A program made the position numbers and the translations under genes. The notes under the pieces are model-generated. The model was not told where the DNA came from, made no database searches, and was given only the letters and a program-made list of their open reading frames with translations. This document shows positions 1 to 64,000 of a stretch of 64,000 nucleotides of DNA, piece by piece. How positions within the stretch are numbered: position 1 is the first letter of the stretch; each line of letters opens with the position of its first letter. The stretch comes from Gammaproteobacteria bacterium (GTDB lineage Bacteria > Pseudomonadota > Gammaproteobacteria > Ga0077536), in NCBI GenBank assembly GCA_021773835.1, contig JAJFJQ010000062.1, positions 62,001 to 126,000 of the forward strand, in the 5' to 3' direction.

Positions 1-2
1 TG

Positions 3-122
3 CGCGCTCGGTGGAATCAGCCGATTATTTGGCCCGTCATCGTCTTGTTTACTATCTTGTTCATTAGCGCGATCCCCGCTTACCGTTCGTATCGACGTCG
101 GCAGCAGGAGACGCTGAAATGA
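3..122 (+). CDS. C-terminal end of a membrane-anchored protein, probably the binding protein of the peptide ABC importer (partial)
   Basis: Only the last 39 residues are in the window. They start inside the gene, run through one hydrophobic stretch of about 17 residues (around residues 11-27 of the fragment) and end in a very basic tail with RSYRRRQQ. The stop TGA overlaps the ATG of the next permease gene (ATGA), so the two are translationally coupled. In Opp/Dpp-type operons the gene before the OppB-like permease is usually the substrate-binding protein. A C-terminal membrane anchor with a basic cytoplasmic tail would fit a tethered binding protein, but that identity is inferred from position only. 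Confidence 0.5.
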   Translation, partial: RARWNQPIIWPVIVLFTILFISAIPAYRSYRRRQQETLK

Positions 123-1096
123 TCAGCTACATCGTGCGGCGGATCGCTTACGCCATCCCGATTCTAATCGGCGTCAATATCATTACCTTTATTTTATTTT
201 TTGTGGTCAATTCACCAGATGATATGGCGCGGCTGCAACTCGGTGAACGCCGCGTTACTCAAGAAGCGATTGACAAATGGAAAGCCGAACGTGGATACGA
301 TCGGCCACTGATTTGGAACGCACCTGCCGACGGGGTAAAAAAATTCAGCGAGACGATATTTTTTACGAACTCCATCCGGTTGTTTATGTTCGATTTTGGC
401 CAGTCGGACAGTGGTAGAGATATCGGTTACGACATCTCTCAACGTATGTGGCCGAGTTTGGCAATTGCCGTGCCAGTATTGGTGATTGGCTTATTACTGA
501 CGATCACATTGGCGCTAACGGTGGCGTTTTTCCGCGGCACTTACTTAGATACCTGGGCGGTTGTATTGTGCGTCGCTATGATGTCGATCTCGGGTCTGTT
601 TTACATCATCGGCGGGCAATATCTCGTCGGCAAGTTACTCCATCTTGTGCCAATTTCTGGGTTCGATTCGGGCATCGCAAGTGTGAAATTTATTTTACTC
701 CCGGTTGCGATAGGGGTTGTCGGGGGCTTGGGAAGCGGGATCCGCTGGTATCGCACGATCTTCCTCGAAGAGATTAATAAGGACTATGTTCGAACGGCGC
801 GCGCGAAAGGATTGTCCGAAAGTGCCGTGCTTTATGTACACGTATTAAGGAATGCGCTGATCCCGATCTTGACCGGCGTTGTCGTCATTCTACCTAGCCT
901 ATTTATGGGTAGCCTGATCACCGAGGCGTTCTTTGGCATCCCGGGCCTTGGTAGCTACACCATCGACGCGATCCAACGACAGGACTTCGCGATTGTGCGT
1001 TCGATGGTATTCCTCGGCTCCTTTCTCTATATCATCGGTCTATTACTGACTGACCTTTCCTACACCGTTGTGGACCCACGGGTTCGATTACAGTGA
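119..1096 (+). CDS. Peptide-type ABC transporter permease, OppB/DppB family
   Basis: This is an inner-membrane permease subunit of an oligopeptide/dipeptide-type ABC importer, 325 residues, close to the family length. An N-terminal transmembrane segment (about residues 8-30) is followed by an external region and then a five-helix core. The EAA loop that docks on the ATPase is at about residues 222-250 (DYVRTARAKGL then LRNALIPI). The family signature GIPGLGSY is near residues 273-280, and the protein ends in the typical DPRVRL tail. Its ATG overlaps the stop of the upstream gene. The next permease starts on its own stop codon. The substrate cannot be read from the sequence; these permeases serve peptides, nickel, or other small compounds. 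Confidence 0.92.
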   Translation: MISYIVRRIAYAIPILIGVNIITFILFFVVNSPDDMARLQLGERRVTQEAIDKWKAERGYDRPLIWNAPADGVKKFSETIFFTNSIRLFMFDFGQSDSGRDIGYDISQRMWPSLAIAVPVLVIGLLLTITLALTVAFFRGTYLDTWAVVLCVAMMSISGLFYIIGGQYLVGKLLHLVPISGFDSGIASVKFILLPVAIGVVGGLGSGIRWYRTIFLEEINKDYVRTARAKGLSESAVLYVHVLRNALIPILTGVVVILPSLFMGSLITEAFFGIPGLGSYTIDAIQRQDFAIVRSMVFLGSFLYIIGLLLTDLSYTVVDPRVRLQ

Positions 1097-2505
1097 TGCG
1101 CTTCACCCTGTTCGCTACCGACGCGCTGTTCTTTTCTTTGATCCTGGTGGCGGTGGCCTACGTCTTTTATGCATCAAGGCGCGAGCACCTACGCGCCCCG
1201 TGGCGCCGGGTTGCCAGGAATTCACTGGCCATGGCTGCGGCGACGGTGTTGGCTACATTTTTGGTCATCGCGATCTTAGATTCGATCCATTTCTTCCCAC
1301 GACTCGCCGCAGTCGACGGTGACGAAGGCGAAATCCAATATGCTTCAGAAGTGATCAGCCTATTTGATCTCATGGTCGGTCCAGTGCGACGGCAGGTCGA
1401 AAAGACGTACTCCGCGCCATTCGCCATTTACGCCTTCAGCAAAGAGACCATTGAGCTCGAAGACGGTCAGACCGTGCGTGACTATCCGCGCCTTGTGTAT
1501 GGCGGCGCGCATTTGGCAGACATTCATGAACGCAATAGTGATATCGCAAAGCGGATTGTGATCGGCGTTTCCGGCGCGTTAGTCGTATGGTTAGGCCTCG
1601 CTAGCATCGTGTTCTTTTGGATCAGTCACAAGGCATCGATCACATTTCGCGTTGGCTTCGTTAGGGCGCTCAGCGGTGGCGCGCCCGGTCCAGCTCGAAC
1701 ACTGATGGTGACGACGGCGATCATAGCGGTGGTGATTGGACTGTGTGCGGTACTAGCCCCGTACTACCATATTTTTGGCACGGATAAAGTCGGCACAGAT
1801 GTTCTATATCAAGCACTGAAAAGTATTCGTACCGGCTTAATTATCGGCACTTTGACGACCTTGGTGATGTTGCCATTTGCTGTATTGTTAGGGATCAGTG
1901 CGGGTTATTTCAGAGGGTGGATTGATGACGTGATCCAATATCTGTATACGACCCTCTCGTCAATTCCTGGCGTGCTGCTGATCGCATCCGCCGCCTTACT
2001 GCTCGATGTGTATATGACCAAGCACGCAGATGAATTTACTAGCCTTGTCGCGCGAGCCGACCTACGTCTATTAGCACTGTGTGTCATTCTTGGCATCACA
2101 AGCTGGACCAGCTTATGTCGTCTGCTTCGGGGGGAGACGATGAAGCTCAGAGAAGTCGATTTTGTCGAAGCCGCGCGTGCATTCGGTGTACGCCACACGA
2201 CGATAATATTGCGCCATATGGTGCCCAATATTATGCACATCGTCATGATCTCAATCGTGCTGGATTTTAGCGGCTTGGTGCTGGCCGAAGCCGTGTTGTC
2301 CTATATCAATATTGGGGTCGATCCGAGCATGGAAAGTTGGGGTAATATGATCAACAGCGCCCGTTTGGAGCTCGCGCGTGAGCCGATTGTGTGGTGGTCA
2401 TTGCTCGCTGCCCTGGTGTTCATGTTCATCCTCGTGTTGGCTGCGAACTTGTTTGCTGACGCAGTTCGTGATGCTTTCGACCCGCGGCTGCGGGTGATCA
2501 GTTAA
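1096..2505 (+). CDS. Peptide-type ABC transporter permease, OppC/DppC family, with long N-terminal extension
   Basis: This is the second permease of the importer. I prefer the ATG at 1096, which overlaps the previous TGA (TGATG), over the GTG three bases earlier. The product is 469 residues, much longer than the roughly 300 usual for OppC. The conserved HxFGTDxxGxDVL segment that normally lies near residue 60 is at about 226-238. In front of it are two hydrophobic segments (about 9-26 and 44-63), a soluble loop of about 90 residues, then a third (about 155-176). The EAA loop is at about 354-384 (DFVEAARAFGV, then RHMVPNI), and the C-terminus DAFDPRLRV is typical. The partner permease is directly upstream; the ATPase is about 3.5 kb downstream. 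Confidence 0.9.
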   Translation: MRFTLFATDALFFSLILVAVAYVFYASRREHLRAPWRRVARNSLAMAAATVLATFLVIAILDSIHFFPRLAAVDGDEGEIQYASEVISLFDLMVGPVRRQVEKTYSAPFAIYAFSKETIELEDGQTVRDYPRLVYGGAHLADIHERNSDIAKRIVIGVSGALVVWLGLASIVFFWISHKASITFRVGFVRALSGGAPGPARTLMVTTAIIAVVIGLCAVLAPYYHIFGTDKVGTDVLYQALKSIRTGLIIGTLTTLVMLPFAVLLGISAGYFRGWIDDVIQYLYTTLSSIPGVLLIASAALLLDVYMTKHADEFTSLVARADLRLLALCVILGITSWTSLCRLLRGETMKLREVDFVEAARAFGVRHTTIILRHMVPNIMHIVMISIVLDFSGLVLAEAVLSYINIGVDPSMESWGNMINSARLELAREPIVWWSLLAALVFMFILVLAANLFADAVRDAFDPRLRVIS

Positions 2506-2570
2506 ACGTCAGGCAAGGCCGGCGGCGCAATACACCGCGGGTCGAGATACAAAAATGGAGGATCGTTGCG

Positions 2571-3878
2571 ATGGCCACAGCCAGGCGAGCATCTGATGGA
2601 AACCGTGCAGTCTACATTGTCGACGGTTGCCGCACGCCCTTCCTCAAGGCACGTTCAGGTCCCGGACCGTTCAGGCCGTCCGACCTGGCGGTGCTTGGCG
2701 CACAACCGTTGCTGGCCCGCCAGCCTTTTGCGGCATCCGAGTTGGATGAAGTTGTACTCGGTTGTATAGGACCGACACCCGATGAGGTGAATATTGGCCG
2801 CGTTGTCGCATTGCGGATCGGCTGTGGCGATACGGTCCCAGCATGGACCGTACAACGCAATTGCGCTAGCGGTATGCAGGCGATCGACAGCGGCGCACGT
2901 TCAATTCTATTGGGCCGGGCAAACCTCGTTTTAGCTGGCGGTACCGAGGCAATGAGTCACGCCCCGATATTATGGGGCCCTGACATGGTTCGTTGGCTGG
3001 GGCAGTGGATGAGCGCGCGTTCAATTAGCGCGCGCGCGAAGGCCTTGGCTTCGCTGCGGCCGAGTTTTCTAAAACCAGTCATCGCGATATTGCGTGGGCT
3101 CACCGATCCCGTGTGTGGTCTTTCGATGGGACAAACCGCCGAGGTTCTAGCTCATCGATTTGGCATAACGCGCGAGCAAATGGATAGCTATGCGGTGCGC
3201 AGCCACTTGCGTTTGGTCGATGCCCAAAGTAGCGGTCGGCTCCATGAGATCACGGGTATTGTGGATGCAAAAGGCGTGGCCTACGGTCACGATGATGGTG
3301 TGCGTCCCGATTCCGCCGTAGACAAATTGGCTAAGTTGAGACCGGTATTCGACCGGGAGTTTGGTCATGTCACGGCTGGCAATAGCGCGCAGATCACGGA
3401 TGGCGCATCGTGGGTGTTGTTGGCCGGTGAGCAAGCTGTGAAAGACCACGATCTTCCGGTCCTCGGGCGCCTCGTCGATACGCAATGGGCCGGTCTCGAT
3501 CCTCGACAAATGGGTTTAGGGCCTGTGCATGCGGCGGCACCTTTACTGCGACGTCGGCGTTTGGCCCTTAACAAAATCGACTGCTGGGAAATTAATGAGG
3601 CCTTTGCTGCGCAGGTATTGGCGTGCCTGGAGGCCTTCAAGGACACCGGTTATTGCAAAACAGAACTTGGCTTGGGTAGAGCGCTTGGTGAAATTGACGA
3701 GGATTGCTTGAACGTCGATGGCGGTGCCGTCGCGCTTGGCCACCCCGTTGGGACTAGCGGTGCACGCATCGTTTTGCATCTTCTGCATGTACTACATGAG
3801 CGTAAAGCGAAACGAGGTATCGCTGCAATCTGTATCGGCGGCGGCCAGGGCGGCGCCATGTTACTAGAGCGCGTCTGA
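2571..3878 (+). CDS. Thiolase (acetyl-CoA C-acyltransferase, FadI/FadA-like)
   Basis: This is a 435-residue thiolase that would cleave 3-ketoacyl-CoA with CoA in the last step of beta-oxidation (or run in reverse as acetoacetyl-CoA thiolase). The nucleophilic Cys is C98 in QRNCASGMQA. NEAFA occurs near residue 348, the GHP histidine is H391, and the second active-site Cys is C421 in CIGGGQGG. The ATG at 2571 has a good ribosome site (GGAGG about 11 bases upstream). Length is close to FadI (about 436) rather than FadA (about 390). The downstream gene encodes the matching hydratase/dehydrogenase, so the pair forms a trifunctional-type beta-oxidation module. Exact chain-length specificity is not visible. 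Confidence 0.9.
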   Translation: MATARRASDGNRAVYIVDGCRTPFLKARSGPGPFRPSDLAVLGAQPLLARQPFAASELDEVVLGCIGPTPDEVNIGRVVALRIGCGDTVPAWTVQRNCASGMQAIDSGARSILLGRANLVLAGGTEAMSHAPILWGPDMVRWLGQWMSARSISARAKALASLRPSFLKPVIAILRGLTDPVCGLSMGQTAEVLAHRFGITREQMDSYAVRSHLRLVDAQSSGRLHEITGIVDAKGVAYGHDDGVRPDSAVDKLAKLRPVFDREFGHVTAGNSAQITDGASWVLLAGEQAVKDHDLPVLGRLVDTQWAGLDPRQMGLGPVHAAAPLLRRRRLALNKIDCWEINEAFAAQVLACLEAFKDTGYCKTELGLGRALGEIDEDCLNVDGGAVALGHPVGTSGARIVLHLLHVLHERKAKRGIAAICIGGGQGGAMLLERV

Positions 3879-3927
3879 GAATGAACGCACCTGCGCTATC
3901 ATCGGTATTGTTTGGCGGAGTAGGCTA

Positions 3928-5982
3928 ATGAACGCAAAAGAACAGGCGGCAATCGAGCGGCAATTTTGGCAGCTGCGTCGCGACGAAGACAATATCGCAT
4001 GGCTTGCAATTGACTGCCCCGATCAATCCACCAACACTTTATCTGCTGGTGTCCTACGCGAGTTAAGCGAGATTCTTGATGAACTCGTGCGCGCCCAACC
4101 GCGTGGCCTCGTTATCGGTTCGAACAAGGCATCGGGTTTTATTGTTGGCGCAGATATACGTGAGTTCAAAGATTTCAAAGATCCCAGTGAAACCACGAAG
4201 ATGATCGGCAGCGTCCACGCGATGTTCTCACGTATCGAAAAATTTTCATTCCCAACAGTGGCTCGCATACACGGTTTTTGTCTGGGCGGTGGCCTGGAAC
4301 TTGCCCTCGCATGCCGTTATCGAGTCGCGCTAGACGATCGGAAGACCCGCCTCGGACTACCTGAAATTTTATTGGGTCTACATCCTGGTTTCGGTGGGAC
4401 CGTGCGTTCTGTTGGTCAGGTTGGGGTGCTGAGCGCGATGGATCTGATGCTAACCGGGCGCTCAGTCGATGCACGACGAGCAAAGAAAATGGGGTTGATC
4501 GACCGCGCCGTGCCCGAACGGCATCTCGATAGAGCGGTTCGAATGCTGATAACAAAACAACCGCCGACCGCTAAGCTCAATGCGATTAAGAAGTTTGCCA
4601 ACGCTGGCATATCGCGCCCGCTAGTTGCGTGGGAGTTGCGTCGACAAGTCGCAAAGCGTGCGCCTGAGCAGCACTACCCAGCGCCGTATGGGTTGATCAA
4701 ATTGTGGACCGAGCACGGTGGCGATCGAAATACGATGTTCCGCGCAGAGGCCGAATCGATCAGTCAATTGTTCGTAAGTCCCACCAGTCGAAATCTACAA
4801 AGGATGTTTTTTTTACAAGAGCGTTTGAAATCGATGGGGCGGGTGGCCGGCGCGCCTGTTCGTCATGTCCACGTTGTCGGCGCCGGAACGATGGGTGGTG
4901 ATATTGCCGCGTGGTGTGCGATGCGTGGTATGCGGGTGACCTTACAGGACCGAGAATTAAAATATATTGCCCCGGCAATTAAACGCGCATTGAAAACTTA
5001 TAAGTCTCGGATCAAGGATCGCTACCACAGATTGGCGGTAGAAGATCGGCTTAATATCGATCTCGACGGTTCTGGAATTGCGCATGCCGACGTCATCATC
5101 GAAGCGATAGTCGAGAACCTCGATGCTAAACGCGGTCTCTTTCAGGAAATTGAAAAAAGAGCGAAACCGGACGCCCTGATTGCGACCAACACCTCAAGTA
5201 TCCCGCTTGATGATATCGCCGCTGGCATGGACAACGGTAGCCGCTTGGTCGGTGTGCATTTCTTCAACCCCGTCGCCAAGATGCAACTCATCGAGATCAT
5301 TGGTTCGCCGAATACTGACGTATTGCAACTCGAGCGCGCCGCACGTTTTGCCGTGCAGATCGATCGCCAACCACTACCAGTTAATAGCTCGCCCGGGTTT
5401 CTAATCAACAGAATTTTGTCACCATATTTGCAAGAGGCGATGACGATGGTCGACGACGGCATCTCGGCGAGTGCTATCGACGATGTGGCGTGTGAATTCG
5501 GCATGCCGGTGGGTCCCATCGAACTAGCGGACACCGTCGGCCTGGATATTTGCTTGTCGGTTGGTGAGGTTCTTTCGGAAAAACTCGGCCGAGGGAAGGT
5601 TCCTGAGATATTACGCACACTCGTCGGGCAAGGTCGTCTGGGGCGCAAAAATAGACACGGGTTCTATCTCTATAAGGGCAAACGGGTAATTCGTCCAAAA
5701 CGATCGGAGCCGGAATTGCCACTGCGCGACATTCGCGATCGAATGATCCTACGCCTGCTAAATACTTCGGTGGCGTGCCTGCGCGAGGGCGTGGTAGCGG
5801 ATGCCGATTTGGTTGACGTCGGTATGGTGTTTGGCACCGGATTCGCGCCGTTTCGCGGTGGGCCGATCCATTATGCCAGGGAACGTGGCGTAGCAGATAT
5901 CCGCACGCGACTCGAAGGTCTGGCAAAGCAATACGGCGATCGCTTCGCTCCAGATCCCGGCTGGAACGACTTGCTAAGCTGA
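3928..5982 (+). CDS. Multifunctional enoyl-CoA hydratase / 3-hydroxyacyl-CoA dehydrogenase (FadJ/FadB-like)
   Basis: This two-domain beta-oxidation enzyme has 684 residues, somewhat shorter than FadB (729) or FadJ (714). The N-terminal crotonase domain has the oxyanion-hole GADI near residue 74 and the catalytic glutamates E124 (GGGLE) and E146 (LPE). The dehydrogenase domain begins near residue 310 with the NAD motif VVGAGTMGG, followed by HFFNPV with the catalytic His, then SPGFLINR and a duplicated C-terminal helical part. It hydrates 2-enoyl-CoA and oxidises the L-3-hydroxyacyl-CoA; the adjacent thiolase completes the cycle. The start has GGAG nine bases upstream. Both genes sit between the permease and ATPase genes of the importer. 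Confidence 0.92.
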   Translation: MNAKEQAAIERQFWQLRRDEDNIAWLAIDCPDQSTNTLSAGVLRELSEILDELVRAQPRGLVIGSNKASGFIVGADIREFKDFKDPSETTKMIGSVHAMFSRIEKFSFPTVARIHGFCLGGGLELALACRYRVALDDRKTRLGLPEILLGLHPGFGGTVRSVGQVGVLSAMDLMLTGRSVDARRAKKMGLIDRAVPERHLDRAVRMLITKQPPTAKLNAIKKFANAGISRPLVAWELRRQVAKRAPEQHYPAPYGLIKLWTEHGGDRNTMFRAEAESISQLFVSPTSRNLQRMFFLQERLKSMGRVAGAPVRHVHVVGAGTMGGDIAAWCAMRGMRVTLQDRELKYIAPAIKRALKTYKSRIKDRYHRLAVEDRLNIDLDGSGIAHADVIIEAIVENLDAKRGLFQEIEKRAKPDALIATNTSSIPLDDIAAGMDNGSRLVGVHFFNPVAKMQLIEIIGSPNTDVLQLERAARFAVQIDRQPLPVNSSPGFLINRILSPYLQEAMTMVDDGISASAIDDVACEFGMPVGPIELADTVGLDICLSVGEVLSEKLGRGKVPEILRTLVGQGRLGRKNRHGFYLYKGKRVIRPKRSEPELPLRDIRDRMILRLLNTSVACLREGVVADADLVDVGMVFGTGFAPFRGGPIHYARERGVADIRTRLEGLAKQYGDRFAPDPGWNDLLS

Positions 5983-5993
5983 GCCAATAATCA

Positions 5994-7628
5994 ATGTCGA
6001 AACCACTCCTAAGTATTGATGAATTGTCGATCCATTTTGGTGGCACGGATGACCCGATTCGTGCTGTCGAGCGCGCCTCGTTCGACGTTCGACGCGGCGA
6101 AACGGTGGTGCTCGTTGGAGAATCGGGCAGTGGTAAGTCGATCACTGCGCTATCGGCTATGCGGCTGCTACCCCATGCTGCTCGGGTAGCAAATGGCAGT
6201 ATTCGCTTAGACGACATCGATATTCTTGCTTTACCGGAGTACCGTATGCGCGATATTCGTGGGCGCCGCATAGGGATGATCTTCCAGGAGCCGCAATCGT
6301 CGCTCAACCCGGTGATCACGATCGGTAAACAAATAGGAGAGGTACTCAAACGCCATAAAGGTTTGCGCGGTCGGGCGCTGATGGAACGCGTGATCGAGCT
6401 CTTAACGGCGGTTGAGATCCCTGAGCCGGAACGACGCTACACCGAATTTCCACATCAGTTTTCCGGTGGTATGAAACAACGGGTCATGATTGCCATCGCA
6501 ATGGCCGCAGAGCCTGATTTGTTGATCGCCGATGAGCCAACCACGGCGCTTGACGTCACAGTGCAGGCGCAGGTGCTGAATTTACTGCGTAAGCAACAGC
6601 GCGAAACCGACATGGGGATCTTGTTTATTACTCATGATCTCGGGGTCGCCTATCAAATGGCGGATAGATTGGTGGTGATGAAAGACGGCGCGATTGTCGA
6701 GCAAGGCCTACGCGACGCTTTCTACCAATCTCCCCAACATGACTACTCCAAAGCACTATTCGATGCGTTGCCAAGTCGCGAGAAAAGAATTCGAGAAGGG
6801 CTAGACCGCAATATAAAAAATTCCGGGACAGTGCTCGACATTAAAGATTTGAAAGTCTACTACCCGATACGCAAGGGTGTATTTAAACGAATTGTCGGTC
6901 ATGTAAAAGCAGTGGACGGGGTTAGCCTCACGGTAACCAAGGGCACGACGGTGGCCATTGTCGGCGAATCCGGATCTGGCAAGACGACGATGGGTAAAGG
7001 GATCCTGCGCTTGTTACCGATCTCTGGCGGCCATGTGAGTTTTAATGATCTAGATCTCGCGACGCTTACGCCCGCGCAAATGCGGCTGCGCCGCTCCGAT
7101 CTGCAAGTGGTTTTCCAAGATCCCTACTCTTCGATGAATCCGCGCATGATGATAAGCGACATCATCCGCGAAGGGATGGCGGCACAAGGTATTGGTGTAA
7201 ATCGGGCCGAGCGCGAGGCCAGAGTAGACGAATTGCTACGCCAAGTAGGCCTGGAGCCTGCGCATAAATATCGATACCCACATGAATTCTCCGGTGGACA
7301 GCGCCAACGGATCTGTATTGCCCGTGCCCTGGCCGTAGATCCAGATGTGATCATCTGCGATGAACCGACCAGTGCACTTGATGTGTCAGTGCAAGCCCAG
7401 ATTTTGGATCTCCTGCGAGAGCTACAAGACCGGCTCGGGCTTACCTATTTATTTATTACGCATAACTTAAGCGTGGTCGCTTATATCGCCCACTACGTGG
7501 CCGTGATGTATCAGGGAGAAATTGTCGAGCAAGGACCGATCGATGAGATTCTCGATGCACCACAGCATCCTTATACGCAAAAACTCCTCGCCGCAATTCC
7601 GCAGATAGGTAATTCGGACGTCGCCTGA
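5994..7628 (+). CDS. Fused double ATP-binding subunit of a peptide-type ABC transporter (YejF/DppDF-like)
   Basis: This 544-residue protein contains two complete ATPase modules of the OppD and OppF types in one chain, like YejF or GsiA. Module 1 has Walker A GESGSGKS at 42-49, the signature SGGMKQR, and Walker B LLIADEP. Module 2 has a second GESGSGKT near residue 323, SGGQRQR, and VIICDEPTSALD. The linker carries the oligopeptide-family extension after each module (…PQHDYSKALF and …APQHPYTQKLL), which is diagnostic for the Opp/Dpp class. It starts 11 bases after the FadJ-like gene, so it is probably on the same transcript as the thiolase and FadJ genes. It would power the OppB/OppC-like permeases encoded upstream. 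Confidence 0.92.
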   Translation: MSKPLLSIDELSIHFGGTDDPIRAVERASFDVRRGETVVLVGESGSGKSITALSAMRLLPHAARVANGSIRLDDIDILALPEYRMRDIRGRRIGMIFQEPQSSLNPVITIGKQIGEVLKRHKGLRGRALMERVIELLTAVEIPEPERRYTEFPHQFSGGMKQRVMIAIAMAAEPDLLIADEPTTALDVTVQAQVLNLLRKQQRETDMGILFITHDLGVAYQMADRLVVMKDGAIVEQGLRDAFYQSPQHDYSKALFDALPSREKRIREGLDRNIKNSGTVLDIKDLKVYYPIRKGVFKRIVGHVKAVDGVSLTVTKGTTVAIVGESGSGKTTMGKGILRLLPISGGHVSFNDLDLATLTPAQMRLRRSDLQVVFQDPYSSMNPRMMISDIIREGMAAQGIGVNRAEREARVDELLRQVGLEPAHKYRYPHEFSGGQRQRICIARALAVDPDVIICDEPTSALDVSVQAQILDLLRELQDRLGLTYLFITHNLSVVAYIAHYVAVMYQGEIVEQGPIDEILDAPQHPYTQKLLAAIPQIGNSDVA

Positions 7629-7633
7629 GCGAC

Positions 7634-8458
7634 ATGAAAACACACCTCGTCGCGATTCACGTGGCGGTTTTGCTATTCGGCTTGTCCGGACTGTTTGCGA
7701 AACTCCTCCTCATGTCACCGTTTGCGATCGTTTGGTGGCGGTGCTTGTTTGCGACTACGGCGCTAGGCATTGCGGTAGGGATCTGCGGAAGGTTTACGGT
7801 ACCGCGCTTCGCTATCGTTGGAACCGGCATTGTCCTAGCGCTCCACTGGGTTAGTTTCTTCCACTCAATTCAGATCTCGACCGTTGCCATCGGTCTGTTG
7901 AGCTTTTCGATATTTCCCATTGTGGTGGTCATCATCGAGCCATTATTCGGCGACGCGACGTGGCGGTGCTCGAGTCTGATGTATGCACTCGTTGCCGTGG
8001 TAGGGGTAGCGCTTATCGTACCGCCGGCAGACATCCATGGTACTGGGGTCAGTGGTCCAGTATGGGGAGTGGTCTCAGGTGTGCTGTACGCGATTGTCAC
8101 GGTGATGAATCGAAAGCTTGTCCGACACACTGAGCCGATACAGATCGGGTTGTGGCAGAACGCGGTAGCTGTGTGCATGTTGCTACCATTTGGCGTGAGC
8201 GCATTGCCGATCGATCTCCCATCGCTGGGGTTGGTCGTACTGCTCGGCATTGTGTTTACGGCCGGCGCGCACGCGCTATTTATTCACGGGATGCGTGAAG
8301 TACCCGCACGCCTCGCCGCGTTCATCGGGACCCTAGAGCCAGTGTATGGGGTCATCGCTGCAGCGCTAATAATTGCGGAGATACCGTCGCTACGGACGCT
8401 TGCCGGCGGTGTCCTCATTGTGCTCACGGTGGCCGCAGCATCGCGCCGTATGTCGTAA
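7634..8458 (+). CDS. DMT-superfamily transporter, EamA family
   Basis: This is a 274-residue, highly hydrophobic protein with about ten predicted membrane segments arranged as two EamA repeats of five. Repeat 1 begins at residue 1 with the typical short basic start and FGLSGLFAKL. The second begins near residue 139 with the GVVSGVLYAIVTVMNRK pattern. A conserved LEPVYG motif occurs in the ninth helix. EamA proteins export metabolites or amino acids or move nucleotide sugars; the substrate here is unknown. The gene begins five bases after the ABC ATPase, so it may be the last gene of that operon, and it meets the dioxygenase gene tail to tail. Confidence 0.85.
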   Translation: MKTHLVAIHVAVLLFGLSGLFAKLLLMSPFAIVWWRCLFATTALGIAVGICGRFTVPRFAIVGTGIVLALHWVSFFHSIQISTVAIGLLSFSIFPIVVVIIEPLFGDATWRCSSLMYALVAVVGVALIVPPADIHGTGVSGPVWGVVSGVLYAIVTVMNRKLVRHTEPIQIGLWQNAVAVCMLLPFGVSALPIDLPSLGLVVLLGIVFTAGAHALFIHGMREVPARLAAFIGTLEPVYGVIAAALIIAEIPSLRTLAGGVLIVLTVAAASRRMS

Positions 8459-8465
8459 GTTTTGA

Positions 8466-9302
8466 TTATAGCAATGCGCGCACGCGCTCGGCGTCCTTAA
8501 AAAGGATCTTACGGAAGGCTACCGCGGCCTGCTCGTGAAAGTCAGCGGCCGCGGCATCGAAATTATGACGCGGCCGTGGCGCAAGGGCGAAGTTATGGTA
8601 TCGATCGGTGCCGCGCACAAGTGAAGCGGTGTCCCAGTCGACAGCCAGTTGGCGCGCGCTAGTCGGGATGTAATGCACGGATAATCCGATCCGTCGATCG
8701 GTGCTATCGTTAGGTCCCGAAGCATGCGCGATCCTGACGTTATGTATCGACGCCTGACCAGGTGCAAGCGCCATCGCTACTGTTTTCGATTCATCGATCG
8801 GAACGGAGATCTCCTGGCCGCGTGTGAGCAAGTTATCGTCTTTGTATTCGTCTGAATGGGGCATTACTTCGCCTTTGTGGCTGCCCGGGAGGACGCGCAT
8901 GCAGCCGCTTTCAGGCGTTGCAGGCGATAGCGCGATCCACGCGGTGACGAGATCATCGGTGTCGAGTCCCCAGTAGCGCACATCTTGATGCCAGGACACG
9001 AATGTTTTGCTGTTGGCTTCCTTGATCCACCACAAGCTGGTCCAGCACAAGATGTCTGGTCCGATCAGGGTCTCCACCGCATCTAGGATTTTGGGTAGGC
9101 GAATAAGTTCGTCAACCCAGGTAAATAAAAGGTGTGACTTGCTACGTGCTGCACCGCCGATCGGGTTGCCCTGTTGTTCCTCATAATCCTCAAGTTCGGT
9201 TCGGTATCTTGCAACCTCACTTGGCCCGAGTACGTCGATCGGAAAGTGGTAGCCGTTTTTGGCGTAGTTCTCGACAGCGGATTCGCTAAGCACCGTAGCC
9301 AT
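8466..9302 (-). CDS. Phytanoyl-CoA dioxygenase (PhyH) family oxygenase
   Basis: This is a non-haem Fe(II)/2-oxoglutarate oxygenase of the PhyH superfamily, about 278 residues. The iron ligands are visible: H105 and D107 in SWHQDVRYWG and the distal H193 in VRIAHASG, with an Arg ten residues later that would bind 2-oxoglutarate (numbering from the preferred start). A GCMRVLPGSH segment lies between them. I chose the ATG at 9302 because GGAGA lies about 11 bases upstream; a longer form from 9392 would add 30 residues without a good ribosome site. Family members hydroxylate phytanoyl-CoA, ectoine, or many secondary metabolites, so the substrate is open. It stands alone on this strand. Confidence 0.85.
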   Translation of the reverse strand: MATVLSESAVENYAKNGYHFPIDVLGPSEVARYRTELEDYEEQQGNPIGGAARSKSHLLFTWVDELIRLPKILDAVETLIGPDILCWTSLWWIKEANSKTFVSWHQDVRYWGLDTDDLVTAWIALSPATPESGCMRVLPGSHKGEVMPHSDEYKDDNLLTRGQEISVPIDESKTVAMALAPGQASIHNVRIAHASGPNDSTDRRIGLSVHYIPTSARQLAVDWDTASLVRGTDRYHNFALAPRPRHNFDAAAADFHEQAAVAFRKILFKDAERVRALL

Positions 9303-9602
9303 CGTTCCAATGTCTCCACGTGGGGGGTATCGTCCTTTCGGTAGTATAGGCACAAGCTTGGAAATAGAAACAGAGGTTCGTCCGATCATCACCGCCGATA
9401 ATAAAAATTAATTGGCTGCAATTAGGAAATGGGAATGCAGTGCGGGCTGTTAAAATGGAAACGACTATAGGAAAATTCCCGAAATCTCTTCATCCTCATT
9501 GGAATCCGTTGCCATGTCGCAATGCGAGCGGCAGCACATACGGCCCGTGATAGATAATGACTCGCGCGTGATGTTCGTGAGTTAGGTAACGGATAGCTCG
9601 GC
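9303..9602. other. Divergent intergenic region between the dioxygenase and MATE genes
   Basis: This stretch of 300 bases separates two divergently transcribed genes and should hold both promoters. It includes the in-frame upstream extension of the dioxygenase gene to 9392, which I regard as non-coding. I see AT-rich patches around 9402-9420 and 9450-9480 but no convincing pair of promoter hexamers, no hairpin with a T-run, and no plausible small gene. Confidence 0.4.
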
Positions 9603-10958
9603 ATGTCTTTACTTAGAGCAAGCTTAAGCGACGCGGCACGCCTATTGGCCATCAGTTGGCCACTGATCTTGAATAATCTATTTAATATCGGAGTCAACGT
9701 AGCGGATACGGTGATGGCGGGGCGTCTCGGTGCGACCCAACTGGCTGCCGTTGCGCTCGGATCAAGCATTTGGATCACCTTGTTCCTAGCTGGCCTAGGG
9801 GTAATCATGGCTATCGGTCCGACGGTTGCACAACATCTAGGGGCTGGCCGCATCACGGAAATCGGCCACGATACCCGTCAAGGTTTATGGCTCGCCGTTT
9901 TTATCTCGCTGGTTATCGCAATACTGTTGCGTAGCGCGGAACCGGTAATGCTGTGGATGAATATCGAGACCCAAGTAGCGACGCTCGCGCAGGGTTATCT
10001 TGACGCCATTTCCTGGGGTGTGCTCGGCTGCTATTGGTACCACTGCCTGCGACAGATGAATGAAGGACTCGGCAGAACCGTTCCCATCATGGTCATTATG
10101 GGGACGTCCTTGCCAATCAATGTTGGTCTAAATTACGTGTTTATGTACGGTAAATTCGGCGCGCCAGCCTTGGGTGCGATTGGTGCAGGTCTCGGCAGTG
10201 GGATCACGTTTTGGCTGATGTTCGTGTTTATCGGGCTGTATACCTCGAAGGCCAAAATCTACCGGCAATTTGAGATCTGGGTTGCGCCTGAGCGCCCAGA
10301 CTGGTTAGCAATGCGTCACTTGGTAGCGGTCGGTTTGCCGATTGGGGGTTCTTTCATGTTGCAAGCCGGCCTGTTCACGGTAGTCGCGTTGATCATGGGA
10401 TCGTTCGGCACCGTTGTGGTTGCCGCACATGCGGTGACACTTAACTACGCAAGCTTGATCTTCATGATCCCGCTGGGAGTTGGGATGGCGACGACGGCGG
10501 CCGTTGGTCAGGCAGTTGGGCGCGGAGACCCCGAGGGTGCGCGACGTATCGGCTATGTTGGGATCTCGATATGTCTGTTAATGATGTGTGTCAGCGCAGC
10601 GTGTACTGCAGCCTTTGCCGCTGACATCGCGCGTCTATATTCGAGCGACGAGGCTGTCATCGCGCTCGCGACATCATTGTTATTGATCGCCGCGCTGATG
10701 CAACTCGGTGACGGTACACAAGTCACTGCAGCAGGCGCACTACGAGGACTAAAAGATACCCGGATCCCACTAGGCATCAACGCGTTTGTGTACTGGTGTG
10801 TAGGATTTAGTATTGCCTATGTCCTTGGGGTCCGCTCCGGCTACGGCGCCCACGGTGTTTGGATCGGCTTATGCTGCTGTCTGTGGGTCGCCGGCATTTT
10901 ACTGACGTTGCGCTTTCGCCAAGTAATCAATCGACAAATCGCGGACCTGCAGCATTGA
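9603..10958 (+). CDS. MATE family multidrug efflux transporter (NorM-like)
   Basis: This 451-residue integral membrane protein has about 12 hydrophobic segments in two homologous halves, the usual MATE size. The first half opens with SWPLILNNLFNIGVNVADTVMAG-like sequence (residues about 18-40), where the conserved Pro and the DTVMAGRLG motif are typical of NorM. The second half starts near residue 239 with VGLPIGGSFMLQAG. The region around 292-310 (GVGMATTAAVGQAVGRGD) matches the conserved VGxxxGxxxxxxA pattern of the family. MATE pumps exchange cationic drugs or metabolites for Na+ or H+ at the inner membrane. The gene is monocistronic, with divergent and convergent neighbours, and its stop codon lies in the loop of a strong hairpin. 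Confidence 0.92.
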   Translation: MSLLRASLSDAARLLAISWPLILNNLFNIGVNVADTVMAGRLGATQLAAVALGSSIWITLFLAGLGVIMAIGPTVAQHLGAGRITEIGHDTRQGLWLAVFISLVIAILLRSAEPVMLWMNIETQVATLAQGYLDAISWGVLGCYWYHCLRQMNEGLGRTVPIMVIMGTSLPINVGLNYVFMYGKFGAPALGAIGAGLGSGITFWLMFVFIGLYTSKAKIYRQFEIWVAPERPDWLAMRHLVAVGLPIGGSFMLQAGLFTVVALIMGSFGTVVVAAHAVTLNYASLIFMIPLGVGMATTAAVGQAVGRGDPEGARRIGYVGISICLLMMCVSAACTAAFAADIARLYSSDEAVIALATSLLLIAALMQLGDGTQVTAAGALRGLKDTRIPLGINAFVYWCVGFSIAYVLGVRSGYGAHGVWIGLCCCLWVAGILLTLRFRQVINRQIADLQH

Positions 10959-10975
10959 ATCCATGCCGCAGGTCC
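10943..10975. terminator. Hairpin terminator, probably bidirectional, between convergent genes
   Basis: GGACCTGC at 10943-10950 pairs perfectly with GCAGGTCC at 10968-10975, and inside it GCAT (10952-10955) pairs with ATGC (10963-10966) across one A/C mismatch, leaving a seven-base loop. The stop codon of the MATE gene (10956-10958) is in the loop. It is followed by TTATC rather than a long T-run, so it may stop transcription weakly from either side. It lies between the plus-strand MATE gene and the minus-strand VWA gene. Confidence 0.6.
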
Positions 10976-11013
10976 TTATCTGTATCGACAGCCGCTGGCT
11001 ACTCTGATTAGAT

Positions 11014-13323
11014 TTAGCGCTGGAGGCTCTCCATCCCCGCGGCGGACTTCGCTAAGCGCACGAGGTTGATAAATTCCGCACGATAGCCGAAGCGATCATC
11101 ACCCTTTGCACTTATTGCGAGTTCGATCACGTCATCATAGCTATAGCTACCGGTAAAGCGCCCGCCACGCAGTAGTTGGCCAAATGCTGCAACTGCAGTG
11201 GCGTGCCGAGCTTCGCGCGGTGCGGCACCAACTTTTTCGACTTCTGCCGTGTGGGTAACCGGCGTTGTGATCAAGGTGCTTGTGTGTTGATCGGGCAGCT
11301 TATAGCGCAGTTTTAAAAATGCATATTCTTGCGCATTAGATTCGGTAGTGACCTTTGCTGGGGATTGATACCTAAGGTCATCTACCAGTCGTCCAGCCGA
11401 CCCTGACGGGGTAATTTCATAGATCGCAGTGACCGTATGACCGGCGCCAATATCACCGGCGTCGATCTTGTCGTTGTTGAAGTCTTCGCGATTCAACAAG
11501 CGGGTTTCGTACCCAATCAGGCGGTATTCCGATACGGTCTGTGGGTTGAATTCGATTTGGATCTTGACGTCTTTCGCGATAGTAAACAGTGTTGCGCCGG
11601 CTTCTTCGACCAGCACTTTGCGCGCCTCTGTTAGGCTGTCGATATAGGCAGCATTGCCGTTACCGTTTTGCGCGAGGGTTTGCATGAGTTCGTCATTGTA
11701 ATTGCCCTTACCGAAGCCGAGCACGGACAGGGACACACCCGTTTCGCGTTTGCGTTCGATAAAACTCTTCAACTCTTCGTGGTCGGTAATGCCAACGTTG
11801 AAATCTCCATCGGTCGCCAAGATCACGCGGTTGACACCGCTTTGGTTAAAATTTTGCTCGGCCAGCTGATAGGCTTGTCGGATACCTTCCGCACCTGCGG
11901 TGGATCCGCCCGAGCGCAACTGATCGAGTGCGGCGATGATGCGGTTTTTGTCGCTTACCGGCGTTGGTTCTAGCACGGTACCGGCGCTGCCCGCGTAGGT
12001 AACAATCGCGATCGTGTCATCGCCACGCAATGTCGACAGCAATAGTTTGAACGAATTGCGCAACAGCGGTAGCTTGTTCGCCGCGTTCATGGAGCCCGAA
12101 CTATCGATCAGAAACACCAGATTCGAGTGCGGCTTGTTAGTTTTCGGCAGTTCGTAACCCTTAATGCCGATATGCATGAGCTTCGTCTCAGGATTCCATG
12201 GCGTTGGCATCACATTAACGTGCGCGCGGAACGGCTCTGATTTGTCCTGCGGCGCGGCGTAGTCGTAAGGGAAGTAGTTGATCAACTCCTCAATGCGTAC
12301 AGCATCCTTCTGTGGCAGCACGCCGTTGTTAAGCGAGGCGCGCATGAACGCGTAAGAAGCCGTATCGACATCAATAGAAAATGTCGACACTGGCGCTTCG
12401 TGCACGAGTCTCACCGGATTGGGGGTGATATCGGTGAACTTATCGCGGCCTTGGTCTTTGTATACTTGCTTATTCGCCAGGTCGTCCGGAGTTTGATGTT
12501 GGCGCGCGCGCGCAAGCTGCGATTCAGCCGCAATCATGCCGCCGGCAATTGCGGGCGCACTCGGCGGGCGTGCGCTCCGTTCTTGCACGGTGGATGAACT
12601 GTATGCATCGTAGGCGGCAACCGATTCCGTTGATTTCAGGGCGATTGCCGGTGCCGCTTCCGTTGCTGAGCGCATGAGTGCTTCAATACCCGACCCTGCG
12701 CCTTCATCGCCGAGCGGCGCAACACGATGGTCTTCCTTCTTGCGAGATGCGTATTGCTCTTGGGCTATCCGTCCAGCATTGTCTTTGCCACCGACAATCC
12801 TCGAGCTCGATACCGTCGAATCGATCTCAAGGTCGGCAAGCATCGCATCGTCGCTGTTACCACGCAGTCCCGCAACAAGTTCCGAAGGTTCTGAAGTCGG
12901 TGTATTGATGCCATTCGCCGAGGCTGCTCCTGGCAGACCTATTACTTCTGCATTCATCGTCGACGGTGCAGCGTGTATATCCCGAACATCCAGGTCGATA
13001 GGGGATTTAAGCTTTTGTTGCTCAACATACTGGGTGTTGAGGATCGCAATACTTAGCACCGCAAGACTGGCACCGCCGATCATCATCGGTTTCAAGTTGG
13101 GGAGGTTTAGATTCATCGAGCGTCTCCGAAAAAAGTTTTTGAACACTGAGGTTCCTGTATTCGTGAGACGATCTGGATCAGTCGATCCTTGGGTAGTTGA
13201 TGGATTTTCTCGCGCAAATGCCTCCATCGCGTGTGCTATGGCTGCGTCACGTGAATTTTCGGACGGAAGCGGGTGCCCTTCGGCGTCAAAGGCCTGGTTC
13301 AGTTTATCGATTTCAGTGGTCAT
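11014..13323 (-). CDS. Membrane-anchored von Willebrand factor A domain protein (YfbK-like) with cytoplasmic N-terminal segment
   Basis: This 769-residue protein has a hydrophilic N-terminal region (1-75), one transmembrane segment (about 78-97), a long low-complexity region (100-300), a VWA N-terminal domain (starting near STFSIDVDTASY, about 313), a VWA domain with the metal-binding MIDAS motif DSSGSM at 407-412, and a C-terminal conserved part with LKLRYK. This is the architecture of YfbK-type proteins. The ATG overlaps the stop of the ECF sigma factor gene by four bases. The N-terminal cytoplasmic piece next to a sigma factor gene suggests it may act as an anti-sigma module with the VWA part sensing something in the periplasm. 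That role is an inference. Confidence 0.85.
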   Translation of the reverse strand: MTTEIDKLNQAFDAEGHPLPSENSRDAAIAHAMEAFARENPSTTQGSTDPDRLTNTGTSVFKNFFRRRSMNLNLPNLKPMMIGGASLAVLSIAILNTQYVEQQKLKSPIDLDVRDIHAAPSTMNAEVIGLPGAASANGINTPTSEPSELVAGLRGNSDDAMLADLEIDSTVSSSRIVGGKDNAGRIAQEQYASRKKEDHRVAPLGDEGAGSGIEALMRSATEAAPAIALKSTESVAAYDAYSSSTVQERSARPPSAPAIAGGMIAAESQLARARQHQTPDDLANKQVYKDQGRDKFTDITPNPVRLVHEAPVSTFSIDVDTASYAFMRASLNNGVLPQKDAVRIEELINYFPYDYAAPQDKSEPFRAHVNVMPTPWNPETKLMHIGIKGYELPKTNKPHSNLVFLIDSSGSMNAANKLPLLRNSFKLLLSTLRGDDTIAIVTYAGSAGTVLEPTPVSDKNRIIAALDQLRSGGSTAGAEGIRQAYQLAEQNFNQSGVNRVILATDGDFNVGITDHEELKSFIERKRETGVSLSVLGFGKGNYNDELMQTLAQNGNGNAAYIDSLTEARKVLVEEAGATLFTIAKDVKIQIEFNPQTVSEYRLIGYETRLLNREDFNNDKIDAGDIGAGHTVTAIYEITPSGSAGRLVDDLRYQSPAKVTTESNAQEYAFLKLRYKLPDQHTSTLITTPVTHTAEVEKVGAAPREARHATAVAAFGQLLRGGRFTGSYSYDDVIELAISAKGDDRFGYRAEFINLVRLAKSAAGMESLQR

Positions 13324-13871
13324 GGATGGTCACCATCATCGGCGGCAGCCAATGCTTTCAATTCCTTGCGCATCTCGTGCATGCGCCAAGAGACAGTCGT
13401 TTCCTTAACGCCCAATATTTCCCCTGCTTCGCGATGGTTCAAGTCCTCGGCGAGCACCAATATGGCCGTTTCGCGTAACTGCGGGGTGAGGTGGTCCAGC
13501 GCGACATACAGCCACTCAACCTGCTTTTCTCGGTCTCGCTCACCCGCGCTGACCAATTCGCTGACCTCGACGTAGACCTTGTTCAATGCAGCACGGCTCG
13601 TCTGGCTACGCAGCTGGTCGCGGCAAGCGTTCACGACCACCTGGTAGATCCAGGTCGTAAATCGGGCACGGGCCGCAAAAGACTTCAATTTCTTGGGCAG
13701 GGCCGCACAGACATCTTGGGCGATATCTTCGGCGTCGGCGCGGTTGCCAAAAAAACGGTAGGCCACGCGGTATATCCGGTCGTAGTGGCGCTCTAGCAGT
13801 AGCCGGAATGCCTGAGCATCACCCGCACCTGCCTGCATCGCCAGCTCGTCGTCGTCCGTCATCATGCGCAT
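13320..13871 (-). CDS. ECF-type RNA polymerase sigma factor
   Basis: This 183-residue group 4 sigma factor has a region 2 around residues 24-83 (RIYRVAYRFFGNRADAEDIAQDV, then FTTWIYQVVVNACRD) and a region 4 helix-turn-helix near residues 134-170 (LRETAILVLAEDLNHREAGEILGV, then TTVSWRMHEMRKEL). Region 3 is absent, as expected for the ECF class. Several start codons are possible in the first four residues. Its stop codon overlaps the ATG of the VWA membrane protein (ATGA), so the two are co-expressed and probably work as a signalling pair. I could not identify the promoter it recognises. Confidence 0.92.
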   Translation of the reverse strand: MRMMTDDDELAMQAGAGDAQAFRLLLERHYDRIYRVAYRFFGNRADAEDIAQDVCAALPKKLKSFAARARFTTWIYQVVVNACRDQLRSQTSRAALNKVYVEVSELVSAGERDREKQVEWLYVALDHLTPQLRETAILVLAEDLNHREAGEILGVKETTVSWRMHEMRKELKALAAADDGDHP

Positions 13872-14005
13872 GTTATAGGGTTAGACGGAGCCCGGTACGG
13901 GATCCTTTGGACCTGGGGCAAAATATTTTCGCAACGTCCAACATGGAACGAAGCTGCGCCACGCCCTTAGATGCCGGGCAAGGATAAGTTCAACGCGATT
14001 GGGAC

Positions 14006-15358
14006 TTAAGCAACCGGTTCGCGCATGGTGACGAATTCCTCAGCGGCAGTTGGGTGAATGCCGATCGTGCGATCAAAAACCGCCTTGGTTGCGCCGGCCT
14101 TCAACGCAATCGCGATACCCTGGATTGTCTCGCCGGCGTCCGGCCCAACCATATGTACTCCGACAACCCGGTCACTGGTGTCGTCGACGATAAGTTTCAT
14201 TAGGGTTTTCTCGTCACTGCCCGATAGGGTGTGTTTCAAGGCGGTGAAGGTGGATCGGTAAATCGTCACAGCACCGAATTTCTCGCGCGCCTGCGTTTCG
14301 GTGTAACCCACCGTACCGATATTCGGCTGACTAAAAACAGCAGCCGGAACATACTCATAATCGACCTGCTTTTCGTCCGGCGAGAATAGATCCCAGGCTA
14401 GAGACATCCCCTCTGCCAGTGCGACCGGCGTTAGGTTGATCCGATCAGTAACATCGCCAATGGCGTAAATTGAATCAATGTTAGTTTGATAGCGCTCATT
14501 GACCATGATTGCACCATTGGGAGCGAGATCGACGCCACAGGCCTCTAGCCCCAAGTTTGCAGTTAAGGGTCTGCGACCAGTGGCATACATGACGGTGTCG
14601 CATTCGATTGAGGAGCCGTCGTTCAAGGCGACGGTCAAACCGTTCGTGTTTTTTGTTATCGCCGACACATCTGCGTTGAAGCGCAAGTCGATACCCTTCT
14701 TGCGCATCTCTTGGGCTACGAAATTGCGCGCATCGTCGTCGAATCCACGTAGAAAAACCGGTCCGCGGTAGATCTCGGTGACCTCACTACCGAGACCATT
14801 GAAAATACCGGCGAATTCAACTGCGATGTAACCGCCACCAACGATCACAACTCGTTGTGGCAGCTGCTCAAGAAAAAATGCCTCGTTAGATGTAATTGCG
14901 AGCTCCTTACCCGGCACATCGGGGACGTAGGGCCAGCCACCAACGGCAACAAGGATCCGCTGGGCGGTGAGCTTTTCACCATTCACCGTCACAGTATGAG
15001 GATCGACCAGTTCAGCACGCCCGTTGTAGATTCGCGCGCCGGCGTTATTTAGCAGGCTTTCGTAGATGCCATTCAATCGTTTGATTTCGACGTCTTTGTT
15101 TGCAATCAGCTTTTTCCAATCGAATTTCTCTGGTTGCACTGTCCAACCGAATCCGGCCGCGTCCTCGAATTCTTCGCGGAAATGTGACGCATAGACGAAT
15201 AGTTTTTTTGGTATACAACCGACGTTGACGCAGGTTCCGCCCATGTAGCGGTCTTCGGCGACGGCAACGCGGGCGCCAAGTCCAGCAGACATCCGCGCGG
15301 CACGCACGCCGCCGGAACCCGCACCGATCACGAAAAGGTCATAGTCAAAATCAGGCAT
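14006..15358 (-). CDS. gor: Glutathione-disulfide reductase
   Basis: This flavoprotein reduces oxidised glutathione with NADPH in the cytoplasm. The 450-residue length from the ATG at 15358 ([17 protein letters not shown]) is the normal size; a longer reading frame upstream to 15508 is unlikely to be translated. FAD binding is at GAGSGG (12-17), the redox disulfide is C43/C48 in GGTCVNVGC, the NADPH fold is [10 protein letters not shown] near residue 173, the second FAD contact is AIGDVTD, and the C-terminal catalytic pair is HPTAAEE (His about 435). The pattern GxGGVRAAR and the lack of a C-terminal extra Cys favour glutathione reductase over thioredoxin or mercuric reductase. The yajD-like gene is divergent. 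Confidence 0.9.
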
Positions 15359-15518
15359 CACAATTGGTCCATGGACTAGAGAAACGTAAAGCATACTGTA
15401 AATTTCTTTAGGGTACCGCGACCCAAACCTTGAGTAATCTATTGTTGAGCTAGGTATTCCAAGCGTCGGCGGATCGCAATAAGATCGTGGGACATCCACA
15501 CTGACCACTCATCACTTG

Positions 15519-15902
15519 ATGTCCAACGAGAAGGGAAAAGCGGGATCCGGTAATCTAGACCGGGTGGTTGCCGAAGCGCGTCGAAACCGGGAGCAGCGCG
15601 AAAGTGGTTATCGAGAGAAGGCGCTCAAGCTGTACCCGTGGATTTGCGGTCGTTGTTCGCGCGAATTCACTCGAGAAAATCTGCATGAGTTGACGGTGCA
15701 TCATCGCGACCATAACCATGATAATAACCCAGCCGATGGCAGCAATTGGGAGTTGCTATGTCTGTATTGTCACGATAACGAGCACCAACGACTGGTAGAG
15801 GCGAGTGGTCCGGGCGGCGGGACGCAGACTAAGGCAACAAAGAATGTGGCAACGCACAATCCGTTCGCCGATCTCGACGGTCTCCTAAAAAAAGATCCCT
15901 AA
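15519..15902 (+). CDS. yajD: YajD-family HNH nuclease
   Basis: This small 127-residue protein has the HNH fold: a zinc-binding CxxC (ICGRCSREF near residue 45), the catalytic HHRDHNHDNNP motif near residues 69-79, and a second CxxC (CLYCHDNEH) near residue 95. The N-terminal half is charged and helical and the C-terminal tail is low in complexity. This matches E. coli YajD, a putative HNH endonuclease of unknown biological role, usually encoded alone. I chose the ATG at 15519 over the TTG directly before it. Confidence 0.88.
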   Translation: MSNEKGKAGSGNLDRVVAEARRNREQRESGYREKALKLYPWICGRCSREFTRENLHELTVHHRDHNHDNNPADGSNWELLCLYCHDNEHQRLVEASGPGGGTQTKATKNVATHNPFADLDGLLKKDP

Positions 15903-15959
15903 GGATCCACGTAATTTCAACGGGCATTACGCCCAACTGTTTAATCCGGATATAGCACT

Positions 15960-16442
15960 ATGCCAGCAGCCACCTTTGCACAAGCAGCAAACGAACGTTA
16001 TTTCGAAGATTATGAGCTTGGGGGCGTATATGAATTTGGTGCCGTGACGGTCTCCGAATCTGAAATCATTGAATTCGCGCAGCGTTTCGATCCGCAACCG
16101 TTCCATATCGATCCGCAACTGGCAAAACGATCAATCTACGGGGGCATCATCGCGAGCGGCTGGCATTCGTCGTCAATCATGATGCGTTTGCTGGTGGACA
16201 ACTTCGTTTCGAGTGTCGCCGGCATGGGGTCCCCTGGAGTCGATCAAATACGCTGGCCGATACCGGTCCGCGGTGGCGATGAATTGTCAATACGGATCAC
16301 GGTTACCGAGATGCGGCGGTCAAAATCGAAACCCGATCGGGGCATCATGAAAAACCTTACCGTACTGTTGAATCAAAACGGCGAGGTCGTATTGGAGATG
16401 CAGGGGACGAGCTTTATCGCGTGTCGCACACCTGCGAGCTAA
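15960..16442 (+). CDS. MaoC-family hydratase (R-specific enoyl-CoA hydratase-like)
   Basis: This 160-residue single hot-dog domain protein has the hydratase-2 style motif near residues 44-64 (FDPQPFHIDPQLAKRSIYGGIIASGWH), where the Asp/His pair would activate water for adding across a 2-enoyl-CoA double bond. The conserved FEDYELGG opening is also typical. These enzymes feed beta-oxidation intermediates or related acyl-CoAs. It precedes the GST gene by 21 bases on the same strand, so they may be co-transcribed. Substrate is not predictable from sequence. Confidence 0.85.
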   Translation: MPAATFAQAANERYFEDYELGGVYEFGAVTVSESEIIEFAQRFDPQPFHIDPQLAKRSIYGGIIASGWHSSSIMMRLLVDNFVSSVAGMGSPGVDQIRWPIPVRGGDELSIRITVTEMRRSKSKPDRGIMKNLTVLLNQNGEVVLEMQGTSFIACRTPAS

Positions 16443-16463
16443 CGCATTGCTAGGAGTTTCGAA

Positions 16464-17099
16464 ATGAAATTGTACGATTGTGCAGTTGCGCCAAATCCCA
16501 GGCGAGCAAGGATGTTCATCGCGGAGAAAGGGATCGAGATACCGAAAGTCGAAGTCGACATCCTTGGTGGTGAGAACCTCAAGCCCGAGTACTTGGCGAT
16601 AAACCCGCGTGGCCTGCTACCCTTACTCGAACTTGACGACGGTACGCGCTTTGATGAAGTGATGGCGATCTGCCGCTACCTCGAGGAATTGTATCCAAGC
16701 CCATGTTTGCTTGGGCGGACGCCGGTTGAGCGCGCGCAAGTCGAGTCGCTGCAACGCAAGATGGAGTTTGACGGGATGATTGCGGGGTCAGAGGTGTTTC
16801 GTAATCAGCATCCACAATTCGCGAATCGGAGTATTCCGGGCGGTGGTGGCGTCGAAATTGAGGCCATTCCAGCACTGGTTCAACGTGGCACGCAAACGCT
16901 TTCCCGATTTTTCGACGCGCTTGAAGCTTACTTGGAAAACAGCGAATTCATCGCCGGCGATGCGTTCACTATGGTCGATATAACGGCCGTTTGTGCTGTC
17001 GACTTCGTGGGGTGGGTAAAGATAAGTATCCCGGAGGGTAACGCCCGCACAAAGGCATGGTACGAGGCGGTATCGGCTCGACCGAGCGCTAAGGCCTAG
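16464..17099 (+). CDS. Glutathione S-transferase family protein
   Basis: This 211-residue cytosolic GST has an N-terminal thioredoxin-like domain (residues 1-80) with the PNPRRARMFIAEKGI helix, the conserved cis-Pro region NPRGLLPLLEL near 50-60 and a glutathione-contact D/E segment (DEVMAICRYLEE). The helical C-terminal domain (about 90-205) ends in a VDFVGW…RTKAWYEAVSARPS pattern seen in the theta/beta-like groups. GSTs conjugate or reduce electrophiles using glutathione; the catalytic residue is probably within the first 15 residues but is not the usual Tyr or obvious Cys. It has AGGAG upstream of the ATG and follows the MaoC gene closely. Confidence 0.88.
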   Translation: MKLYDCAVAPNPRRARMFIAEKGIEIPKVEVDILGGENLKPEYLAINPRGLLPLLELDDGTRFDEVMAICRYLEELYPSPCLLGRTPVERAQVESLQRKMEFDGMIAGSEVFRNQHPQFANRSIPGGGGVEIEAIPALVQRGTQTLSRFFDALEAYLENSEFIAGDAFTMVDITAVCAVDFVGWVKISIPEGNARTKAWYEAVSARPSAKA

Positions 17100-17237
17100 A
17101 CCGGCGCCCGCGGCCGCTCCGCCATCATCTAAGGCTAGGCGTCGCCGTTCAAAACTGCCGCAAAAACCGTAACTTGAGGGCATATTTGCCGAAGTTTGCG
17201 GATATAGGTGCATCATTGCTCGTAAAACCTGGGCAAT

Positions 17238-17264
17238 CCACGGTCCAATAAGCGTGGACCTTGG
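17238..17264 (+). terminator. Possible hairpin downstream of the GST gene
   Basis: GGTCCA at 17242-17247 pairs with TGGACC at 17255-17260 around a seven-base loop; CCA and TGG extend it on the outside past one mismatch. It is followed by TTGAAAGGTCTTTTAT, a weakly T-rich stretch. It sits in the 285-base gap between the GST gene and the luciferase-like gene and could end the MaoC/GST transcript. The rest of that gap shows nothing else I can name. Confidence 0.35.
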
Positions 17265-17384
17265 TTGAAAGGTCTTTTATGCTGGCTCGAGCAAACTTTA
17301 ATGTGTGGCGAGAGCCATGCCGATGAACACTGAAGTATCGCCGTAGGGTGCCGCGAGCGAGCGCCCAGATACAGGAGAATCGTT

Positions 17385-18476
17385 ATGAAATCTGGTTATT
17401 TGATGCTTTTCCAGAATGCCCACGAGGGTCTTTCTGATGCTGATATGGTTAAGAAAGAGATGGAACTCGCCGTTTTAACCGAAGAATGCGGATTTGACAC
17501 GGTATGGTCCGCGGAGCATCACTTCGATTGGTATTCGATGATCCCGGACAACCTCCAGGCACTCACCTACGTGGCGGCCAAGACCTCACGCATCCAGCTC
17601 GGCACTGGTGCAGTTATTTTGCCTTGGAATGAACCAATTCGCGTTGCCGAGAAATTATCAATGCTGGACGCACTATGCGACGGGCGGCTCGTCTATGGCA
17701 TCGGCCGTGGCCTAGCACGCAAGGAATATGAGTCGTTTGGGATCGATATGGAAGAAGCGCGTGGACGCTTCGAGGAAGCGGCGCCGATGATTGTCGAGGC
17801 GCTCGAAACCGGATTCATCGAGGGCGATGGACCATTCTATCCGCAGAAACGCACCGAAATTCGGCCGCGACCGAGCCGCTCGTTTAAAGGCCGCTTGTAC
17901 GGCGTCGCGATGTCTCCGGACTCGGCGCCGACGGTTGGCCGTCTCGGTTGCACGATGATGTTTTTTCCGCAATTTGAGATCGAAAAACACGTCCCGGGGG
18001 TCGACCTATGGCGTGACGCATTCACCGCAGCGCATGGTGGGACCGCACCGCCACCGGTCGCTATCGATACCACGTATTGCCACAAAGATGCCGGTACGGC
18101 GGAAGAGATGTCGCGGAAATATATTGCCGGATACTATCTATCCGTTCTCGAACACTATGAATTTCTAGAGGACTATCACCGCAATACGAAGGGATATGAA
18201 ACCTATGCCGCGGCCGCCGATATCCTGAAGGCAGCTGGCAAAGAGCAGTCACTGGAGGATTACGTCAACAATCAAGCCACTGGCACACCTCAACAAATAC
18301 TCGACAAGCTTGAAGCGCGACGCAAGGTCCTGGGTGACTTCGAATGGAACATGATGCTCAGCTACTCGGGCATGCCATTTGAAGAAGCAGAAAAATCCAT
18401 GCGTCTTATCGGTAAGGAAGTGTTGCCGGAAGTGCGCAGTTGGGGCATGGAGCCGGCTAAGCAACAGGTCGCCTAG
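17385..18476 (+). CDS. LLM-class flavin-dependent oxidoreductase (luciferase-like monooxygenase)
   Basis: This 363-residue TIM-barrel protein belongs to the bacterial luciferase-like superfamily, which uses reduced FMN or F420 to oxygenate or reduce organic substrates. It has the conserved AEHHFDWYSM near residue 44, a TSRIQLGTGAVILPWNEPIRVAEKLSMLD-like block (about 66-95) and GRLVYGIGRG, typical of FMN-type members such as LuxA/LadA relatives. In a cell with complex I and glutathione chemistry, FMN is the likelier cofactor, but this is inferred. A strong ribosome site (AGGAG, seven bases from the ATG) fixes the start. It ends at a clear terminator and is convergent with an enoyl-CoA hydratase gene. 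Confidence 0.88.
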   Translation: MKSGYLMLFQNAHEGLSDADMVKKEMELAVLTEECGFDTVWSAEHHFDWYSMIPDNLQALTYVAAKTSRIQLGTGAVILPWNEPIRVAEKLSMLDALCDGRLVYGIGRGLARKEYESFGIDMEEARGRFEEAAPMIVEALETGFIEGDGPFYPQKRTEIRPRPSRSFKGRLYGVAMSPDSAPTVGRLGCTMMFFPQFEIEKHVPGVDLWRDAFTAAHGGTAPPPVAIDTTYCHKDAGTAEEMSRKYIAGYYLSVLEHYEFLEDYHRNTKGYETYAAAADILKAAGKEQSLEDYVNNQATGTPQQILDKLEARRKVLGDFEWNMMLSYSGMPFEEAEKSMRLIGKEVLPEVRSWGMEPAKQQVA

Positions 18477-18503
18477 GCTACGACGTTTATAACTTCATTT
18501 AGC

Positions 18504-18540
18504 GGGACTCGATCGATGGGGCTCGAGTCCCACCATTTTT
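18504..18540 (+). terminator. Rho-independent terminator of the luciferase-like gene
   Basis: A perfect nine-base stem is formed by GGGACTCGA (18504-18512) and TCGAGTCCC (18523-18531) with a ten-base loop, followed by ACCATTTTT. This is the classic layout for a plus-strand terminator. It lies between two convergent genes; its T-run touches the stop codon of the minus-strand enoyl-CoA hydratase gene. Confidence 0.8.
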
Positions 18541-19291
18541 AGTATTTCGGTGCGCGTTTCTCCCGAAAGGCATTCACCCCTTCTGTAAAATCCGTGCTCG
18601 CGCGTACCCGGTCGCCTTGCGTCTGCTCGGCCGCCTCGCGCGCCAAAATCGCCTCGGCGGCGCCCTCCGATATGTGCTGTTTGACAGCTTGCACCGCAGC
18701 CGGACTATTGGCAGCGATAGTTTCAGCGATTGATAGTGCTTGCTCGATGAGTTCGCCGCTTGGAACGATATCGTTAATTAGGCCGATCCGTTGCGCTGCT
18801 TCTGCATCGATCATCTCCGCCGTTAATAACAGCTTCATGGCGTGTACATAGCCGATTTGATGCACAAGCTTTGCCGTCGCGCCGCCGAACGGGTAGATGC
18901 CCCATTTCACTTCGGGTAGGCCGAAACGTGCGTGTGGCGCGGCGAGACGGATATCGCTGGATAGCATGAGTTCCACACCGCCGCCGGCACACACGCCATT
19001 GACCGCGGCGATGATCGGCTTCGGGTAACTGGACGTCTTGAGCAATGAGCGATTGACCATGCGCGAGGTTTCTACGCTGGCACTCAAGTCGCCGCTAACG
19101 TCGGCGCCGGCAGTGAATGCCTTCTCACCTGCGCCGGTCAATATAATCGCCCGACAGTCTGACGTTTCTAGCTCGTCCCAGTAGGCGACGAGTTCCGCCA
19201 TCATCGCGCGACTCATGGCGTTGTGCTTCGGTAGGTTGTCGATAGTGATGAGGGCGATTTGGGGGCGTGGATATTCAATCGAGATCGGCAT
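18539..19291 (-). CDS. Enoyl-CoA hydratase/isomerase family protein
   Basis: This 250-residue crotonase-fold protein starts at the ATG at 19291 (MPISIEYPRP), which has AGAAGG nine bases upstream; the longer reading frame to 19438 lies over the neighbouring gene and is unlikely. The oxyanion-hole pieces are KHNAMS and AFTAGADVSG, and the GGGVELMLSSDIRLA and FGLPEVKWGIYPFGG blocks carry the positions of the two catalytic Glu residues of true hydratases (here E in GGGVE and E in LPE). It probably hydrates a short- or medium-chain enoyl-CoA. It follows the quinone oxidoreductase gene by 11 bases on the same strand. Confidence 0.88.
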   Translation of the reverse strand: MPISIEYPRPQIALITIDNLPKHNAMSRAMMAELVAYWDELETSDCRAIILTGAGEKAFTAGADVSGDLSASVETSRMVNRSLLKTSSYPKPIIAAVNGVCAGGGVELMLSSDIRLAAPHARFGLPEVKWGIYPFGGATAKLVHQIGYVHAMKLLLTAEMIDAEAAQRIGLINDIVPSGELIEQALSIAETIAANSPAAVQAVKQHISEGAAEAILAREAAEQTQGDRVRASTDFTEGVNAFREKRAPKY

Positions 19292-19302
19292 AACGGTACC
19301 TT

Positions 19303-20286
19303 CTAAGTTGTTTTGTGCGGTAACACGAGAATACGCCCATGCGCGCGTCGTTTGGTCAGTAATTGAATCGCTTCGACCCCGCGCTCGAGCGGTAGCGTAT
19401 GGGTCACAAGTGGTCGCAGCCGACCCTCGGCATACCATTGCAGGAGAGAGGCGACGGAAGATTGAAGTTTATCCGGGGCGTACCAGCGAAAATAACGTAG
19501 CGCCGAGCCCGACGCTGTGCGGTTTTTAACCAATAATCGATTTGCCGGGATCTTAGGCACGCCGCCAACAAAGCCGACATGTACGTACCGCCCGCCCCAA
19601 GCGAGAGAAGATAATGCCGGATCGAAAAGTGCTCCGCCTACGGGGTCAAAGCAAACATCGACGCCGCGATCATTGGTTAGCGCCATCACGCGAGCTTTGA
19701 GGTCTTCGTGGCTGTAATCGATGGTCTCGTCGGCGCCGTGCTCGCGCGCGACGTCTAATTTTTCTTTGGTACTCGCGCAAGCAATTACCCGCGCGCCAAA
19801 TGCCTTGCCGATCTCAACGGCGGTTAGGCCAACCCCGCCGGCCGCACCGAGCACAAGTAAGGTCTCACCTGATTCGAGATGGCCCTGCCAACGCAGCGCG
19901 ACATCCGAGGAAAAGTAGGCGATCGGAAACGCCCCAGCGTCGAAAAAATTCATTCCCGGCGGCACAATCCATGTATCGGCTTGCTCCGCGACCGCTAATT
20001 CCGCCATCCCGCCGTAATTCAGCAATGCCATGACTCGATCGCCCAGTTGGAACCCGCCGACTTCACTTCCGCACGCAACGACGGTGCCAGCAGCTTCTAA
20101 CCCCGGCGCGAATGGAAATGGTGGCTTAGTTTGATAATTGCCTGCGACCATAATCGCGTCGGCATAATTGACCGCCGTGGCCTCGACATCAATCAAGATC
20201 TGGGTTGCACTCGGTACGGGTGGCTCAACTTCTGCAAGCTCTAATTGGTCTAAATCGCCCCACTCGCGGCAGATCAATGCGCGCAC
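19303..20286 (-). CDS. NADPH:quinone oxidoreductase-like zinc-independent alcohol dehydrogenase family protein
   Basis: This 327-residue medium-chain dehydrogenase/reductase is of the quinone oxidoreductase type. The GroES-like N-terminal part has FPFAPGLEAAGTV and GDRVMALLNYGGMAE, and the Rossmann part has LGAAGGVGLTAVEIGKAFG near 149-167 followed by REHGADETIDY. The structural and catalytic zinc Cys ligands of classical alcohol dehydrogenases are absent, as expected for QOR. Such enzymes reduce quinones or enoyl substrates with NADPH. It is first in a two-gene minus-strand unit with the enoyl-CoA hydratase, so a role in acyl-CoA metabolism is possible but not shown. Confidence 0.88.
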   Translation of the reverse strand: MRALICREWGDLDQLELAEVEPPVPSATQILIDVEATAVNYADAIMVAGNYQTKPPFPFAPGLEAAGTVVACGSEVGGFQLGDRVMALLNYGGMAELAVAEQADTWIVPPGMNFFDAGAFPIAYFSSDVALRWQGHLESGETLLVLGAAGGVGLTAVEIGKAFGARVIACASTKEKLDVAREHGADETIDYSHEDLKARVMALTNDRGVDVCFDPVGGALFDPALSSLAWGGRYVHVGFVGGVPKIPANRLLVKNRTASGSALRYFRWYAPDKLQSSVASLLQWYAEGRLRPLVTHTLPLERGVEAIQLLTKRRAHGRILVLPHKTT

Positions 20287-20450
20287 TGTGTTTCCCTCTA
20301 TGGTCGAGCGCTTAGTTTACCTGAAGCGGTAGCTCGGCGTGTTATACCAATCTCGGCAATTCGGCGCTGACGAATGCACGCGGCCTTCGCTAAACATATC
20401 CGTGTGTTGGTCGATTACCTTTGCTGACATCTACTTTTACGGGAATTCGA

Positions 20451-21455
20451 ATGCGCGATCGGTCAATTCCGGCCAACGGACCAGTGGGGGGAAGTTACGC
20501 CGCCAGATACGGTCATCTTGATCTGTTTCATGACGTTGACCTGGACGCTATATCAGAGCTCTTGGATACGGCTCAGGAAATCGACATTCCTGCCGGGCAC
20601 ACGGTTTTAGAAGAAGGTGCATTTAACGACGCTATCCACATCATATTAGATGGAGAGCTTGACGTTCGGCTAGGGGCCGTAAATGCGGCACCGCTACTGT
20701 CACTTGGTGTCGGTGCGTGCGTTGGGGAGCTCTCGATCCTAAGCCAACTGAACGTCTCGGCCTATGTCGTCGCAGTTCGTGAGTCGCATCTGCTTGTAAT
20801 TCAAGATGACCTCTTGTGGTCAATCATTGGCGCATCCCACGAATTCGCGGGTAATTTGCTGAAGGTATTGTCGGGGCGCGTGCGCGATAACAATAATCGT
20901 CTGACCGTAAGTATCAATGCCCAGGAGCGGTTTGCGCGGGCGTCCCGGGTCGACTCGATCACCGGTCTTTTCAACCGCCACTGGCTCGATGAAGTCCTTG
21001 AGCGGCAACGTAGCCGCTGCGCGGCTGAAGGACGTACGTTCAGCTTAATACTGATCGATATTGACCACTTTAAGCGAATCAACGATCGCTACGGACATTT
21101 AGTCGGTGATGACGCCCTAAAAACGATTGCGAGTCACTTGCACAATTGCACCCGACCTATTGACCTCGCCGCGCGCTTCGGTGGTGATGAGTTCGCCGTC
21201 CTGCTCCCAGGGGTAGGTATCTCGGAAGCCAAATTCATCGGCGAACGTATGCGTGCCGAAATCGAACAGGACGATGTATTGTGTTCATTCGGCGGTTTGC
21301 GGTTGACGGTCTCCTTGGGCATCGCCGAACTCGACACCCACGATTCCGCGCAAGATCTTCTCTACAAAGCTGATCGTGCCTTATATGAAGCCAAGCATCG
21401 AGGACGCAACTGTGCGGTAAGTGCATCCGAACTGCAGCCGATCGCACTGGCTTAG
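20451..21455 (+). CDS. Diguanylate cyclase with N-terminal cyclic-nucleotide-binding-like domain
   Basis: This 334-residue protein (from the ATG at 20451; a TTG at 20421 is less likely) has a cNMP-binding-like beta roll (about residues 20-135) and a C-terminal GGDEF domain (about 165-325). The active motif GGDEF is intact at 244-248 and the inhibitory I-site RxxD (RPID, 235-238) is five residues in front, so it should make c-di-GMP and be feedback inhibited. In the phosphate-binding cassette (GELSILSQLNVSA) the usual PRSA-type Arg is replaced, so cyclic nucleotide binding is doubtful. No membrane segment is present, so it is cytoplasmic. It is probably monocistronic. Confidence 0.9.
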   Translation: MRDRSIPANGPVGGSYAARYGHLDLFHDVDLDAISELLDTAQEIDIPAGHTVLEEGAFNDAIHIILDGELDVRLGAVNAAPLLSLGVGACVGELSILSQLNVSAYVVAVRESHLLVIQDDLLWSIIGASHEFAGNLLKVLSGRVRDNNNRLTVSINAQERFARASRVDSITGLFNRHWLDEVLERQRSRCAAEGRTFSLILIDIDHFKRINDRYGHLVGDDALKTIASHLHNCTRPIDLAARFGGDEFAVLLPGVGISEAKFIGERMRAEIEQDDVLCSFGGLRLTVSLGIAELDTHDSAQDLLYKADRALYEAKHRGRNCAVSASELQPIALA

Positions 21456-21749
21456 TGTGATCGGAATGCGATGAGGTTTGACCGCTGTGCGTGGCGCTCG
21501 AGACCACGCGGATTCACTCTAATCAGATAAATCAGGCGCCGACCGATTCCTGGTGTGGTGTTCTCGGTCTCGGATTGGCGAACTCGATATCGGCCGGACG
21601 TTAAATTCGGCATAATCTGCCTACGCGGCTGCCCCGTCTATACAAGTAGACTACTTGAGCGTTGTTTTCGCCGGGCCGGTGTCGCTAGATTAGGCTGTCA
21701 GTGCGAGTCATTGACGAGCGCAACTTCAACGTTAATCAAAGAGCAGGGC
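21456..21749. other. Intergenic region after the diguanylate cyclase gene
   Basis: About 294 bases without a convincing gene. GCGTGG (21489-21494) and CCACGC (21504-21509) form a six-base hairpin with a nine-base loop just after the cyclase stop, without a T-run. A CATAAT hexamer at 21611-21616 could be a -10 box for the next gene but no matching -35 is visible. A reading frame continuous with the next gene extends back to 21555, but its composition and lack of ribosome site argue against translation. Confidence 0.35.
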
Positions 21750-22136
21750 ATGGACGGGACTGAAAGCAAGAAGATCGCTCAGGCGTGGGTTGATTTCCAA
21801 AAAAACTGGTGGGCTTGGGATAGGCTCGATGAGCTGTGCCGCAAAGACCCAAAAAGCACTTGGACGGTATTGACCGATCTGGTCGAGGTCGCCGACGGCA
21901 ATGAATTACTGGAAGACATAGGCGTAGGACCATTGGAGGACTTCATCAATTACTACGCTTCCGATTACATTGATAAATTAGAATCTGCTGCGGCATCAAA
22001 CGAGGCCTTATCGACGGCATTATCTTATGCTCAATTACGTGATCCCAACCACGAGTTATGCGATCGTATAGCAGCGCTTGGCTGTCGTATTCCGACAGCC
22101 TCCGGCAAGGCTGATAACGACGAAGACGCGTCATGA
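21750..22136 (+). CDS. Small uncharacterised acidic protein, DUF6869-like
   Basis: This is a 128-residue cytoplasmic protein with no signal or membrane segment. The pattern of a Trp-rich N-terminal helix (FQKNWWAWDRLDEL), a central PxxxWxVLxDLV segment and a GVGPLEDFINYY motif near residues 60-71 resembles the uncharacterised DUF6869 proteins. This family assignment is from memory of the motif, not a search. The ATG at 21750 follows GAGCAGG. It is the first of three closely spaced plus-strand genes (with a 359-codon frame and a glycosyltransferase). Function unknown. Confidence 0.65.
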   Translation: MDGTESKKIAQAWVDFQKNWWAWDRLDELCRKDPKSTWTVLTDLVEVADGNELLEDIGVGPLEDFINYYASDYIDKLESAAASNEALSTALSYAQLRDPNHELCDRIAALGCRIPTASGKADNDEDAS

Positions 22137-22182
22137 ACTTACCTGCGCCGGCGCTTACCGTGGATGCTTAGGTGCACTTAGG

Positions 22183-23157
22183 ATGTCCGCCTCGACAATG
22201 GATCTCGAAGCTGTACTGGAAGCGCAACTAAATGATGCTGGCTGCGGATTTAGTATCGGCTCATTTGGTGCGGTTGCGGAATTCTTCCGTCGCGAAGACG
22301 AGCAAGTGTCGGCGGGTTCTAACGACAAATTTACTGTTTCCACCGATCGGGGTGCGATCCGGATCCGTCTGCGCAACGATGTTCAACCACTGGCCTACGA
22401 GACCCTGAGCTCGCGCAAAAATTATTGGTTACACGGTCTCGCACTGTGTCTCCCAATCGCTGAAGGCGCTGGCAGCGCTAGAATTAGGATTACCGAGCTT
22501 GGTGATGATAGCGATGCGATTCGGTCAGATGATCGTCACGGTGTTCTGTTCGACCTTGGCTTAGGCGCGGCGAACGTTGATTTCTGTGTTCGCAGCTCAG
22601 ATCCCGACCTAGTTAAAATACTCCGCCAGGCGGCCGGCAGCTCGTTGCTGGCGCCGGACAGCGACACAATGAAGAAGATTACCCATGCGAGCCCGCATCG
22701 TGTCGTCTTATCAAGTCTTGGGCGGGTCGAGGTATACCAGCCGATCGGTCATGAGCGGACGCCGGAAGGCCCTCACACTCACCTCTTACCGAAACTGATC
22801 CGCACCGGTCGTACGCACGACGCAAAGATACCCATCCCACGTGGATACTTACCCTGCCTCAATGTGTATCCGGCCAGTCCCTTGTTTGACAATCTTGGAG
22901 TGCCTCGCGCATACGACCGATCGAGCCATCTAGCCTTCGACGCATTATTAAAGCGATGGGGCGCGAATGATTACGTGGCGCAAAAAGATCAGATATTGCG
23001 CTCCGTCAGAGAGGAAATCGAGCCAGCCTCGATTAGTCTGCCGAGAAATCGACTGCGGCGATCCGCAGTTCGTATTGCCCTACGCCAGCTCGCATTTGAT
23101 CATGCAATTAGCGATAGGGTTAGTCGGTGGCGTAGCTATTTTGATCCGGATCACTGA
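22183..23157 (+). CDS. Uncharacterised protein, DUF6925-like
   Basis: This is a soluble protein of 324 residues if started at the ATG at 22183 (another ATG is at 22198). The visible pattern includes LRITELGDDSDAIRSDDR-like sequence, a FDLGLGAANVDFCVRSSD block, a HRVVLSSLGRVEVYQPI block followed by PEGPHTHLLPKL, and an IPIPRGYLPCLNVYP block. I recall similar blocks in the DUF6925 family, which has no known activity. The HTH-containing stretch and conserved acidic residues hint at a metal or ligand site, but this is speculation. It is separated from the next gene by three bases. Confidence 0.65.
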   Translation: MSASTMDLEAVLEAQLNDAGCGFSIGSFGAVAEFFRREDEQVSAGSNDKFTVSTDRGAIRIRLRNDVQPLAYETLSSRKNYWLHGLALCLPIAEGAGSARIRITELGDDSDAIRSDDRHGVLFDLGLGAANVDFCVRSSDPDLVKILRQAAGSSLLAPDSDTMKKITHASPHRVVLSSLGRVEVYQPIGHERTPEGPHTHLLPKLIRTGRTHDAKIPIPRGYLPCLNVYPASPLFDNLGVPRAYDRSSHLAFDALLKRWGANDYVAQKDQILRSVREEIEPASISLPRNRLRRSAVRIALRQLAFDHAISDRVSRWRSYFDPDH

Positions 23158-23160
23158 GCA

Positions 23161-23928
23161 ATGTGTAAAACCGCTAACACGGGCGCCGTGTTAACTTCCA
23201 CGCCGGTCACGTATTCCGTCGTTATCCCGGCCTATAACGAGGCACCGTTTTTACCGGATACGCTAGCCGCTGTAGGCGCCGCGATGCGCACGGTGGACGT
23301 ACCTGGCGAGGTCATCGTCGTCGACAATAATAGCAGCGACGAAACGGCGGGCGTTGCACAAGCGTACGGCGTACGTGTTGTCTTTGAGCCGATCAACCAG
23401 ATTTCGCGTGCCCGAAACGCAGGTGCCGGTGCCGCCAATGGGAAATTCCTGATCTTTATCGATGCCGATACCATGATACCGGCATCGCTGCTCAACCGCG
23501 CGTTGGAGGCTCTGGAAAGTGAATTAGTCTGTGGCGGCGGCGCTGGGGTGGAGATAAACCATCCAAGTCGAATAGCAAATACAGCCGTCGAACTATGGAC
23601 TCAGATCGGGAAAGTAGCCCGGCTTGCGGCGGGTTGCTTTGTGTATTGCCGAAAGGACGCCTTCGAAGCAGTTGGTGGTTTTAGCGAGGAGGTCTTCGCT
23701 AGCGAGGAAATTTGGCTTTCTTTGGCTTTAAGGAAGTGGGGTCGTGCCAACCAACAGACATTCCTGATCTTAGATGATGCCGTGACAACGTCTGCGCGCA
23801 AGATTGAATGGTTAAGCGGATTCGACATCGCTAAGCAGATGCTCGTGTTATTGATATTTCCGTTAGCCGTCCGGAGGAAGCGATTTTGCCGCACTTGGTA
23901 TAACCGTCCGAACAAGGATCGGAAGTAA
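23161..23928 (+). CDS. Family 2 glycosyltransferase
   Basis: This 255-residue GT-A fold enzyme has the nucleotide-sugar binding start SVVIPAYNEAPFL (about 19-31), VDNNSSDETA (54-63), the acceptor-side ARNAGAGAANG block and the metal-binding DAD motif at 101-103. A hydrophobic C-terminal segment (about 225-240) followed by a basic tail could sit at the membrane. Family 2 enzymes transfer sugars to lipids or polysaccharides; the donor and acceptor here are unknown. The gene starts three bases after the previous stop, so it is probably translated from the same message as the uncharacterised gene upstream. Confidence 0.85.
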   Translation: MCKTANTGAVLTSTPVTYSVVIPAYNEAPFLPDTLAAVGAAMRTVDVPGEVIVVDNNSSDETAGVAQAYGVRVVFEPINQISRARNAGAGAANGKFLIFIDADTMIPASLLNRALEALESELVCGGGAGVEINHPSRIANTAVELWTQIGKVARLAAGCFVYCRKDAFEAVGGFSEEVFASEEIWLSLALRKWGRANQQTFLILDDAVTTSARKIEWLSGFDIAKQMLVLLIFPLAVRRKRFCRTWYNRPNKDRK

Positions 23929-24018
23929 CCAGCGCAAACTTCGTGCGCCACGCGCGGGGGTTATATACAATCCAGACCCTGAAGCGGCAATTATGCTCAT
24001 GGCGCAGGACTAATCGAT

Positions 24019-24927
24019 ATGAATGATTTCGTGGAAATTGTCGACGTGGGACCACGTGATGGGATCCAAAGCCAGTCAACTTTATTGGATACCGACACGA
24101 AAATTGAGTTTATTGAGCGTCTAATCGATGCTGGCGTGCGGCGGATCGAAGCGGCGAGCTTCGTGAATCCGAAGCGCGTACCGCAGATGGCCGACGTGGA
24201 TGAGCTTGTCAGTCGATTACAAAAACATGATCACGTCAAATACATCGGGCTCGTGTTGAATCGCCGCGGATTTGATCGAGCTGTACAGAGCGGCATCGAT
24301 CAAATCAATTGCACCACGGTTGCCAGTGAGACGTTTTGCCAGCGCAACCAAGGCGCAAGCGTCGACGAAATGTTTCGCACCATTGCCGAAATTGTGGTCG
24401 AAGCACAGGCCGCGAAGCAGTTCGTTGGGGTGACTATCGCCGCGAGTTTTGGTTGCCCATTCGAAGGCGAAATTGCCCCACAGCGGGTCGCCACAATGGC
24501 GCGTCAATTCGCGGATTTGGGCGTCGATGAGATCGCGCTGGCAGATACCATCGGCGTTGCCGTCCCGTCAGACGTTAGCCGGTTACTAGAACTTGTCATG
24601 CCGGAGATTGGAGCAATCCCGCTACGCGTTCATTTTCACAATACGCGAAATACCGGGGTCGCAAACGCCTATGCCGCTATTCAAGCTGGGGTCCGCATCA
24701 TCGATGCGAGTTGCGGCGGCGTTGGTGGGTGCCCATTTGCGCCAGGCGCGACCGGCAACGTCGCGACCGAAGATATTCTATACATGCTACAGCGAATGGG
24801 GATTGGAACCGGGATTTCAATCGAAAAGATCATAGCAACCGCAAAATGGTTGGAGGGTCCCTTGGGATCGGCGATGCCGGCAATGGTAAGTCGTGCCGGC
24901 CTATTTCCACCTGTCGCGGCGGCATAA
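24019..24927 (+). CDS. mvaB: Hydroxymethylglutaryl-CoA lyase
   Basis: This 302-residue TIM-barrel enzyme splits HMG-CoA into acetyl-CoA and acetoacetate, the last step of leucine breakdown. Visible landmarks are the metal and substrate site VGPRDGIQSQ (10-19), SFVNPKRVPQMAD (47-59), the metal ligands HFHN (205-208), and the family signature GGVGGCPFAPGATGN with the catalytic Cys C238. Length is standard. It runs tail to tail with a GntR-family regulator gene, with a one-base gap. No other leucine catabolism genes are in the window. Confidence 0.92.
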   Translation: MNDFVEIVDVGPRDGIQSQSTLLDTDTKIEFIERLIDAGVRRIEAASFVNPKRVPQMADVDELVSRLQKHDHVKYIGLVLNRRGFDRAVQSGIDQINCTTVASETFCQRNQGASVDEMFRTIAEIVVEAQAAKQFVGVTIAASFGCPFEGEIAPQRVATMARQFADLGVDEIALADTIGVAVPSDVSRLLELVMPEIGAIPLRVHFHNTRNTGVANAYAAIQAGVRIIDASCGGVGGCPFAPGATGNVATEDILYMLQRMGIGTGISIEKIIATAKWLEGPLGSAMPAMVSRAGLFPPVAAA

Positions 24928-24928
24928 T

Positions 24929-25573
24929 TTACTCGGTTCGCTTAAATGCAAACAGGCGTTGCGCCGCTGATAAATGCGTTTCCATAACCTGTTGCGCCCA
25001 ATGTGGATCGCGCGATCGAAAGGCATCGATTAATTCCCTGTGGTGGTGATTACTGCGCTCGATATCTCGATCTGAATATTTTTCAAACGTTTGCAAGGTC
25101 ACCGGGATCTCTACCAACCAAGAAAGCATTTTTGACAAGCGTTCGCTGCGTGACGCGTCGAGGATCGCACCGTGGAATCGGTGGTTTGCTTCGAAAATCG
25201 CCGTCGTATCGCGTTCGCCGCTGTAAGCCAAAAGGGCGTCAATAAGGTCCGCGCATTCCACCAGTACCGCAATTTCGTCCTCAACTATTCGCGTCGCTGC
25301 ACGGAACGCGGCCTGGCCTTCGAGGATGGCTCGAAGCGTATAAATTTCTTCGACGTCTTCAAGTGTCCAGGAAGTGACATACGCGCCCCGATTCGGTGCG
25401 AATTCAACCAGTTGTTCTGCGTTGAGTCGCCGTAGAGCCTCTCGCACGGGCGTACGGCTGGCGCCGGTATCTTGCGCGACGACTTCCTCTTTGAGGTGCG
25501 TTCCGGGCGAGTAATCACCGGAAATGATCCGATCGCGGATCGCCTGATAGGTTATGTCGGCGATTTTGCTCAT
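24929..25573 (-). CDS. GntR-family transcriptional regulator (FadR/FCD subfamily)
   Basis: This 214-residue regulator has an N-terminal winged helix-turn-helix (residues about 5-72; REALRRLNAEQLVEFAPNRGAYV is the recognition and wing part) and an all-helical FCD ligand-binding domain (about 80-205) with the metal-type residues D/H…H (ANHRFHGAIL and NHHHRELIDA). FCD regulators usually bind small organic acids or sugars acids and repress nearby catabolic genes. It is convergent with the HMG-CoA lyase gene, which is a possible but unproven target. Confidence 0.9.
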   Translation of the reverse strand: MSKIADITYQAIRDRIISGDYSPGTHLKEEVVAQDTGASRTPVREALRRLNAEQLVEFAPNRGAYVTSWTLEDVEEIYTLRAILEGQAAFRAATRIVEDEIAVLVECADLIDALLAYSGERDTTAIFEANHRFHGAILDASRSERLSKMLSWLVEIPVTLQTFEKYSDRDIERSNHHHRELIDAFRSRDPHWAQQVMETHLSAAQRLFAFKRTE

Positions 25574-25647
25574 GCTTCCCGGATTCTACCAACATTCCGC
25601 GTCATTCGGTCAGTACCTCGGGTCGCGCAGTGTCGTCGTAAAGCGAT

Positions 25648-26625
25648 CTAGTTGCGCTCAATTCCAGCGTAAAGCTTTGCTAAGGCGCGTTTCCAAAGCT
25701 TTGCAGGCCGCGCCGGACTGCCACCCCATACGCCGGCTTCACCGATGTTTTTGGTTACCATTGACTGACCAAGTACCGTAACGCCATCGGCGATATCGAT
25801 ATGCCCCACTAATCCCGTTTGGCCAGCGAGCACGACGTCGTTGCCGAGACGCGAACTACCGGAAATTCCGCATTGGGCAACGAGTAGGCAACGTTCCCCG
25901 ATCTCGACATTGTGGGCCACCATGACGGCGTTATCGATCTTCGACCCTTGCTTGATCCTAGTTGACGTAAAACGGCCGCGGTCGATACTTGAGTTTGCAC
26001 CGATCTCCACATCTGCTTCGACGACAACGTTGCCAACGTGCGGAATCTTGACATGGGTTTGCGCGTGTTTGATATAGCCAAAACCGTCGCCACCAACGAC
26101 GACGCCTGGCTGCAGAATCACACGGTCACCGATCTCACTATCTTCACGCACGACACAGTTGGCATGGAACAGACAGTCGTTACCGATCTCGACACGGTCT
26201 GAAATGACGCAGCCAGCACTAATTTGGCTACGCTCTCCGATGGTCGTATGTGCACCGATAACCACGTGGGCACCGATTACCGCGGACCCAGCAAGACTCG
26301 CCGTCGTGTCGATCACGGCACTTGGATGTATGTTTGTCGTCTGTGGCGCGTTTGGTTTGGCATAAAGTTTCGCAATCATTGCGATCGCATAATTCGGATC
26401 ATCATGAAAAAGATTGGCCTTACCTTCGACTGGACAATCGCGAAGCGTGACGAACGCACACATATTCGAGGCCGCCGCCGTATCTACTACCTGTGGGCTT
26501 GCGACAAAAGAAAGATGGCCGGCGAGATTGTCCGATAATCCGCACAGCCCTGCGATCTGTAGCTCGCCGTCACCGTCATAATCCAATGAGAATTCGTGTG
26601 CAATCTGAGCCAGGCTATAGGCCAT
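25648..26625 (-). CDS. lpxD: UDP-3-O-acylglucosamine N-acyltransferase
   Basis: LpxD adds the second 3-hydroxyacyl chain (from acyl-ACP) to UDP-3-O-acylglucosamine in lipid A synthesis. The 325-residue form starting at 26625 (MAYSLAQIA) has AGGAG seven bases upstream; the reading frame continues to 26703 but that part lacks a ribosome site. The N-terminal uridine-binding domain (1-100) is followed by hexapeptide repeats of a left-handed beta-helix (about 105-300). The catalytic His is H238 in MVAHNVEIGE, equivalent to H239 of E. coli LpxD. It is not next to fabZ, lpxA or lpxB, as is usual, so it may be a second copy. Confidence 0.9.
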   Translation of the reverse strand: MAYSLAQIAHEFSLDYDGDGELQIAGLCGLSDNLAGHLSFVASPQVVDTAAASNMCAFVTLRDCPVEGKANLFHDDPNYAIAMIAKLYAKPNAPQTTNIHPSAVIDTTASLAGSAVIGAHVVIGAHTTIGERSQISAGCVISDRVEIGNDCLFHANCVVREDSEIGDRVILQPGVVVGGDGFGYIKHAQTHVKIPHVGNVVVEADVEIGANSSIDRGRFTSTRIKQGSKIDNAVMVAHNVEIGERCLLVAQCGISGSSRLGNDVVLAGQTGLVGHIDIADGVTVLGQSMVTKNIGEAGVWGGSPARPAKLWKRALAKLYAGIERN

Positions 26626-26777
26626 CTCGCTCTCCTGGGGAATGATTTTTTCTTCGAGCTTTAATGTTCGCGCATGTCTCGCAATATTGGTATCCCTAAT
26701 CATGATAAATTATGCCGCTGGATCAAAACTATCCGACACTCAAGGGCAAACCTCGGGCACAGAGCAGGAGAAAGCAC

Positions 26778-27647
26778 GTGGCGCGTAAGTCGAAAGCGCA
26801 AAAGAAAATTAAGCCGACAAAGCCGCCAGAACGCTCGGCTCCGAACATCATACTGGCGCTTCTCGCGATCCTTGGCCTCTTGTTGACCACCGGGTTGCTG
26901 GCTATTTCAATGACTAAAACGGACTTACCGTATTGTGCGAGCGGGTCAGGCTGCGACATTGTCCAAAGCAGTCGTTGGTCAATCTTGTTGGGCTTACCAA
27001 TCACGGTGTGGGGATGGGGCACCTACGCTGTGCTGACTGGTGCCGCTTTATTTGCGGCAAAAAAAACGACACGTTGGCGGATCGTAATATTCTTCGCCAC
27101 CATCGCCTTCGGAGTGAGCGTCTATTTAAACGCGGTATCGATCTGGATCATCGATGCCATATGTATTTACTGCTTGGCATCATTCGCCCTAATCGCTGCG
27201 ATCTACCTGCTAAGCTGGCGCGCGGATGGCCTCTCCGGCCTAGCCGGTTGGCGCCTCGGCAGCAGTGCGGCGGCGCTAATAGTGGTCGGATTATTGACCC
27301 TGCACTATAGCGGTGCCTTCGACCCTGCCGCTGGCCCAGAGGATCCCTACCTGCGGGCCGTAGCCGAACATCTATCTGGGATTGATGCGAAATTCTACGG
27401 GGCCTACTGGTGTCCGCATTGTCAGCAACAGAAACAGGCGTTTGGCGCTTCCGCGGCGAGGCTGCCTTACATTGAGTGCTCACCAAATGGGCAGCGTGGC
27501 GCGCCGGCAACCGCTTGCCTGGTAGCAGAGATCAAAAATTATCCGACCTGGGTGATCGAAGGTCGACGCCATGATCGTACCTTGACGGTCGAGCAGCTTG
27601 CGCGCTACTCGGGTTTTCGCAAGCGGTCAGATGTCGATGCTCACTGA
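26778..27647 (+). CDS. VKOR-family membrane oxidoreductase fused to a thioredoxin-like domain
   Basis: This is a vitamin K epoxide reductase homologue that would regenerate oxidised disulfide catalysts using quinones, replacing DsbB. I favour the GTG at 26778, which has AGGAG seven bases upstream and gives 289 residues; a longer form from the ATG at 26712 lacks this signal. After a basic N-terminus come about four membrane segments with the first Cys pair (YCASGSGCD) and the redox CxxC (CIYCLAS). A C-terminal thioredoxin-like part has WCPHC followed by a cis-Pro region (YPTWVIEG). Fused VKOR-thioredoxin proteins like this are known from cyanobacteria and other bacteria and make disulfides in the periplasm. 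Confidence 0.88.
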   Translation: MARKSKAQKKIKPTKPPERSAPNIILALLAILGLLLTTGLLAISMTKTDLPYCASGSGCDIVQSSRWSILLGLPITVWGWGTYAVLTGAALFAAKKTTRWRIVIFFATIAFGVSVYLNAVSIWIIDAICIYCLASFALIAAIYLLSWRADGLSGLAGWRLGSSAAALIVVGLLTLHYSGAFDPAAGPEDPYLRAVAEHLSGIDAKFYGAYWCPHCQQQKQAFGASAARLPYIECSPNGQRGAPATACLVAEIKNYPTWVIEGRRHDRTLTVEQLARYSGFRKRSDVDAH

Positions 27648-27716
27648 TCGAAGCGTCGAGCGATGGCGCACTTCGCGAACTGACGCACCCCTTAGAGATT
27701 GACGTCTCGTGCGTCA

Positions 27717-28196
27717 ATGAAAGCCGGCAATCTCCGATTACTGCGTGATCCGGGGCATTTTCTTGCCCTTGGCGGCGGTTCCGGCTTATCTCCAAGGGCG
27801 CCTGGTACCGTTGGAACGGTTGTCGGGATGGCTATTTATTGGCCGATTGCGGAACTTGATAAGAGTCTCTACCTCGGTATTGTCGTTGCACTGTTCGCGC
27901 TCGGGATCCCGTTGTGCCGCCGCACGGCTGCCACCATGGGCGCCCATGACCATCCGGCGATCGTCTGGGATGAGATTGTTGGATTTTTGGTGACGATGGC
28001 ATTTGTCGATCCCAGTCTCATTAGCTGCCTGATCGGATTTGTTGCCTTTCGAACCTTTGACATTTTCAAACCGTGGCCGATCGGGGAGTTGGATCGACGA
28101 GTCCACGGCGGCACCGGCATCATGCTCGATGACGTCTTCGCTGCCCTATATGCTGGTATAGCTCTAGTATTTATTGAATATTTATCATATAGTTAG
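27717..28196 (+). CDS. pgpA: Phosphatidylglycerophosphatase A
   Basis: PgpA dephosphorylates phosphatidylglycerophosphate to phosphatidylglycerol in the inner membrane. The 159-residue protein has the family signature LSPRAPGTVGTVVGM near residue 24, and VWDEIVGF near residue 88, the acidic metal-binding motif, plus four hydrophobic segments. The ATG at 27717 is preferred to the TTG at 27699. It ends in an AT-rich stretch that carries the promoter of the next gene. Confidence 0.9.
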   Translation: MKAGNLRLLRDPGHFLALGGGSGLSPRAPGTVGTVVGMAIYWPIAELDKSLYLGIVVALFALGIPLCRRTAATMGAHDHPAIVWDEIVGFLVTMAFVDPSLISCLIGFVAFRTFDIFKPWPIGELDRRVHGGTGIMLDDVFAALYAGIALVFIEYLSYS

Positions 28197-28205
28197 ATAT
28201 ATAAT
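28174..28205 (+). promoter_or_regulatory. Promoter-like hexamers before the lytic transglycosylase gene
   Basis: A perfect -10 hexamer TATAAT lies at 28200-28205, in an unusually AT-rich patch covering the end of pgpA. A TTGAAT at 28174-28179 is 20 bases upstream, longer than the ideal 17, so the -35 match is imperfect. A start around 28212 would give a leader of about 36 bases for the gene starting at 28248. Confidence 0.45.
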
Positions 28206-28247
28206 ATAGAACTAACATTAGATTAAGTTCGTAACTGGGGATTGTAG

Positions 28248-28853
28248 TTGGATATCGCGCGGATAAAGCGGGCTCTGAGCGTCGGCATCTTGATCACCTT
28301 GCCATTGGTCGCCGGCGCCGATATTTACAAGTACGTTGATAAATATGGGCGGGTCCACCTCACCGACGAACCCGTCCACGATGGTTACAAGCGTTTGGTG
28401 AAAACGTGGAAGGGGTGGTCCGAAGCCGGCGTCGCCTACCGTAACTTGGAAAAAAATCGCATTATCCATTCGCCTACAATTGACCTCGTGGCCAAGCGCC
28501 ACCGCCTACCGTCTGCTTTGATCCATGCAGTTATCACCGCCGAATCGGCCTACGACGCGAGCGCAGTTTCGCGCGCCGGCGCGGTTGGCTTAATGCAGTT
28601 GATGCCGGGCACGGCGAAACGATATGGGGTCGGGAATCGACGTGACCCGCGTGCAAATGTCCTCGGTGGAACGCGTTACCTAAAAGACTTGTTGGGTATG
28701 TTTGATAATAATCTTGTCCTGGCATTAGCCGCGTACAACGCCGGAGAAAACGCGGTGATCAAGTACGGGCACCAGATCCCGCCTTATCAAGAAACCCAAA
28801 CCTACGTCCGCCGCGTATTGAAGTACTACAACGACTACAAAAAGGTCATGTAA
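28248..28853 (+). CDS. Lytic transglycosylase with DUF4124 domain
   Basis: This secreted 201-residue protein has a Sec signal peptide (about residues 1-24, cleaved near VAGA/DI), a short DUF4124 domain (IYKYVDKYGRVHLTDEP, about 26-43) and a C-terminal SLT domain (about 78-200). The catalytic Glu is E99 in ITAESAYD, and the SRAGAVGLMQLMPGTA block (108-123) is typical. It would cut peptidoglycan glycan strands in the periplasm with 1,6-anhydro product formation. The start is a TTG preceded by TGGGG at a suitable distance. It is convergent with ilvD, with only three bases between the stops. Confidence 0.9.
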   Translation: MDIARIKRALSVGILITLPLVAGADIYKYVDKYGRVHLTDEPVHDGYKRLVKTWKGWSEAGVAYRNLEKNRIIHSPTIDLVAKRHRLPSALIHAVITAESAYDASAVSRAGAVGLMQLMPGTAKRYGVGNRRDPRANVLGGTRYLKDLLGMFDNNLVLALAAYNAGENAVIKYGHQIPPYQETQTYVRRVLKYYNDYKKVM

Positions 28854-28856
28854 GCC

Positions 28857-30536
28857 TCATTCGTCGGTAACGCAGCCCTCAGACGCCGACTTAACGTTTT
28901 TAATGTATTTGAACAGCGTACCTCGCGTCGCTTTTAACGGTGGCGCGCGCCATTGTTGGCGGCGATTGGCCATTTCACTCTCGGATACGGCAACGCTGAG
29001 AACGTTGTTCTCGCCATCGATCGTGACAATATCGCCGTCACGCACGAGCGCGATCGGACCACCTAGTTGCGCTTCGGGAACGACGTGACCGACTAAGAAC
29101 CCATGTGAACCGCCGGAAAATCTGCCGTCAGTGATCAAGGCGACATCGGAACCAAGACCCGCGCCCATTAGCGCAGACGTTGGGGTTAGCATCTCCGGCA
29201 TACCGGGGCCACCTGCGGGACCTTCATAGCGGATGATCACCACGTCGCCCAACTCGATCCGTTTTTTCTCAAGCGCGGCCAACATGTCTTCTTCGCTGTC
29301 AAAGACCTTAGCGGGGCCGGTAAAAGTTAGGCCTTCCTTGCCCGTGATTTTGGCGACCGAACCCTCAGGCGCAAGATTGCCTTTGAGAATTTGAATATGA
29401 CCGGTTGCGAGTATCGGTTCGTGCAGTGGCCGCATGATGTCTTGTTTGGGATCTAGGTCAGGCAATTCGGCAAGGTTCTCAGCGATAGTCTTACCAGTTA
29501 CCGTGATGCAATCACCGTCGAGCATGTCATTGTCGAGCAGAAATTTCATAACCGCGGGTATGCCGCCGACATTATGCAGGTCTTCCATGACGTAGCGGCC
29601 ACTTGGTTTTAGATCCGCGAGAAACGGCGTCCGATCGCTGACTCGTTGAAAATCATCGAGTGATAGATCGACATCAACTGCACGAGCCATTGCGATGAGA
29701 TGCAATACGGCATTGGTCGATCCACCTAAAACCGTGACAATTACCATCGCGTTCTCAAACGCCTTGCGAGTCATAATGTCACGCGGACAGAGGTCGATTT
29801 CGAGGAGGTGGCGTATCGCGGCGCCCGCCTTGCGGCACTCTGCTAGCTTTCCAGGATCGACGGCGGGAACAGATGAACTGTAGGGCAACGACATACCCAT
29901 CGCCTCGATCGCCGATGCCATGGTGTTGGCGGTATACATGCCGCCGCAGGCACCAGCACCGGGACACGCGTGTCGCACGATTTCGGAGCGACGTTGATCA
30001 TCGATCGACCCTGACAAATAGGCCCCATAGCTTTGGAACGCAGAGACGATATCGAGGGCCTCGCCGCGCGAATGCCCCGGTTTTATGGTGCCGCCATAGA
30101 CCATCAACGCAGGACGATTGACTCGTCCCATCGCGATCAGGCAACCAGGCATATTCTTGTCGCACCCTGGGATCGAAACGTTTGCGTCATACCATTGGGC
30201 ACCCATAACGGTCTCGATCGAGTCGGCAATGAGGTCACGCGATTGCAGCGAGTAACTCATGCCGTCGGTTCCCATAGAAATTCCGTCGCTCACTCCGATA
30301 GTATTGAAGCGCATCCCAACCATACCCGCGTCTTCGACCCCCACCTTCACCTGCTCCGCAAGATCTAATAGGTGCATGTTGCAAGGATTGCCCTCATACC
30401 ACACGCTCGCGATCCCAACCTGTGCTTTATTAAAATCCTCAGGCGTCAGGCCAGTCGCATGCAGCATCGCTTGCGACGCGCCTTGGGCTCGAGGCTGGGT
30501 GATTCTTTCGCTGACAATATTGATCTTTTTCGCCAT
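28857..30536 (-). CDS. ilvD: Dihydroxy-acid dehydratase
   Basis: IlvD dehydrates 2,3-dihydroxy-3-methylbutanoate and -pentanoate in valine and isoleucine synthesis. The 559-residue length and the three cluster Cys C52 (GNPCNMH), C125 (IPGCDKNMP) and C197 ([10 protein letters not shown]) match the shorter class that is also found in plants and many bacteria, with a [2Fe-2S] cluster in characterised members; E. coli IlvD is about 616 residues. The C-terminal [11 protein letters not shown] and [10 protein letters not shown] blocks fit. It is divergent from argA and stands without other ilv genes nearby. Confidence 0.92.
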
Positions 30537-30716
30537 TAGGCTCTCCAGTGATGGTCACGTGCACACGCGGGCTAAAGGATCACCCGGCCGAATTCTGATC
30601 ATACCGTGGGAACGTGTGGTGGTCGAAACCTCTTCAAAGGCTGTAAAGGTGTGTTTGAACTGATCTAAGCGTGTAGAATGCCGCGCCAAATTCAACTCCA
30701 CCTCGCGCCAGCGGCT

Positions 30717-32030
30717 ATGACTGATCACAAATCAAGCTTCCATTCGAACACGGTACGAACGATGCGTGAGGCGTCGCCGTACATCCGTGCCCATCGCGAT
30801 GAGGTGTTCGTCGTCTATGTCGCTGGCGATGCATTGAATGAGCCCGGAATGCTAGGTCTGATTCAGGATCTCATTTTGCTTCGTGGGCTCGGCGTTAAAC
30901 TGATCATCGTGCATGGTGCGCGTGCACAAATCGATGAAAAAGCTAAAGAATCGGATGTTAGACAAGCGTTTATCGGCGATCTACGGGTTACCGATGAGCC
31001 GACACTCGCATGCGTTAAAGCGGCGGTGGCAGCGGTACGCCTGGAATTGGAGGCACGTTTAGTCCAATGTGCGCTGGACGCTCCGCGGCGGGGTTCGGCG
31101 CTCACCGTGGCCGGTGGAACCTTCATTACTGCTCGCCCTGCGGGGATCGTCGGTGGGGTCGATCTGCACTTCACCGGTGAGGTCCGGCATATAGACAGGA
31201 ATGCGATCGAACGGCGCCTCGCGTGTGATGAGTTGGTCTTGGTCTCTCCACTTGCTTATTCGCCAACGGGTGAGGTATTCAATTTAAATTCACTCGATCT
31301 GGCGTGCGCGGTGGCGTGTGAGCTTGGTGCGTCAAAATTGATCCTTATGATGGATCCGCCGGGTATTGTCGATAATGACGGTAACGTTATGCGACACCTT
31401 ACAGTCGGTGACGCTAGTGAGTTTGGCACCGCTGATCCTGTCGTCACAAGGTATCTCGAATGCGCACTCAGAGCTTGCCGTTTTGGCGTAGGGCGCGTCC
31501 ATCTCGTCGATCGCAGTATCGAAGGCGTCCTAATTGATGAGCTGTATACCCGCGATGGCATCGGTACTTTGATAAGTAACACCCCGTTTGATCAGATCCG
31601 TCAGGCGACGATCGAGGACGTGGGTGGAATCCTGGCTCTGATCGGACCGTTGGAGCGCGACGGATCTTTGGTCAAGCGCTCACGCGAAAAACTTGAGATC
31701 GAGATCGAGCACTTTTCGGTTGTTGTTCGCGAAGGTGTCGTCGTCGCGTGCGGGGCGCTGTATCCACTCGAATCGAAGTTTGGTGAAATTGCCTGCATTG
31801 CAGTGCATTCGGATTACCGTGGTGCTGGATTCGGCAAGTTGGTGCTCGACACACTCGAACGCCGAGCAACCGAGGCCGGCGTACGGCGTCTCTTTGTCTT
31901 GACGACAAAGGCTTTGCATTGGTTTTTGGAAAACAACTATGCGCGGGCTGAAATGTCGGACCTACCGATTGAGCGACAAGCGATGTACAACTTCCAACGT
32001 AACGCTATCGTATTGTCAAAACGACTCTGA
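30717..32030 (+). CDS. argA: Amino-acid N-acetyltransferase (N-acetylglutamate synthase)
   Basis: ArgA acetylates glutamate with acetyl-CoA, the first arginine step. The 437-residue form from the ATG at 30717 has the AAK (acetylglutamate-kinase-like) domain (about 25-290; LIIVHGARAQI is the glutamate/nucleotide-like loop) and a C-terminal GNAT domain (about 295-437; IAVHSDYRGAGFGKLVLD is the acetyl-CoA loop). An ATG at 30678 would add 13 residues, but a TAGAAT box overlaps it, so I prefer the later start. The gene is divergent from ilvD across about 180 bases. Arginine feedback at the AAK domain is known for the family. Confidence 0.93.
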   Translation: MTDHKSSFHSNTVRTMREASPYIRAHRDEVFVVYVAGDALNEPGMLGLIQDLILLRGLGVKLIIVHGARAQIDEKAKESDVRQAFIGDLRVTDEPTLACVKAAVAAVRLELEARLVQCALDAPRRGSALTVAGGTFITARPAGIVGGVDLHFTGEVRHIDRNAIERRLACDELVLVSPLAYSPTGEVFNLNSLDLACAVACELGASKLILMMDPPGIVDNDGNVMRHLTVGDASEFGTADPVVTRYLECALRACRFGVGRVHLVDRSIEGVLIDELYTRDGIGTLISNTPFDQIRQATIEDVGGILALIGPLERDGSLVKRSREKLEIEIEHFSVVVREGVVVACGALYPLESKFGEIACIAVHSDYRGAGFGKLVLDTLERRATEAGVRRLFVLTTKALHWFLENNYARAEMSDLPIERQAMYNFQRNAIVLSKRL

Positions 32031-32053
32031 TCGGTTTTGAAGCGCCGCTCGAT

Positions 32054-33757
32054 TTAGGCCGGCCCGTAGTGTTGCCGTAACCACGATTCAAGGGTCAATA
32101 GCAGCCAGATCTTGATGCCGATCCGTGGTCGATGCCCAAGCAGTCGGCGTGACATCAGGGATTCAAGATAATCCCGCCGTATCAATCCGTAAGGCGCTAA
32201 GCCATCGAGTAGACGCTCGCGTGCGAATGCCTGATGCGGTCCCTGAAACCATTGTTCAACCGGCACCAACATGCCGCTTTTCGGTCGCTCGATAACGCTC
32301 GCCGGTAGCAAGTCTCGAACCGCTTCTTTGAGTAGATACTTCTCGACCGACCCACGCAGCTTTAGGTTCGCTGGGATGGAGAAGGCGTAGGCGACAACAC
32401 TGCGATCGAATAACGGTGAGCGCGCGAGTACAGCATGTGGCGCGGATAATGCGTCGACCTTTGGCAGGATGTGGTGCGCACCTTTGAAAACAACGTTTAC
32501 AGCCATCAGCCGATTGATAAAACTCGGATAGCGACTATCTGCTAGCCATCCGGTGATCTCTGATTCCAAGATGTTCTCGGAAATGCCCTCCAGCATATCG
32601 TCGCTCAGCATGCGGGGGAAATCGTCGTAGCATTTTTGATGCGCGCGTAGGAATCTGGCCTCGCGGGAATCGTTCGTGGCTTCGAACATGTTACCGGTTC
32701 CGAACAGCTCGGATAGCAGCATCGGCAGGTTCTTCGGACCGCCGAAACAGGGGTCGCCGCCTTCGCCATTTAGCATTACCCGAACGTCGCCAGACGCCTG
32801 CTCAAACAGAAGGTAGTTCGGTACGGTCAAGGGGTCGCCGTTGGGTTTATCGAGCTTTGCTATTGTCCGGTCGAAGTTCTCGGCGATGAGCTCAGGTGCC
32901 ATTTCGACCACGCGATGACGTGTCTTGCAATGTTGGGCTACCAGCGAACTCCATTCGAGTTCATTCGCATAACCGTCGCCAAATGAAACGGAGTAAGTGT
33001 TGATCTGGGCGCCGAGGCGGCAGCTCGCGAGCGCAACGACGAGGCTCGAATCGACACCACCTGACAGCGATGCGCCGATTGCGTGTGGGCCTGCGAGGCG
33101 ACGATCGATTGCAGTGTTTAGTCGTGTTCGTAGCGTTTCACGTTGCTGGGCTTCGCTAGCAGTGATCGATTCAGGCTCTGACGGTGTACGCCAAATACGT
33201 GTAGCCGTGAGCTTACCGTTCGACCAGTGCAACTGCTCTCCCGGCAAGACCTCGAACACCCCCTCAATCAAGGTCGGCGCGCCCGGGAGATAGGCATAGG
33301 CAAGATACCGAGCGACCGAAATGCAATCGATACGTTTGTCGATCTGTACTGCCGCGAGAACTGCATCGAGCGTGCTGGCGAACACGAACCGCGTGCTATC
33401 CGCGTAGTAGTAAGCGGTTCGCTCACCGACTCCATCACGCACGAGGTTAATACCGCCGGAGGCGTCGATCCAGGCGATCGTAAATGGCCCCTCAATTGCT
33501 TCTAAACGTCGTTCATTAACGACGATCCGCCAATCATCCACGCCGTCTATGTTGTGGACACCGTCGTAGCAGTTGTCCCAGTCACCAACGAAGGAACTAT
33601 TGTTATCGAGCATGCTTGCATTGCGCCCGAGTGCAGCTGCACAACGCTTATTTGCGTGGATGGCATCGCGGCCGGCGCCCCCGCCAATTGCCCGACGACT
33701 AGATCCACCTGTTGGACCCTGTTGGCCGACATTCAAACTTGTATATTTGCTAACCAA
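32054..33757 (-). CDS. Asparagine-synthetase-like protein without recognisable glutaminase site
   Basis: This protein of about 567 residues (if it starts at the TTG at 33757) has a degenerate N-terminal half and an intact ATP-pyrophosphatase domain with the PP-loop SGGVDSS and the EGGDPCFGG motif. In real AsnB the chain begins MCGI with catalytic Cys2 and later has NGEIYN; neither is present here. The start is uncertain: the TTG at 33757 overlaps the previous stop, while the first ATG in frame is at 33613 and would drop a Gly-rich segment of about 48 residues. It is the last of four genes in a coupled run. It may activate a carboxyl group with ATP and join it to an amine that is not glutamine-derived; this is inference. 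Confidence 0.75.
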   Translation of the reverse strand: MVSKYTSLNVGQQGPTGGSSRRAIGGGAGRDAIHANKRCAAALGRNASMLDNNSSFVGDWDNCYDGVHNIDGVDDWRIVVNERRLEAIEGPFTIAWIDASGGINLVRDGVGERTAYYYADSTRFVFASTLDAVLAAVQIDKRIDCISVARYLAYAYLPGAPTLIEGVFEVLPGEQLHWSNGKLTATRIWRTPSEPESITASEAQQRETLRTRLNTAIDRRLAGPHAIGASLSGGVDSSLVVALASCRLGAQINTYSVSFGDGYANELEWSSLVAQHCKTRHRVVEMAPELIAENFDRTIAKLDKPNGDPLTVPNYLLFEQASGDVRVMLNGEGGDPCFGGPKNLPMLLSELFGTGNMFEATNDSREARFLRAHQKCYDDFPRMLSDDMLEGISENILESEITGWLADSRYPSFINRLMAVNVVFKGAHHILPKVDALSAPHAVLARSPLFDRSVVAYAFSIPANLKLRGSVEKYLLKEAVRDLLPASVIERPKSGMLVPVEQWFQGPHQAFARERLLDGLAPYGLIRRDYLESLMSRRLLGHRPRIGIKIWLLLTLESWLRQHYGPA

Positions 33758-34733
33758 ATGAGTCGTGATGGTGGCCGCTAATGGCGATAAATACTGCCCG
33801 AATGATCTGCTCAGGACGCAGAGCGGCGAGCTCAAGCGAATAAACCGATAGCCAGGAGGCCTCCTTTTTGCTCACCCCATTACCAACTGGAACGGGTTTA
33901 TGTTTTGGCTCGATCAAGAGCCCTCGGTAGCGTTTCGCGTGATGTGGGCGCAAGCCCACGTCGATGACCTCGCGGCCTTCAAACCAGTCTGCATCATGCG
34001 CAAGACGATGGGCGAGGCGGCAGCCCGCGCCTGTTGCATCATGTAAGGCATAGATCTCAAGTCGGGGATTGCGCCGGAGCATGGTGCGAACAGTCTCGAA
34101 TACATGGGGTGGATAACCCTCAATGGACAATACCGCGCAGTTGTTTTCGAAGTGAAAATTGTTGGCGAGCAACAGATCTACGGTACGTGCGCGATCACAA
34201 ATAACAACGCGATCGAATGAATATTCGACAACGTCGGGTTCACTTGTAACGGGCGTGTCTCGGGTGCTGCGTCGGGTTAGGACGCTTTCCGGTCTACCAT
34301 GTATTTGCTGCCATCGCTCCCACATTCGATTGAATTTCTTGAGTGTCACTGGCAATTGGTTGCGCGACGTCAACCACCGTCCCGCGTAGATGATGAATAC
34401 CACGCCCGTAAACAACGTTGCGTAGGCGGCATATGGATGAGCGCTAACGATATAGGTGGCGAAGAAAACGAGCACAAGGGAAGCAACGACGATAAGCGTT
34501 CTGCCATGCGGACGCCATCCGGGGCGTCGTCGGCAAACTTCGTAATAGAGGTGTTCTACGCCCCAACGCAAGTGGCCGTTGGACGAAACCGCATTAATCG
34601 CATTTTGAAACGCGAGGTCGGTTAGTATATCGCCCCCGTTTGGGTCGAACGCGAACGATTTTCGACATTTCGGACACGTTCGCTGGAATCGCTCACGGCG
34701 TTTTGAATCGTAATCACAGCGGATACAAATCAT
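33750..34733 (-). CDS. Zinc-ribbon membrane protein of unknown function
   Basis: This 327-residue protein begins with a zinc ribbon (C3, C6, C20, C23: CIRC and CPKC), followed by a helical spacer, two membrane segments (about 80-97 and 101-118) that would form a hairpin, and a cytoplasmic C-terminal domain (about 170-320). Within that domain a beta strand with RVVICDRA, an SIEGY segment and an IYALHDATGAG segment alternate with helices, a layout reminiscent of Toprim or other Rossmann-like folds, but the key acidic residues do not match clearly. I do not recognise the family. The ATG overlaps the stop of the upstream asparagine-synthetase-like gene by four bases; the downstream one overlaps its own stop. 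Confidence 0.75.
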   Translation of the reverse strand: MICIRCDYDSKRRERFQRTCPKCRKSFAFDPNGGDILTDLAFQNAINAVSSNGHLRWGVEHLYYEVCRRRPGWRPHGRTLIVVASLVLVFFATYIVSAHPYAAYATLFTGVVFIIYAGRWLTSRNQLPVTLKKFNRMWERWQQIHGRPESVLTRRSTRDTPVTSEPDVVEYSFDRVVICDRARTVDLLLANNFHFENNCAVLSIEGYPPHVFETVRTMLRRNPRLEIYALHDATGAGCRLAHRLAHDADWFEGREVIDVGLRPHHAKRYRGLLIEPKHKPVPVGNGVSKKEASWLSVYSLELAALRPEQIIRAVFIAISGHHHDSFG

Positions 34734-36460
34734 GTCGGCTTGCGGCCGCGGCCATCAATGAAGATCCGCATCCACGCTTCTAGCATTGCGAGTGTCCACA
34801 GGCGTTCTCCGATGCGGCGTCGCCGCGGATCAGCAGGATGGACACGTCCTTCAAGTAGTCGCTCAACATAAGCTTCGCGAAACATTCCGCGGGTTCGGAT
34901 CGCGTTGGAACTCAGGAGATCACGCATTGTTGTACCAAGCGGCCCCTGTTGCCATTCGGTCATGGGGACACTCATACCGAACTTTCGCCGCCAAACAATA
35001 TCGTCTGGCAATCGATTTTGCAGCACGAGTTTTAAAACATATTTCTCCGCCGCGCCGCGTAGTTTCATTGTCGACGGTAGGGCGAACGCGTGCTCGGCGA
35101 GCTGCCGGTCGAATAAGGGTACGCGAACGTCAAGGCCCCACGCATTTGCCGTTCGTTCGGCGCGCGGTAATATATTTTGCGATCCTTTAAGCGCAATGTC
35201 GGCTAGACGCATACGACCGAGAAACGTTGTCGCTGTGTCGCTGGAAACATATGGTGCGAGGTGCGAACGGCGTTGGCCGGGACCACCTACGTCGGCCTTG
35301 AACTGTGACGTATAGAGGGCGTCTTCCTCGCCATAGAACCGATGATAAGACCGTAGATAGGTCTCTTCGCGAGATTCTTCCGCGTACAGTCCGGCATAAA
35401 TCTCTGCCGATATCATTGGCTTGTTGGTCCATCCGCCAAACAACTGGTCGCCGCCCTCACCATTGAACACGGTCTCCAGGTCGGCTTCTCGTGCAGCGCG
35501 AGCGAGTAGGTATTGCGGGCCTGTCACGGGATCGCCGAAGGGGAGATCGAGCTTCCACACGAGATCGAGAAATATGGCGTCGATATCCGCGCCGTCTGCC
35601 GCTACAAATCGCAGTGGTAGATCAAGATGATCTGCCACGATGCGAGCTTGCTCGCGCTCAACGCTCTCGTTACCAAAGTCGAGACTGAAGCACTCCACAT
35701 CGACGCCGCTACGTGCCAACCAGTACGCGACACCGGCAGAATCGATACCACCAGAGAGGAACACGCCGACGCGTTGCTCTCCATTCAAGCGGTTCTCGAC
35801 CGCGCGCCGCCAACCGATACGCGTGCGTCGCACCGCTTCGTTTTGATCCGATAAGAGCCTGTCGATATTTTCGCTGGGCGCGAAATAGGGCTCGCTCTCT
35901 ACCACGCCGTGTTTAACGCGTGCTACGTGACCTGGAAGCAAGCGACGTATGCCCTTGATCGGAATATGTTCTCCAGGCACAAACGAAAAGGTAAGGTATT
36001 TGTGCACGACCACTGGGTCGATTTCGATCGGCAATATCTCAATCGCCAGGAGTTGTTTGAGCTCTGAGGCGAAATAGAAAGTCCCGGCGTGCACGGTATA
36101 GTAAAGCGAGCGCACGCCGAACGGATCGCGTACGAGCGTTAGCATTTCTGCCTCAATATCGAAGTGAGCTGCCGCGAAGGCGCCGTCGGCGCCGTCAAAT
36201 CCAAGGTCGATGCGTCTGTGCACCTCTATCGCCGGCGAGTTTACGGCCGGTGCAAATGTCCCTGCGCAGGCGACGGCAAACGTATTTTCTCGTTCAATCC
36301 CGTGGGATTTGCCGGGACGGCCTTGCCACCAGCGGTAGCCGAGGCCTGCGTTATCTAGGATAAGGGTGTCGCTAGTGTCGCCCCGGTAATCAATCGCGCC
36401 AAGCATCCGATCGAGCAATGCCGATGAGCCAGCACCGACATAACCGCAGATCCCGCTCAT
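34730..36460 (-). CDS. Asparagine-synthetase-like protein with Ser in place of the catalytic Cys2
   Basis: This 576-residue protein looks like class B asparagine synthetase but begins MSGICGYVG, so the nucleophilic Cys2 of the glutaminase domain is Ser, and the NGEIYN motif is missing. The ATP-pyrophosphatase half is intact: PP-loop SGGIDS at 236-241, the acidic segment SLDFGNESVE near 259-268, EGGDQLFGGW at 335-344, and the C-terminal VRVPLFDR and LRGAAEKYVLK. This suggests an enzyme that adenylates a carboxyl group and uses ammonia or another amine. The start overlaps the stop of the upstream membrane protein gene (ATGA). It is clearly a paralogue of the second such protein in the same run. 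Confidence 0.85.
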   Translation of the reverse strand: MSGICGYVGAGSSALLDRMLGAIDYRGDTSDTLILDNAGLGYRWWQGRPGKSHGIERENTFAVACAGTFAPAVNSPAIEVHRRIDLGFDGADGAFAAAHFDIEAEMLTLVRDPFGVRSLYYTVHAGTFYFASELKQLLAIEILPIEIDPVVVHKYLTFSFVPGEHIPIKGIRRLLPGHVARVKHGVVESEPYFAPSENIDRLLSDQNEAVRRTRIGWRRAVENRLNGEQRVGVFLSGGIDSAGVAYWLARSGVDVECFSLDFGNESVEREQARIVADHLDLPLRFVAADGADIDAIFLDLVWKLDLPFGDPVTGPQYLLARAAREADLETVFNGEGGDQLFGGWTNKPMISAEIYAGLYAEESREETYLRSYHRFYGEEDALYTSQFKADVGGPGQRRSHLAPYVSSDTATTFLGRMRLADIALKGSQNILPRAERTANAWGLDVRVPLFDRQLAEHAFALPSTMKLRGAAEKYVLKLVLQNRLPDDIVWRRKFGMSVPMTEWQQGPLGTTMRDLLSSNAIRTRGMFREAYVERLLEGRVHPADPRRRRIGERLWTLAMLEAWMRIFIDGRGRKPT

Positions 36461-36996
36461 TCACCAAACCTTTGTTCGACATTAAACGTCATCGAACGCA
36501 ACTCTCGGTCGCCGACGGCTATCGACACGCTCCAACGACCGATTGGTGAGTCACCGGTAAATCGGTGTCTACAATGCGTGGGCCAGATCGGTTTGTCGAT
36601 GCGCGAGGTAGAGTATTCGACGACTTCGACGACAATCCCACCTGGTTCGGTCCATTCGCAAACCATATCTAGCCGTCGACCTACAGGGGCGCCATTCAGC
36701 GTGACATGAAAATAAATCATCTCCGTTGCGCCCAGCCTGATGTTGCCTAGACGACTTTCGCCGCCGACGGATTCTGATAGCAATGGATTTTCGGCGGTCA
36801 TGCGGCTTTTCGTCGACTCGCTCCACACCAATAGTGCAGCCACGATGACGATGATCAGTACCGTTCCAAAAACGGCGAACGTGACGAAGATGCGACGCCG
36901 CTCACCGTCGCCTAGTTCACCGACTGGCGAGCGTGGTGGCAACAACTCGTTATCCCAGTCTTGATGCTTGGGGTCTTGTTCCGATTGATCGCCCAT
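36457..36996 (-). CDS. Single-pass membrane protein of unknown function
   Basis: This is a protein of about 179 residues from the ATG at 36996, which has AGGA just upstream; a GTG at 37014 would add six residues. The N-terminus is acidic and hydrophilic (about 1-32), then GERRRIF leads into one hydrophobic segment (about 37-58), and the rest (about 70-179) is predicted beta-rich. With the positive residues before the segment the long domain should face the periplasm. Its last strands (GRWSVSIAVGD, then MTFNVEQ) recall a small beta-sandwich fold such as those in DUF2914-type proteins, but I have no firm match. Its stop overlaps the start of the Ser2 asparagine-synthetase-like gene. Confidence 0.7.
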   Translation of the reverse strand: MGDQSEQDPKHQDWDNELLPPRSPVGELGDGERRRIFVTFAVFGTVLIIVIVAALLVWSESTKSRMTAENPLLSESVGGESRLGNIRLGATEMIYFHVTLNGAPVGRRLDMVCEWTEPGGIVVEVVEYSTSRIDKPIWPTHCRHRFTGDSPIGRWSVSIAVGDRELRSMTFNVEQRFGE

Positions 36997-37061
36997 AGTC
37001 CTAGCTTCCCGCACGTTTTTTTAGCGTAGTGAGACGCTTTCGGCGGAAAGGCTGACGGCGT

Positions 37062-37580
37062 TTAGTTCTCCATTCGATCTTCTACCGCAAACCCGCGTTT
37101 CGGTATCAAGATCGTGCGATCGTAGGTGCAGACGATCGTGCCGTCACTTTTCTTGCCGATGGTTTTGACATCAACGATTCCGTCGTTGGGGCGAGATTTG
37201 GACTCCCGTTTTCCAGTCACCTCTGATTCCGCGTATAGCGTGTCGCCGATAAATACTGGCGCTGGCAATTTGATGTTGTTCCAACCCAGATTCGCAACGG
37301 CTTTTTGCGAGACGTCACTAACACTCATACCTGCGATCAGTGCCACAGTGAAGCCACTATTAACGAGAATTTGCCCGAACTCCGAGGCCGCACCGTACTC
37401 TGCGTCGAAGTGCAGCGGGTGGGTGTTCATGGTTAATAAGGTAAACCACGTGTTATCGGCCTCGGATATCGTGCGGCCCGGGCGATGTTGGTAGACATGA
37501 CCGATCTCGAACTCCTCGTAGTAGCGTCCGTAAGTTTCGCGAAACGTGTGGTCATCGATTTGTTTTATGTTTTGCGCCAT
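37062..37580 (-). CDS. MaoC-family hydratase (mesaconyl-CoA hydratase-like)
   Basis: This 172-residue hot-dog protein, starting at the ATG at 37580 with AAGGGGAG upstream, has the family pattern GRYYEEFEIGHVYQHRPGR, then NTHPLHFD (about 59-66) with the Asp/His-type catalytic pair, and LGWNNIKLPAPVFIGDTLYA. The HPLHFDxEY block is shared with mesaconyl-CoA or beta-methylmalyl-CoA dehydratases, so a role in acyl-CoA or C4/C5 dicarboxyl metabolism is possible. It lies about 65 bases upstream of the membrane protein gene of the asparagine-synthetase-like run on the same strand and could share its transcript. A second MaoC protein is encoded at about 16 kb. Confidence 0.85.
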   Translation of the reverse strand: MAQNIKQIDDHTFRETYGRYYEEFEIGHVYQHRPGRTISEADNTWFTLLTMNTHPLHFDAEYGAASEFGQILVNSGFTVALIAGMSVSDVSQKAVANLGWNNIKLPAPVFIGDTLYAESEVTGKRESKSRPNDGIVDVKTIGKKSDGTIVCTYDRTILIPKRGFAVEDRMEN

Positions 37581-37800
37581 CAAGACTCCCCTTGATCATT
37601 AAACGGATGAAAAAACAACGGCGGCAGACACCGCTCGCAGATACCGAAAATGCGGGTTACCGTCAGAAATTCTGATTTGAGAAACCGGCCACGCCGATTG
37701 CTGGCATATCTAAGGACTGTGCCGACGCCGCCGTGCTGCAGCCGCTTGTGCCTACGAACAACGAGCTGGGGCTATGGTGGGCGGTCCTACAATATGGAGC

Positions 37801-40077
37801 TTAGGAAACGTCGGCGCCTTCCAGTTCTTTTTCATCACACTCGACAACAATTTCGCCATCCTTAACGGTGATGAAAATATGACCGCCACCTTGTAGATCG
37901 CCAAACAAAAGTTGTTCTGCCAATGGCTTCTTGATCTTATCTTGGATCAATCGTGCCATTGGCCGGGCGCCCATTATCGGATCGTGTCCGTGTTCTGCTA
38001 GCCAAACTTTAGCCTCGGCATCGATGTCCATCGTAACTTTCTTGGTGTCAAGCTGCGTTTCAAGCTCGATTAAGAACTTGTCAACAACATGTCCGATTGT
38101 TTCCGGATCGAGCGGGTTAAATTGAATGATTGCATCGAGTCGATTGCGAAATTCGGGGCTGAACATGCGTTTGATCTCTTCCAGCGCATCGCTGGAATGA
38201 TCCTGCATCGTGAAACCGATCGACGAACGGCTGATTCGATCTGCGCCGGCGTTGGTGGTCATGACGATGATGACATTGCGAAAGTCTGTTTTGCGCCCAT
38301 TCGTATCGGTCAGCGTTCCATGATCCATTACTTGCAACAAAATGTTGAAGACGTCTGGATGGGCTTTCTCCATCTCGTCGAGTAATAAAACAGAATGCGG
38401 TTGTTTGGTAATTGCTTCAGTCAACAATCCGCCCGTGTCGTAGCCGATGTAACCGGGCGGAGCGCCGATCAAGCGCGACACGGTATGCCGTTCCATATAT
38501 TCAGACATGTCGAGGCGGATCAATTCGATCCCCATGATCTGAGCCAATTGACGCGTCACTTCGGTTTTGCCGACACCAGTGGGGCCAGCAAATAAGAACG
38601 AGCCAATTGGTTTCTCAGTGTTGCCGAGGCCTGAACGTGACATTTTGATTGCGGATGCCAAGCTGCCGATTGCTTGGTCCTGGCCAAACACGACCATCTT
38701 AAGATTACGTTCAAGTTTTTGCAGCGAATCGCGATCCGAAGTCGACACTGCTTTTGGCGGTATGCGCGCAATCTTGGCGATAATGTCTTCGATATCACCG
38801 ACACCGATAGTTTTTTTACGTTTCGACGGACTCAATAATCGTTGACGTGCACCGGCTTCGTCAATGATGTCTATCGCCTTATCCGGTAGGTGGCGGTCGT
38901 TGATGTAGCGCTGTGTCAGCTCTGAAGCCGAACGCAATGCTTGATTAGTGTACTTAACGTCATGGTGTTCTTCGAAGCGCGACTTGAGCCCTTGCAGGAT
39001 CTTTATAGTCTCTTCCACCGAAGGTTCGTTTACGTCAATTTTTTGAAAGCGCCGTGACAATGCGCGATCTTTCTCGAATATCCCACGGTATTCTTGGTAG
39101 GTCGTCGAACCGATGCATTTCAAATCACCGGAGGCCAACACCGGTTTGATCAGATTGGAGGCATCCATCACGCCACCAGACGCCGCGCCGGCCCCGATGA
39201 TAGTGTGAATCTCGTCAATAAATAGAACTGCTCCGGGTTCTTTATCCAGTTGCGCCAATACGTTCTTTAAGCGCTTCTCAAAATCCCCTCGATATTTCGT
39301 TCCGGCTAAGAGCGCACCGAGATCGAGCGAATAGATCGTCGCGTCCTCCAGGACTTCTGGAATTTCCTTGTCGACGATCTTCTTTGCTAGACCCTCGGCA
39401 ATCGCGGTTTTGCCCACCCCGGCTTCGCCGACGAACAGCGGATTGTTCTTACGTCTACGGCACAGAATTTGAATAGTGCGTTCAATTTCGTGCTGACGGC
39501 CGATCAAGGGGTCGATTTTACCGTTGATTGCCTGCTCATTGAGATTTGTCGTATAGGCTTCTAGCGGATTCTTGCCGCCCTCAGCCTGCTCGCCTTCGGT
39601 TTCCGCGGGAGCGCTCGCATCGTCGTTTGGTTCATCGTCATCAGAAACTTTGGAGATCCCATGCGAAATACAATTCACGACGTCAAGGCGGGCGATGTTC
39701 TGCTGATTCAATAGGTAGACGGCTTGCGATTCACGCTCGCCAAAAATAGCCACGAGAACGTTTGCGCCGGTGACCTCTTTTTTCCCTGACGACTGAACGT
39801 GAAACACCGCGCGTTGGAGCACACGTTGAAAACCTAGCGTTGGTTGAGTGTCGCGATCTTCGTCGTCCGGCAACAAAGGCGAGCTCTCCTGGATGAAGTC
39901 TGCGAGTTGGCGTCGAAGCTGGTTAATATCTGCACCGCACGCACGCAAGACTTTTGCCGCCGTCGGGTTGTCGAGCAATGCGAGTAGCAAGTGCTCGACG
40001 GTCATGAACTCATGACGTTTTTCGCGCGCTTCTTTGAATGCAAGATTCAGGGTTACTTCCAGTTCTTTGCTTAGCAC
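37801..40077 (-). CDS. clpA: ATP-dependent Clp protease ATP-binding subunit ClpA
   Basis: ClpA unfolds substrates and feeds them to the ClpP peptidase in the cytoplasm. The 758-residue length is standard. The N-domain (1-145) is followed by two AAA modules: Walker [10 protein letters not shown] near residue 214 with Walker [10 protein letters not shown], and a second Walker [10 protein letters not shown] near residue 490 with [11 protein letters not shown] and the [11 protein letters not shown] region. The IGL-type loop that docks on ClpP lies between the C-terminal modules. The start is a GTG at 40077 with AGGA eight bases upstream. clpS lies just upstream on the same strand; clpP is not in the window. 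Confidence 0.95.
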
Positions 40078-40120
40078 AATGAATTCCTAATGCTTTTAAA
40101 ATTTTGGACCGTCGCGCGAC

Positions 40121-40444
40121 TCACGCCAACTCCAGCGTGCATAAAAGCGGGTGCTGATTTTCCCGCGCGTATTGGTTGACTTGTGAAACTTTAGTTTCGG
40201 CAATTTCGTGGGTAAATAGGCCGCATACACCCTTGCCGCGGGTATGTACCTCGAGCATGATCCGAGTGGCTGTCGGTCGATCAACGGTAAAGAAATTCTC
40301 TAGTACATGCACGACAAATTCCATAGGTGTGTAGTCATCGTTAAGCATAATAACCTTATACAGCGGCGGCTTTTTTACTTTTGGCCGCGCTTCCTGTAGC
40401 GCCACACCCGATTCACGGTCATTTTGATTGTCGTCGTCTGCCAT
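40121..40444 (-). CDS. clpS: ClpS adaptor protein
   Basis: ClpS delivers N-end-rule substrates to ClpA. The 107-residue length is typical. A disordered acidic N-terminus (about 1-25) leads into the folded domain with [19 protein letters not shown] (the hydrophobic N-degron pocket) and the [17 protein letters not shown] helix pair (about 70-86). It is 43 bases upstream of clpA on the same strand, the usual pairing. The gene starts at an ATG that faces a long intergenic stretch, where its promoter should lie. Confidence 0.93.
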
Positions 40445-40891
40445 ATTTAGCTATGTAGTAAATAGAGAATGCTGCGCATCATATACGGTTCAAATTATAC
40501 GTCCGACTGGCAGATTCTCCAAAGCGACTGTGTAGCCGGTGCCTTCATTGTTAACACCTATTTTGCGGTCTAGTTATAGAAGTTTTACATTGTCCTTGGA
40601 AGTTATATTTGTCCTACTCTACGTTTGTTGTAAGCCCAAGAGCTATTCTCGAACTCGTTGATTTGCCTAGTTAACCCAAGCTTTATGCGGCTCGGCCGTT
40701 AACCCACTGAAGCATTGTCGAGATGCTACACGGTGTCCATCATGGCGATGAGGTGGGATTGACAATTGGTGCGGTGCAACGTAGATTGCTGGCCCCCACG
40801 ATCGCCCGGTCTACCGTTGAATATTGGACATTTTCCCAGCGGTAACCCATCGCGGGCACAGTAATTGTTGTGATTGGCGGGAGAATTCAAG
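40445..40891. other. Intergenic region between clpS and the isocitrate lyase gene
   Basis: This 447-base stretch carries two divergent promoters by position. A good promoter-like pair pointing to isocitrate lyase is at 40759-40787. I found no tRNA, no cold-shock gene of the cspD type that sometimes precedes clpS, and no coding frame with a usable ribosome site. Several short repeats of TTAACCC (around 40673 and 40700) are present but not in a recognisable array. Confidence 0.45.
40759..40787 (+). promoter_or_regulatory. Sigma-70-type promoter of the isocitrate lyase gene
   Basis: A perfect TTGACA (-35) at 40759-40764 is followed by exactly 17 bases and TAGATT (-10, four of six consensus positions) at 40782-40787. 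A transcript starting near 40795 would have a leader of about 97 bases before the ATG at 40892. Confidence 0.6.
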
Positions 40892-42196
40892 ATGGCTTTG
40901 TCATTTCAAGAACAAGTTGATCAGTTAAACGACGATTGGCGGTCAAATCCACGCTGGACTGGCGTTGCGCGCGACTATAGCGCCGAAGACGTAGTCCGCC
41001 TGCGCGGAAGTGTCCAGGTCGAACACACGCTCGCGCGCCGCGGCGCAGAGAAGCTGTGGAAGCTGGTTAATGAAGAGGATTTTGTTCCGACCCTAGGCGC
41101 CCTCACCGGCGGGCAAGCCGTGCAACAAGTCAAGGCGGGCGTTAAGGCCATCTATTTATCCGGCTGGCAAGTCGCGGCCGATGCGAATACCAGCGAAACC
41201 ATGTATCCCGATCAGTCGCTGTACGCGGTTGATTCAGTGCCGACAATAGTTCGCCGGATCAATAACGCGTTTACCCGCGCAGATCAGATTCAATGGTCAA
41301 AAGGTAGCGGTGACATCGATTACTTCGCGCCGATCATTGCCGATGCGGAAGCGGGATTCGGCGGCGTGTTGAACGCGTTCGAATTAATGAAAGGCATGAT
41401 CGAAGCCGGCGCGTCCGGCGTGCATTTTGAGGATCAGCTAGCGTCTGCGAAAAAATGCGGCCATATGGGCGGCAAAGTGTTGGTGCCGACGCAGGAGGCA
41501 GTACAAAAATTGGTTGCCGCTCGCCTCGCAGCCGACGCAATGGGCGTACCCACAATCGTATTGGCGCGTACTGACGCCAACGCCGCGGCACTATTAACCT
41601 CAGACATCGATGAGCGCGATCATAGCTTTATCACAGGCGAACGTACTGCAGAAGGGTTCTACCTAACCCGTCCGGGCATCGAGCAAGCGATCGCGCGCGG
41701 CTTGGCCTATGCGCCGTATTCCGACCTACTGTGGTGCGAGACAGCGGTTCCGGATTTAGACGAAGCGAAACGTTTTGCCGAAGCCATTCGTTCGGAATAT
41801 CCAGACCAACTGCTGGCCTATAACTGTTCGCCTTCATTCAACTGGAAGAAAAATCTGGACGATGTGACCATCGCGAAGTTCCAACGCGAACTCGGGGCGA
41901 TGGGGTATAAGTACCAATTCATCACCCTCGCTGGCATTCATAACATGTGGTACAACATGTTCGACCTGACGCATGCGTATGTTCGAAAAGGCATGACGGC
42001 TTATGTTGAAATGGTGCAAGAGCGGGAGTTCGCTGCCGCAGACCGCGGTTACACCTTCGCGAGTCATCAACAAGAAGTTGGCGCGGGGTATTTCGACGAC
42101 GTGACGACAGTCATCCAGGGTGGAAGCTCTTCGGTGACCGCATTGACCGGTTCCACCGAAGAAGAACAATTCGATACGAAGGCTGCAGCGCGCTAG
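40892..42196 (+). CDS. aceA: Isocitrate lyase
   Basis: Isocitrate lyase splits isocitrate into glyoxylate and succinate, the first step of the glyoxylate bypass that lets cells grow on acetyl-CoA. The 434-residue form from the ATG at 40892 has GGGAGA nine bases upstream; a TTG at 40874 is less likely. The catalytic signature KKCGHMGGK is at 187-195 with the nucleophile-region C189, and the metal-site [11 protein letters not shown] segments precede it. The length fits the E. coli-type enzyme. Malate synthase is not adjacent. This fits the many acyl-CoA-degrading genes in the window. Confidence 0.95.
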
Positions 42197-42243
42197 CGCT
42201 TTAGCTCGCGGTTGCGATTTCGCGCCAGGCGTCGCGGCCGCGA

Positions 42244-43377
42244 CTAGTTGCGCAATAACCTCGCCAGGATCTCTTCGTAGGTCGCCGACAGCCGATCGAG
42301 ATCGGTGACGGAGACGCATTCGTTAATCTTGTGAATGGTCGCATTGATTGGACCGAATTCGATCACCTCGGCGCCGATCGGCGCAATGAAACGCCCGTCG
42401 GAGGTGCCGCCACCGGTTGATGCTTGTGGCTCGACATCAAGAACCTGGCGAATTGCTCCGGAAACGGCATCAAGCAGCGCGCCACCGGGGGTCAAGAACG
42501 CGTCACCAGACAGGTGCCAGTCGATCGTATAGTCGAGCTGGTGCGCATCCAAGATCGATTTCGTTCTGCTTTGTAAGCCCTCAACACTACTTTCGGTACA
42601 GAAGCGAAAATTAAAACGCGCTTCGAGATCGGCCGGAACCACGTTTTCTGCGCCGGTTCCGGAGGTGATATTTGAAACCTGGAACGACGTCGGCGGATAA
42701 AACTCGTTGCCTTCATCCCACCGGGTACTGCTCAGCTCGGCGAGCGCAGGTGCGGTCATATGTATCGGGTTGATGCATCGGTCGGGATAGGCGACGTGAC
42801 CTTGAACACCCCGCACAAGCAGGCGACCATTTAAAGAGCCGCGACGGCCATTTCGGATCACATCGCCGAGCCTCACGTCACTACTTGGTTCACCGACCAA
42901 GCACCAAGTGATTGCCTGGCCGCGAGCCCTTAGATGATCAATCACCCGCACGGTGCCGTCGGTTGCGATTCCCTCTTCGTCCGAGGTCAATAGCAGGCTG
43001 ATGGTTCCGGCGTGGGTTTCGCCGCGCGCAAGAAATCGCTCTATTGCCGTCACCATCGCAGCGAGACTACCTTTCATGTCGGCCGCACCGCGCGCGTATA
43101 AGTGGCCATCGCGGATCACGGGTTCGAACGGATCGGATTGCCACGCATTTAGATCACCGACCGGCACAACGTCGGTGTGGCCGGCAAAGGTAAATACGGG
43201 CTCCGCTGTGCCTCGTTGTGCCCACAGGTTCGTGACGGGCCCGAACGGTAGGACTTCGATGCTAAATCCCAACGGTTTAAGCCGAGCGGCAATGACATCC
43301 AAGCACCCCGCGTCATCCGGCGTGACCGATTGGCGTTTGAGTAATTCGTTCGTGAGCGATAGGGTTGTCGACGTCAT
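42244..43377 (-). CDS. dapE: Succinyl-diaminopimelate desuccinylase
   Basis: DapE removes succinate from N-succinyl-LL-diaminopimelate in lysine and peptidoglycan-precursor synthesis, using two zinc ions. The 377-residue form begins at 43377 (MTSTTLSL), whose ATG overlaps the stop of the methyltransferase gene (ATGA). The metal site is visible in FAGHTDVVP and GAADMKGS, with TSDEEG (catalytic Glu) and the C-terminal STGGGTSDGRFI block typical of DapE. The reading frame continues 63 codons upstream, but this overlaps the methyltransferase and has unlike composition. It is the last gene of a four-gene minus-strand operon. Confidence 0.92.
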   Translation of the reverse strand: MTSTTLSLTNELLKRQSVTPDDAGCLDVIAARLKPLGFSIEVLPFGPVTNLWAQRGTAEPVFTFAGHTDVVPVGDLNAWQSDPFEPVIRDGHLYARGAADMKGSLAAMVTAIERFLARGETHAGTISLLLTSDEEGIATDGTVRVIDHLRARGQAITWCLVGEPSSDVRLGDVIRNGRRGSLNGRLLVRGVQGHVAYPDRCINPIHMTAPALAELSSTRWDEGNEFYPPTSFQVSNITSGTGAENVVPADLEARFNFRFCTESSVEGLQSRTKSILDAHQLDYTIDWHLSGDAFLTPGGALLDAVSGAIRQVLDVEPQASTGGGTSDGRFIAPIGAEVIEFGPINATIHKINECVSVTDLDRLSATYEEILARLLRN

Positions 43378-44189
43378 GGGGTGGAAACGGAATTTGACTC
43401 TGCATCCGCCGCAACGAGTCGTTTGCGCCCAAGGCGAGCGAATGATGTTTCGATTTCGCAGCCGACGAAACGACGGCCGAGATTTAGCGCGGCGACCCCA
43501 GTGGTGGCGGACCCGGCAAAGGGATCGAACACGCGGTCGCCGGGTGCGGTGCTGGCACGCAGGCATTGCTCGATTAGCGCCACCGGCTTTTGTGTGGGAT
43601 GTTTTCCGTGCTGCTTTTCGTTGTTTCCAGGAGCCGCAATACGCCAGACATTTTTCATCTGGCGGTCGCCGTTTATTTTTTTCATCTCCTTATAGTTGAA
43701 TGTGTATCTGTCGCGACTTCCCTTGGATGCCTTGGTTGCCCATAACAGCATTTCGGTCGAGTGCGTGAAACAGCGACATCCCAGGTTCGGTGGCGGATTC
43801 GGTTTCTCCCATACGATGTCGTTTAGTAGCCGATACCCAATCTGCTGTAACGCCATACCCACGCTAAAATAGACGTGCTGTGTTCCGCTAACCCAGATAG
43901 TGCCGGCCGGCGTCAGCAACCGATAGCATTCCGATAGCCATTCGAGGTTGAACGCATGGTCCTCATCGATGCCGTGGCTACGATCCCAGGCGCCCTTGTT
44001 GACCGTTGTGCGCCGTCCGGCAACGCAGGTCGTACCGTTATTTGAAAGGAAGTACGGTGGGTCGGTCCAGATACAATCGAATGATGCATCCGGCAAGCTG
44101 GCCATCAGCGCCAATTGGTCGCCTCGATAGAGCGTCGAGGTGCCATCATCGGATCGCCAGATTTCTTTCGGGGTTTTTTGTCGCGCCAT
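43374..44189 (-). CDS. Solitary beta-class DNA methyltransferase (adenine-specific type, DpnA/YhdJ-like)
   Basis: This 271-residue N6-adenine (or N4-cytosine) methyltransferase of the PF01555 type begins at 44189 (MARQKTPKEIW). The catalytic motif IV is DPPY at 43-46, followed by a target-recognition region (about 47-180) and then motif I FAGSATTG at 224-231, which gives the beta order. The sequence around DPPYFLSNNGTTC and VNKGAWDRSHG resembles M.DpnA and YhdJ-like enzymes. No restriction endonuclease gene is nearby, so it is a solitary enzyme. It is coupled to dapE downstream (four-base overlap) and lies 19 bases after bolA. The recognition sequence cannot be predicted with confidence. Confidence 0.85.
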   Translation of the reverse strand: MARQKTPKEIWRSDDGTSTLYRGDQLALMASLPDASFDCIWTDPPYFLSNNGTTCVAGRRTTVNKGAWDRSHGIDEDHAFNLEWLSECYRLLTPAGTIWVSGTQHVYFSVGMALQQIGYRLLNDIVWEKPNPPPNLGCRCFTHSTEMLLWATKASKGSRDRYTFNYKEMKKINGDRQMKNVWRIAAPGNNEKQHGKHPTQKPVALIEQCLRASTAPGDRVFDPFAGSATTGVAALNLGRRFVGCEIETSFARLGRKRLVAADAESNSVSTP

Positions 44190-44208
44190 GTGTGAGGTGT
44201 CTGTTCGA

Positions 44209-44502
44209 TCAATCGGCGCGTTCGCCCGGCGCGATCGCCTCAATGCCGAGCGCATGAATATCCGTTTTCATTAATTCGCCGACCGCGCTATACACGAGTT
44301 GATGGCGCTTAATCAAGCTCAAGCCAGTGAACTCAGCGGCGACGACCGTCACGTGAAAATGCCCCATGCCGGTGCGGGCGCCCGCATGTCCTACGTGTAG
44401 GTGGCTTTCGTCGGCTACGTCAATCGTTTTTACATCGAGTGCCGCGTTGATCGCCGCAGTGATCTGCTCGATGCGGTTGCGCGCCCGGTCATCCGTATTC
44501 AT
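44209..44502 (-). CDS. bolA: BolA-family protein
   Basis: This 97-residue protein is of the BolA fold: RNRIEQITAAINAALD is the N-terminal helix, then ADESHLHVGHAGA (family motif with conserved His), a GMGHFHVTVVAAEF strand pair with the second conserved His, and a RHQLVYSAVGELM helix with the His that binds iron-sulfur clusters with monothiol glutaredoxins. BolA proteins act in iron homeostasis and cell shape. Its ATG overlaps the stop of the YciI gene by four bases, so they are translationally coupled. Confidence 0.9.
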   Translation of the reverse strand: MNTDDRARNRIEQITAAINAALDVKTIDVADESHLHVGHAGARTGMGHFHVTVVAAEFTGLSLIKRHQLVYSAVGELMKTDIHALGIEAIAPGERAD

Positions 44503-44798
44503 GGCACGACTTGAATGAAGGGTTTTACAGTCAAATTCTTAATCACGCCGGCCTCGGTATAGGGATCTTCGCTGATCCAACGCTCGGCTTCTGCTTGAGA
44601 CTGGAATTCGGCAATGATCACGCTGCCGGTAAATCCGGCAGGACCCGGATCGACGGCATCGATGGCGGGGAATGGACCACCGACAACCAGACGGCCGGCT
44701 TCAACAAGTTGATTGACCCGAGCAAGATGCGCGGCTCGCGCAGATTTTCGCAAGGCCAGGCTTGCTTCAACGTCATCCCAAATAATTGCATATAACAT
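44499..44798 (-). CDS. yciI: YciI-family protein
   Basis: This 99-residue protein starts at 44798 (MLYAIIWDDVEAS) and has the YciI ferredoxin-like fold: RAAHLARVNQLVEAGRLVVGGPF with the conserved His and Gly, and a FQSQAEAERWISEDPYTEAGV C-terminal part. The family is widespread and its enzymatic activity is not established in most members; E. coli YciI is in a similar neighbourhood. The longer reading frame upstream to 45011 has no supporting start. It is first of the yciI-bolA-methyltransferase-dapE operon. Confidence 0.9.
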   Translation of the reverse strand: MLYAIIWDDVEASLALRKSARAAHLARVNQLVEAGRLVVGGPFPAIDAVDPGPAGFTGSVIIAEFQSQAEAERWISEDPYTEAGVIKNLTVKPFIQVVP

Positions 44799-45071
44799 CG
44801 GTAGATACTCGCGGGCGTCGCCTTTAGACCGTAGAAATTGGTCCCGCGACACCGGTAGCGTACCGGAACTAGTCGGAAGCCAGCAAGTTGGGTCGGCCGT
44901 TGATTTGTCTGCACTACGATCAAGTGACTTAAATCGATCAGTGCTTTTTACGAAACTGCTGTAGCGGATCGATCCCCCATCGAGTAGTCTGCGCTGTCGC
45001 CGGCGTACCACCGCTATATAGTTCGAGTGTTGTTTATGTCAGTTCACGATCGCTGAGTACTAGGCACCCAA

Positions 45072-45695
45072 ATGAGATTTGAAATTCACCCCACGCATCC
45101 GCAGGCGAGATTGATAACAATGGCAACCGAGACCTTACGTGCGGACGGCGTGATCGTGTATCCAACGGATTCTTGTTATGGCATTGCTTGCACGATGGGG
45201 TCGCGGAGCGCCAGCGATCGCATCCGAACAATTCGTGGCATGTCAAAGAAAGAGTATCTGACGCTTGTGTGTAGCGATTTGTCGGAGCTGTCCACATTCG
45301 CACGGGTAGACAAAGCCAGCTATCGGTTGATTAAGTCACTGACACCGGGACCCTACACATTCATTCTGCAAGCAACGAGAGAGTTACCACGCAGACTGCA
45401 GGACGCCAAACGAAAAACCATTGGGTTGCGGATACCCGATCACCCGGTAGCGACCGCCTTATTGCAAGCACTCCAGCGCCCGCTGCTTAGCACCACTGCT
45501 GAGGACCCTGCCACTAATGCGGTACTGTCGGATCCAGATGAGATCGAGGCGGCATTCGGTCGTCGTGTCGATATGTTGCTTGACGTCGGGGCCGGGGGGC
45601 TGTCCCCGACGACGGTGATAGATCTTTGCGCGGGAGACCCGGTATTGATTAGGCACGGAGCCGGTGCTGTGGATCATCTTATCGACCTTCAATGA
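45072..45695 (+). CDS. YciO/Sua5/YrdC family protein (L-threonylcarbamoyladenylate-synthase-like)
   Basis: This 207-residue YrdC-fold protein shows VYPTDSCYGIACTMGS (about 32-47), SKKEYLTLVCSDL (RNA/nucleotide site) and PGPYTFILQA, with KTIGLRIPDHPV and STTAEDPATN near 131-160. Its length and trimmed C-terminus fit the YciO subgroup rather than the longer Sua5. TsaC members make threonylcarbamoyl-AMP for the t6A tRNA modification; YciO paralogues have a less certain role. It leads a block with trpS, scpA, scpB and rluB, an arrangement seen in gammaproteobacteria. Confidence 0.85.
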   Translation: MRFEIHPTHPQARLITMATETLRADGVIVYPTDSCYGIACTMGSRSASDRIRTIRGMSKKEYLTLVCSDLSELSTFARVDKASYRLIKSLTPGPYTFILQATRELPRRLQDAKRKTIGLRIPDHPVATALLQALQRPLLSTTAEDPATNAVLSDPDEIEAAFGRRVDMLLDVGAGGLSPTTVIDLCAGDPVLIRHGAGAVDHLIDLQ

Positions 45696-45757
45696 GCGTA
45701 GTCGTCTAGTACGGACGTTGACGCTTGGCTTCGCGGTTCGGAAATTGCGTTCGCTCT

Positions 45758-45786
45758 TTGCTTTACGTTGGCTGGGCTGGGATAAT
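45758..45786 (+). promoter_or_regulatory. Promoter-like hexamers upstream of trpS
   Basis: TTGCTT (-35, weak match) at 45758-45763 is followed by 17 bases and GATAAT (-10, five of six) at 45781-45786, about 106 bases before the GTG start of trpS at 45892. The weak -35 makes this a candidate only. Confidence 0.4.
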
Positions 45787-45891
45787 GCGCGCTGCGCCGA
45801 CCATGCATAAATTTACAATCTCTAATCCCCCCTCATTTGCCTATCTCGGCCGATCCGATGACGCCGGATCATCTAGCGATGGCATTAGCTC

Positions 45892-47103
45892 GTGAGTGTC
45901 GCGGCAAATAAGCGAGTCCTCTCAGGAATGCGCCCGACCGGGCAACTCCACCTTGGGCACTATCATGGCGTACTGAAAAACTGGCTCGAGCTACAGCACG
46001 AATACGAGTGCTTTTTCTTCATCGCCGATTGGCACGCATTGACGACCGGATACGAAGACACATCCAGTATTAACGCGCATGTCTTTGACATAGTCGTCGA
46101 CTGGCTATCTGTCGGCATTAACCCCGGGGCAGCCACGATCTTTGTGCAATCTCGCGTGCCCGAGCACGCCGAATTACATCTTTTGTTGTCGATGATCACG
46201 CCAATTAGTTGGTTGGAGCGCGTCCCCAGTTTCAAAGACCAACAAGAGAAGCTTAAGGAAAAAGATCTATCGACCTATGGATTTTTAGGTTACCCGTTGC
46301 TCCAAGCGGCGGATATCCTGATCTATCGCGCGGGCTTTGTGCCCGTCGGAGAGGATCAAGTCGCGCATATAGAAATGTCGCGGGAAGTCGCACGTCGGTT
46401 TAATTATCTTTATGGTCGCGAGCCGGGATTTGAGGAGAAGGCGGAAGCGGCGGCAAAGAAAATGGGTAAGCGAAATGCGAAGCTATATTTTGAGATCCGG
46501 CGCAGTTACCAGGAAGATGGTGACGCAGAGGCGCTGGAGAAGGGACGCGCATTTCTAGAATCACAGCAGAACGTCTCACTCGGTGACCGCGAGCGATTGT
46601 TGGGCTATCTCGATGGCGGTGGCAAGGAAATCCTCCCAGAACCACGGGCGCTGTTAACCGCCGAGGCAAAAATGCCGGGTCTCGATGGCGACAAGATGTC
46701 GAAGTCGTATAACAATATGATCGGCCTGCGTGAACAGCCTGAAACAGTCGAACAAAAGTTACGAACAATGCCAACCGATCCGGCTCGAGTGCGTCGATCC
46801 GACCCCGGTGACCCGGCGAAGTGCCCGGTGTGGCGTTTCCACGAAGTGTATTCGGATCAAGAGGTCAAGAGCTGGGTACAGGACGGCTGCCGGAGCGCGT
46901 CTATCGGTTGCCTCGATTGTAAGCAGCCAATTATCGATGCCGTGCTAAAAGAACAGGCGCCAATTCGCGAACGTAGCGAGGAATTTCTAGCCGATCCCGA
47001 CGCCGTCCAGGCGATAATTGACGAAGGTTGCGAAGCGGCACGCGAATCGGCGCGCGACACACTTGTCGAAGTACGGCAAGCTATGAATCTGAACTACCGC
47101 TGA
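45892..47103 (+). CDS. trpS: Tryptophan-tRNA ligase
   Basis: TrpRS charges tRNA-Trp. The GTG start at 45892 gives 403 residues. The class I signatures are the HIGH-type QLHLGHYHG (residues about 18-26) and the KMSKS loop DKMSKSYNN (about 264-272). The protein is longer than the E. coli enzyme (334) because of an inserted helical segment of about 60 residues between the Rossmann core and the KMSKS loop (around KKMGKRNAKLYFEI to GKEILPEPRA), as in many beta- and gammaproteobacterial TrpRS. The scpA gene starts eight bases after its stop. Confidence 0.93.
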   Translation: MSVAANKRVLSGMRPTGQLHLGHYHGVLKNWLELQHEYECFFFIADWHALTTGYEDTSSINAHVFDIVVDWLSVGINPGAATIFVQSRVPEHAELHLLLSMITPISWLERVPSFKDQQEKLKEKDLSTYGFLGYPLLQAADILIYRAGFVPVGEDQVAHIEMSREVARRFNYLYGREPGFEEKAEAAAKKMGKRNAKLYFEIRRSYQEDGDAEALEKGRAFLESQQNVSLGDRERLLGYLDGGGKEILPEPRALLTAEAKMPGLDGDKMSKSYNNMIGLREQPETVEQKLRTMPTDPARVRRSDPGDPAKCPVWRFHEVYSDQEVKSWVQDGCRSASIGCLDCKQPIIDAVLKEQAPIRERSEEFLADPDAVQAIIDEGCEAARESARDTLVEVRQAMNLNYR

Positions 47104-47110
47104 GCGAAAT

Positions 47111-47932
47111 ATGTCTGAGTCCGGAGATTTGGTACAGCAAGCGCGACGACCATTACAAAATGAAATGCCGTTCGCAGTGGTTCAGGGGACGCCAATAAAT
47201 GGGCCACCCAAGGACTTGTATATTCCGCCTGAAGCGCTCGAAGTCTTCCTCGAGGCTTTTGAGGGGCCGCTTGACCTATTGCTGTATCTGATCCGGCGTC
47301 AAAACCTCGATATTCTGGACATCCCAATCGCCCACATCACCGCACAATACATGTCTTACATCGACTTGATGGAAGAGATTAAGCTCGAACTTGCGGCGGA
47401 GTACCTGGTGATGGCGGCGCTACTAGCGGAAATCAAATCGCGTATGTTGCTACCGCGGCCGCCGTCCGATGAGGATGAAGAAGACGACCCAAGGGCGGAG
47501 CTTGTGCGTCGTCTGCAGGAGTATGAGCGCTACAAAAAGGCCGCAGACGATCTCGATGCGCTACCTAGATTAGAACGCGAACTGCATCATGTCGTGGTGA
47601 AGTTCGAGCCGGATGGTCTCGAGCAAGACCCGCCGGAGGTGTCATTGGATTCATTGTTGGATGCATTTCGTGACGTCTTAGGGCGTGCGGAAATGTTTGC
47701 AGACCACCGCGTTCAACGCGAGACACTGTCGGTGCGCGAACGCATGGCTGTGGTGATGGATCGGGCTAGTAGCAAGACGTTTATCCCATTCTACGCGCTT
47801 TTTACACCAAGCGAAGGGAAAGCCGGGGTTGTTGTAACGCTCATCGCAATTTTGGAATTACTCAAAGAATCTCTCATCGAGATGGTGCAAAATGACGACC
47901 GCGGTCCTATCTATATCAAACTTGTTGCCTAA
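47111..47932 (+). CDS. scpA: Segregation and condensation protein A
   Basis: ScpA is the kleisin that bridges SMC heads in chromosome condensation. This 273-residue protein has the N-terminal SMC-binding helical part (FEGPLDLLLYLIRRQNLDILDIPI, about 48-70) and a C-terminal winged-helix-like part, joined by an acidic linker (DEDEEDDPRAE). The match to the FEGPLDLLL signature is clear. It starts eight bases after trpS and its partner scpB follows 22 bases later. Confidence 0.93.
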   Translation: MSESGDLVQQARRPLQNEMPFAVVQGTPINGPPKDLYIPPEALEVFLEAFEGPLDLLLYLIRRQNLDILDIPIAHITAQYMSYIDLMEEIKLELAAEYLVMAALLAEIKSRMLLPRPPSDEDEEDDPRAELVRRLQEYERYKKAADDLDALPRLERELHHVVVKFEPDGLEQDPPEVSLDSLLDAFRDVLGRAEMFADHRVQRETLSVRERMAVVMDRASSKTFIPFYALFTPSEGKAGVVVTLIAILELLKESLIEMVQNDDRGPIYIKLVA

Positions 47933-47954
47933 GGTGAGCGACCCGAACTAGACG

Positions 47955-48707
47955 ATGGAAATCGAAAAGCTCAAACAAATATTAGAAGCGGCGCTGATGG
48001 TCGCTGCATCCCCAGTCAGTTTCGATCGCTTGCACCAGTTGTTCAGCGAAGATGGGGACCAGGCGCCTACGCGGGACCAATTACGTACCGTACTAGAAGA
48101 ACTTGAGAATGATTACCACCACAGCGGGATTGAATTGGTCCAAGTCGGTAGCGGGTATCGCTTCCAGGCCCGGGCGGAAGTTGCGAGCTGGATCTCTCGG
48201 CTGTGGGACGAGAAGCGACCGCGGTATTCACGCGCACTATTGGAAACCTTGGCCATTATCGCCTACCGCCAACCTATAACACGTGGCGAAATTGAAAGTA
48301 TTCGCGGCGTTGCGGTGAGCACGAATATTGTCCGCACACTGATGGAACGTGAATGGGTACGGATCGTTGGTCATCGGGACGTGCCCGGCAAGCCAGCAGT
48401 CTATGCAACGACAAGACAATTCCTCGATTATTTTAATCTGCGCTCGCTAGCAGACCTGCCGAGTCTCGCCGAACTTACCGACATCGATGACCTCAATACT
48501 GACTTGTTCGCAGATGCGAATGTTGAACCTGCCAACGAGGCCGATCAGTTGACCGCGGTGTCGTCGAGCGCCGCACCTCGGCAAGACGAGCCGGGGCGAG
48601 ACCAACTAGAGACTGATGAAGCAGATGCTAATGATGCGGACGCCGAAGATCTAGAAGGCGAACTAGACGATGGCGACGCGGCGGTCACCGCGATGGGGAA
48701 CAGTTGA
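47955..48707 (+). CDS. scpB: Segregation and condensation protein B
   Basis: ScpB forms a dimer that binds ScpA in the SMC complex. The 250-residue protein has two winged-helix domains (about 1-80 and 85-165; RALLETLAIIAYRQPITRGEIESIRGV lies in the second) and a long, very acidic C-terminal tail (about 180-250), longer than in many ScpB proteins. The tail's Asp/Glu repeats (EADANDADAED) have no known role. It ends shortly before rluB on the same strand. Confidence 0.93.
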   Translation: MEIEKLKQILEAALMVAASPVSFDRLHQLFSEDGDQAPTRDQLRTVLEELENDYHHSGIELVQVGSGYRFQARAEVASWISRLWDEKRPRYSRALLETLAIIAYRQPITRGEIESIRGVAVSTNIVRTLMEREWVRIVGHRDVPGKPAVYATTRQFLDYFNLRSLADLPSLAELTDIDDLNTDLFADANVEPANEADQLTAVSSSAAPRQDEPGRDQLETDEADANDADAEDLEGELDDGDAAVTAMGNS

Positions 48708-48764
48708 TCCGCGGCTCGGGCGACCTTAACGCGGTTTTTGCTTAGCTGGATCCGGTGGTAGTCG

Positions 48765-49532
48765 ATGGAGGCTAAGCACCCAGGCGGCACGCGTCTACAG
48801 AAAGTACTGGCGCAAGCCGGATACGGATCCCGGCGCGAAATCGAAAAATGGATCGCTGCCGGCAGAGTATCGGTTAATGGCCGTTCGGTTGAGCTGGGTA
48901 CTCGGGTTGTTGAAGGTGACCGCATCGCGGTCGATGGTAAGCCGGTGCGAATTTCCAATAAAGGCGTGCGCACGCAAGTTATCGCGCTGAATAAACCCGA
49001 AGGCGTGATCTGTACTGCAAACGATCCAGAAGGGCGACCAACCGCAGAAGCCTTGTTGCCAAAAAAGGACGGCATTCGCTGGATCGGAGTCGGCAGGCTG
49101 GATATCAACACGAGCGGCTTATTATTGTTCACCAATAACGGTGATTTGGCGCATCGCCTGATGCATCCGCGGTATCAAATAGACCGCGAATATGCGGCCC
49201 GCATATTCGGCGACGTGGGCACCGATACACTGACACAACTACGGGCTGGGGTAGAGGTGGACGGCGAAATTTATGCCTTCGACGATGTCGTTCGCGGTAA
49301 TGGCCGTGGGGCCAACCGTTGGTATTACTGCGTCGTTCGTCAGGGCCGAAATCGCGAGATCCGGCGAGTGTGGGAGACACAAGGCGTGCAGGTCAGTCGT
49401 TTGATCCGATCCCGATTCGGCAACGTGATGCTACCGCGTGATCTAAAAGCTGGAGACCATTTCGAAGTCAAGGGCGTGATGCTGGATGACCTCTACCGTT
49501 TGGTCGACTATCGCGGTGGTGGTTCACGCTAG
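48765..49532 (+). CDS. rluB: 23S rRNA pseudouridine synthase RluB
   Basis: RluB modifies U2605 of 23S rRNA. The 255-residue protein has an S4 RNA-binding domain (about 8-60; LQKVLAQAGYGSRREIEKWI) and the catalytic domain with the nucleophilic Asp D113 in RLDINTSGLLLFT. The RsuA/RluB-type ALNKPEGVICT block is near residues 74-84. The position after scpA and scpB is the typical gammaproteobacterial neighbourhood, which separates RluB from RluE/RsuA. It is followed by the endonuclease III-like gene. Confidence 0.9.
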   Translation: MEAKHPGGTRLQKVLAQAGYGSRREIEKWIAAGRVSVNGRSVELGTRVVEGDRIAVDGKPVRISNKGVRTQVIALNKPEGVICTANDPEGRPTAEALLPKKDGIRWIGVGRLDINTSGLLLFTNNGDLAHRLMHPRYQIDREYAARIFGDVGTDTLTQLRAGVEVDGEIYAFDDVVRGNGRGANRWYYCVVRQGRNREIRRVWETQGVQVSRLIRSRFGNVMLPRDLKAGDHFEVKGVMLDDLYRLVDYRGGGSR

Positions 49533-49550
49533 CCGATATTCCATCGCTTT

Positions 49551-50216
49551 GTGATCGAATCAATTGCAGAAGTTTATGACAAACTGAAGCTGCACTACCC
49601 ACCGCAGCGATGGTGGCCGGGCGAATCCCAGTTCGAAGTGATGGTCGGCGCGGTATTGACCCAAAACACCGCGTGGCGGAACGTTGAAAAGGCATTGGAC
49701 GGATTGCGGTCTGCCGGTTGTTTGAGTTTGGAGCGGATCCATCAGCTATTAGCGGCGGACCTCGCGTTACTGATTCGACCGGCAGGTTATTACAATCTGA
49801 AGGCCCGACGGCTGCACAACCTCTGTCATTTTTTGCTAGCTAACGGCGGTGTTGACGTGCTCGGTGAGTGGCCAACGGAACAATTGCGCCGCGGCTTACT
49901 CGGAATCAATGGCGTGGGACCGGAAACCGCGGACGATATCCTTCTATATGCTTTCCGGCGGGAGGTGTTTGTCGTCGATACCTACACGCAACGATTGTTT
50001 AGCCGGATTGGCATCACCGCAGGGCGGCACGACTACGAGGCACTACGGCGTCGGGTAGAGCGCGAGATTTCCGGTGGTGCGCCAGAATTTGCGCAGTTTC
50101 ATGCGCTTATCGTTGAACACGCAAAGATGATATGCCGAAAAAGCCCGTTGTGTAATGAATGCCCCTTACAACTGGAGTGCCGACACGGCGTGGCTATCGC
50201 GTCGTCCACGCATTGA
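49551..50216 (+). CDS. Endonuclease III-like DNA glycosylase with Glu at the lyase Lys position
   Basis: This 221-residue HhH-GPD protein starts with GTG at 49551. The helix-hairpin-helix GINGVGPETA is at 118-127 and the catalytic Asp is D143 (VVDTYTQR). In endonuclease III the HhH loop has GVGRKTA with the lyase Lys; here that position is Glu (E125), so it should act as a monofunctional glycosylase, as in the MagIII-like subgroup. A 4Fe-4S cluster site is present with Cys at 195, 201, 204 and 210 (CxxxxxC rather than the usual six-residue gap). The substrate base is unknown. It is 18 bases after rluB. Confidence 0.85.
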   Translation: MIESIAEVYDKLKLHYPPQRWWPGESQFEVMVGAVLTQNTAWRNVEKALDGLRSAGCLSLERIHQLLAADLALLIRPAGYYNLKARRLHNLCHFLLANGGVDVLGEWPTEQLRRGLLGINGVGPETADDILLYAFRREVFVVDTYTQRLFSRIGITAGRHDYEALRRRVEREISGGAPEFAQFHALIVEHAKMICRKSPLCNECPLQLECRHGVAIASSTH

Positions 50217-50282
50217 TATCGTGCGGCGCCGCGGCTAAGCTTTGCCGCCGTTTCAGGCCTGGGATTTGGGAGAATTTAACGC

Positions 50283-51044
50283 ATGCAGCGTCGCGGATTA
50301 GTTGTCGGAAATTGGAAGATGCATGGCTCAACAGCGTTTGCGGCCGACCTTGCACGTGCGGTTGCCGACGGTAGCCGCAGCCTCACCGGTGTGGATATTG
50401 CCCTTTGTCCACCACATGTAATGCTCGGTGTCGTGGGCGCTGAACTTCGAGGCTCCGAGGTCGCACTCGGCGCACAAACGGTTTCCGAATTTTCCGAGGG
50501 TGCCTATACCGGCGAGACGGCGGCCTCGATGTTGGCGGATCTTGCATGTAGTTTCGTGATCGTTGGGCATTCTGAGCGCCGGCAGTTATTTGGCGAGACG
50601 AGTGAGGTCGTCGCGGCTAAAGCATCAACGGCGCTTGCTGCGGGGCTCGTCCCCATAATATGTGTCGGTGAAGTATTGGAAGATCGGCAAAATGGCGCGA
50701 CCAATGCTATCGTCGCTGCACAATTGAGACCATTTTTGGAATCCCAGGGCAAAGACGTTCTACGCCAAGCCGTCATCGCCTACGAGCCGGTGTGGGCGAT
50801 CGGTACCGGGGAGACCGCAAGCCCGGAGCAAGCGCAGGCCGTCCACCATTTCATTCGCTCGACCGTCGCCGGGGTCGATCAAGCGACCGCCGATTCCATA
50901 CGTATACTGTACGGCGGCAGCGTGAAGCCCGATAATGCTCCGGATCTGTTTCGAATGACCGATATAGATGGTGGTCTGATCGGTGGGGCAGCGCTCAAGG
51001 CGGACGACTTTCTACGTATTTGCGGATCAACGCAACCCAGCTAG
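50283..51044 (+). CDS. tpiA: Triosephosphate isomerase
   Basis: TpiA interconverts dihydroxyacetone phosphate and glyceraldehyde 3-phosphate. The 253-residue protein has the substrate Lys in GNWKMHGS (about residue 10), the catalytic His in VGHSERRQ, the catalytic Glu in AYEPVWAIGTG and the phosphate-binding YGGSVKP. Length is standard. It is followed by secG and tRNA-Leu, a conserved order in many gamma- and betaproteobacteria. Confidence 0.95.
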   Translation: MQRRGLVVGNWKMHGSTAFAADLARAVADGSRSLTGVDIALCPPHVMLGVVGAELRGSEVALGAQTVSEFSEGAYTGETAASMLADLACSFVIVGHSERRQLFGETSEVVAAKASTALAAGLVPIICVGEVLEDRQNGATNAIVAAQLRPFLESQGKDVLRQAVIAYEPVWAIGTGETASPEQAQAVHHFIRSTVAGVDQATADSIRILYGGSVKPDNAPDLFRMTDIDGGLIGGAALKADDFLRICGSTQPS

Positions 51045-51077
51045 GGCACGCCGCTAAGACTGCACGGAGATTTTTAG

Positions 51078-51434
51078 ATGCAAACGATACTCTTGGTAAT
51101 ACATATCGCTTTAGGCCTCGCGCTTATCGCGATCATTTTGTTGCAGCAGGGCGCAGGTGCAACCGCCGGTGCGGCATTCGGTAGTGGTGCGTCATCGACC
51201 GTATTCGGGTCGCGCGGTTCGGCGTCATTTTTGACCAGAACCACAGGGGTCCTGGCACTGGTGTTCTTCGCCAACAGCTTTTTCCTGGCCTACATCTCTG
51301 GTCAATCGATCGAGCCCACGAGTATCCTTGAACAGGTCGAGGTGCCGGCCGCAGTAGTTGAAGAAGCAGAAATTGATCTACCCGGGTTACCCGGTGGGGC
51401 GGTTACCGACGATCTGCCCATGATCCCGGAGTAA
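51078..51434 (+). CDS. secG: Protein translocase subunit SecG
   Basis: SecG supports SecYEG protein export. This 118-residue protein has two membrane segments (about 4-24 and 53-75), the loop with GAGATAGAAFGSGASSTVFGS between them that is the family signature, and a long acidic, Pro/Val-rich C-terminal tail (about 80-118) that is not conserved in E. coli SecG. It lies between tpiA and tRNA-Leu. Confidence 0.92.
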   Translation: MQTILLVIHIALGLALIAIILLQQGAGATAGAAFGSGASSTVFGSRGSASFLTRTTGVLALVFFANSFFLAYISGQSIEPTSILEQVEVPAAVVEEAEIDLPGLPGGAVTDDLPMIPE

Positions 51435-51518
51435 CTCTGGCAGCGAAACCAGGCATTGCGTATCATATGTCGCTGTCTCGCGACTCACTATTCGCAACGA
51501 CCGATGCGATTCTCATTA

Positions 51519-51603
51519 GCCGATGTGGTGGAATTGGTAGACACGCTGTCTTGAGGGGGCAGTGCCGCAAGGCGTGCCGGTTCGACTCCGGCCATCGGCA
51601 CCA
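51519..51603 (+). tRNA. leuU: tRNA-Leu (anticodon GAG)
   Basis: The acceptor stem GCCGATG (51519-51525) pairs with CATCGGC (51593-51599), then discriminator A and an encoded CCA (51601-51603). The anticodon stem-loop is CTGTC-TTGAGGG-GGCAG, so the anticodon is GAG. A class II long variable arm and a T-loop with TTCGACTC are present. The 85-base length is right for Leu. The position between secG and nuoA is conserved in related bacteria; E. coli has tRNA-Leu(GAG) next to secG as well. Confidence 0.96.
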
Positions 51604-51722
51604 TCGCGCGGGCGATATAGAGGTCAATACTGGGGACGATCGTGGGCGTACAGGGTAAGGTTAACCGGTACAATGTACTCCGAGCGACGCATTAGAATTC
51701 GGCGTATACAGGAAATGCCACT

Positions 51723-52091
51723 TTGCTAGAGTTATATCTTCCGATCTTGGTTTTCGTCATCGTTGCAATTGCCATTGGCGTGGTATCGCTGGCGGCGAGT
51801 TATGGCGTCGGCACTGTGCTCAATATTCGCCAACCGAGCACCGAAAAATCTTCACCTTACGAGTGTGGTTTCGAAGCGTTCGAAGACGCACGCATGAAAT
51901 TCGACGTGCGCTACTATCTGATCGCTATTTTGTTCATTATTTTTGACTTAGAAATAGCATTTTTGTTTCCGTGGGCCGTGGTCTTGGATCAAATCGGACT
52001 GTTCGGTTATGTCGCAATGATGCTGTTTCTCGGTTTACTGGTCGTTGGTTTCATCTACGAATGGAAAAAGGGAGCGCTCGAATGGGAGTAG
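51723..52091 (+). CDS. nuoA: NADH-quinone oxidoreductase subunit A
   Basis: NuoA is a small membrane subunit of complex I at the junction of the membrane and peripheral arms. The 122-residue protein has three membrane segments and the conserved [24 protein letters not shown]-type loop (about 44-66) that binds near the quinone site. The start is a TTG at 51723 with AGGAA nine bases upstream; an ATG at 51716 is closed by a stop after a few codons. This is the first gene of the nuo operon. The gap to the tRNA gene has a possible TACAAT -10 box near 51670 but no clear -35. Confidence 0.93.
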
Positions 52092-52558
52092 TACCTTCGG
52101 CCGAACAAGGATTTGTAACCACCACCGTCGATACGGTTATCAACTGGGCACGGACCGGCTCGATGTGGCCGATGACCTTTGGTCTGGCCTGCTGTGCGGT
52201 GGAGATGATGCACGCGGGGGCCTCGCGCTACGATCTCGACCGATTCGGTGTGGTGTTCCGACCCAGTCCGCGCCAATCGGACGTCATGATCGTTGCCGGC
52301 ACTTTGGTGAACAAGATGGCGCCGGCACTACGTAAAGTCTACGATCAGATGACTGAGCCCAAGTGGGTAATTTCGATGGGTTCGTGCGCCAACGGCGGCG
52401 GATATTATCATTACTCTTACGCCGTAACGCGTGGTTGTGATCGCATTGTACCTGTCGATATTTATGTCCCTGGGTGCCCGCCGACCGCCGAGGCGCTGCT
52501 ATTTGGCATCTTGCAATTACAAAAAAAGATCAAGCGTAGCCATACGATTAATCGATAG
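52082..52558 (+). CDS. nuoB: NADH-quinone oxidoreductase subunit B
   Basis: NuoB carries cluster N2, the last iron-sulfur centre before quinone. The 158-residue form starts at 52082 inside the last codons of nuoA (ten-base overlap). The N2 ligands are visible as the CC pair in GLACCAVEM, the Cys in GSCANGGG and the Cys in VPGCPPT. The longer reading frame to 51971 overlaps nuoA and is not used. Confidence 0.95.
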
Positions 52559-52575
52559 AAGAACGAATCTATCCA

Positions 52576-53271
52576 ATGACGGACCACAAGGTCGAAAATA
52601 TTGCCGCACTTATTGCCGAGCGGCTCGGAACAGCGCTCGTCTCCCACGTGGTGGACCGAGGAGAGCTGACGATTGTGGTGCGGGCCGAAGAAATACTTTC
52701 GGTCGCGAGGTGTCTGCGCGACGACGAACAACTCGAATTCAGCCAACTCTCGGACCTCTCCGGGATCGATTATCTTTCCTACGGTCATGCCGATTGGCAA
52801 ACGCAATCCGCCACCGACTCTGGGTTTAGCCGCGGTGTCAGTGATACCGAAGCAGTTCTTGCAGAGGATATCCCAGCCCGGTTTGCCGTTGTCTACCAAT
52901 TACTGTCGATGCAGCAAAATTGCCGCGTTCGGGTGAAGGCCTATTTGAATGAGGAGGCGCCGCGCATCGATTCAGTTGTCGAGGTCTGGCCGGCAGCGGA
53001 TTGGTACGAGCGCGAAGCGTTCGATCTATTCGGTATGTTGTTCAATTCGCATCCTGATTTACGCAGGATCCTAACGGACTACGGATTTATCGGTCATCCT
53101 TTTCGGAAAGACTTTCCGCTCGAAGGTCACGTCGAAGTCCGCTACGACCTCGATAAGAACCGCGTGATCTACCAACCCGTTTCGATCGAAAACCGGGTAC
53201 TTGTGCCGAAAGTGATCCGTGAGGATACGCGCATCGGTAAAGCAGCCGAGAGTACCGAACCCGATGCCTGA
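52576..53271 (+). CDS. nuoC: NADH-quinone oxidoreductase subunit C
   Basis: NuoC is a peripheral-arm subunit of complex I that packs against NuoD. The 231-residue protein has the conserved C-terminal [24 protein letters not shown] segment ([22 protein letters not shown], about 137-158) followed by [12 protein letters not shown]. It is separate from nuoD, unlike in enteric bacteria where the two are fused. Its last eight bases overlap the start of nuoD. Confidence 0.94.
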
Positions 53272-54517
53272 AATTCGCAACATGACGATGAATTTTGGTC
53301 CGCAGCATCCGGCCGCCCACGGTGTATTGCGCTTAGTGTTAGAAATGGATGGTGAGGTGATCGAACGCGCCGATCCTCATATCGGGCTGTTGCATCGTGG
53401 TACGGAAAAGTTGGCTGAACATAAGCCATTCAACCAGAGCATCGGATACATGGACCGGCTCGACTATGTATCAATGATGTGTAATGAACACGCGTACGTA
53501 TTGGCGATAGAAAAACTCCTTGGCATCGAGCCCCCACAACGAGCGCAATACATTCGCGTCATGTTCGATGAGATCACTCGGATTTTGAATCACCTAATGT
53601 GGCTTGGCGCACACGGCCTTGATATAGGTGCCATGACGGTGTTTCTGTATTGTTTTCGCGAGCGCGAAGACCTCATGGATTGTTACGAAGCAGTGTCGGG
53701 TACGCGGATGCACGCGACATACTATCGACCCGGCGGCGTCTATCGGGATCTGCCGGCGCAAATGCCGCAGTACGCCAGCTCAAAATGGCATAACGATAGC
53801 GAGGTCGGCAAACTCAACACTGATAGGCAGGGTAGCCTATTAGATTTCATTGATGCATTCGTTGAACGATTCCCGGGTTGTGTCGACGAATACGAGACTC
53901 TGTTGACGGACAATCGGATCTGGAAGCAGCGCACGGTCGATATCGGCATCGTGACCCCGGAGCGTGCAATCGCATTAGGTTTTACCGGCCCCATGTTGCG
54001 CGGCTCTGGGGTTGAATGGGACCTGCGCAAGAAACAACCCTATGAAATCTATTCAGAACTCGACTTCGATATTCCCGTTGGGGTCAACGGCGACTGCTAC
54101 GATCGTTACTTGGTCCGCATTGAAGAAATGCGCCAATCGGCACGAATTCTGCGGCAGTGCGTCGACTGGTTACGTGATAATCCCGGCCCGGTAATGCTTG
54201 ACGACCACAAATTGACCCCACCACGGCGCGAAGAAATGAAAGGCGACATGGAATCGCTGATCCATCACTTCAAGTTGTTCACTGAGGGCTATTGCGTACC
54301 GGCAGGGGAGGTCTATGCGGCAGTCGAGCATCCGAAGGGAGAATTTGGCATCTACCTTGTGTCCGACGGTGCGAACAAGCCCTATCGCTTAAAGGCCCGT
54401 GCGGCTGGATTCCCGCATCTCGCGGCGATGGATGAGATGGTGAAGGGCCATATGTTGGCAGATGTCGTCGCCATGATTGGCACGATGGACATCGTGTTTG
54501 GTGAGATCGATCGCTAG
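53264..54517 (+). CDS. nuoD: NADH-quinone oxidoreductase subunit D
   Basis: NuoD forms the quinone-binding cavity with NuoB. The 417-residue protein starts at 53264 ([16 protein letters not shown]), inside the end of nuoC. It has the [13 protein letters not shown] segment (about 12-24) with the functional His, the RGTEKL block, and the C-terminal [34 protein letters not shown]-like ending. Length is normal for the 49-kDa subunit. Confidence 0.95.
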
Positions 54518-54527
54518 CGATATATCA

Positions 54528-55022
54528 ATGGCAACGCAAACGACAAAATTATCGGCGCATGCACGTGGCGTTATTGACGCGGCGCTGGAAAAGTATCCGC
54601 CTGAGCAAAAACGATCGGCGGTACTCGCTGCCCTACATGAAGCGCAACACGACAATAAAGGATTTTTGACCGAGGAACTGATGGACGCAGTCGCCGACTA
54701 TCTGGAGATGCCGCGAATTGCCGTCTACGAGGTGGCAAGTTTTTACTCGATGTTTGAAACCAAGCCCGTAGGGCGGCATAGCATCTCAATCTGCACTAAC
54801 GTGTCGTGTATGTTGCGCGGTAGCGATGAAATAGTGGAGCACGTCGAGCAGAGTTTAGGCATCAAAATCGGCGAGTCGACAGAGGATGGTCGGATCTATT
54901 TGAAGTGTGAGGAAGAGTGCCTAGCCGCCTGCTGCGCGGCTCCAATGATGATGGTCGATCACGTCTACCACGAAAATTTGACACCGCAGAAGGTTGACGA
55001 AATCTTGGCGAAACTAAAATGA
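54528..55022 (+). CDS. nuoE: NADH-quinone oxidoreductase subunit E
   Basis: NuoE holds the [2Fe-2S] cluster N1a next to NuoF. The 164-residue form starts at 54528 (MATQTTKLS). The cluster ligands are in ICTNVSCMLRG (two Cys five apart) and ECLAACCAAP (two Cys four apart). The stop overlaps the start of nuoF by four bases (ATGA), so they are coupled. Confidence 0.95.
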   Translation: MATQTTKLSAHARGVIDAALEKYPPEQKRSAVLAALHEAQHDNKGFLTEELMDAVADYLEMPRIAVYEVASFYSMFETKPVGRHSISICTNVSCMLRGSDEIVEHVEQSLGIKIGESTEDGRIYLKCEEECLAACCAAPMMMVDHVYHENLTPQKVDEILAKLK

Positions 55023-56326
55023 GTAACATTGAACTCAATCTAACCTGCTTTGAGACGCTCAAGCATGATGAGCCATGGTCGCTTGAGACGTACAAAAAGA
55101 TCGGTGGCTATGCCGTGTGGGAAAGGATCCTAAGGGACAAGGTTGCGCCCACCGAAATCATAGAGCAAGTTAAAGCATCCGGACTGCGTGGGCGTGGAGG
55201 AGCGGGGTTTCCGGCCGGCGTGAAGTGGAGTTTTATGCCGCAAAACGCCGATGTGCAAAAGTACATTGTGTGCAATTCCGACGAAAGCGAACCGGGTACG
55301 TGTAAGGATCGCGATATATTGCGCTTCAATCCCCACGCGCTTGTTGAAGGTCTCGCGATTGCCGCTTACGCAATTGGCGCGAGTGCCGGTTACAACTACA
55401 TGCGCGGCGAGTTCATGGACGAGCCATGCCAACGATTTGAGACAGCACTGAAAGAGGCCTACGAGCTTGGTTTTCTCGGCAGCGATATTTTGGGCTCTGG
55501 GGTGGAGGTGAATCTTTACAACCACCTCGGTGCCGGCGCGTATATCTGCGGGGAGGAAACAGCACTTCTAGAATCCTTGGAAGGTAAGAAAGGTTTGCCG
55601 AGGTTCAAGCCGCCGTTTCCCGCAGGCTACGGACTCTATGGTAGACCGACGACCATCAACAACACGGAGACTCTGGCCTCGGTGCCGACGATCCTCCGCA
55701 ATGGACCCGAATGGTTCGCGGCCTTGGGTAAGGAAAACAATGGTGGTACCAAGGTTTTCTCGGTCAGTGGACACGTCAATAAGCCTGGCAATTTCGAGAT
55801 CCCGATGGGTACGCCGTTCAAAGACTTATTGGCGCTGGCCGGTGGCATTAGAGACGGCCATGAATTCAAGGCCTTGATCCCCGGTGGATCGTCTGTGCCG
55901 GTGCTCACGGCCGAAACCGCGATGACCATCGACATGGACTATGACTCAATCTCTGCCGCGGGATCGATGCTTGGTTCTGGTGCCGTGATCGTAATGGATG
56001 ATTCAACCGACATGGTGCAAGTGTTGCGGCGGATTTCGCGATTCTATTATGCCGAGTCGTGTGGACAGTGCACCCCTTGCCGCGAAGGTACGGGCTGGTT
56101 GTATCGCATGCTAACTCGCATCGTCAAAGGTCAGGGGTCGCACCAAGACCTCGATAAACTCGATGACGTTGCTTCCAAGATCGAGGGCCGAACGATTTGT
56201 GCACTCGGCGACGCAGCGGCGATGCCGGTGCGGAGTTTTATTAAAAATTTCCGACCCGAATTTGAACATTACATCGAAACCGGGACGAGCATAGTAGGCG
56301 CCGCGGCTAAATCGGCTGCGGCTTAG
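55019..56326 (+). CDS. nuoF: NADH-quinone oxidoreductase subunit F
   Basis: NuoF oxidises NADH at FMN and passes electrons to cluster N3. The 435-residue protein has the glycine-rich NADH site GLRGRGGAGFPAG (about 55-67), an FMN loop with NSDESEPGTCKDRD, and the N3 cluster motif ESCGQCTPCREG (about 345-356). The ATG overlaps the nuoE stop. nuoG follows seven bases after its stop. Confidence 0.96.
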   Translation: MSNIELNLTCFETLKHDEPWSLETYKKIGGYAVWERILRDKVAPTEIIEQVKASGLRGRGGAGFPAGVKWSFMPQNADVQKYIVCNSDESEPGTCKDRDILRFNPHALVEGLAIAAYAIGASAGYNYMRGEFMDEPCQRFETALKEAYELGFLGSDILGSGVEVNLYNHLGAGAYICGEETALLESLEGKKGLPRFKPPFPAGYGLYGRPTTINNTETLASVPTILRNGPEWFAALGKENNGGTKVFSVSGHVNKPGNFEIPMGTPFKDLLALAGGIRDGHEFKALIPGGSSVPVLTAETAMTIDMDYDSISAAGSMLGSGAVIVMDDSTDMVQVLRRISRFYYAESCGQCTPCREGTGWLYRMLTRIVKGQGSHQDLDKLDDVASKIEGRTICALGDAAAMPVRSFIKNFRPEFEHYIETGTSIVGAAAKSAAA

Positions 56327-56333
56327 GCAGGAA

Positions 56334-58706
56334 ATGAGCGAAGACGAGCTAACAATCGAAGTCGATGGCCGTAGCATACCGGCGCGCAAAGGCGCGATGT
56401 TGATCGAGGCGACGGATGCTGCCGGGATCTACATCCCGAGATTTTGCTACCACAAACACCTTAGCGTCGCGGCGAATTGTCGCATGTGCTTGGTCGAAGT
56501 TGAGCGCGCACCGAAGCCTTTGCCGGCGTGTGCGACGCCGGTGATGGATGGTATGAAGGTATTTACCGCCTCGCCGTATGCGGTGGATGCGCAACGCTCT
56601 ACGATGGAGTTTCTACTGATCAATCACCCGCTCGATTGCCCGATTTGCGATCAAGGCGGTGAGTGTGAACTGCAAGACCTTGCAATGGGATACGGCGGGG
56701 ATGTGTCGCGTTACGCGGAACGTAAACGCGTCGTGCGCGACAAAGATATCGGCCCGCTAGTGCAAACGGATATGACTCGATGCATTCACTGCACTCGATG
56801 CGTTCGCTTTGGTGAGGAAATCGCCGGGCTGCGCGAACTCGGGGCAACGGGCCGTGGCGAAAATATGGAGATTGGGACCTACGTCGCCAAGGCAATGAGT
56901 TCTGAGTTATCCGGCAACGTGATCGATCTGTGTCCGGTTGGAGCATTAACCTCGAAGCCTTATCGCTATTCCGCGCGTGCATGGGAGTTACAACAGCGCG
57001 ACGGTATTGCTCCGCACGATTGTCTTGGTTCGAATGTACATTTCCACATTAAGGGATCCAAGGTCAAACGCGTTGTGCCTAAAGACAACGCGAATATTAA
57101 CGAAACTTGGTTATCGGATCGCGACCGCTTTAGCTACCAGGCACTAGCTAGCGAAGACCGTCTTCTCACTCCTAAGATCAAGCGCGATGGCGAATGGCAT
57201 GAGTGCGATTGGGAAGTTGCATTAGAGTCCGTTGCAGACCGTCTCGGACAGATCGGTATAGAAGGGCAAGGAGACCGTATCGCCGCGCTCGCCTCACCTT
57301 CGTCAACGACCGAAGAGTTTTATCTGCTGCAACGGCTCATACGAGAACTTGGTGGGAACAGCATCGATCATCGCCCACGGCAGGTTGATTTTTCTGCAGA
57401 CACTACAGCGCCACTCGCGCCTTGCCTCGGCGTCGATCTCGCGGCGCTTGAACAGGCGGATGCGATATTGTTGATTGGCAGCAATACACGCCACGATCAG
57501 CCACTAATTAACCATCGGATCCGCAAAGCGGCCTTGGCTGGTGCGCAGGTCATCGTGTTAAACCCAGTCGACTACGAGTTTAATTTTCCGGTTGCGCGAA
57601 AGCTGATTGTTCCGCCGAGTCAAATGCCTGCTGCGCTGGGCGGCCTCGCCAAACAACTTGCCCGTGACGCCGGCTCGAAAGACGATGTGCAAGCGGAACT
57701 CTCAGCATTCGACGTTAGCGAAGAACACGAATCAATCGCCGCATTATTGCAAGACGCGGATCGCTGCATAGTTATAACTGGAAACCTGGCTGAGCGGCAT
57801 CCGAAGTACGGACAACTCAGTACGCTAGCGGCAATTGTTGCTGGTGCATCGTCCGCAAACTACGCACGGCTAACCGATGGCGCAAATTGTGCGGGTGCGT
57901 GGCTGGCGGGCGCCATTCCTCATCGCGGACCCGGCGGACGAAAAATTGTTGACACGGGTCTCGATGCGGACCGCATGTTTGATAGTCCGCAGGCAGCCTA
58001 TGTTTTGCTCGGATTGGAGCCGGAACTCGATTGTATTCGCCCGCAAAAAGTGGTCGAGGCCCTGCGTTCGAGTTTTGTCGTCGCACTTAGCGCTTTTCAT
58101 AATGCGTCCCTCGAGACAGCAGCAGACGTACTGCTGCCGATCGCCGCGTTTGCTGAGAACGAAGGCAGTTATGTTAATTCACTTGGTCAATGGCAGTCGT
58201 TCGAACCAGCAGTGCGCCCACCTGGAGATGCGCGCCCCGCATGGAAATTGTTGCGCGTCCTAGGCGAGCGTCTATCGTTACCCGGATTCGATGCAATTAA
58301 TTGTGTAGATGTTACGCGGGACATCGCTGCGTTGTGTGACGGTGCGGTAAAGCCTAGCTCAGCGCTTGGAACGGTGAAGATTGAAACGCCGCAAGAATCC
58401 TCTGGAAAGCCTGAAGCGGTGCTAGAAATTCCACTATACGCAACAGATGCAATCGTCCGGCACGGTGAGGCCTTACAGCTTGCGCCCCAACACAATTTGG
58501 ACAGCGTTTATCTCAACCAATCGACGGCTAAGCAGCTTGGGTTAAAACACGGCGGTCAAGCCGTGGTCAAGGGCGACGGTGCGGAAACCGTGATGACGGT
58601 GGTTGTCGACGATACCATCGGCGACGGCAGTTATTTGGTGTATGCCGCGCACGTCGGTGCGACGGCATTCAGTGGGGCCGAGCAGATCCAAATATCGAAG
58701 GCATGA
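56334..58706 (+). CDS. nuoG: NADH-quinone oxidoreductase subunit G
   Basis: NuoG is the large iron-sulfur subunit that links NuoF to NuoB/NuoI. The 790-residue protein has the N-terminal [2Fe-2S] N1b ligands at C38, C49, C52 and C66, a [4Fe-4S] N5 site around HPLDCPICDQGGEC with the CxxxxxxC pattern, and a second [4Fe-4S] site in CIHCTRCVRF with a later CPVGALT. The C-terminal half is molybdopterin-oxidoreductase-like but lacks a cofactor. There are no extra N7-type Cys that I can confirm. Confidence 0.94.
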   Translation: MSEDELTIEVDGRSIPARKGAMLIEATDAAGIYIPRFCYHKHLSVAANCRMCLVEVERAPKPLPACATPVMDGMKVFTASPYAVDAQRSTMEFLLINHPLDCPICDQGGECELQDLAMGYGGDVSRYAERKRVVRDKDIGPLVQTDMTRCIHCTRCVRFGEEIAGLRELGATGRGENMEIGTYVAKAMSSELSGNVIDLCPVGALTSKPYRYSARAWELQQRDGIAPHDCLGSNVHFHIKGSKVKRVVPKDNANINETWLSDRDRFSYQALASEDRLLTPKIKRDGEWHECDWEVALESVADRLGQIGIEGQGDRIAALASPSSTTEEFYLLQRLIRELGGNSIDHRPRQVDFSADTTAPLAPCLGVDLAALEQADAILLIGSNTRHDQPLINHRIRKAALAGAQVIVLNPVDYEFNFPVARKLIVPPSQMPAALGGLAKQLARDAGSKDDVQAELSAFDVSEEHESIAALLQDADRCIVITGNLAERHPKYGQLSTLAAIVAGASSANYARLTDGANCAGAWLAGAIPHRGPGGRKIVDTGLDADRMFDSPQAAYVLLGLEPELDCIRPQKVVEALRSSFVVALSAFHNASLETAADVLLPIAAFAENEGSYVNSLGQWQSFEPAVRPPGDARPAWKLLRVLGERLSLPGFDAINCVDVTRDIAALCDGAVKPSSALGTVKIETPQESSGKPEAVLEIPLYATDAIVRHGEALQLAPQHNLDSVYLNQSTAKQLGLKHGGQAVVKGDGAETVMTVVVDDTIGDGSYLVYAAHVGATAFSGAEQIQISKA

Positions 58707-58724
58707 TGGCGAAATTGAAGTTCA

Positions 58725-59792
58725 ATGTTTGATCTACTACGCAGCTATCTGACGTTCCTACCAGATCCGGTAACGACTACGGTCATTATCCTGGTGCAGA
58801 TTGTCATGATCATCATTCCGATCATGCTGTCGGTTGCTTATCTGACCTATGCGGAACGCAAGATCATCGGTTATATCCAAGTCCGTATTGGACCGAACCG
58901 GGTCGGGCCACGTGGTTGGCTGCAGCCGATCGCGGATGCGCTCAAACTTCTATGTAAGGAGGTGATCATCCCGGCCGGGGCCAATCGATTCTTGTTCCTG
59001 CTCGCACCAATTCTCGCCCTCGGGCCAGCGCTTGCGGCATGGGCGGTGATCCCCTTCGGTTCTGAAATCGTATTGGCCAACATCAATGCCGGGCTGTTAT
59101 ACATCCTCGCGCTAACCTCGCTTGGGGTCTACGGCATCATCGTCGCCGGCTGGGCCTCAAATTCTAAATACGCCTTCCTCGGGGCTATGCGTTCCGCCGC
59201 GCAAATTGTCTCCTACGAGATACCGATGGGTTTTGCCCTGGTTGGCGTACTAATCGCGGCGGGTAGCCTGAATTTAGGTGCGATAATCGAAGCGCAGCGC
59301 GGAAGTTTGCTGACCTGGTTCTGGATCCCGCTTTTTCCACTGTTCGTCATCTACTTCATTTCCGGGCTCGCGGAAACGAATCGCGCGCCGTTCGATGTGA
59401 GTGAAGGGGAGTCCGAGATCGTCGCTGGTTTTCATGTGGAATATGCCGGTATGGCGTTCGCGCTGTTTTTCCTCGCGGAATACGCCAACATGATAATGAT
59501 CTCCGCGCTAACCGCCGTTATGTTTATGGGTGGGTGGCTCTCGCTGTTCCCTGGTTTTGCAGAATTTCCTGTTATCGGATTATTTTTTGCCGACGGGATC
59601 CACTGGTTCGTATTCAAAACCGCGTTTTTTCTGTTTCTGTTTCTATGGTTTCGTGCGACATTCCCGCGGTTTCGCTATGACCAGATCATGCGGCTCGGAT
59701 GGAAGGTATTTTTGCCGATCACGATCGTATGGTTAGTTGTGGTGGCGACCATGGTGGTTTACCAGGTTCCACCATGGTTCGATGCGGCATGA
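58725..59792 (+). CDS. nuoH: NADH-quinone oxidoreductase subunit H
   Basis: NuoH is the membrane subunit that forms the entry to the quinone channel. The 355-residue protein has about eight membrane segments, the conserved [27 protein letters not shown]-type loop (about 43-69), and the acidic [24 protein letters not shown] segment (about 216-239). The length is typical. It starts 18 bases after nuoG. Its last segment is followed by nuoI 13 bases later. Confidence 0.95.
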
Positions 59793-59805
59793 GGAGAAGT
59801 CGATT

Positions 59806-60291
59806 ATGAGCGCAGTCAATTATCTAAAAAGCCTCACTTTGTGGGAGCTGGTGAAAGGTCTGCGGCTAACTGGGCGTCATTTATTCGAACGTAAGATCAC
59901 CGTCCAGTACCCAGAAGAGAAAACACCTCAATCACCGCGTTTCCGCGGCTTGCACGCGCTACGCCGCTATCCTAACGGCGAAGAACGTTGTATCGCTTGC
60001 AAATTGTGTGAGGCGGTATGTCCGGCGGTGGCGATCACCATTGAGTCGGAACCTCGTGATGATGGGACCCGACGCACTACCCGCTACGACATCGACTTAA
60101 CGAAATGCATATTTTGCGGATTTTGTGAGGAATCCTGTCCAGTCGATTCCATCGTGGAGACCCGGCATTTCGAATACCACGGCGAGCAACACGGCGATCT
60201 TTTGATGACCAAAGAAAAGCTTTTGGCTAACGGCGATCGACTAGAACACCAAATTGCGCGTGACCGCGAACAGGAAGCGCTTTACCGATAA
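59806..60291 (+). CDS. nuoI: NADH-quinone oxidoreductase subunit I
   Basis: NuoI carries clusters N6a and N6b. The 161-residue form starts at 59806 with AGGAGA upstream. The two [4Fe-4S] motifs are complete: Cys 62, 65, 68, 72 and Cys 101, 104, 107, 111. The N-terminal amphipathic part (about 5-30) lies on the membrane. The longer reading frame upstream overlaps nuoH and is not used. Confidence 0.96.
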
Positions 60292-60327
60292 GCCTGGAAT
60301 GCGAAGACAACAAGCTAGACCATCGAA

Positions 60328-60924
60328 ATGAGTGTAGAAGCAGTCGTATTTTACTTTTTTGCCACGGCATTGGTGTTTGCCGCATCGATGGTGATCACGG
60401 TACGTAATCCGGTGCATGCGGCGCTGTTTCTGATCATGGCCTTCTTCGCTAGCTCCGGTCTGTGGTTGTTATTGGAAGCAGAATTTTTGGCGATCACACT
60501 TGTGCTGGTGTATGTCGGTGCTGTGATGGTTTTGTTTTTGTTCGTCGTAATGATGCTCGATATCAATCTCACAGTATTACGCGAGGGGTTTGCCCGCTAT
60601 CTTCCGGTGGCGTTTGTAGTAGCAATTCTGATGATGGTGTCTTTGGGTTTGATCGTCGGTAAAGAAAATTTTGGACTCCAAACCGTCGGTCCCGCTGAGA
60701 AGGCGTCGGCGTCCTACAGTAATACCGAAGCCTTGGGGCAGGTGCTGTACACCGATTACGTATTCCCGTTCGAAGTTGCGGCCGTGATCTTACTGGTCGC
60801 TATTGTTGCGGCGATTGCTTTGACTTTGCGCCCAACCCGACAAACGAAAGCGCCAATCCCGGAAAAGCAGGTAGCGGTAAGGCGCCAAGACCGGGTGCGA
60901 ATTGTAAAAATGGACTCGGAATAA
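60328..60924 (+). CDS. nuoJ: NADH-quinone oxidoreductase subunit J
   Basis: NuoJ is a membrane subunit in the connecting region of complex I. The 198-residue protein has about five membrane segments, the NPVHAALFLI segment (about 27-36) and the LVYVGAVMVLFLFVVMML third helix (about 58-75) that holds the conserved Gly and Tyr. A charged tail follows the last segment. nuoK is 55 bases downstream. Confidence 0.93.
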   Translation: MSVEAVVFYFFATALVFAASMVITVRNPVHAALFLIMAFFASSGLWLLLEAEFLAITLVLVYVGAVMVLFLFVVMMLDINLTVLREGFARYLPVAFVVAILMMVSLGLIVGKENFGLQTVGPAEKASASYSNTEALGQVLYTDYVFPFEVAAVILLVAIVAAIALTLRPTRQTKAPIPEKQVAVRRQDRVRIVKMDSE

Positions 60925-60979
60925 TCGTTATATCGCAATGAGCATGCAAAATATTAACGCGACACGCCGGTAAGGAACG

Positions 60980-61285
60980 ATGTTATCACTTGCACATTTT
61001 CTTTTGCTTGGTGCGGCGCTGTTCTGTCTCAGCGTGGCCGGTATCTTTATCAATCGAAAAAATGTGATCGTTTTATTGATGTGCATTGAGTTGATGTTGC
61101 TCGCAGTTAACATGAATTTCATCGCGTTCTCACACTTTAATGGCGATATCGCAGGCCAAGTCTTCGTGTTCTTCATCCTTACAGTGGCCGCCGCGGAGGC
61201 TGCGATCGGATTGGCCATATTGGTCGTGCTGTTTAGGAATCGCAATTCAATAAATGTCGAAGACCTCGACTCGATGAGTGGTTAG
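60980..61285 (+). CDS. nuoK: NADH-quinone oxidoreductase subunit K
   Basis: NuoK is a small three-helix membrane subunit. The 101-residue protein has the conserved Glu positions in helix 2 ([13 protein letters not shown], about 34-46) and helix 3 ([15 protein letters not shown], about 68-82), which belong to the proton path. Length is exactly that of most NuoK proteins. The ATG at 60980 has AAGGAA about six bases upstream. Confidence 0.95.
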
Positions 61286-61338
61286 TGAATTGTGAATAGA
61301 GCAGCAACGTATAACGAGAAGCGCTGAGAGTAGATTAA

Positions 61339-63300
61339 GTGCAGAACCTTTGTCTCATGATCGTCCTTGCGCCCCTCTTTGGGGCTATTGTTACTGGGCT
61401 ATTCGGTCGCACGGTTGGACGCTCGGGCGCCCATTGGCTCACGATCATCGCGGTCGGCGTATCGTTCTTTTTGTCAGTTGTAGTTTTTTGGCGGATCGTG
61501 ATCGGTGGCGAACCATCATATAACGCCAACCTCTATACGTGGCTCGAGAGCGGCGGAATTCCATTTCAAATCGGATTCCTGATAGATGAATTGAGCGCGA
61601 CGATGATGGTCGTCGTCACGTTCGTGTCATGGATGGTGCATATCTATACGGTTGGGTATATGCACGACGATCCCGGTTATCAACGATTCTTCTCCTACAT
61701 TTCATTGTTCACCTTCAGCATGCTGATGCTCGTGATGGCGAACAACTTTTTGCAACTGTTTTTTGGCTGGGAGGCTGTAGGATTGGTTTCCTACCTGCTC
61801 ATCGGTTTTTGGTACACGCGTGACACCGCTATTTACGCGAACCTTAAAGCGTTTCTGGTAAATCGTGTTGGCGATTTTGGCTTTTTATTAGGCATCGCGG
61901 CTGTCCTAATGTATTTCTCATCGCTCGACTACGCCGAGGTCTTCGACATCGCGAGCGACATGACGGGGGTTACCATCTCGATCTGGTCTGGACAAGATTG
62001 GTCGTTGATGACGGTGATTTGTCTGTTGTTGTTTGTTGGCGCTATGGGTAAATCGGCCCAGGTTCCATTACATGTTTGGTTACCCGACTCCATGGAAGGG
62101 CCTACGCCGATTTCTGCATTGATCCACGCAGCGACGATGGTGACTGCAGGGATTTTCATGGTTGCCCGGATGTCACCGTTGTTTGAACTCTCAACGACCG
62201 CCTTGTCGGTGGTGCTCGTGATCGGTGCGATCACAGCATTTTTTATGGGGTTATTGGGGCTGGTCCAAAACGATATCAAACGCGTGGTCGCCTATTCGAC
62301 ATTATCGCAATTGGGCTACATGACGGTTGCCCTCGGCGCATCTGCATACTCCGCCGCGATTTTCCATTTAATGACGCATGCGTTTTTCAAAGCACTCCTA
62401 TTTCTTGCCGCGGGCTCGGTAATTATTGGTATGCATCATGAGCAAGACATGCGCAAGATGGGCGGGTTGCGAAAGTACATGCCGATCACTTGGATCACCT
62501 GCCTGATTGGGTCGTTCGCGCTGATCGGATTTCCGGGTACCGCAGGATTCTTTTCTAAAGATGCGATTATCGAAGCCGTACACGCATCGACCACGCCGGG
62601 GGCGACCTTGGGCTACCTCGCATGCCTCTTCGGTGTATTTATTACAGCGCTATATTCGTTCCGATTAGTGTTCTTGGTTTTTCACGGTGAGTCACGAATG
62701 GATGAGGATACCGCTTCGCATGTGCACGAGACACCGGCGGTTGTTTGGGGGCCGCTGGTCGCGCTGGCGATACCCTCGGTGATAATCGGTGCGATTGCGA
62801 TTGAGCCGATGCTATTTGGCGATTACTTTGGCAGCAGTATTTATGTCGATCCCGAGAACGACGTGTTGGCACGGGTCGGTGAAGACTACCATGGTGTTTT
62901 GGGCTTTATTTGGCATGGAATCTGGCAAAAGCCATTTTGGTTTGCCACGGCCGGGGTAGTAGTAGCCTGGTACTGTTACCTGCGGCGCCCGGATATTCCA
63001 CGCCGCATTGCCGAGCGCACCTCACTCGTACACCGCATGCTGGTCAACAAATACGGATTCGATGTCTTTAATGATTGGTTTTTCGCCGGCGGCGCCAGAG
63101 GTACGGGACGTTTGCTGTGGCAGATTGGTGACGTTGGCTTGATCGACGGGATAGTGGTTAACGGTTCGGCGAAGTTTGTCGGCTGGTGGTCTGGGGTCCT
63201 TCGTCACATTCAGTCCGGATATTTATACCACTATGCATTTGCCATGATCCTAGGACTGCTCGCGCTGCTCGCGGTATTTGTTCATCGCGTAGCAGGGTAA
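61339..63300 (+). CDS. nuoL: NADH-quinone oxidoreductase subunit L
   Basis: NuoL is the distal antiporter-like proton pump of complex I. The 653-residue protein starts with GTG at 61339. It has 14 or more membrane segments, the conserved FFGWEAVGLVSYLLIGFW (about 140-157, with the key Glu), the KSAQVPLHVWLPDSMEGPTPISALIHAATMV-type core (about 237-267, with the key Lys and His) and a long C-terminal lateral helix region (about 520-600) ending in a last membrane segment. nuoM follows 19 bases later. Confidence 0.95.
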   Translation: MQNLCLMIVLAPLFGAIVTGLFGRTVGRSGAHWLTIIAVGVSFFLSVVVFWRIVIGGEPSYNANLYTWLESGGIPFQIGFLIDELSATMMVVVTFVSWMVHIYTVGYMHDDPGYQRFFSYISLFTFSMLMLVMANNFLQLFFGWEAVGLVSYLLIGFWYTRDTAIYANLKAFLVNRVGDFGFLLGIAAVLMYFSSLDYAEVFDIASDMTGVTISIWSGQDWSLMTVICLLLFVGAMGKSAQVPLHVWLPDSMEGPTPISALIHAATMVTAGIFMVARMSPLFELSTTALSVVLVIGAITAFFMGLLGLVQNDIKRVVAYSTLSQLGYMTVALGASAYSAAIFHLMTHAFFKALLFLAAGSVIIGMHHEQDMRKMGGLRKYMPITWITCLIGSFALIGFPGTAGFFSKDAIIEAVHASTTPGATLGYLACLFGVFITALYSFRLVFLVFHGESRMDEDTASHVHETPAVVWGPLVALAIPSVIIGAIAIEPMLFGDYFGSSIYVDPENDVLARVGEDYHGVLGFIWHGIWQKPFWFATAGVVVAWYCYLRRPDIPRRIAERTSLVHRMLVNKYGFDVFNDWFFAGGARGTGRLLWQIGDVGLIDGIVVNGSAKFVGWWSGVLRHIQSGYLYHYAFAMILGLLALLAVFVHRVAG

Positions 63301-63319
63301 CAATAAACTGTAGAGAAAC

Positions 63320-64000
63320 ATGCTAGCCGACCTTCCACTCCTTAGTCTGTGCGTTTGGGTTCCGATCATCGGTGGTCTGTGGGTGATATTTGCCGGTAGT
63401 CGCGTGCCGGCCTATGCAGTGCGCAACGACGCGCTGTTTATTTCGATGCTGAGCTTCGGTCTGACGCTATTGTTGTGGCGTGATTTCGACAATGGTGTCG
63501 CGGCTATGCAATTCACCGAGAAGCTGAACTGGATCGCGCCGTTCGATATTTTCTATCACATCGGCATAGACGGAATTGCCTTGCCGTTGATCTTGCTGAC
63601 ATCGTTCACAACGGTTTTGATCGTTCTTGCCGCTTGGGAAGTTATCACCGATCGGATCAACCAATATATGGGCGCCTTCTTGATCCTCGAAGGATTGATG
63701 ATCGGGGTATTTAGCGCGCTCGATGCGGTTTTGTTCTACGTGTTCTGGGAAGCGATGCTGATCCCGATGTTTTTAATCATTGGCATATGGGGCGGGCCAC
63801 GACGAGTCTATGCGACGATAAAGTTTTTTCTCTACACGTTTCTGGGATCCGTATTCATGCTGGTCGCGTTGCTGTACTTATATCAACAGACCAACGGTAG
63901 TTTCGCGATATCGGACATGCATGCAGTCTTACTTAGCTTGCCGCAGCAAAAATGGATCTTTGTCGCCTTCCTGCTGGCGTTTGCGGTGAAAGTGCCGATG
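63320..64000 (+). CDS. nuoM: NADH-quinone oxidoreductase subunit M (partial, cut by window end)
   Basis: The first 227 codons are present, starting at the ATG at 63320 (MLADLPLLSL). NuoM is the second antiporter-like pump of complex I. Visible landmarks are IGIDGIALPLILLTSFTT (about 83-100), the conserved Glu in VFWEAMLIPMFLIIGIWGG (about 141-159) and the start of the Lys-bearing helix FAVKVPM at the window edge. The rest, and nuoN, should continue beyond the window. Confidence 0.95.
   Translation, partial: MLADLPLLSLCVWVPIIGGLWVIFAGSRVPAYAVRNDALFISMLSFGLTLLLWRDFDNGVAAMQFTEKLNWIAPFDIFYHIGIDGIALPLILLTSFTTVLIVLAAWEVITDRINQYMGAFLILEGLMIGVFSALDAVLFYVFWEAMLIPMFLIIGIWGGPRRVYATIKFFLYTFLGSVFMLVALLYLYQQTNGSFAISDMHAVLLSLPQQKWIFVAFLLAFAVKVPM

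Follow-up and report, generated by a model that had tools for sequence, protein, structure and literature searches.

Two asparagine synthetase-like enzymes and a membrane protein with an invariant C-terminal tag: a conserved gene run and possible protein-tail ligation system

Organization of the gene run

The window analysed here, a stretch of 64,000 nucleotides of gammaproteobacterial DNA, contains four genes which lie head to tail on the minus strand and encode a single-pass membrane protein (SPM), an AsnB-fold ligase (AsnB1), a zinc-ribbon membrane protein (ZR) and a second AsnB-fold ligase (AsnB2) (Table 1). This arrangement had been noted in a preliminary description of the locus and was confirmed, as were the four-base overlaps at the first two junctions (SPM/AsnB1, 36457-36460; AsnB1/ZR, 34730-34733) and the near overlap of ZR and AsnB2: a TTG start of AsnB2 at 33757 results in an 8-base overlap, the TTG at 33736 in a 13-base gap. 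The neighbours of the run within the window are housekeeping genes.

Table 1. Genes of the run and features of the ZR protein (positions within the window)
Feature	Position	Strand	Remarks
SPM, single-pass membrane protein	36457..37014	minus	GTG start at 37014, or in-frame ATG at 36996 (used in the preliminary description)
AsnB1, AsnB-fold ligase	34730..36460	minus	Pfam Asn_synthase match; AsnB1 clade
ZR, zinc ribbon, membrane hairpin, degenerate TopoVI-A/Spo11-type Toprim domain and C-terminal -DSFG	33750..34733	minus	
ZR zinc ribbon (Cys3, Cys6, Cys20, Cys23)	34665..34727	minus	28/28 aligned homologues
ZR membrane hairpin (helices 76-98 and 100-123)	34365..34508	minus	Prediction
ZR Toprim domain (residues 158-322)	33768..34262	minus	Fold match
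ZR C-terminal tag (Asp-Ser-Phe-Gly-COOH)	33753..33764	minus	49/49 homologues end in [FY]G
AsnB2, AsnB-fold ligase with eroded glutaminase domain	32054..33757 (alternative TTG start at 33736)	minus	AsnB2 clade

Two AsnB-fold enzymes without the glutaminase cysteine

Both enzymes are AsnB-like, as first described, and match the Pfam family Asn_synthase (PF00733; AsnB1 226 bits, AsnB2 223 bits). The ATP-pyrophosphatase (PP) loop SGGxDS and the NGEGGD motif are kept in both; the signature sequences are NGEGGDQLFGGWTNKPM in AsnB1 (residues 333-349, about 35414-35464) and NGEGGDPCFGGPKNLPML in AsnB2 (residues 330-347, numbered from the TTG at 33757). AsnB1 starts with MSGICGYVG and lacks the glutaminase cysteine. 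None of the AsnB1 and AsnB2 proteins examined begins with Met-Cys-Gly, whereas 15 of the 17 AsnB proteins used for comparison do. The glutaminase domain of AsnB2 is retained, though eroded. The enzymes also carry pocket residues specific to their subfamilies: Pro/Gln in place of the canonical Glu, as well as Lys342 and Asn421. Since the glutaminase cysteine is missing from both enzymes, AsnB1 and AsnB2 would be amide ligases that do not use glutamine. The earlier proposal of amide formation was supported to this extent: a conserved PP-loop and an absent glutaminase cysteine are what amide ligases should have.

Phylogenetic analysis revealed that the AsnB1 and AsnB2 clades are each monophyletic (support 100/99 and 100/98, respectively) and are sister clades outside canonical AsnB. 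Assignment to canonical AsnB (TIGR01536, cut-off 267.1 bits) was rejected, with scores of 206.7 and 226.8 bits for the two AsnB proteins and no glutaminase cysteine. The QueC-family model PF06508 gave 18.4 and 21.9 bits, below its cut-off of 22, and the sole match in the PADLOC 2023 library was a weak QueC hit to AsnB1 (27.7 bits). The top NCBIfam model for the two proteins is TIGR03108 (210.4 and 230.9 bits), the XrtA/PEP-CTERM amidotransferase, and the XrtA/PEP-CTERM system likewise has a LysA-related protein (TIGR03099), which would be in keeping with an amidation of surface or exopolysaccharides. However, the cut-off of TIGR03108 (816.9) is far above these scores and the glutaminase cysteine is absent, so that this enzyme was rejected as an identity. 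The two proteins also belong to a clade separate from the other AsnB proteins tested, and neither an exosortase nor a glycan gene family recurs among the neighbours; polysaccharide amidation is thus highly improbable.

The closest fold matches of AsnB2 are TsnB9 (Z 30.7), beta-lactam synthetase (Z 28.0) and AsnB (Z 26.1). Beta-lactam synthetase, carbapenam synthetase and TsnB9 share the AsnB fold (Z 25-31), and the two former enzymes make amide bonds without glutamine; however, all three act on small-molecule substrates and show 20-24% sequence identity. None of them is known to have a membrane partner.

Membrane proteins SPM and ZR

No family for SPM or ZR was found in Pfam, NCBIfam or PADLOC. 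In agreement with its description as a single-pass protein, SPM contains one hydrophobic segment (residues 44-62). It is followed by a predicted extracytoplasmic domain, in which Cys119, Trp121 and Trp144 are invariant and Cys148 is nearly invariant. The description of ZR as a zinc-ribbon double-pass protein also holds, as it possesses a CxxC...CxxC ribbon and two predicted membrane helices; however, a degenerate Toprim domain and an invariant C-terminal tag had been missed.

The Toprim domain is of the topoisomerase VI-A/Spo11 type (1d3y, Z 12.0 over 154 residues, rmsd 3.5) and resembles MksG (Z 10.9) and JetD (Z 10.1); a Foldseek search of ZR directly against the PDB placed TopoVI-A on top (best E 4.5e-3). 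In the acidic Glu...DxD metal site, the first acid is variable, and 27 of 28 homologues have Thr, Ser or Asn instead of the second Asp of the DxD motif (HDA[ST]); because of the latter replacement, nuclease activity of ZR is unlikely. A LYYE-like helix with a Tyr at column 64 (24/28) is only a candidate counterpart of the winged-helix catalytic tyrosine. ZR shares the Toprim fold with TopoVI-A/Spo11, MksG and JetD but differs from them in these degraded acidic residues and in carrying a zinc ribbon, membrane hairpin and tail on the same chain.

An invariant tag at the C-terminus of ZR

The motif [FY]G forms the extreme C-terminus of all 49 ZR homologues, and an Asp or Glu is located directly before the aromatic residue or one residue earlier in 47 of them. 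The linker preceding the tag varies in length and sequence; the tail is acidic and of low complexity, and only its last residues are conserved. The ZR paralogues of Actinomycetota end in GF[LM][TS]WP instead. At 51 of 51 loci of this phylum, the acidic tail (DDDFG, GGDFG or similar) is found on a separate membrane protein encoded directly upstream of AsnB2; by comparison, the background is one [FY]G ending among 714 other called genes. That an unrelated protein carries it suggests that the tail is the functional unit, and this fits recognition equally with catalysis. The invariant tag itself suggests that the membrane protein's own tail is a substrate or a recognition element. In the gamma-proteobacterial branch, a long, hydrophobic helix precedes the tail (...LLNLLGAAVVGGALLL...EIDYG), and the tail of these proteins might be located outside the cytoplasm, away from AsnB2. 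When ZR and AsnB2 of locus L050 were predicted as a tandem read through the ZR stop codon, in which the C-terminus of ZR is not free and only a few rows were genuinely paired, the tail was disordered (pLDDT about 30-50) and undocked.

The invariance of the tail could equally be explained by a docking peptide. In this case, AsnB2, together with AsnB1, would produce a small amide metabolite at the membrane, and the ZR tail would serve as a regulatory handle, which localises or switches AsnB2, e.g., via its vestigial glutaminase domain. The eroded but retained glutaminase domain offers a possible binding site, the tail has the flexibility of a docking peptide, and the nearest folds are the small-molecule amide synthetases TsnB9, beta-lactam synthetase and carbapenam synthetase. 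However, the tag is located at the extreme C-terminus in 49 of 49 ZR proteins and 51 of 51 actinobacterial tail proteins, and docking peptides seldom require an invariant terminal glycine with a free carboxylate, which makes a docking role rather unlikely.

Lasso cyclases are AsnB-fold proteins with an inactive glutaminase domain, and those of the McjC type use a peptide carboxyl group as substrate. By analogy, the tail or a nearby peptide could be a ribosomal precursor, which is cyclised by an AsnB enzyme and released at the membrane. Two gamma-proteobacterial ZR proteins indeed end in a hydrophobic helix, an AxA motif and a short tail, and a gene adjacent to the run in the G103 genus encodes a twin-arginine-like leader and W-x-N repeats. 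However, this peptide was seen in only one genus among the loci examined (in G103 and G635), and a general link to W-x-N repeat peptides was dismissed. No gene family for a precursor, an RRE or a leader protease was seen to recur among the neighbours (short precursors can escape notice), and the ZR tails are of low complexity with conservation confined to the last residues. The two AsnB proteins were also rejected as lasso peptide cyclases, as they score 108.7 and 121.6 bits, far under the family cut-off (NF033535, 525 bits), and lack the glutaminase cysteine. A ribosomal peptide is therefore an improbable product of the run.

Distribution and conserved core

The gene order SPM-AsnB1-ZR-AsnB2 is kept across distant bacteria. 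The complete run or a ZR-AsnB2 core was found in records whose titles name Planctomycetota, Acidobacteriota, Myxococcota, Cyanobacteriota, Armatimonadota, Verrucomicrobiota, beta- and gamma-proteobacteria and Actinomycetota, that is, in at least eight phyla, and because the order recurs in distant phyla, the run is far above chance. It is absent from the window's own genus and family. SPM homologues occupy the corresponding place at seven loci (L047, L056, L117, L122, L125, L144 and L145) and are divergently oriented at two (L057 and L058). The actinobacterial loci lack AsnB1 and SPM, as does the gamma-proteobacterial branch around G103. The preliminary description had treated the four genes as a unit, possibly a membrane-linked amide-forming system; two AsnB-fold enzymes and membrane proteins do form one conserved unit, and the full run recurs, but the minimal conserved core is ZR, or its tail, and AsnB2 rather than four genes. 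ZR was found in 12 of 13 genomes tested, including cases in which AsnB2 is distant from any neighbouring ZR, and the exception is an incomplete bin. The partnership between AsnB2 and ZR is thus nearly obligate.

The patchy distribution suggests transfer. GC content shows no sign of a recent event, and no ZR relatives were found in viral contigs. Transfer, together with the likeness of the Toprim domain to TopoVI-A, MksG and JetD, would suit an immune or conflict system, in which ZR is an effector comparable to MksG/JetD in Wadjet and is armed by an AsnB-dependent modification. However, the acidic set of the Toprim domain is degenerate in the aligned homologues, the PADLOC 2023 library gives only the weak QueC match and the run has housekeeping neighbours in the window; an immune role is very unlikely.

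A possible membrane-anchored ligation of protein tails

We propose that the run encodes a membrane-anchored protein-tail ligation system, in which AsnB2 joins a carboxylate of the ZR tail to an amine, and assign this reading a probability of roughly 45%. AsnB2 would form an acyl-adenylate from a carboxylate in the acidic tail, either that of the terminal glycine or that of the Asp/Glu located two to three positions ahead of it, and would then join it to an amine supplied by a small molecule or amino acid, by another protein or by a lipid. ZR would be the membrane-bound carrier or substrate, with its degenerate Toprim domain as a scaffold or ligand-binding domain. SPM may provide a membrane-anchored ectodomain for anchoring or sensing, AsnB1 may form a second amide bond in the same pathway, and a cupin or LysA-like pseudoenzyme may participate where present. 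The comparisons show the gene linkage, the missing glutaminase cysteine, the two ligase clades, the Toprim fold and the invariant tail with its occurrence on a different protein in Actinomycetota; we infer that the tail is the carboxyl substrate, and likewise the identity of the amine and the roles of AsnB1, SPM and the accessory proteins.

Searches of an open-access library revealed no described system with these genes, and the preliminary description had likewise been unable to name one. The zinc-ribbon carrier LysW ends in the acidic tail EDWGE, to whose C-terminal Glu an amine is joined by LysX (PMC10433800). Both LysW and ZR combine a zinc ribbon with an acidic tail that closes with a conserved aromatic-Gly motif (EDWGE and D-x-F-G, respectively), and the two systems share an ATP-dependent ligase joining an amine to a tail carboxyl group, as inferred for AsnB2. 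However, LysX is an ATP-grasp enzyme, whereas the ligases beside ZR have an AsnB fold; LysW ends in Glu, ZR in Gly (49/49); and LysW is small and soluble, while ZR resides in the membrane and contains a Toprim domain. Cap9, a PP-loop enzyme of the QueC family, modifies a terminal glycine on a disordered tail, and QatC, of the same family, probably does so as well (PMC13279940). As in type IV CBASS (Cap9) and QatBC, the gene of a PP-loop ATP-pyrophosphatase accompanies that of a partner whose disordered tail bears a conserved terminal Gly motif; however, the modified terminus is N-terminal there and C-terminal here, the enzyme is QueC there and AsnB here, and a defence role is shown for Cap9 and likely for QatC.

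More tentatively, the run may represent a new class of protein C-terminal conjugation found in at least eight phyla, in which a membrane protein's C-terminal [DE]x[FY]G tail is adenylated by an AsnB-fold PP-loop enzyme with a dead glutaminase domain, which also couples it to an amine. Such a system would mirror N-terminal deazaguanylation at the C-terminus and would offer an AsnB-based alternative to the routes of the LysW/LysX and ubiquitin-like type. Should the tail be the substrate, bacteria of many phyla use an asparagine synthetase-type enzyme for the modification of a protein C-terminus. Such a reaction is not described in the open-access literature searched, and the invariant motif would allow a direct test of the substrate site. 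Even with a tail that only docks, the run adds two new AsnB clades, a TopoVI-A/Spo11 relative bound to the membrane and a new partnership that is nearly obligate. Genes labelled as asparagine synthase-related, hypothetical or decarboxylase are parts of one system.

Some loci contain an accessory gene for a cupin or, alternatively, a LysA-like protein. The latter lacks the lysine that forms the Schiff base with PLP, the aligned residue being Val in 10 of 10 proteins, and this replacement rules out its annotation as a decarboxylase. According to its PDB entry name, one LysA relative acts on a glutamyl group bound to a carrier protein.

Gene Organization and Distribution

The four coupled genes of the preliminary description, which encode a single-pass membrane protein (SPM), the AsnB-fold proteins AsnB1 and AsnB2 and a zinc-ribbon membrane protein with a Toprim domain (ZR), are borne out by coordinates read from the sequence and lie head to tail on the minus strand. 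The overlaps claimed for SPM/AsnB1 and AsnB1/ZR are exactly four bases each; at ZR/AsnB2, where a near overlap was claimed, one candidate TTG start of AsnB2 gives 8 overlapping bases and the other a gap of 13 bases. AsnB1 and AsnB2 clearly belong to the Asn_synthase family. Neither SPM nor ZR has a match in Pfam or NCBIfam. Ordinary genes border the run: on one side an AA-kinase/acetyltransferase gene, whose translation we take to resemble N-acetylglutamate synthase, and on the other a MaoC-like gene and genes presumably encoding ClpA-like and ClpS-like proteins, as read from their translations.

ZR and SPM were not found in the same genus (3 genomes) or family (about 32 genomes), and a single-sequence search detected ZR in only 3/369 genomes of the class, one match being weak and one the window's own. 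In the gamma-proteobacterial genome G103, the ZR match (27% identity) adjoins an AsnB2-like gene. An AsnB2 pair alignment searched against one genome per species yielded 80 loci. The gene order, whose conservation in distant bacteria the preliminary description had raised, recurs as AsnB1-ZR-AsnB2 in records from Planctomycetes, Acidobacteria, Myxococcales, beta-proteobacteria, a cyanobacterium, 'Akkermansia' and Chthonomonadaceae; these names are record titles, and several records are metagenome bins whose labels may be wrong. The genes mostly abut or overlap, and SPM or an SPM-like gene lies upstream in several loci. A typical cyanobacterial locus reads SPM-AsnB1-LysA-like-ZR with AsnB2 convergent; the Gloeothece annotations of these genes read hypothetical, asparagine synthase-related and decarboxylase, the last being the LysA-fold protein. 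ZR occurs in 22/40 genomes of the order of G103 versus only 4/199 in Planctomycetota (one weak, one the query genome); such patchiness is in keeping with transfer. An AsnB2 that lies away from ZR is accompanied by a ZR elsewhere in the genome: 12 of the 13 genomes tested carry one, and the remaining genome is an incomplete bin. In beta-proteobacterial records (L052, L053, L054, L055, L061), the run is bordered by several genes for TctC-like (tripartite tricarboxylate-type) binding proteins.

Coordinates of genes in the window and at individual loci
Feature	Locus	Positions	Strand
SPM	window	36457-37014	minus
AsnB1	window	34730-36460	minus
ZR	window	33750-34733	minus
AsnB2	window	32054 to 33757 or 33736	minus
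SPM-like, other ectodomain	L114	2702-3496	plus
SPM-like, other ectodomain	L060	9393-10214	plus
SPM-like, other ectodomain	L059	8927-10228	plus
LysA-like, Val	L110	15799-17010	minus
Tandem ZR genes	L110	13106-15667	minus
Toprim-like, no ribbon or hairpin	L067	6369-7169	plus
W-x-N repeat protein	L043	2299-2688	minus
W-x-N repeat protein	L168	102-494	minus

AsnB1 and AsnB2

The glutaminase start Met-Cys-Gly is absent from every AsnB1 and AsnB2 examined, and the PP-loop SGGxDS is retained. A tree of 58 synthetase domains resolves AsnB1 (15 rows, support 100/99) and AsnB2 (26 rows, 100/98) as two monophyletic groups and unites them in a joint clade (100/98), separate from 17 other AsnB proteins. 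The motif SG[ED]G[GA]DELFGGY is replaced by NGEGGDQLFGGWTxKPM in AsnB1 and NGEGGDPCFGGPKNxPML in AsnB2, a Glu invariant among the comparison proteins is Gln or Pro, and Lys342 and Asn421 are invariant in AsnB2. The folds nearest to the AsnB2 model are TsnB9 (Z 30.7), beta-lactam synthetase (28.0), AsnB (26.1) and carbapenam synthetase (25.6). Both enzymes are expected to use ATP to activate a carboxylate, which would then be passed to an amine that is not ammonia from glutamine.

ZR and Its C-Terminal Tail

All 28 aligned ZR homologues keep the four zinc-ribbon cysteines, after which comes a membrane hairpin. In the AlphaFold2 model of ZR (pLDDT 90), residues 158-322 are structurally close to the Toprim domain of topoisomerase VI-A (Z 12.0), MksG (10.9), JetD (10.1) and Spo11 (8.3); because the Toprim acids are degenerate, binding or scaffolding is the probable role of this domain. 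Actinomycetota have two or three ZR-like paralogues, one without zinc ribbon and hairpin. The L067 protein and its equivalents in Streptomyces, Nocardia and Amycolatopsis, which lack both elements, combine an FTxRQLYYE helix with a Toprim-like domain, end in GF[LM][TS]WP and recall the TopoVI-A/Spo11 core. One Calothrix locus (L110) carries two ZR genes in tandem, ending in -CFG and -SFG.

The last two residues are Phe-Gly or Tyr-Gly in 49/49 ZR proteins, 47 of which have an acidic residue directly or one residue before the aromatic; the preceding linker varies freely, and the shortened tail of the window's ZR still ends in DSFG. The actinobacterial ZR-like proteins have GF[LM][TS]WP at this end instead. 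There, a protein of about 160-190 residues is encoded immediately upstream of AsnB2; the example examined has one membrane helix. The tail of this protein is rich in Gly, Asp, Ser and Trp and ends in DDDFG, GGDFG or similar in 51/51 loci; only 1/714 other called genes of these loci ends in [FY]G. Direct recognition by AsnB2, whether as carboxyl substrate or docking peptide, best accounts for a motif that is conserved at the extreme C-terminus and that a different protein carries in another phylum.

In the preferred model, AsnB2 would perform a ligation at the ZR tail. In LysW/LysX, an amine is attached to a zinc-ribbon carrier whose tail has EDWGE at its end (PMC10433800). Of the QueC-family PP-loop enzymes, Cap9 modifies a terminal Gly on a disordered tail, as QatC probably does too (PMC13279940). 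BtrK, which is related to LysA, has a PDB entry that names it a decarboxylase of carrier-bound glutamyl. All of these are analogies to this system, not memberships. In the chief rival reading, the tail serves to dock AsnB2 at the membrane, where the enzyme would make small molecules. In a model of the L050 ZR-AsnB2 tandem read through the stop codon, the tail was disordered, which speaks neither for nor against its placement in the AsnB2 active site. The preliminary description could name no described system with this gene set, and searches of an open-access library found none, so an earlier description elsewhere is possible. New would be the gene combination and the putative tail-ligase partnership, its chemistry being proposed by analogy.

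Accessory Genes and SPM Variants

Outside Actinomycetota, a cupin is encoded at eight of the first-scanned loci; it is also present at most loci of the gamma-proteobacterial branch and, among actinobacterial loci, in at least 33/51. A LysA-like protein is encoded at cyanobacterial loci and at some others. The two never share a locus, and the cupin is absent genome-wide from the tested genomes carrying the LysA-like gene. The PLP lysine of diaminopimelate decarboxylase is Val in 10/10 LysA-like proteins (L110, L117, L122, L125, L047, L046, L048, L057, L119, L145), which are thus likely pseudoenzymes. In the window's genome, such a cupin is absent and the LysA homologues are all more distant.

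SPM ectodomains seem to vary between loci. Three proteins (L114, L059, L060) share the SPM-like N-terminal helical part and membrane helix, followed by a different extracytoplasmic domain (weak matches), which suggests exchange of sensor domains; by eye, this ectodomain is carbohydrate-binding-like. At L043 and L168, a small protein that combines W-x-N repeats (NRPDRNWVNGNRDGWTNRQGC...TWVN[YF]) with a twin-arginine-like leader adjoins a coiled-coil membrane protein, AsnB2 and ZR. No NCBIfam model matched this protein, which occurs in two genomes of one genus and resembles cyclophane peptide precursors.
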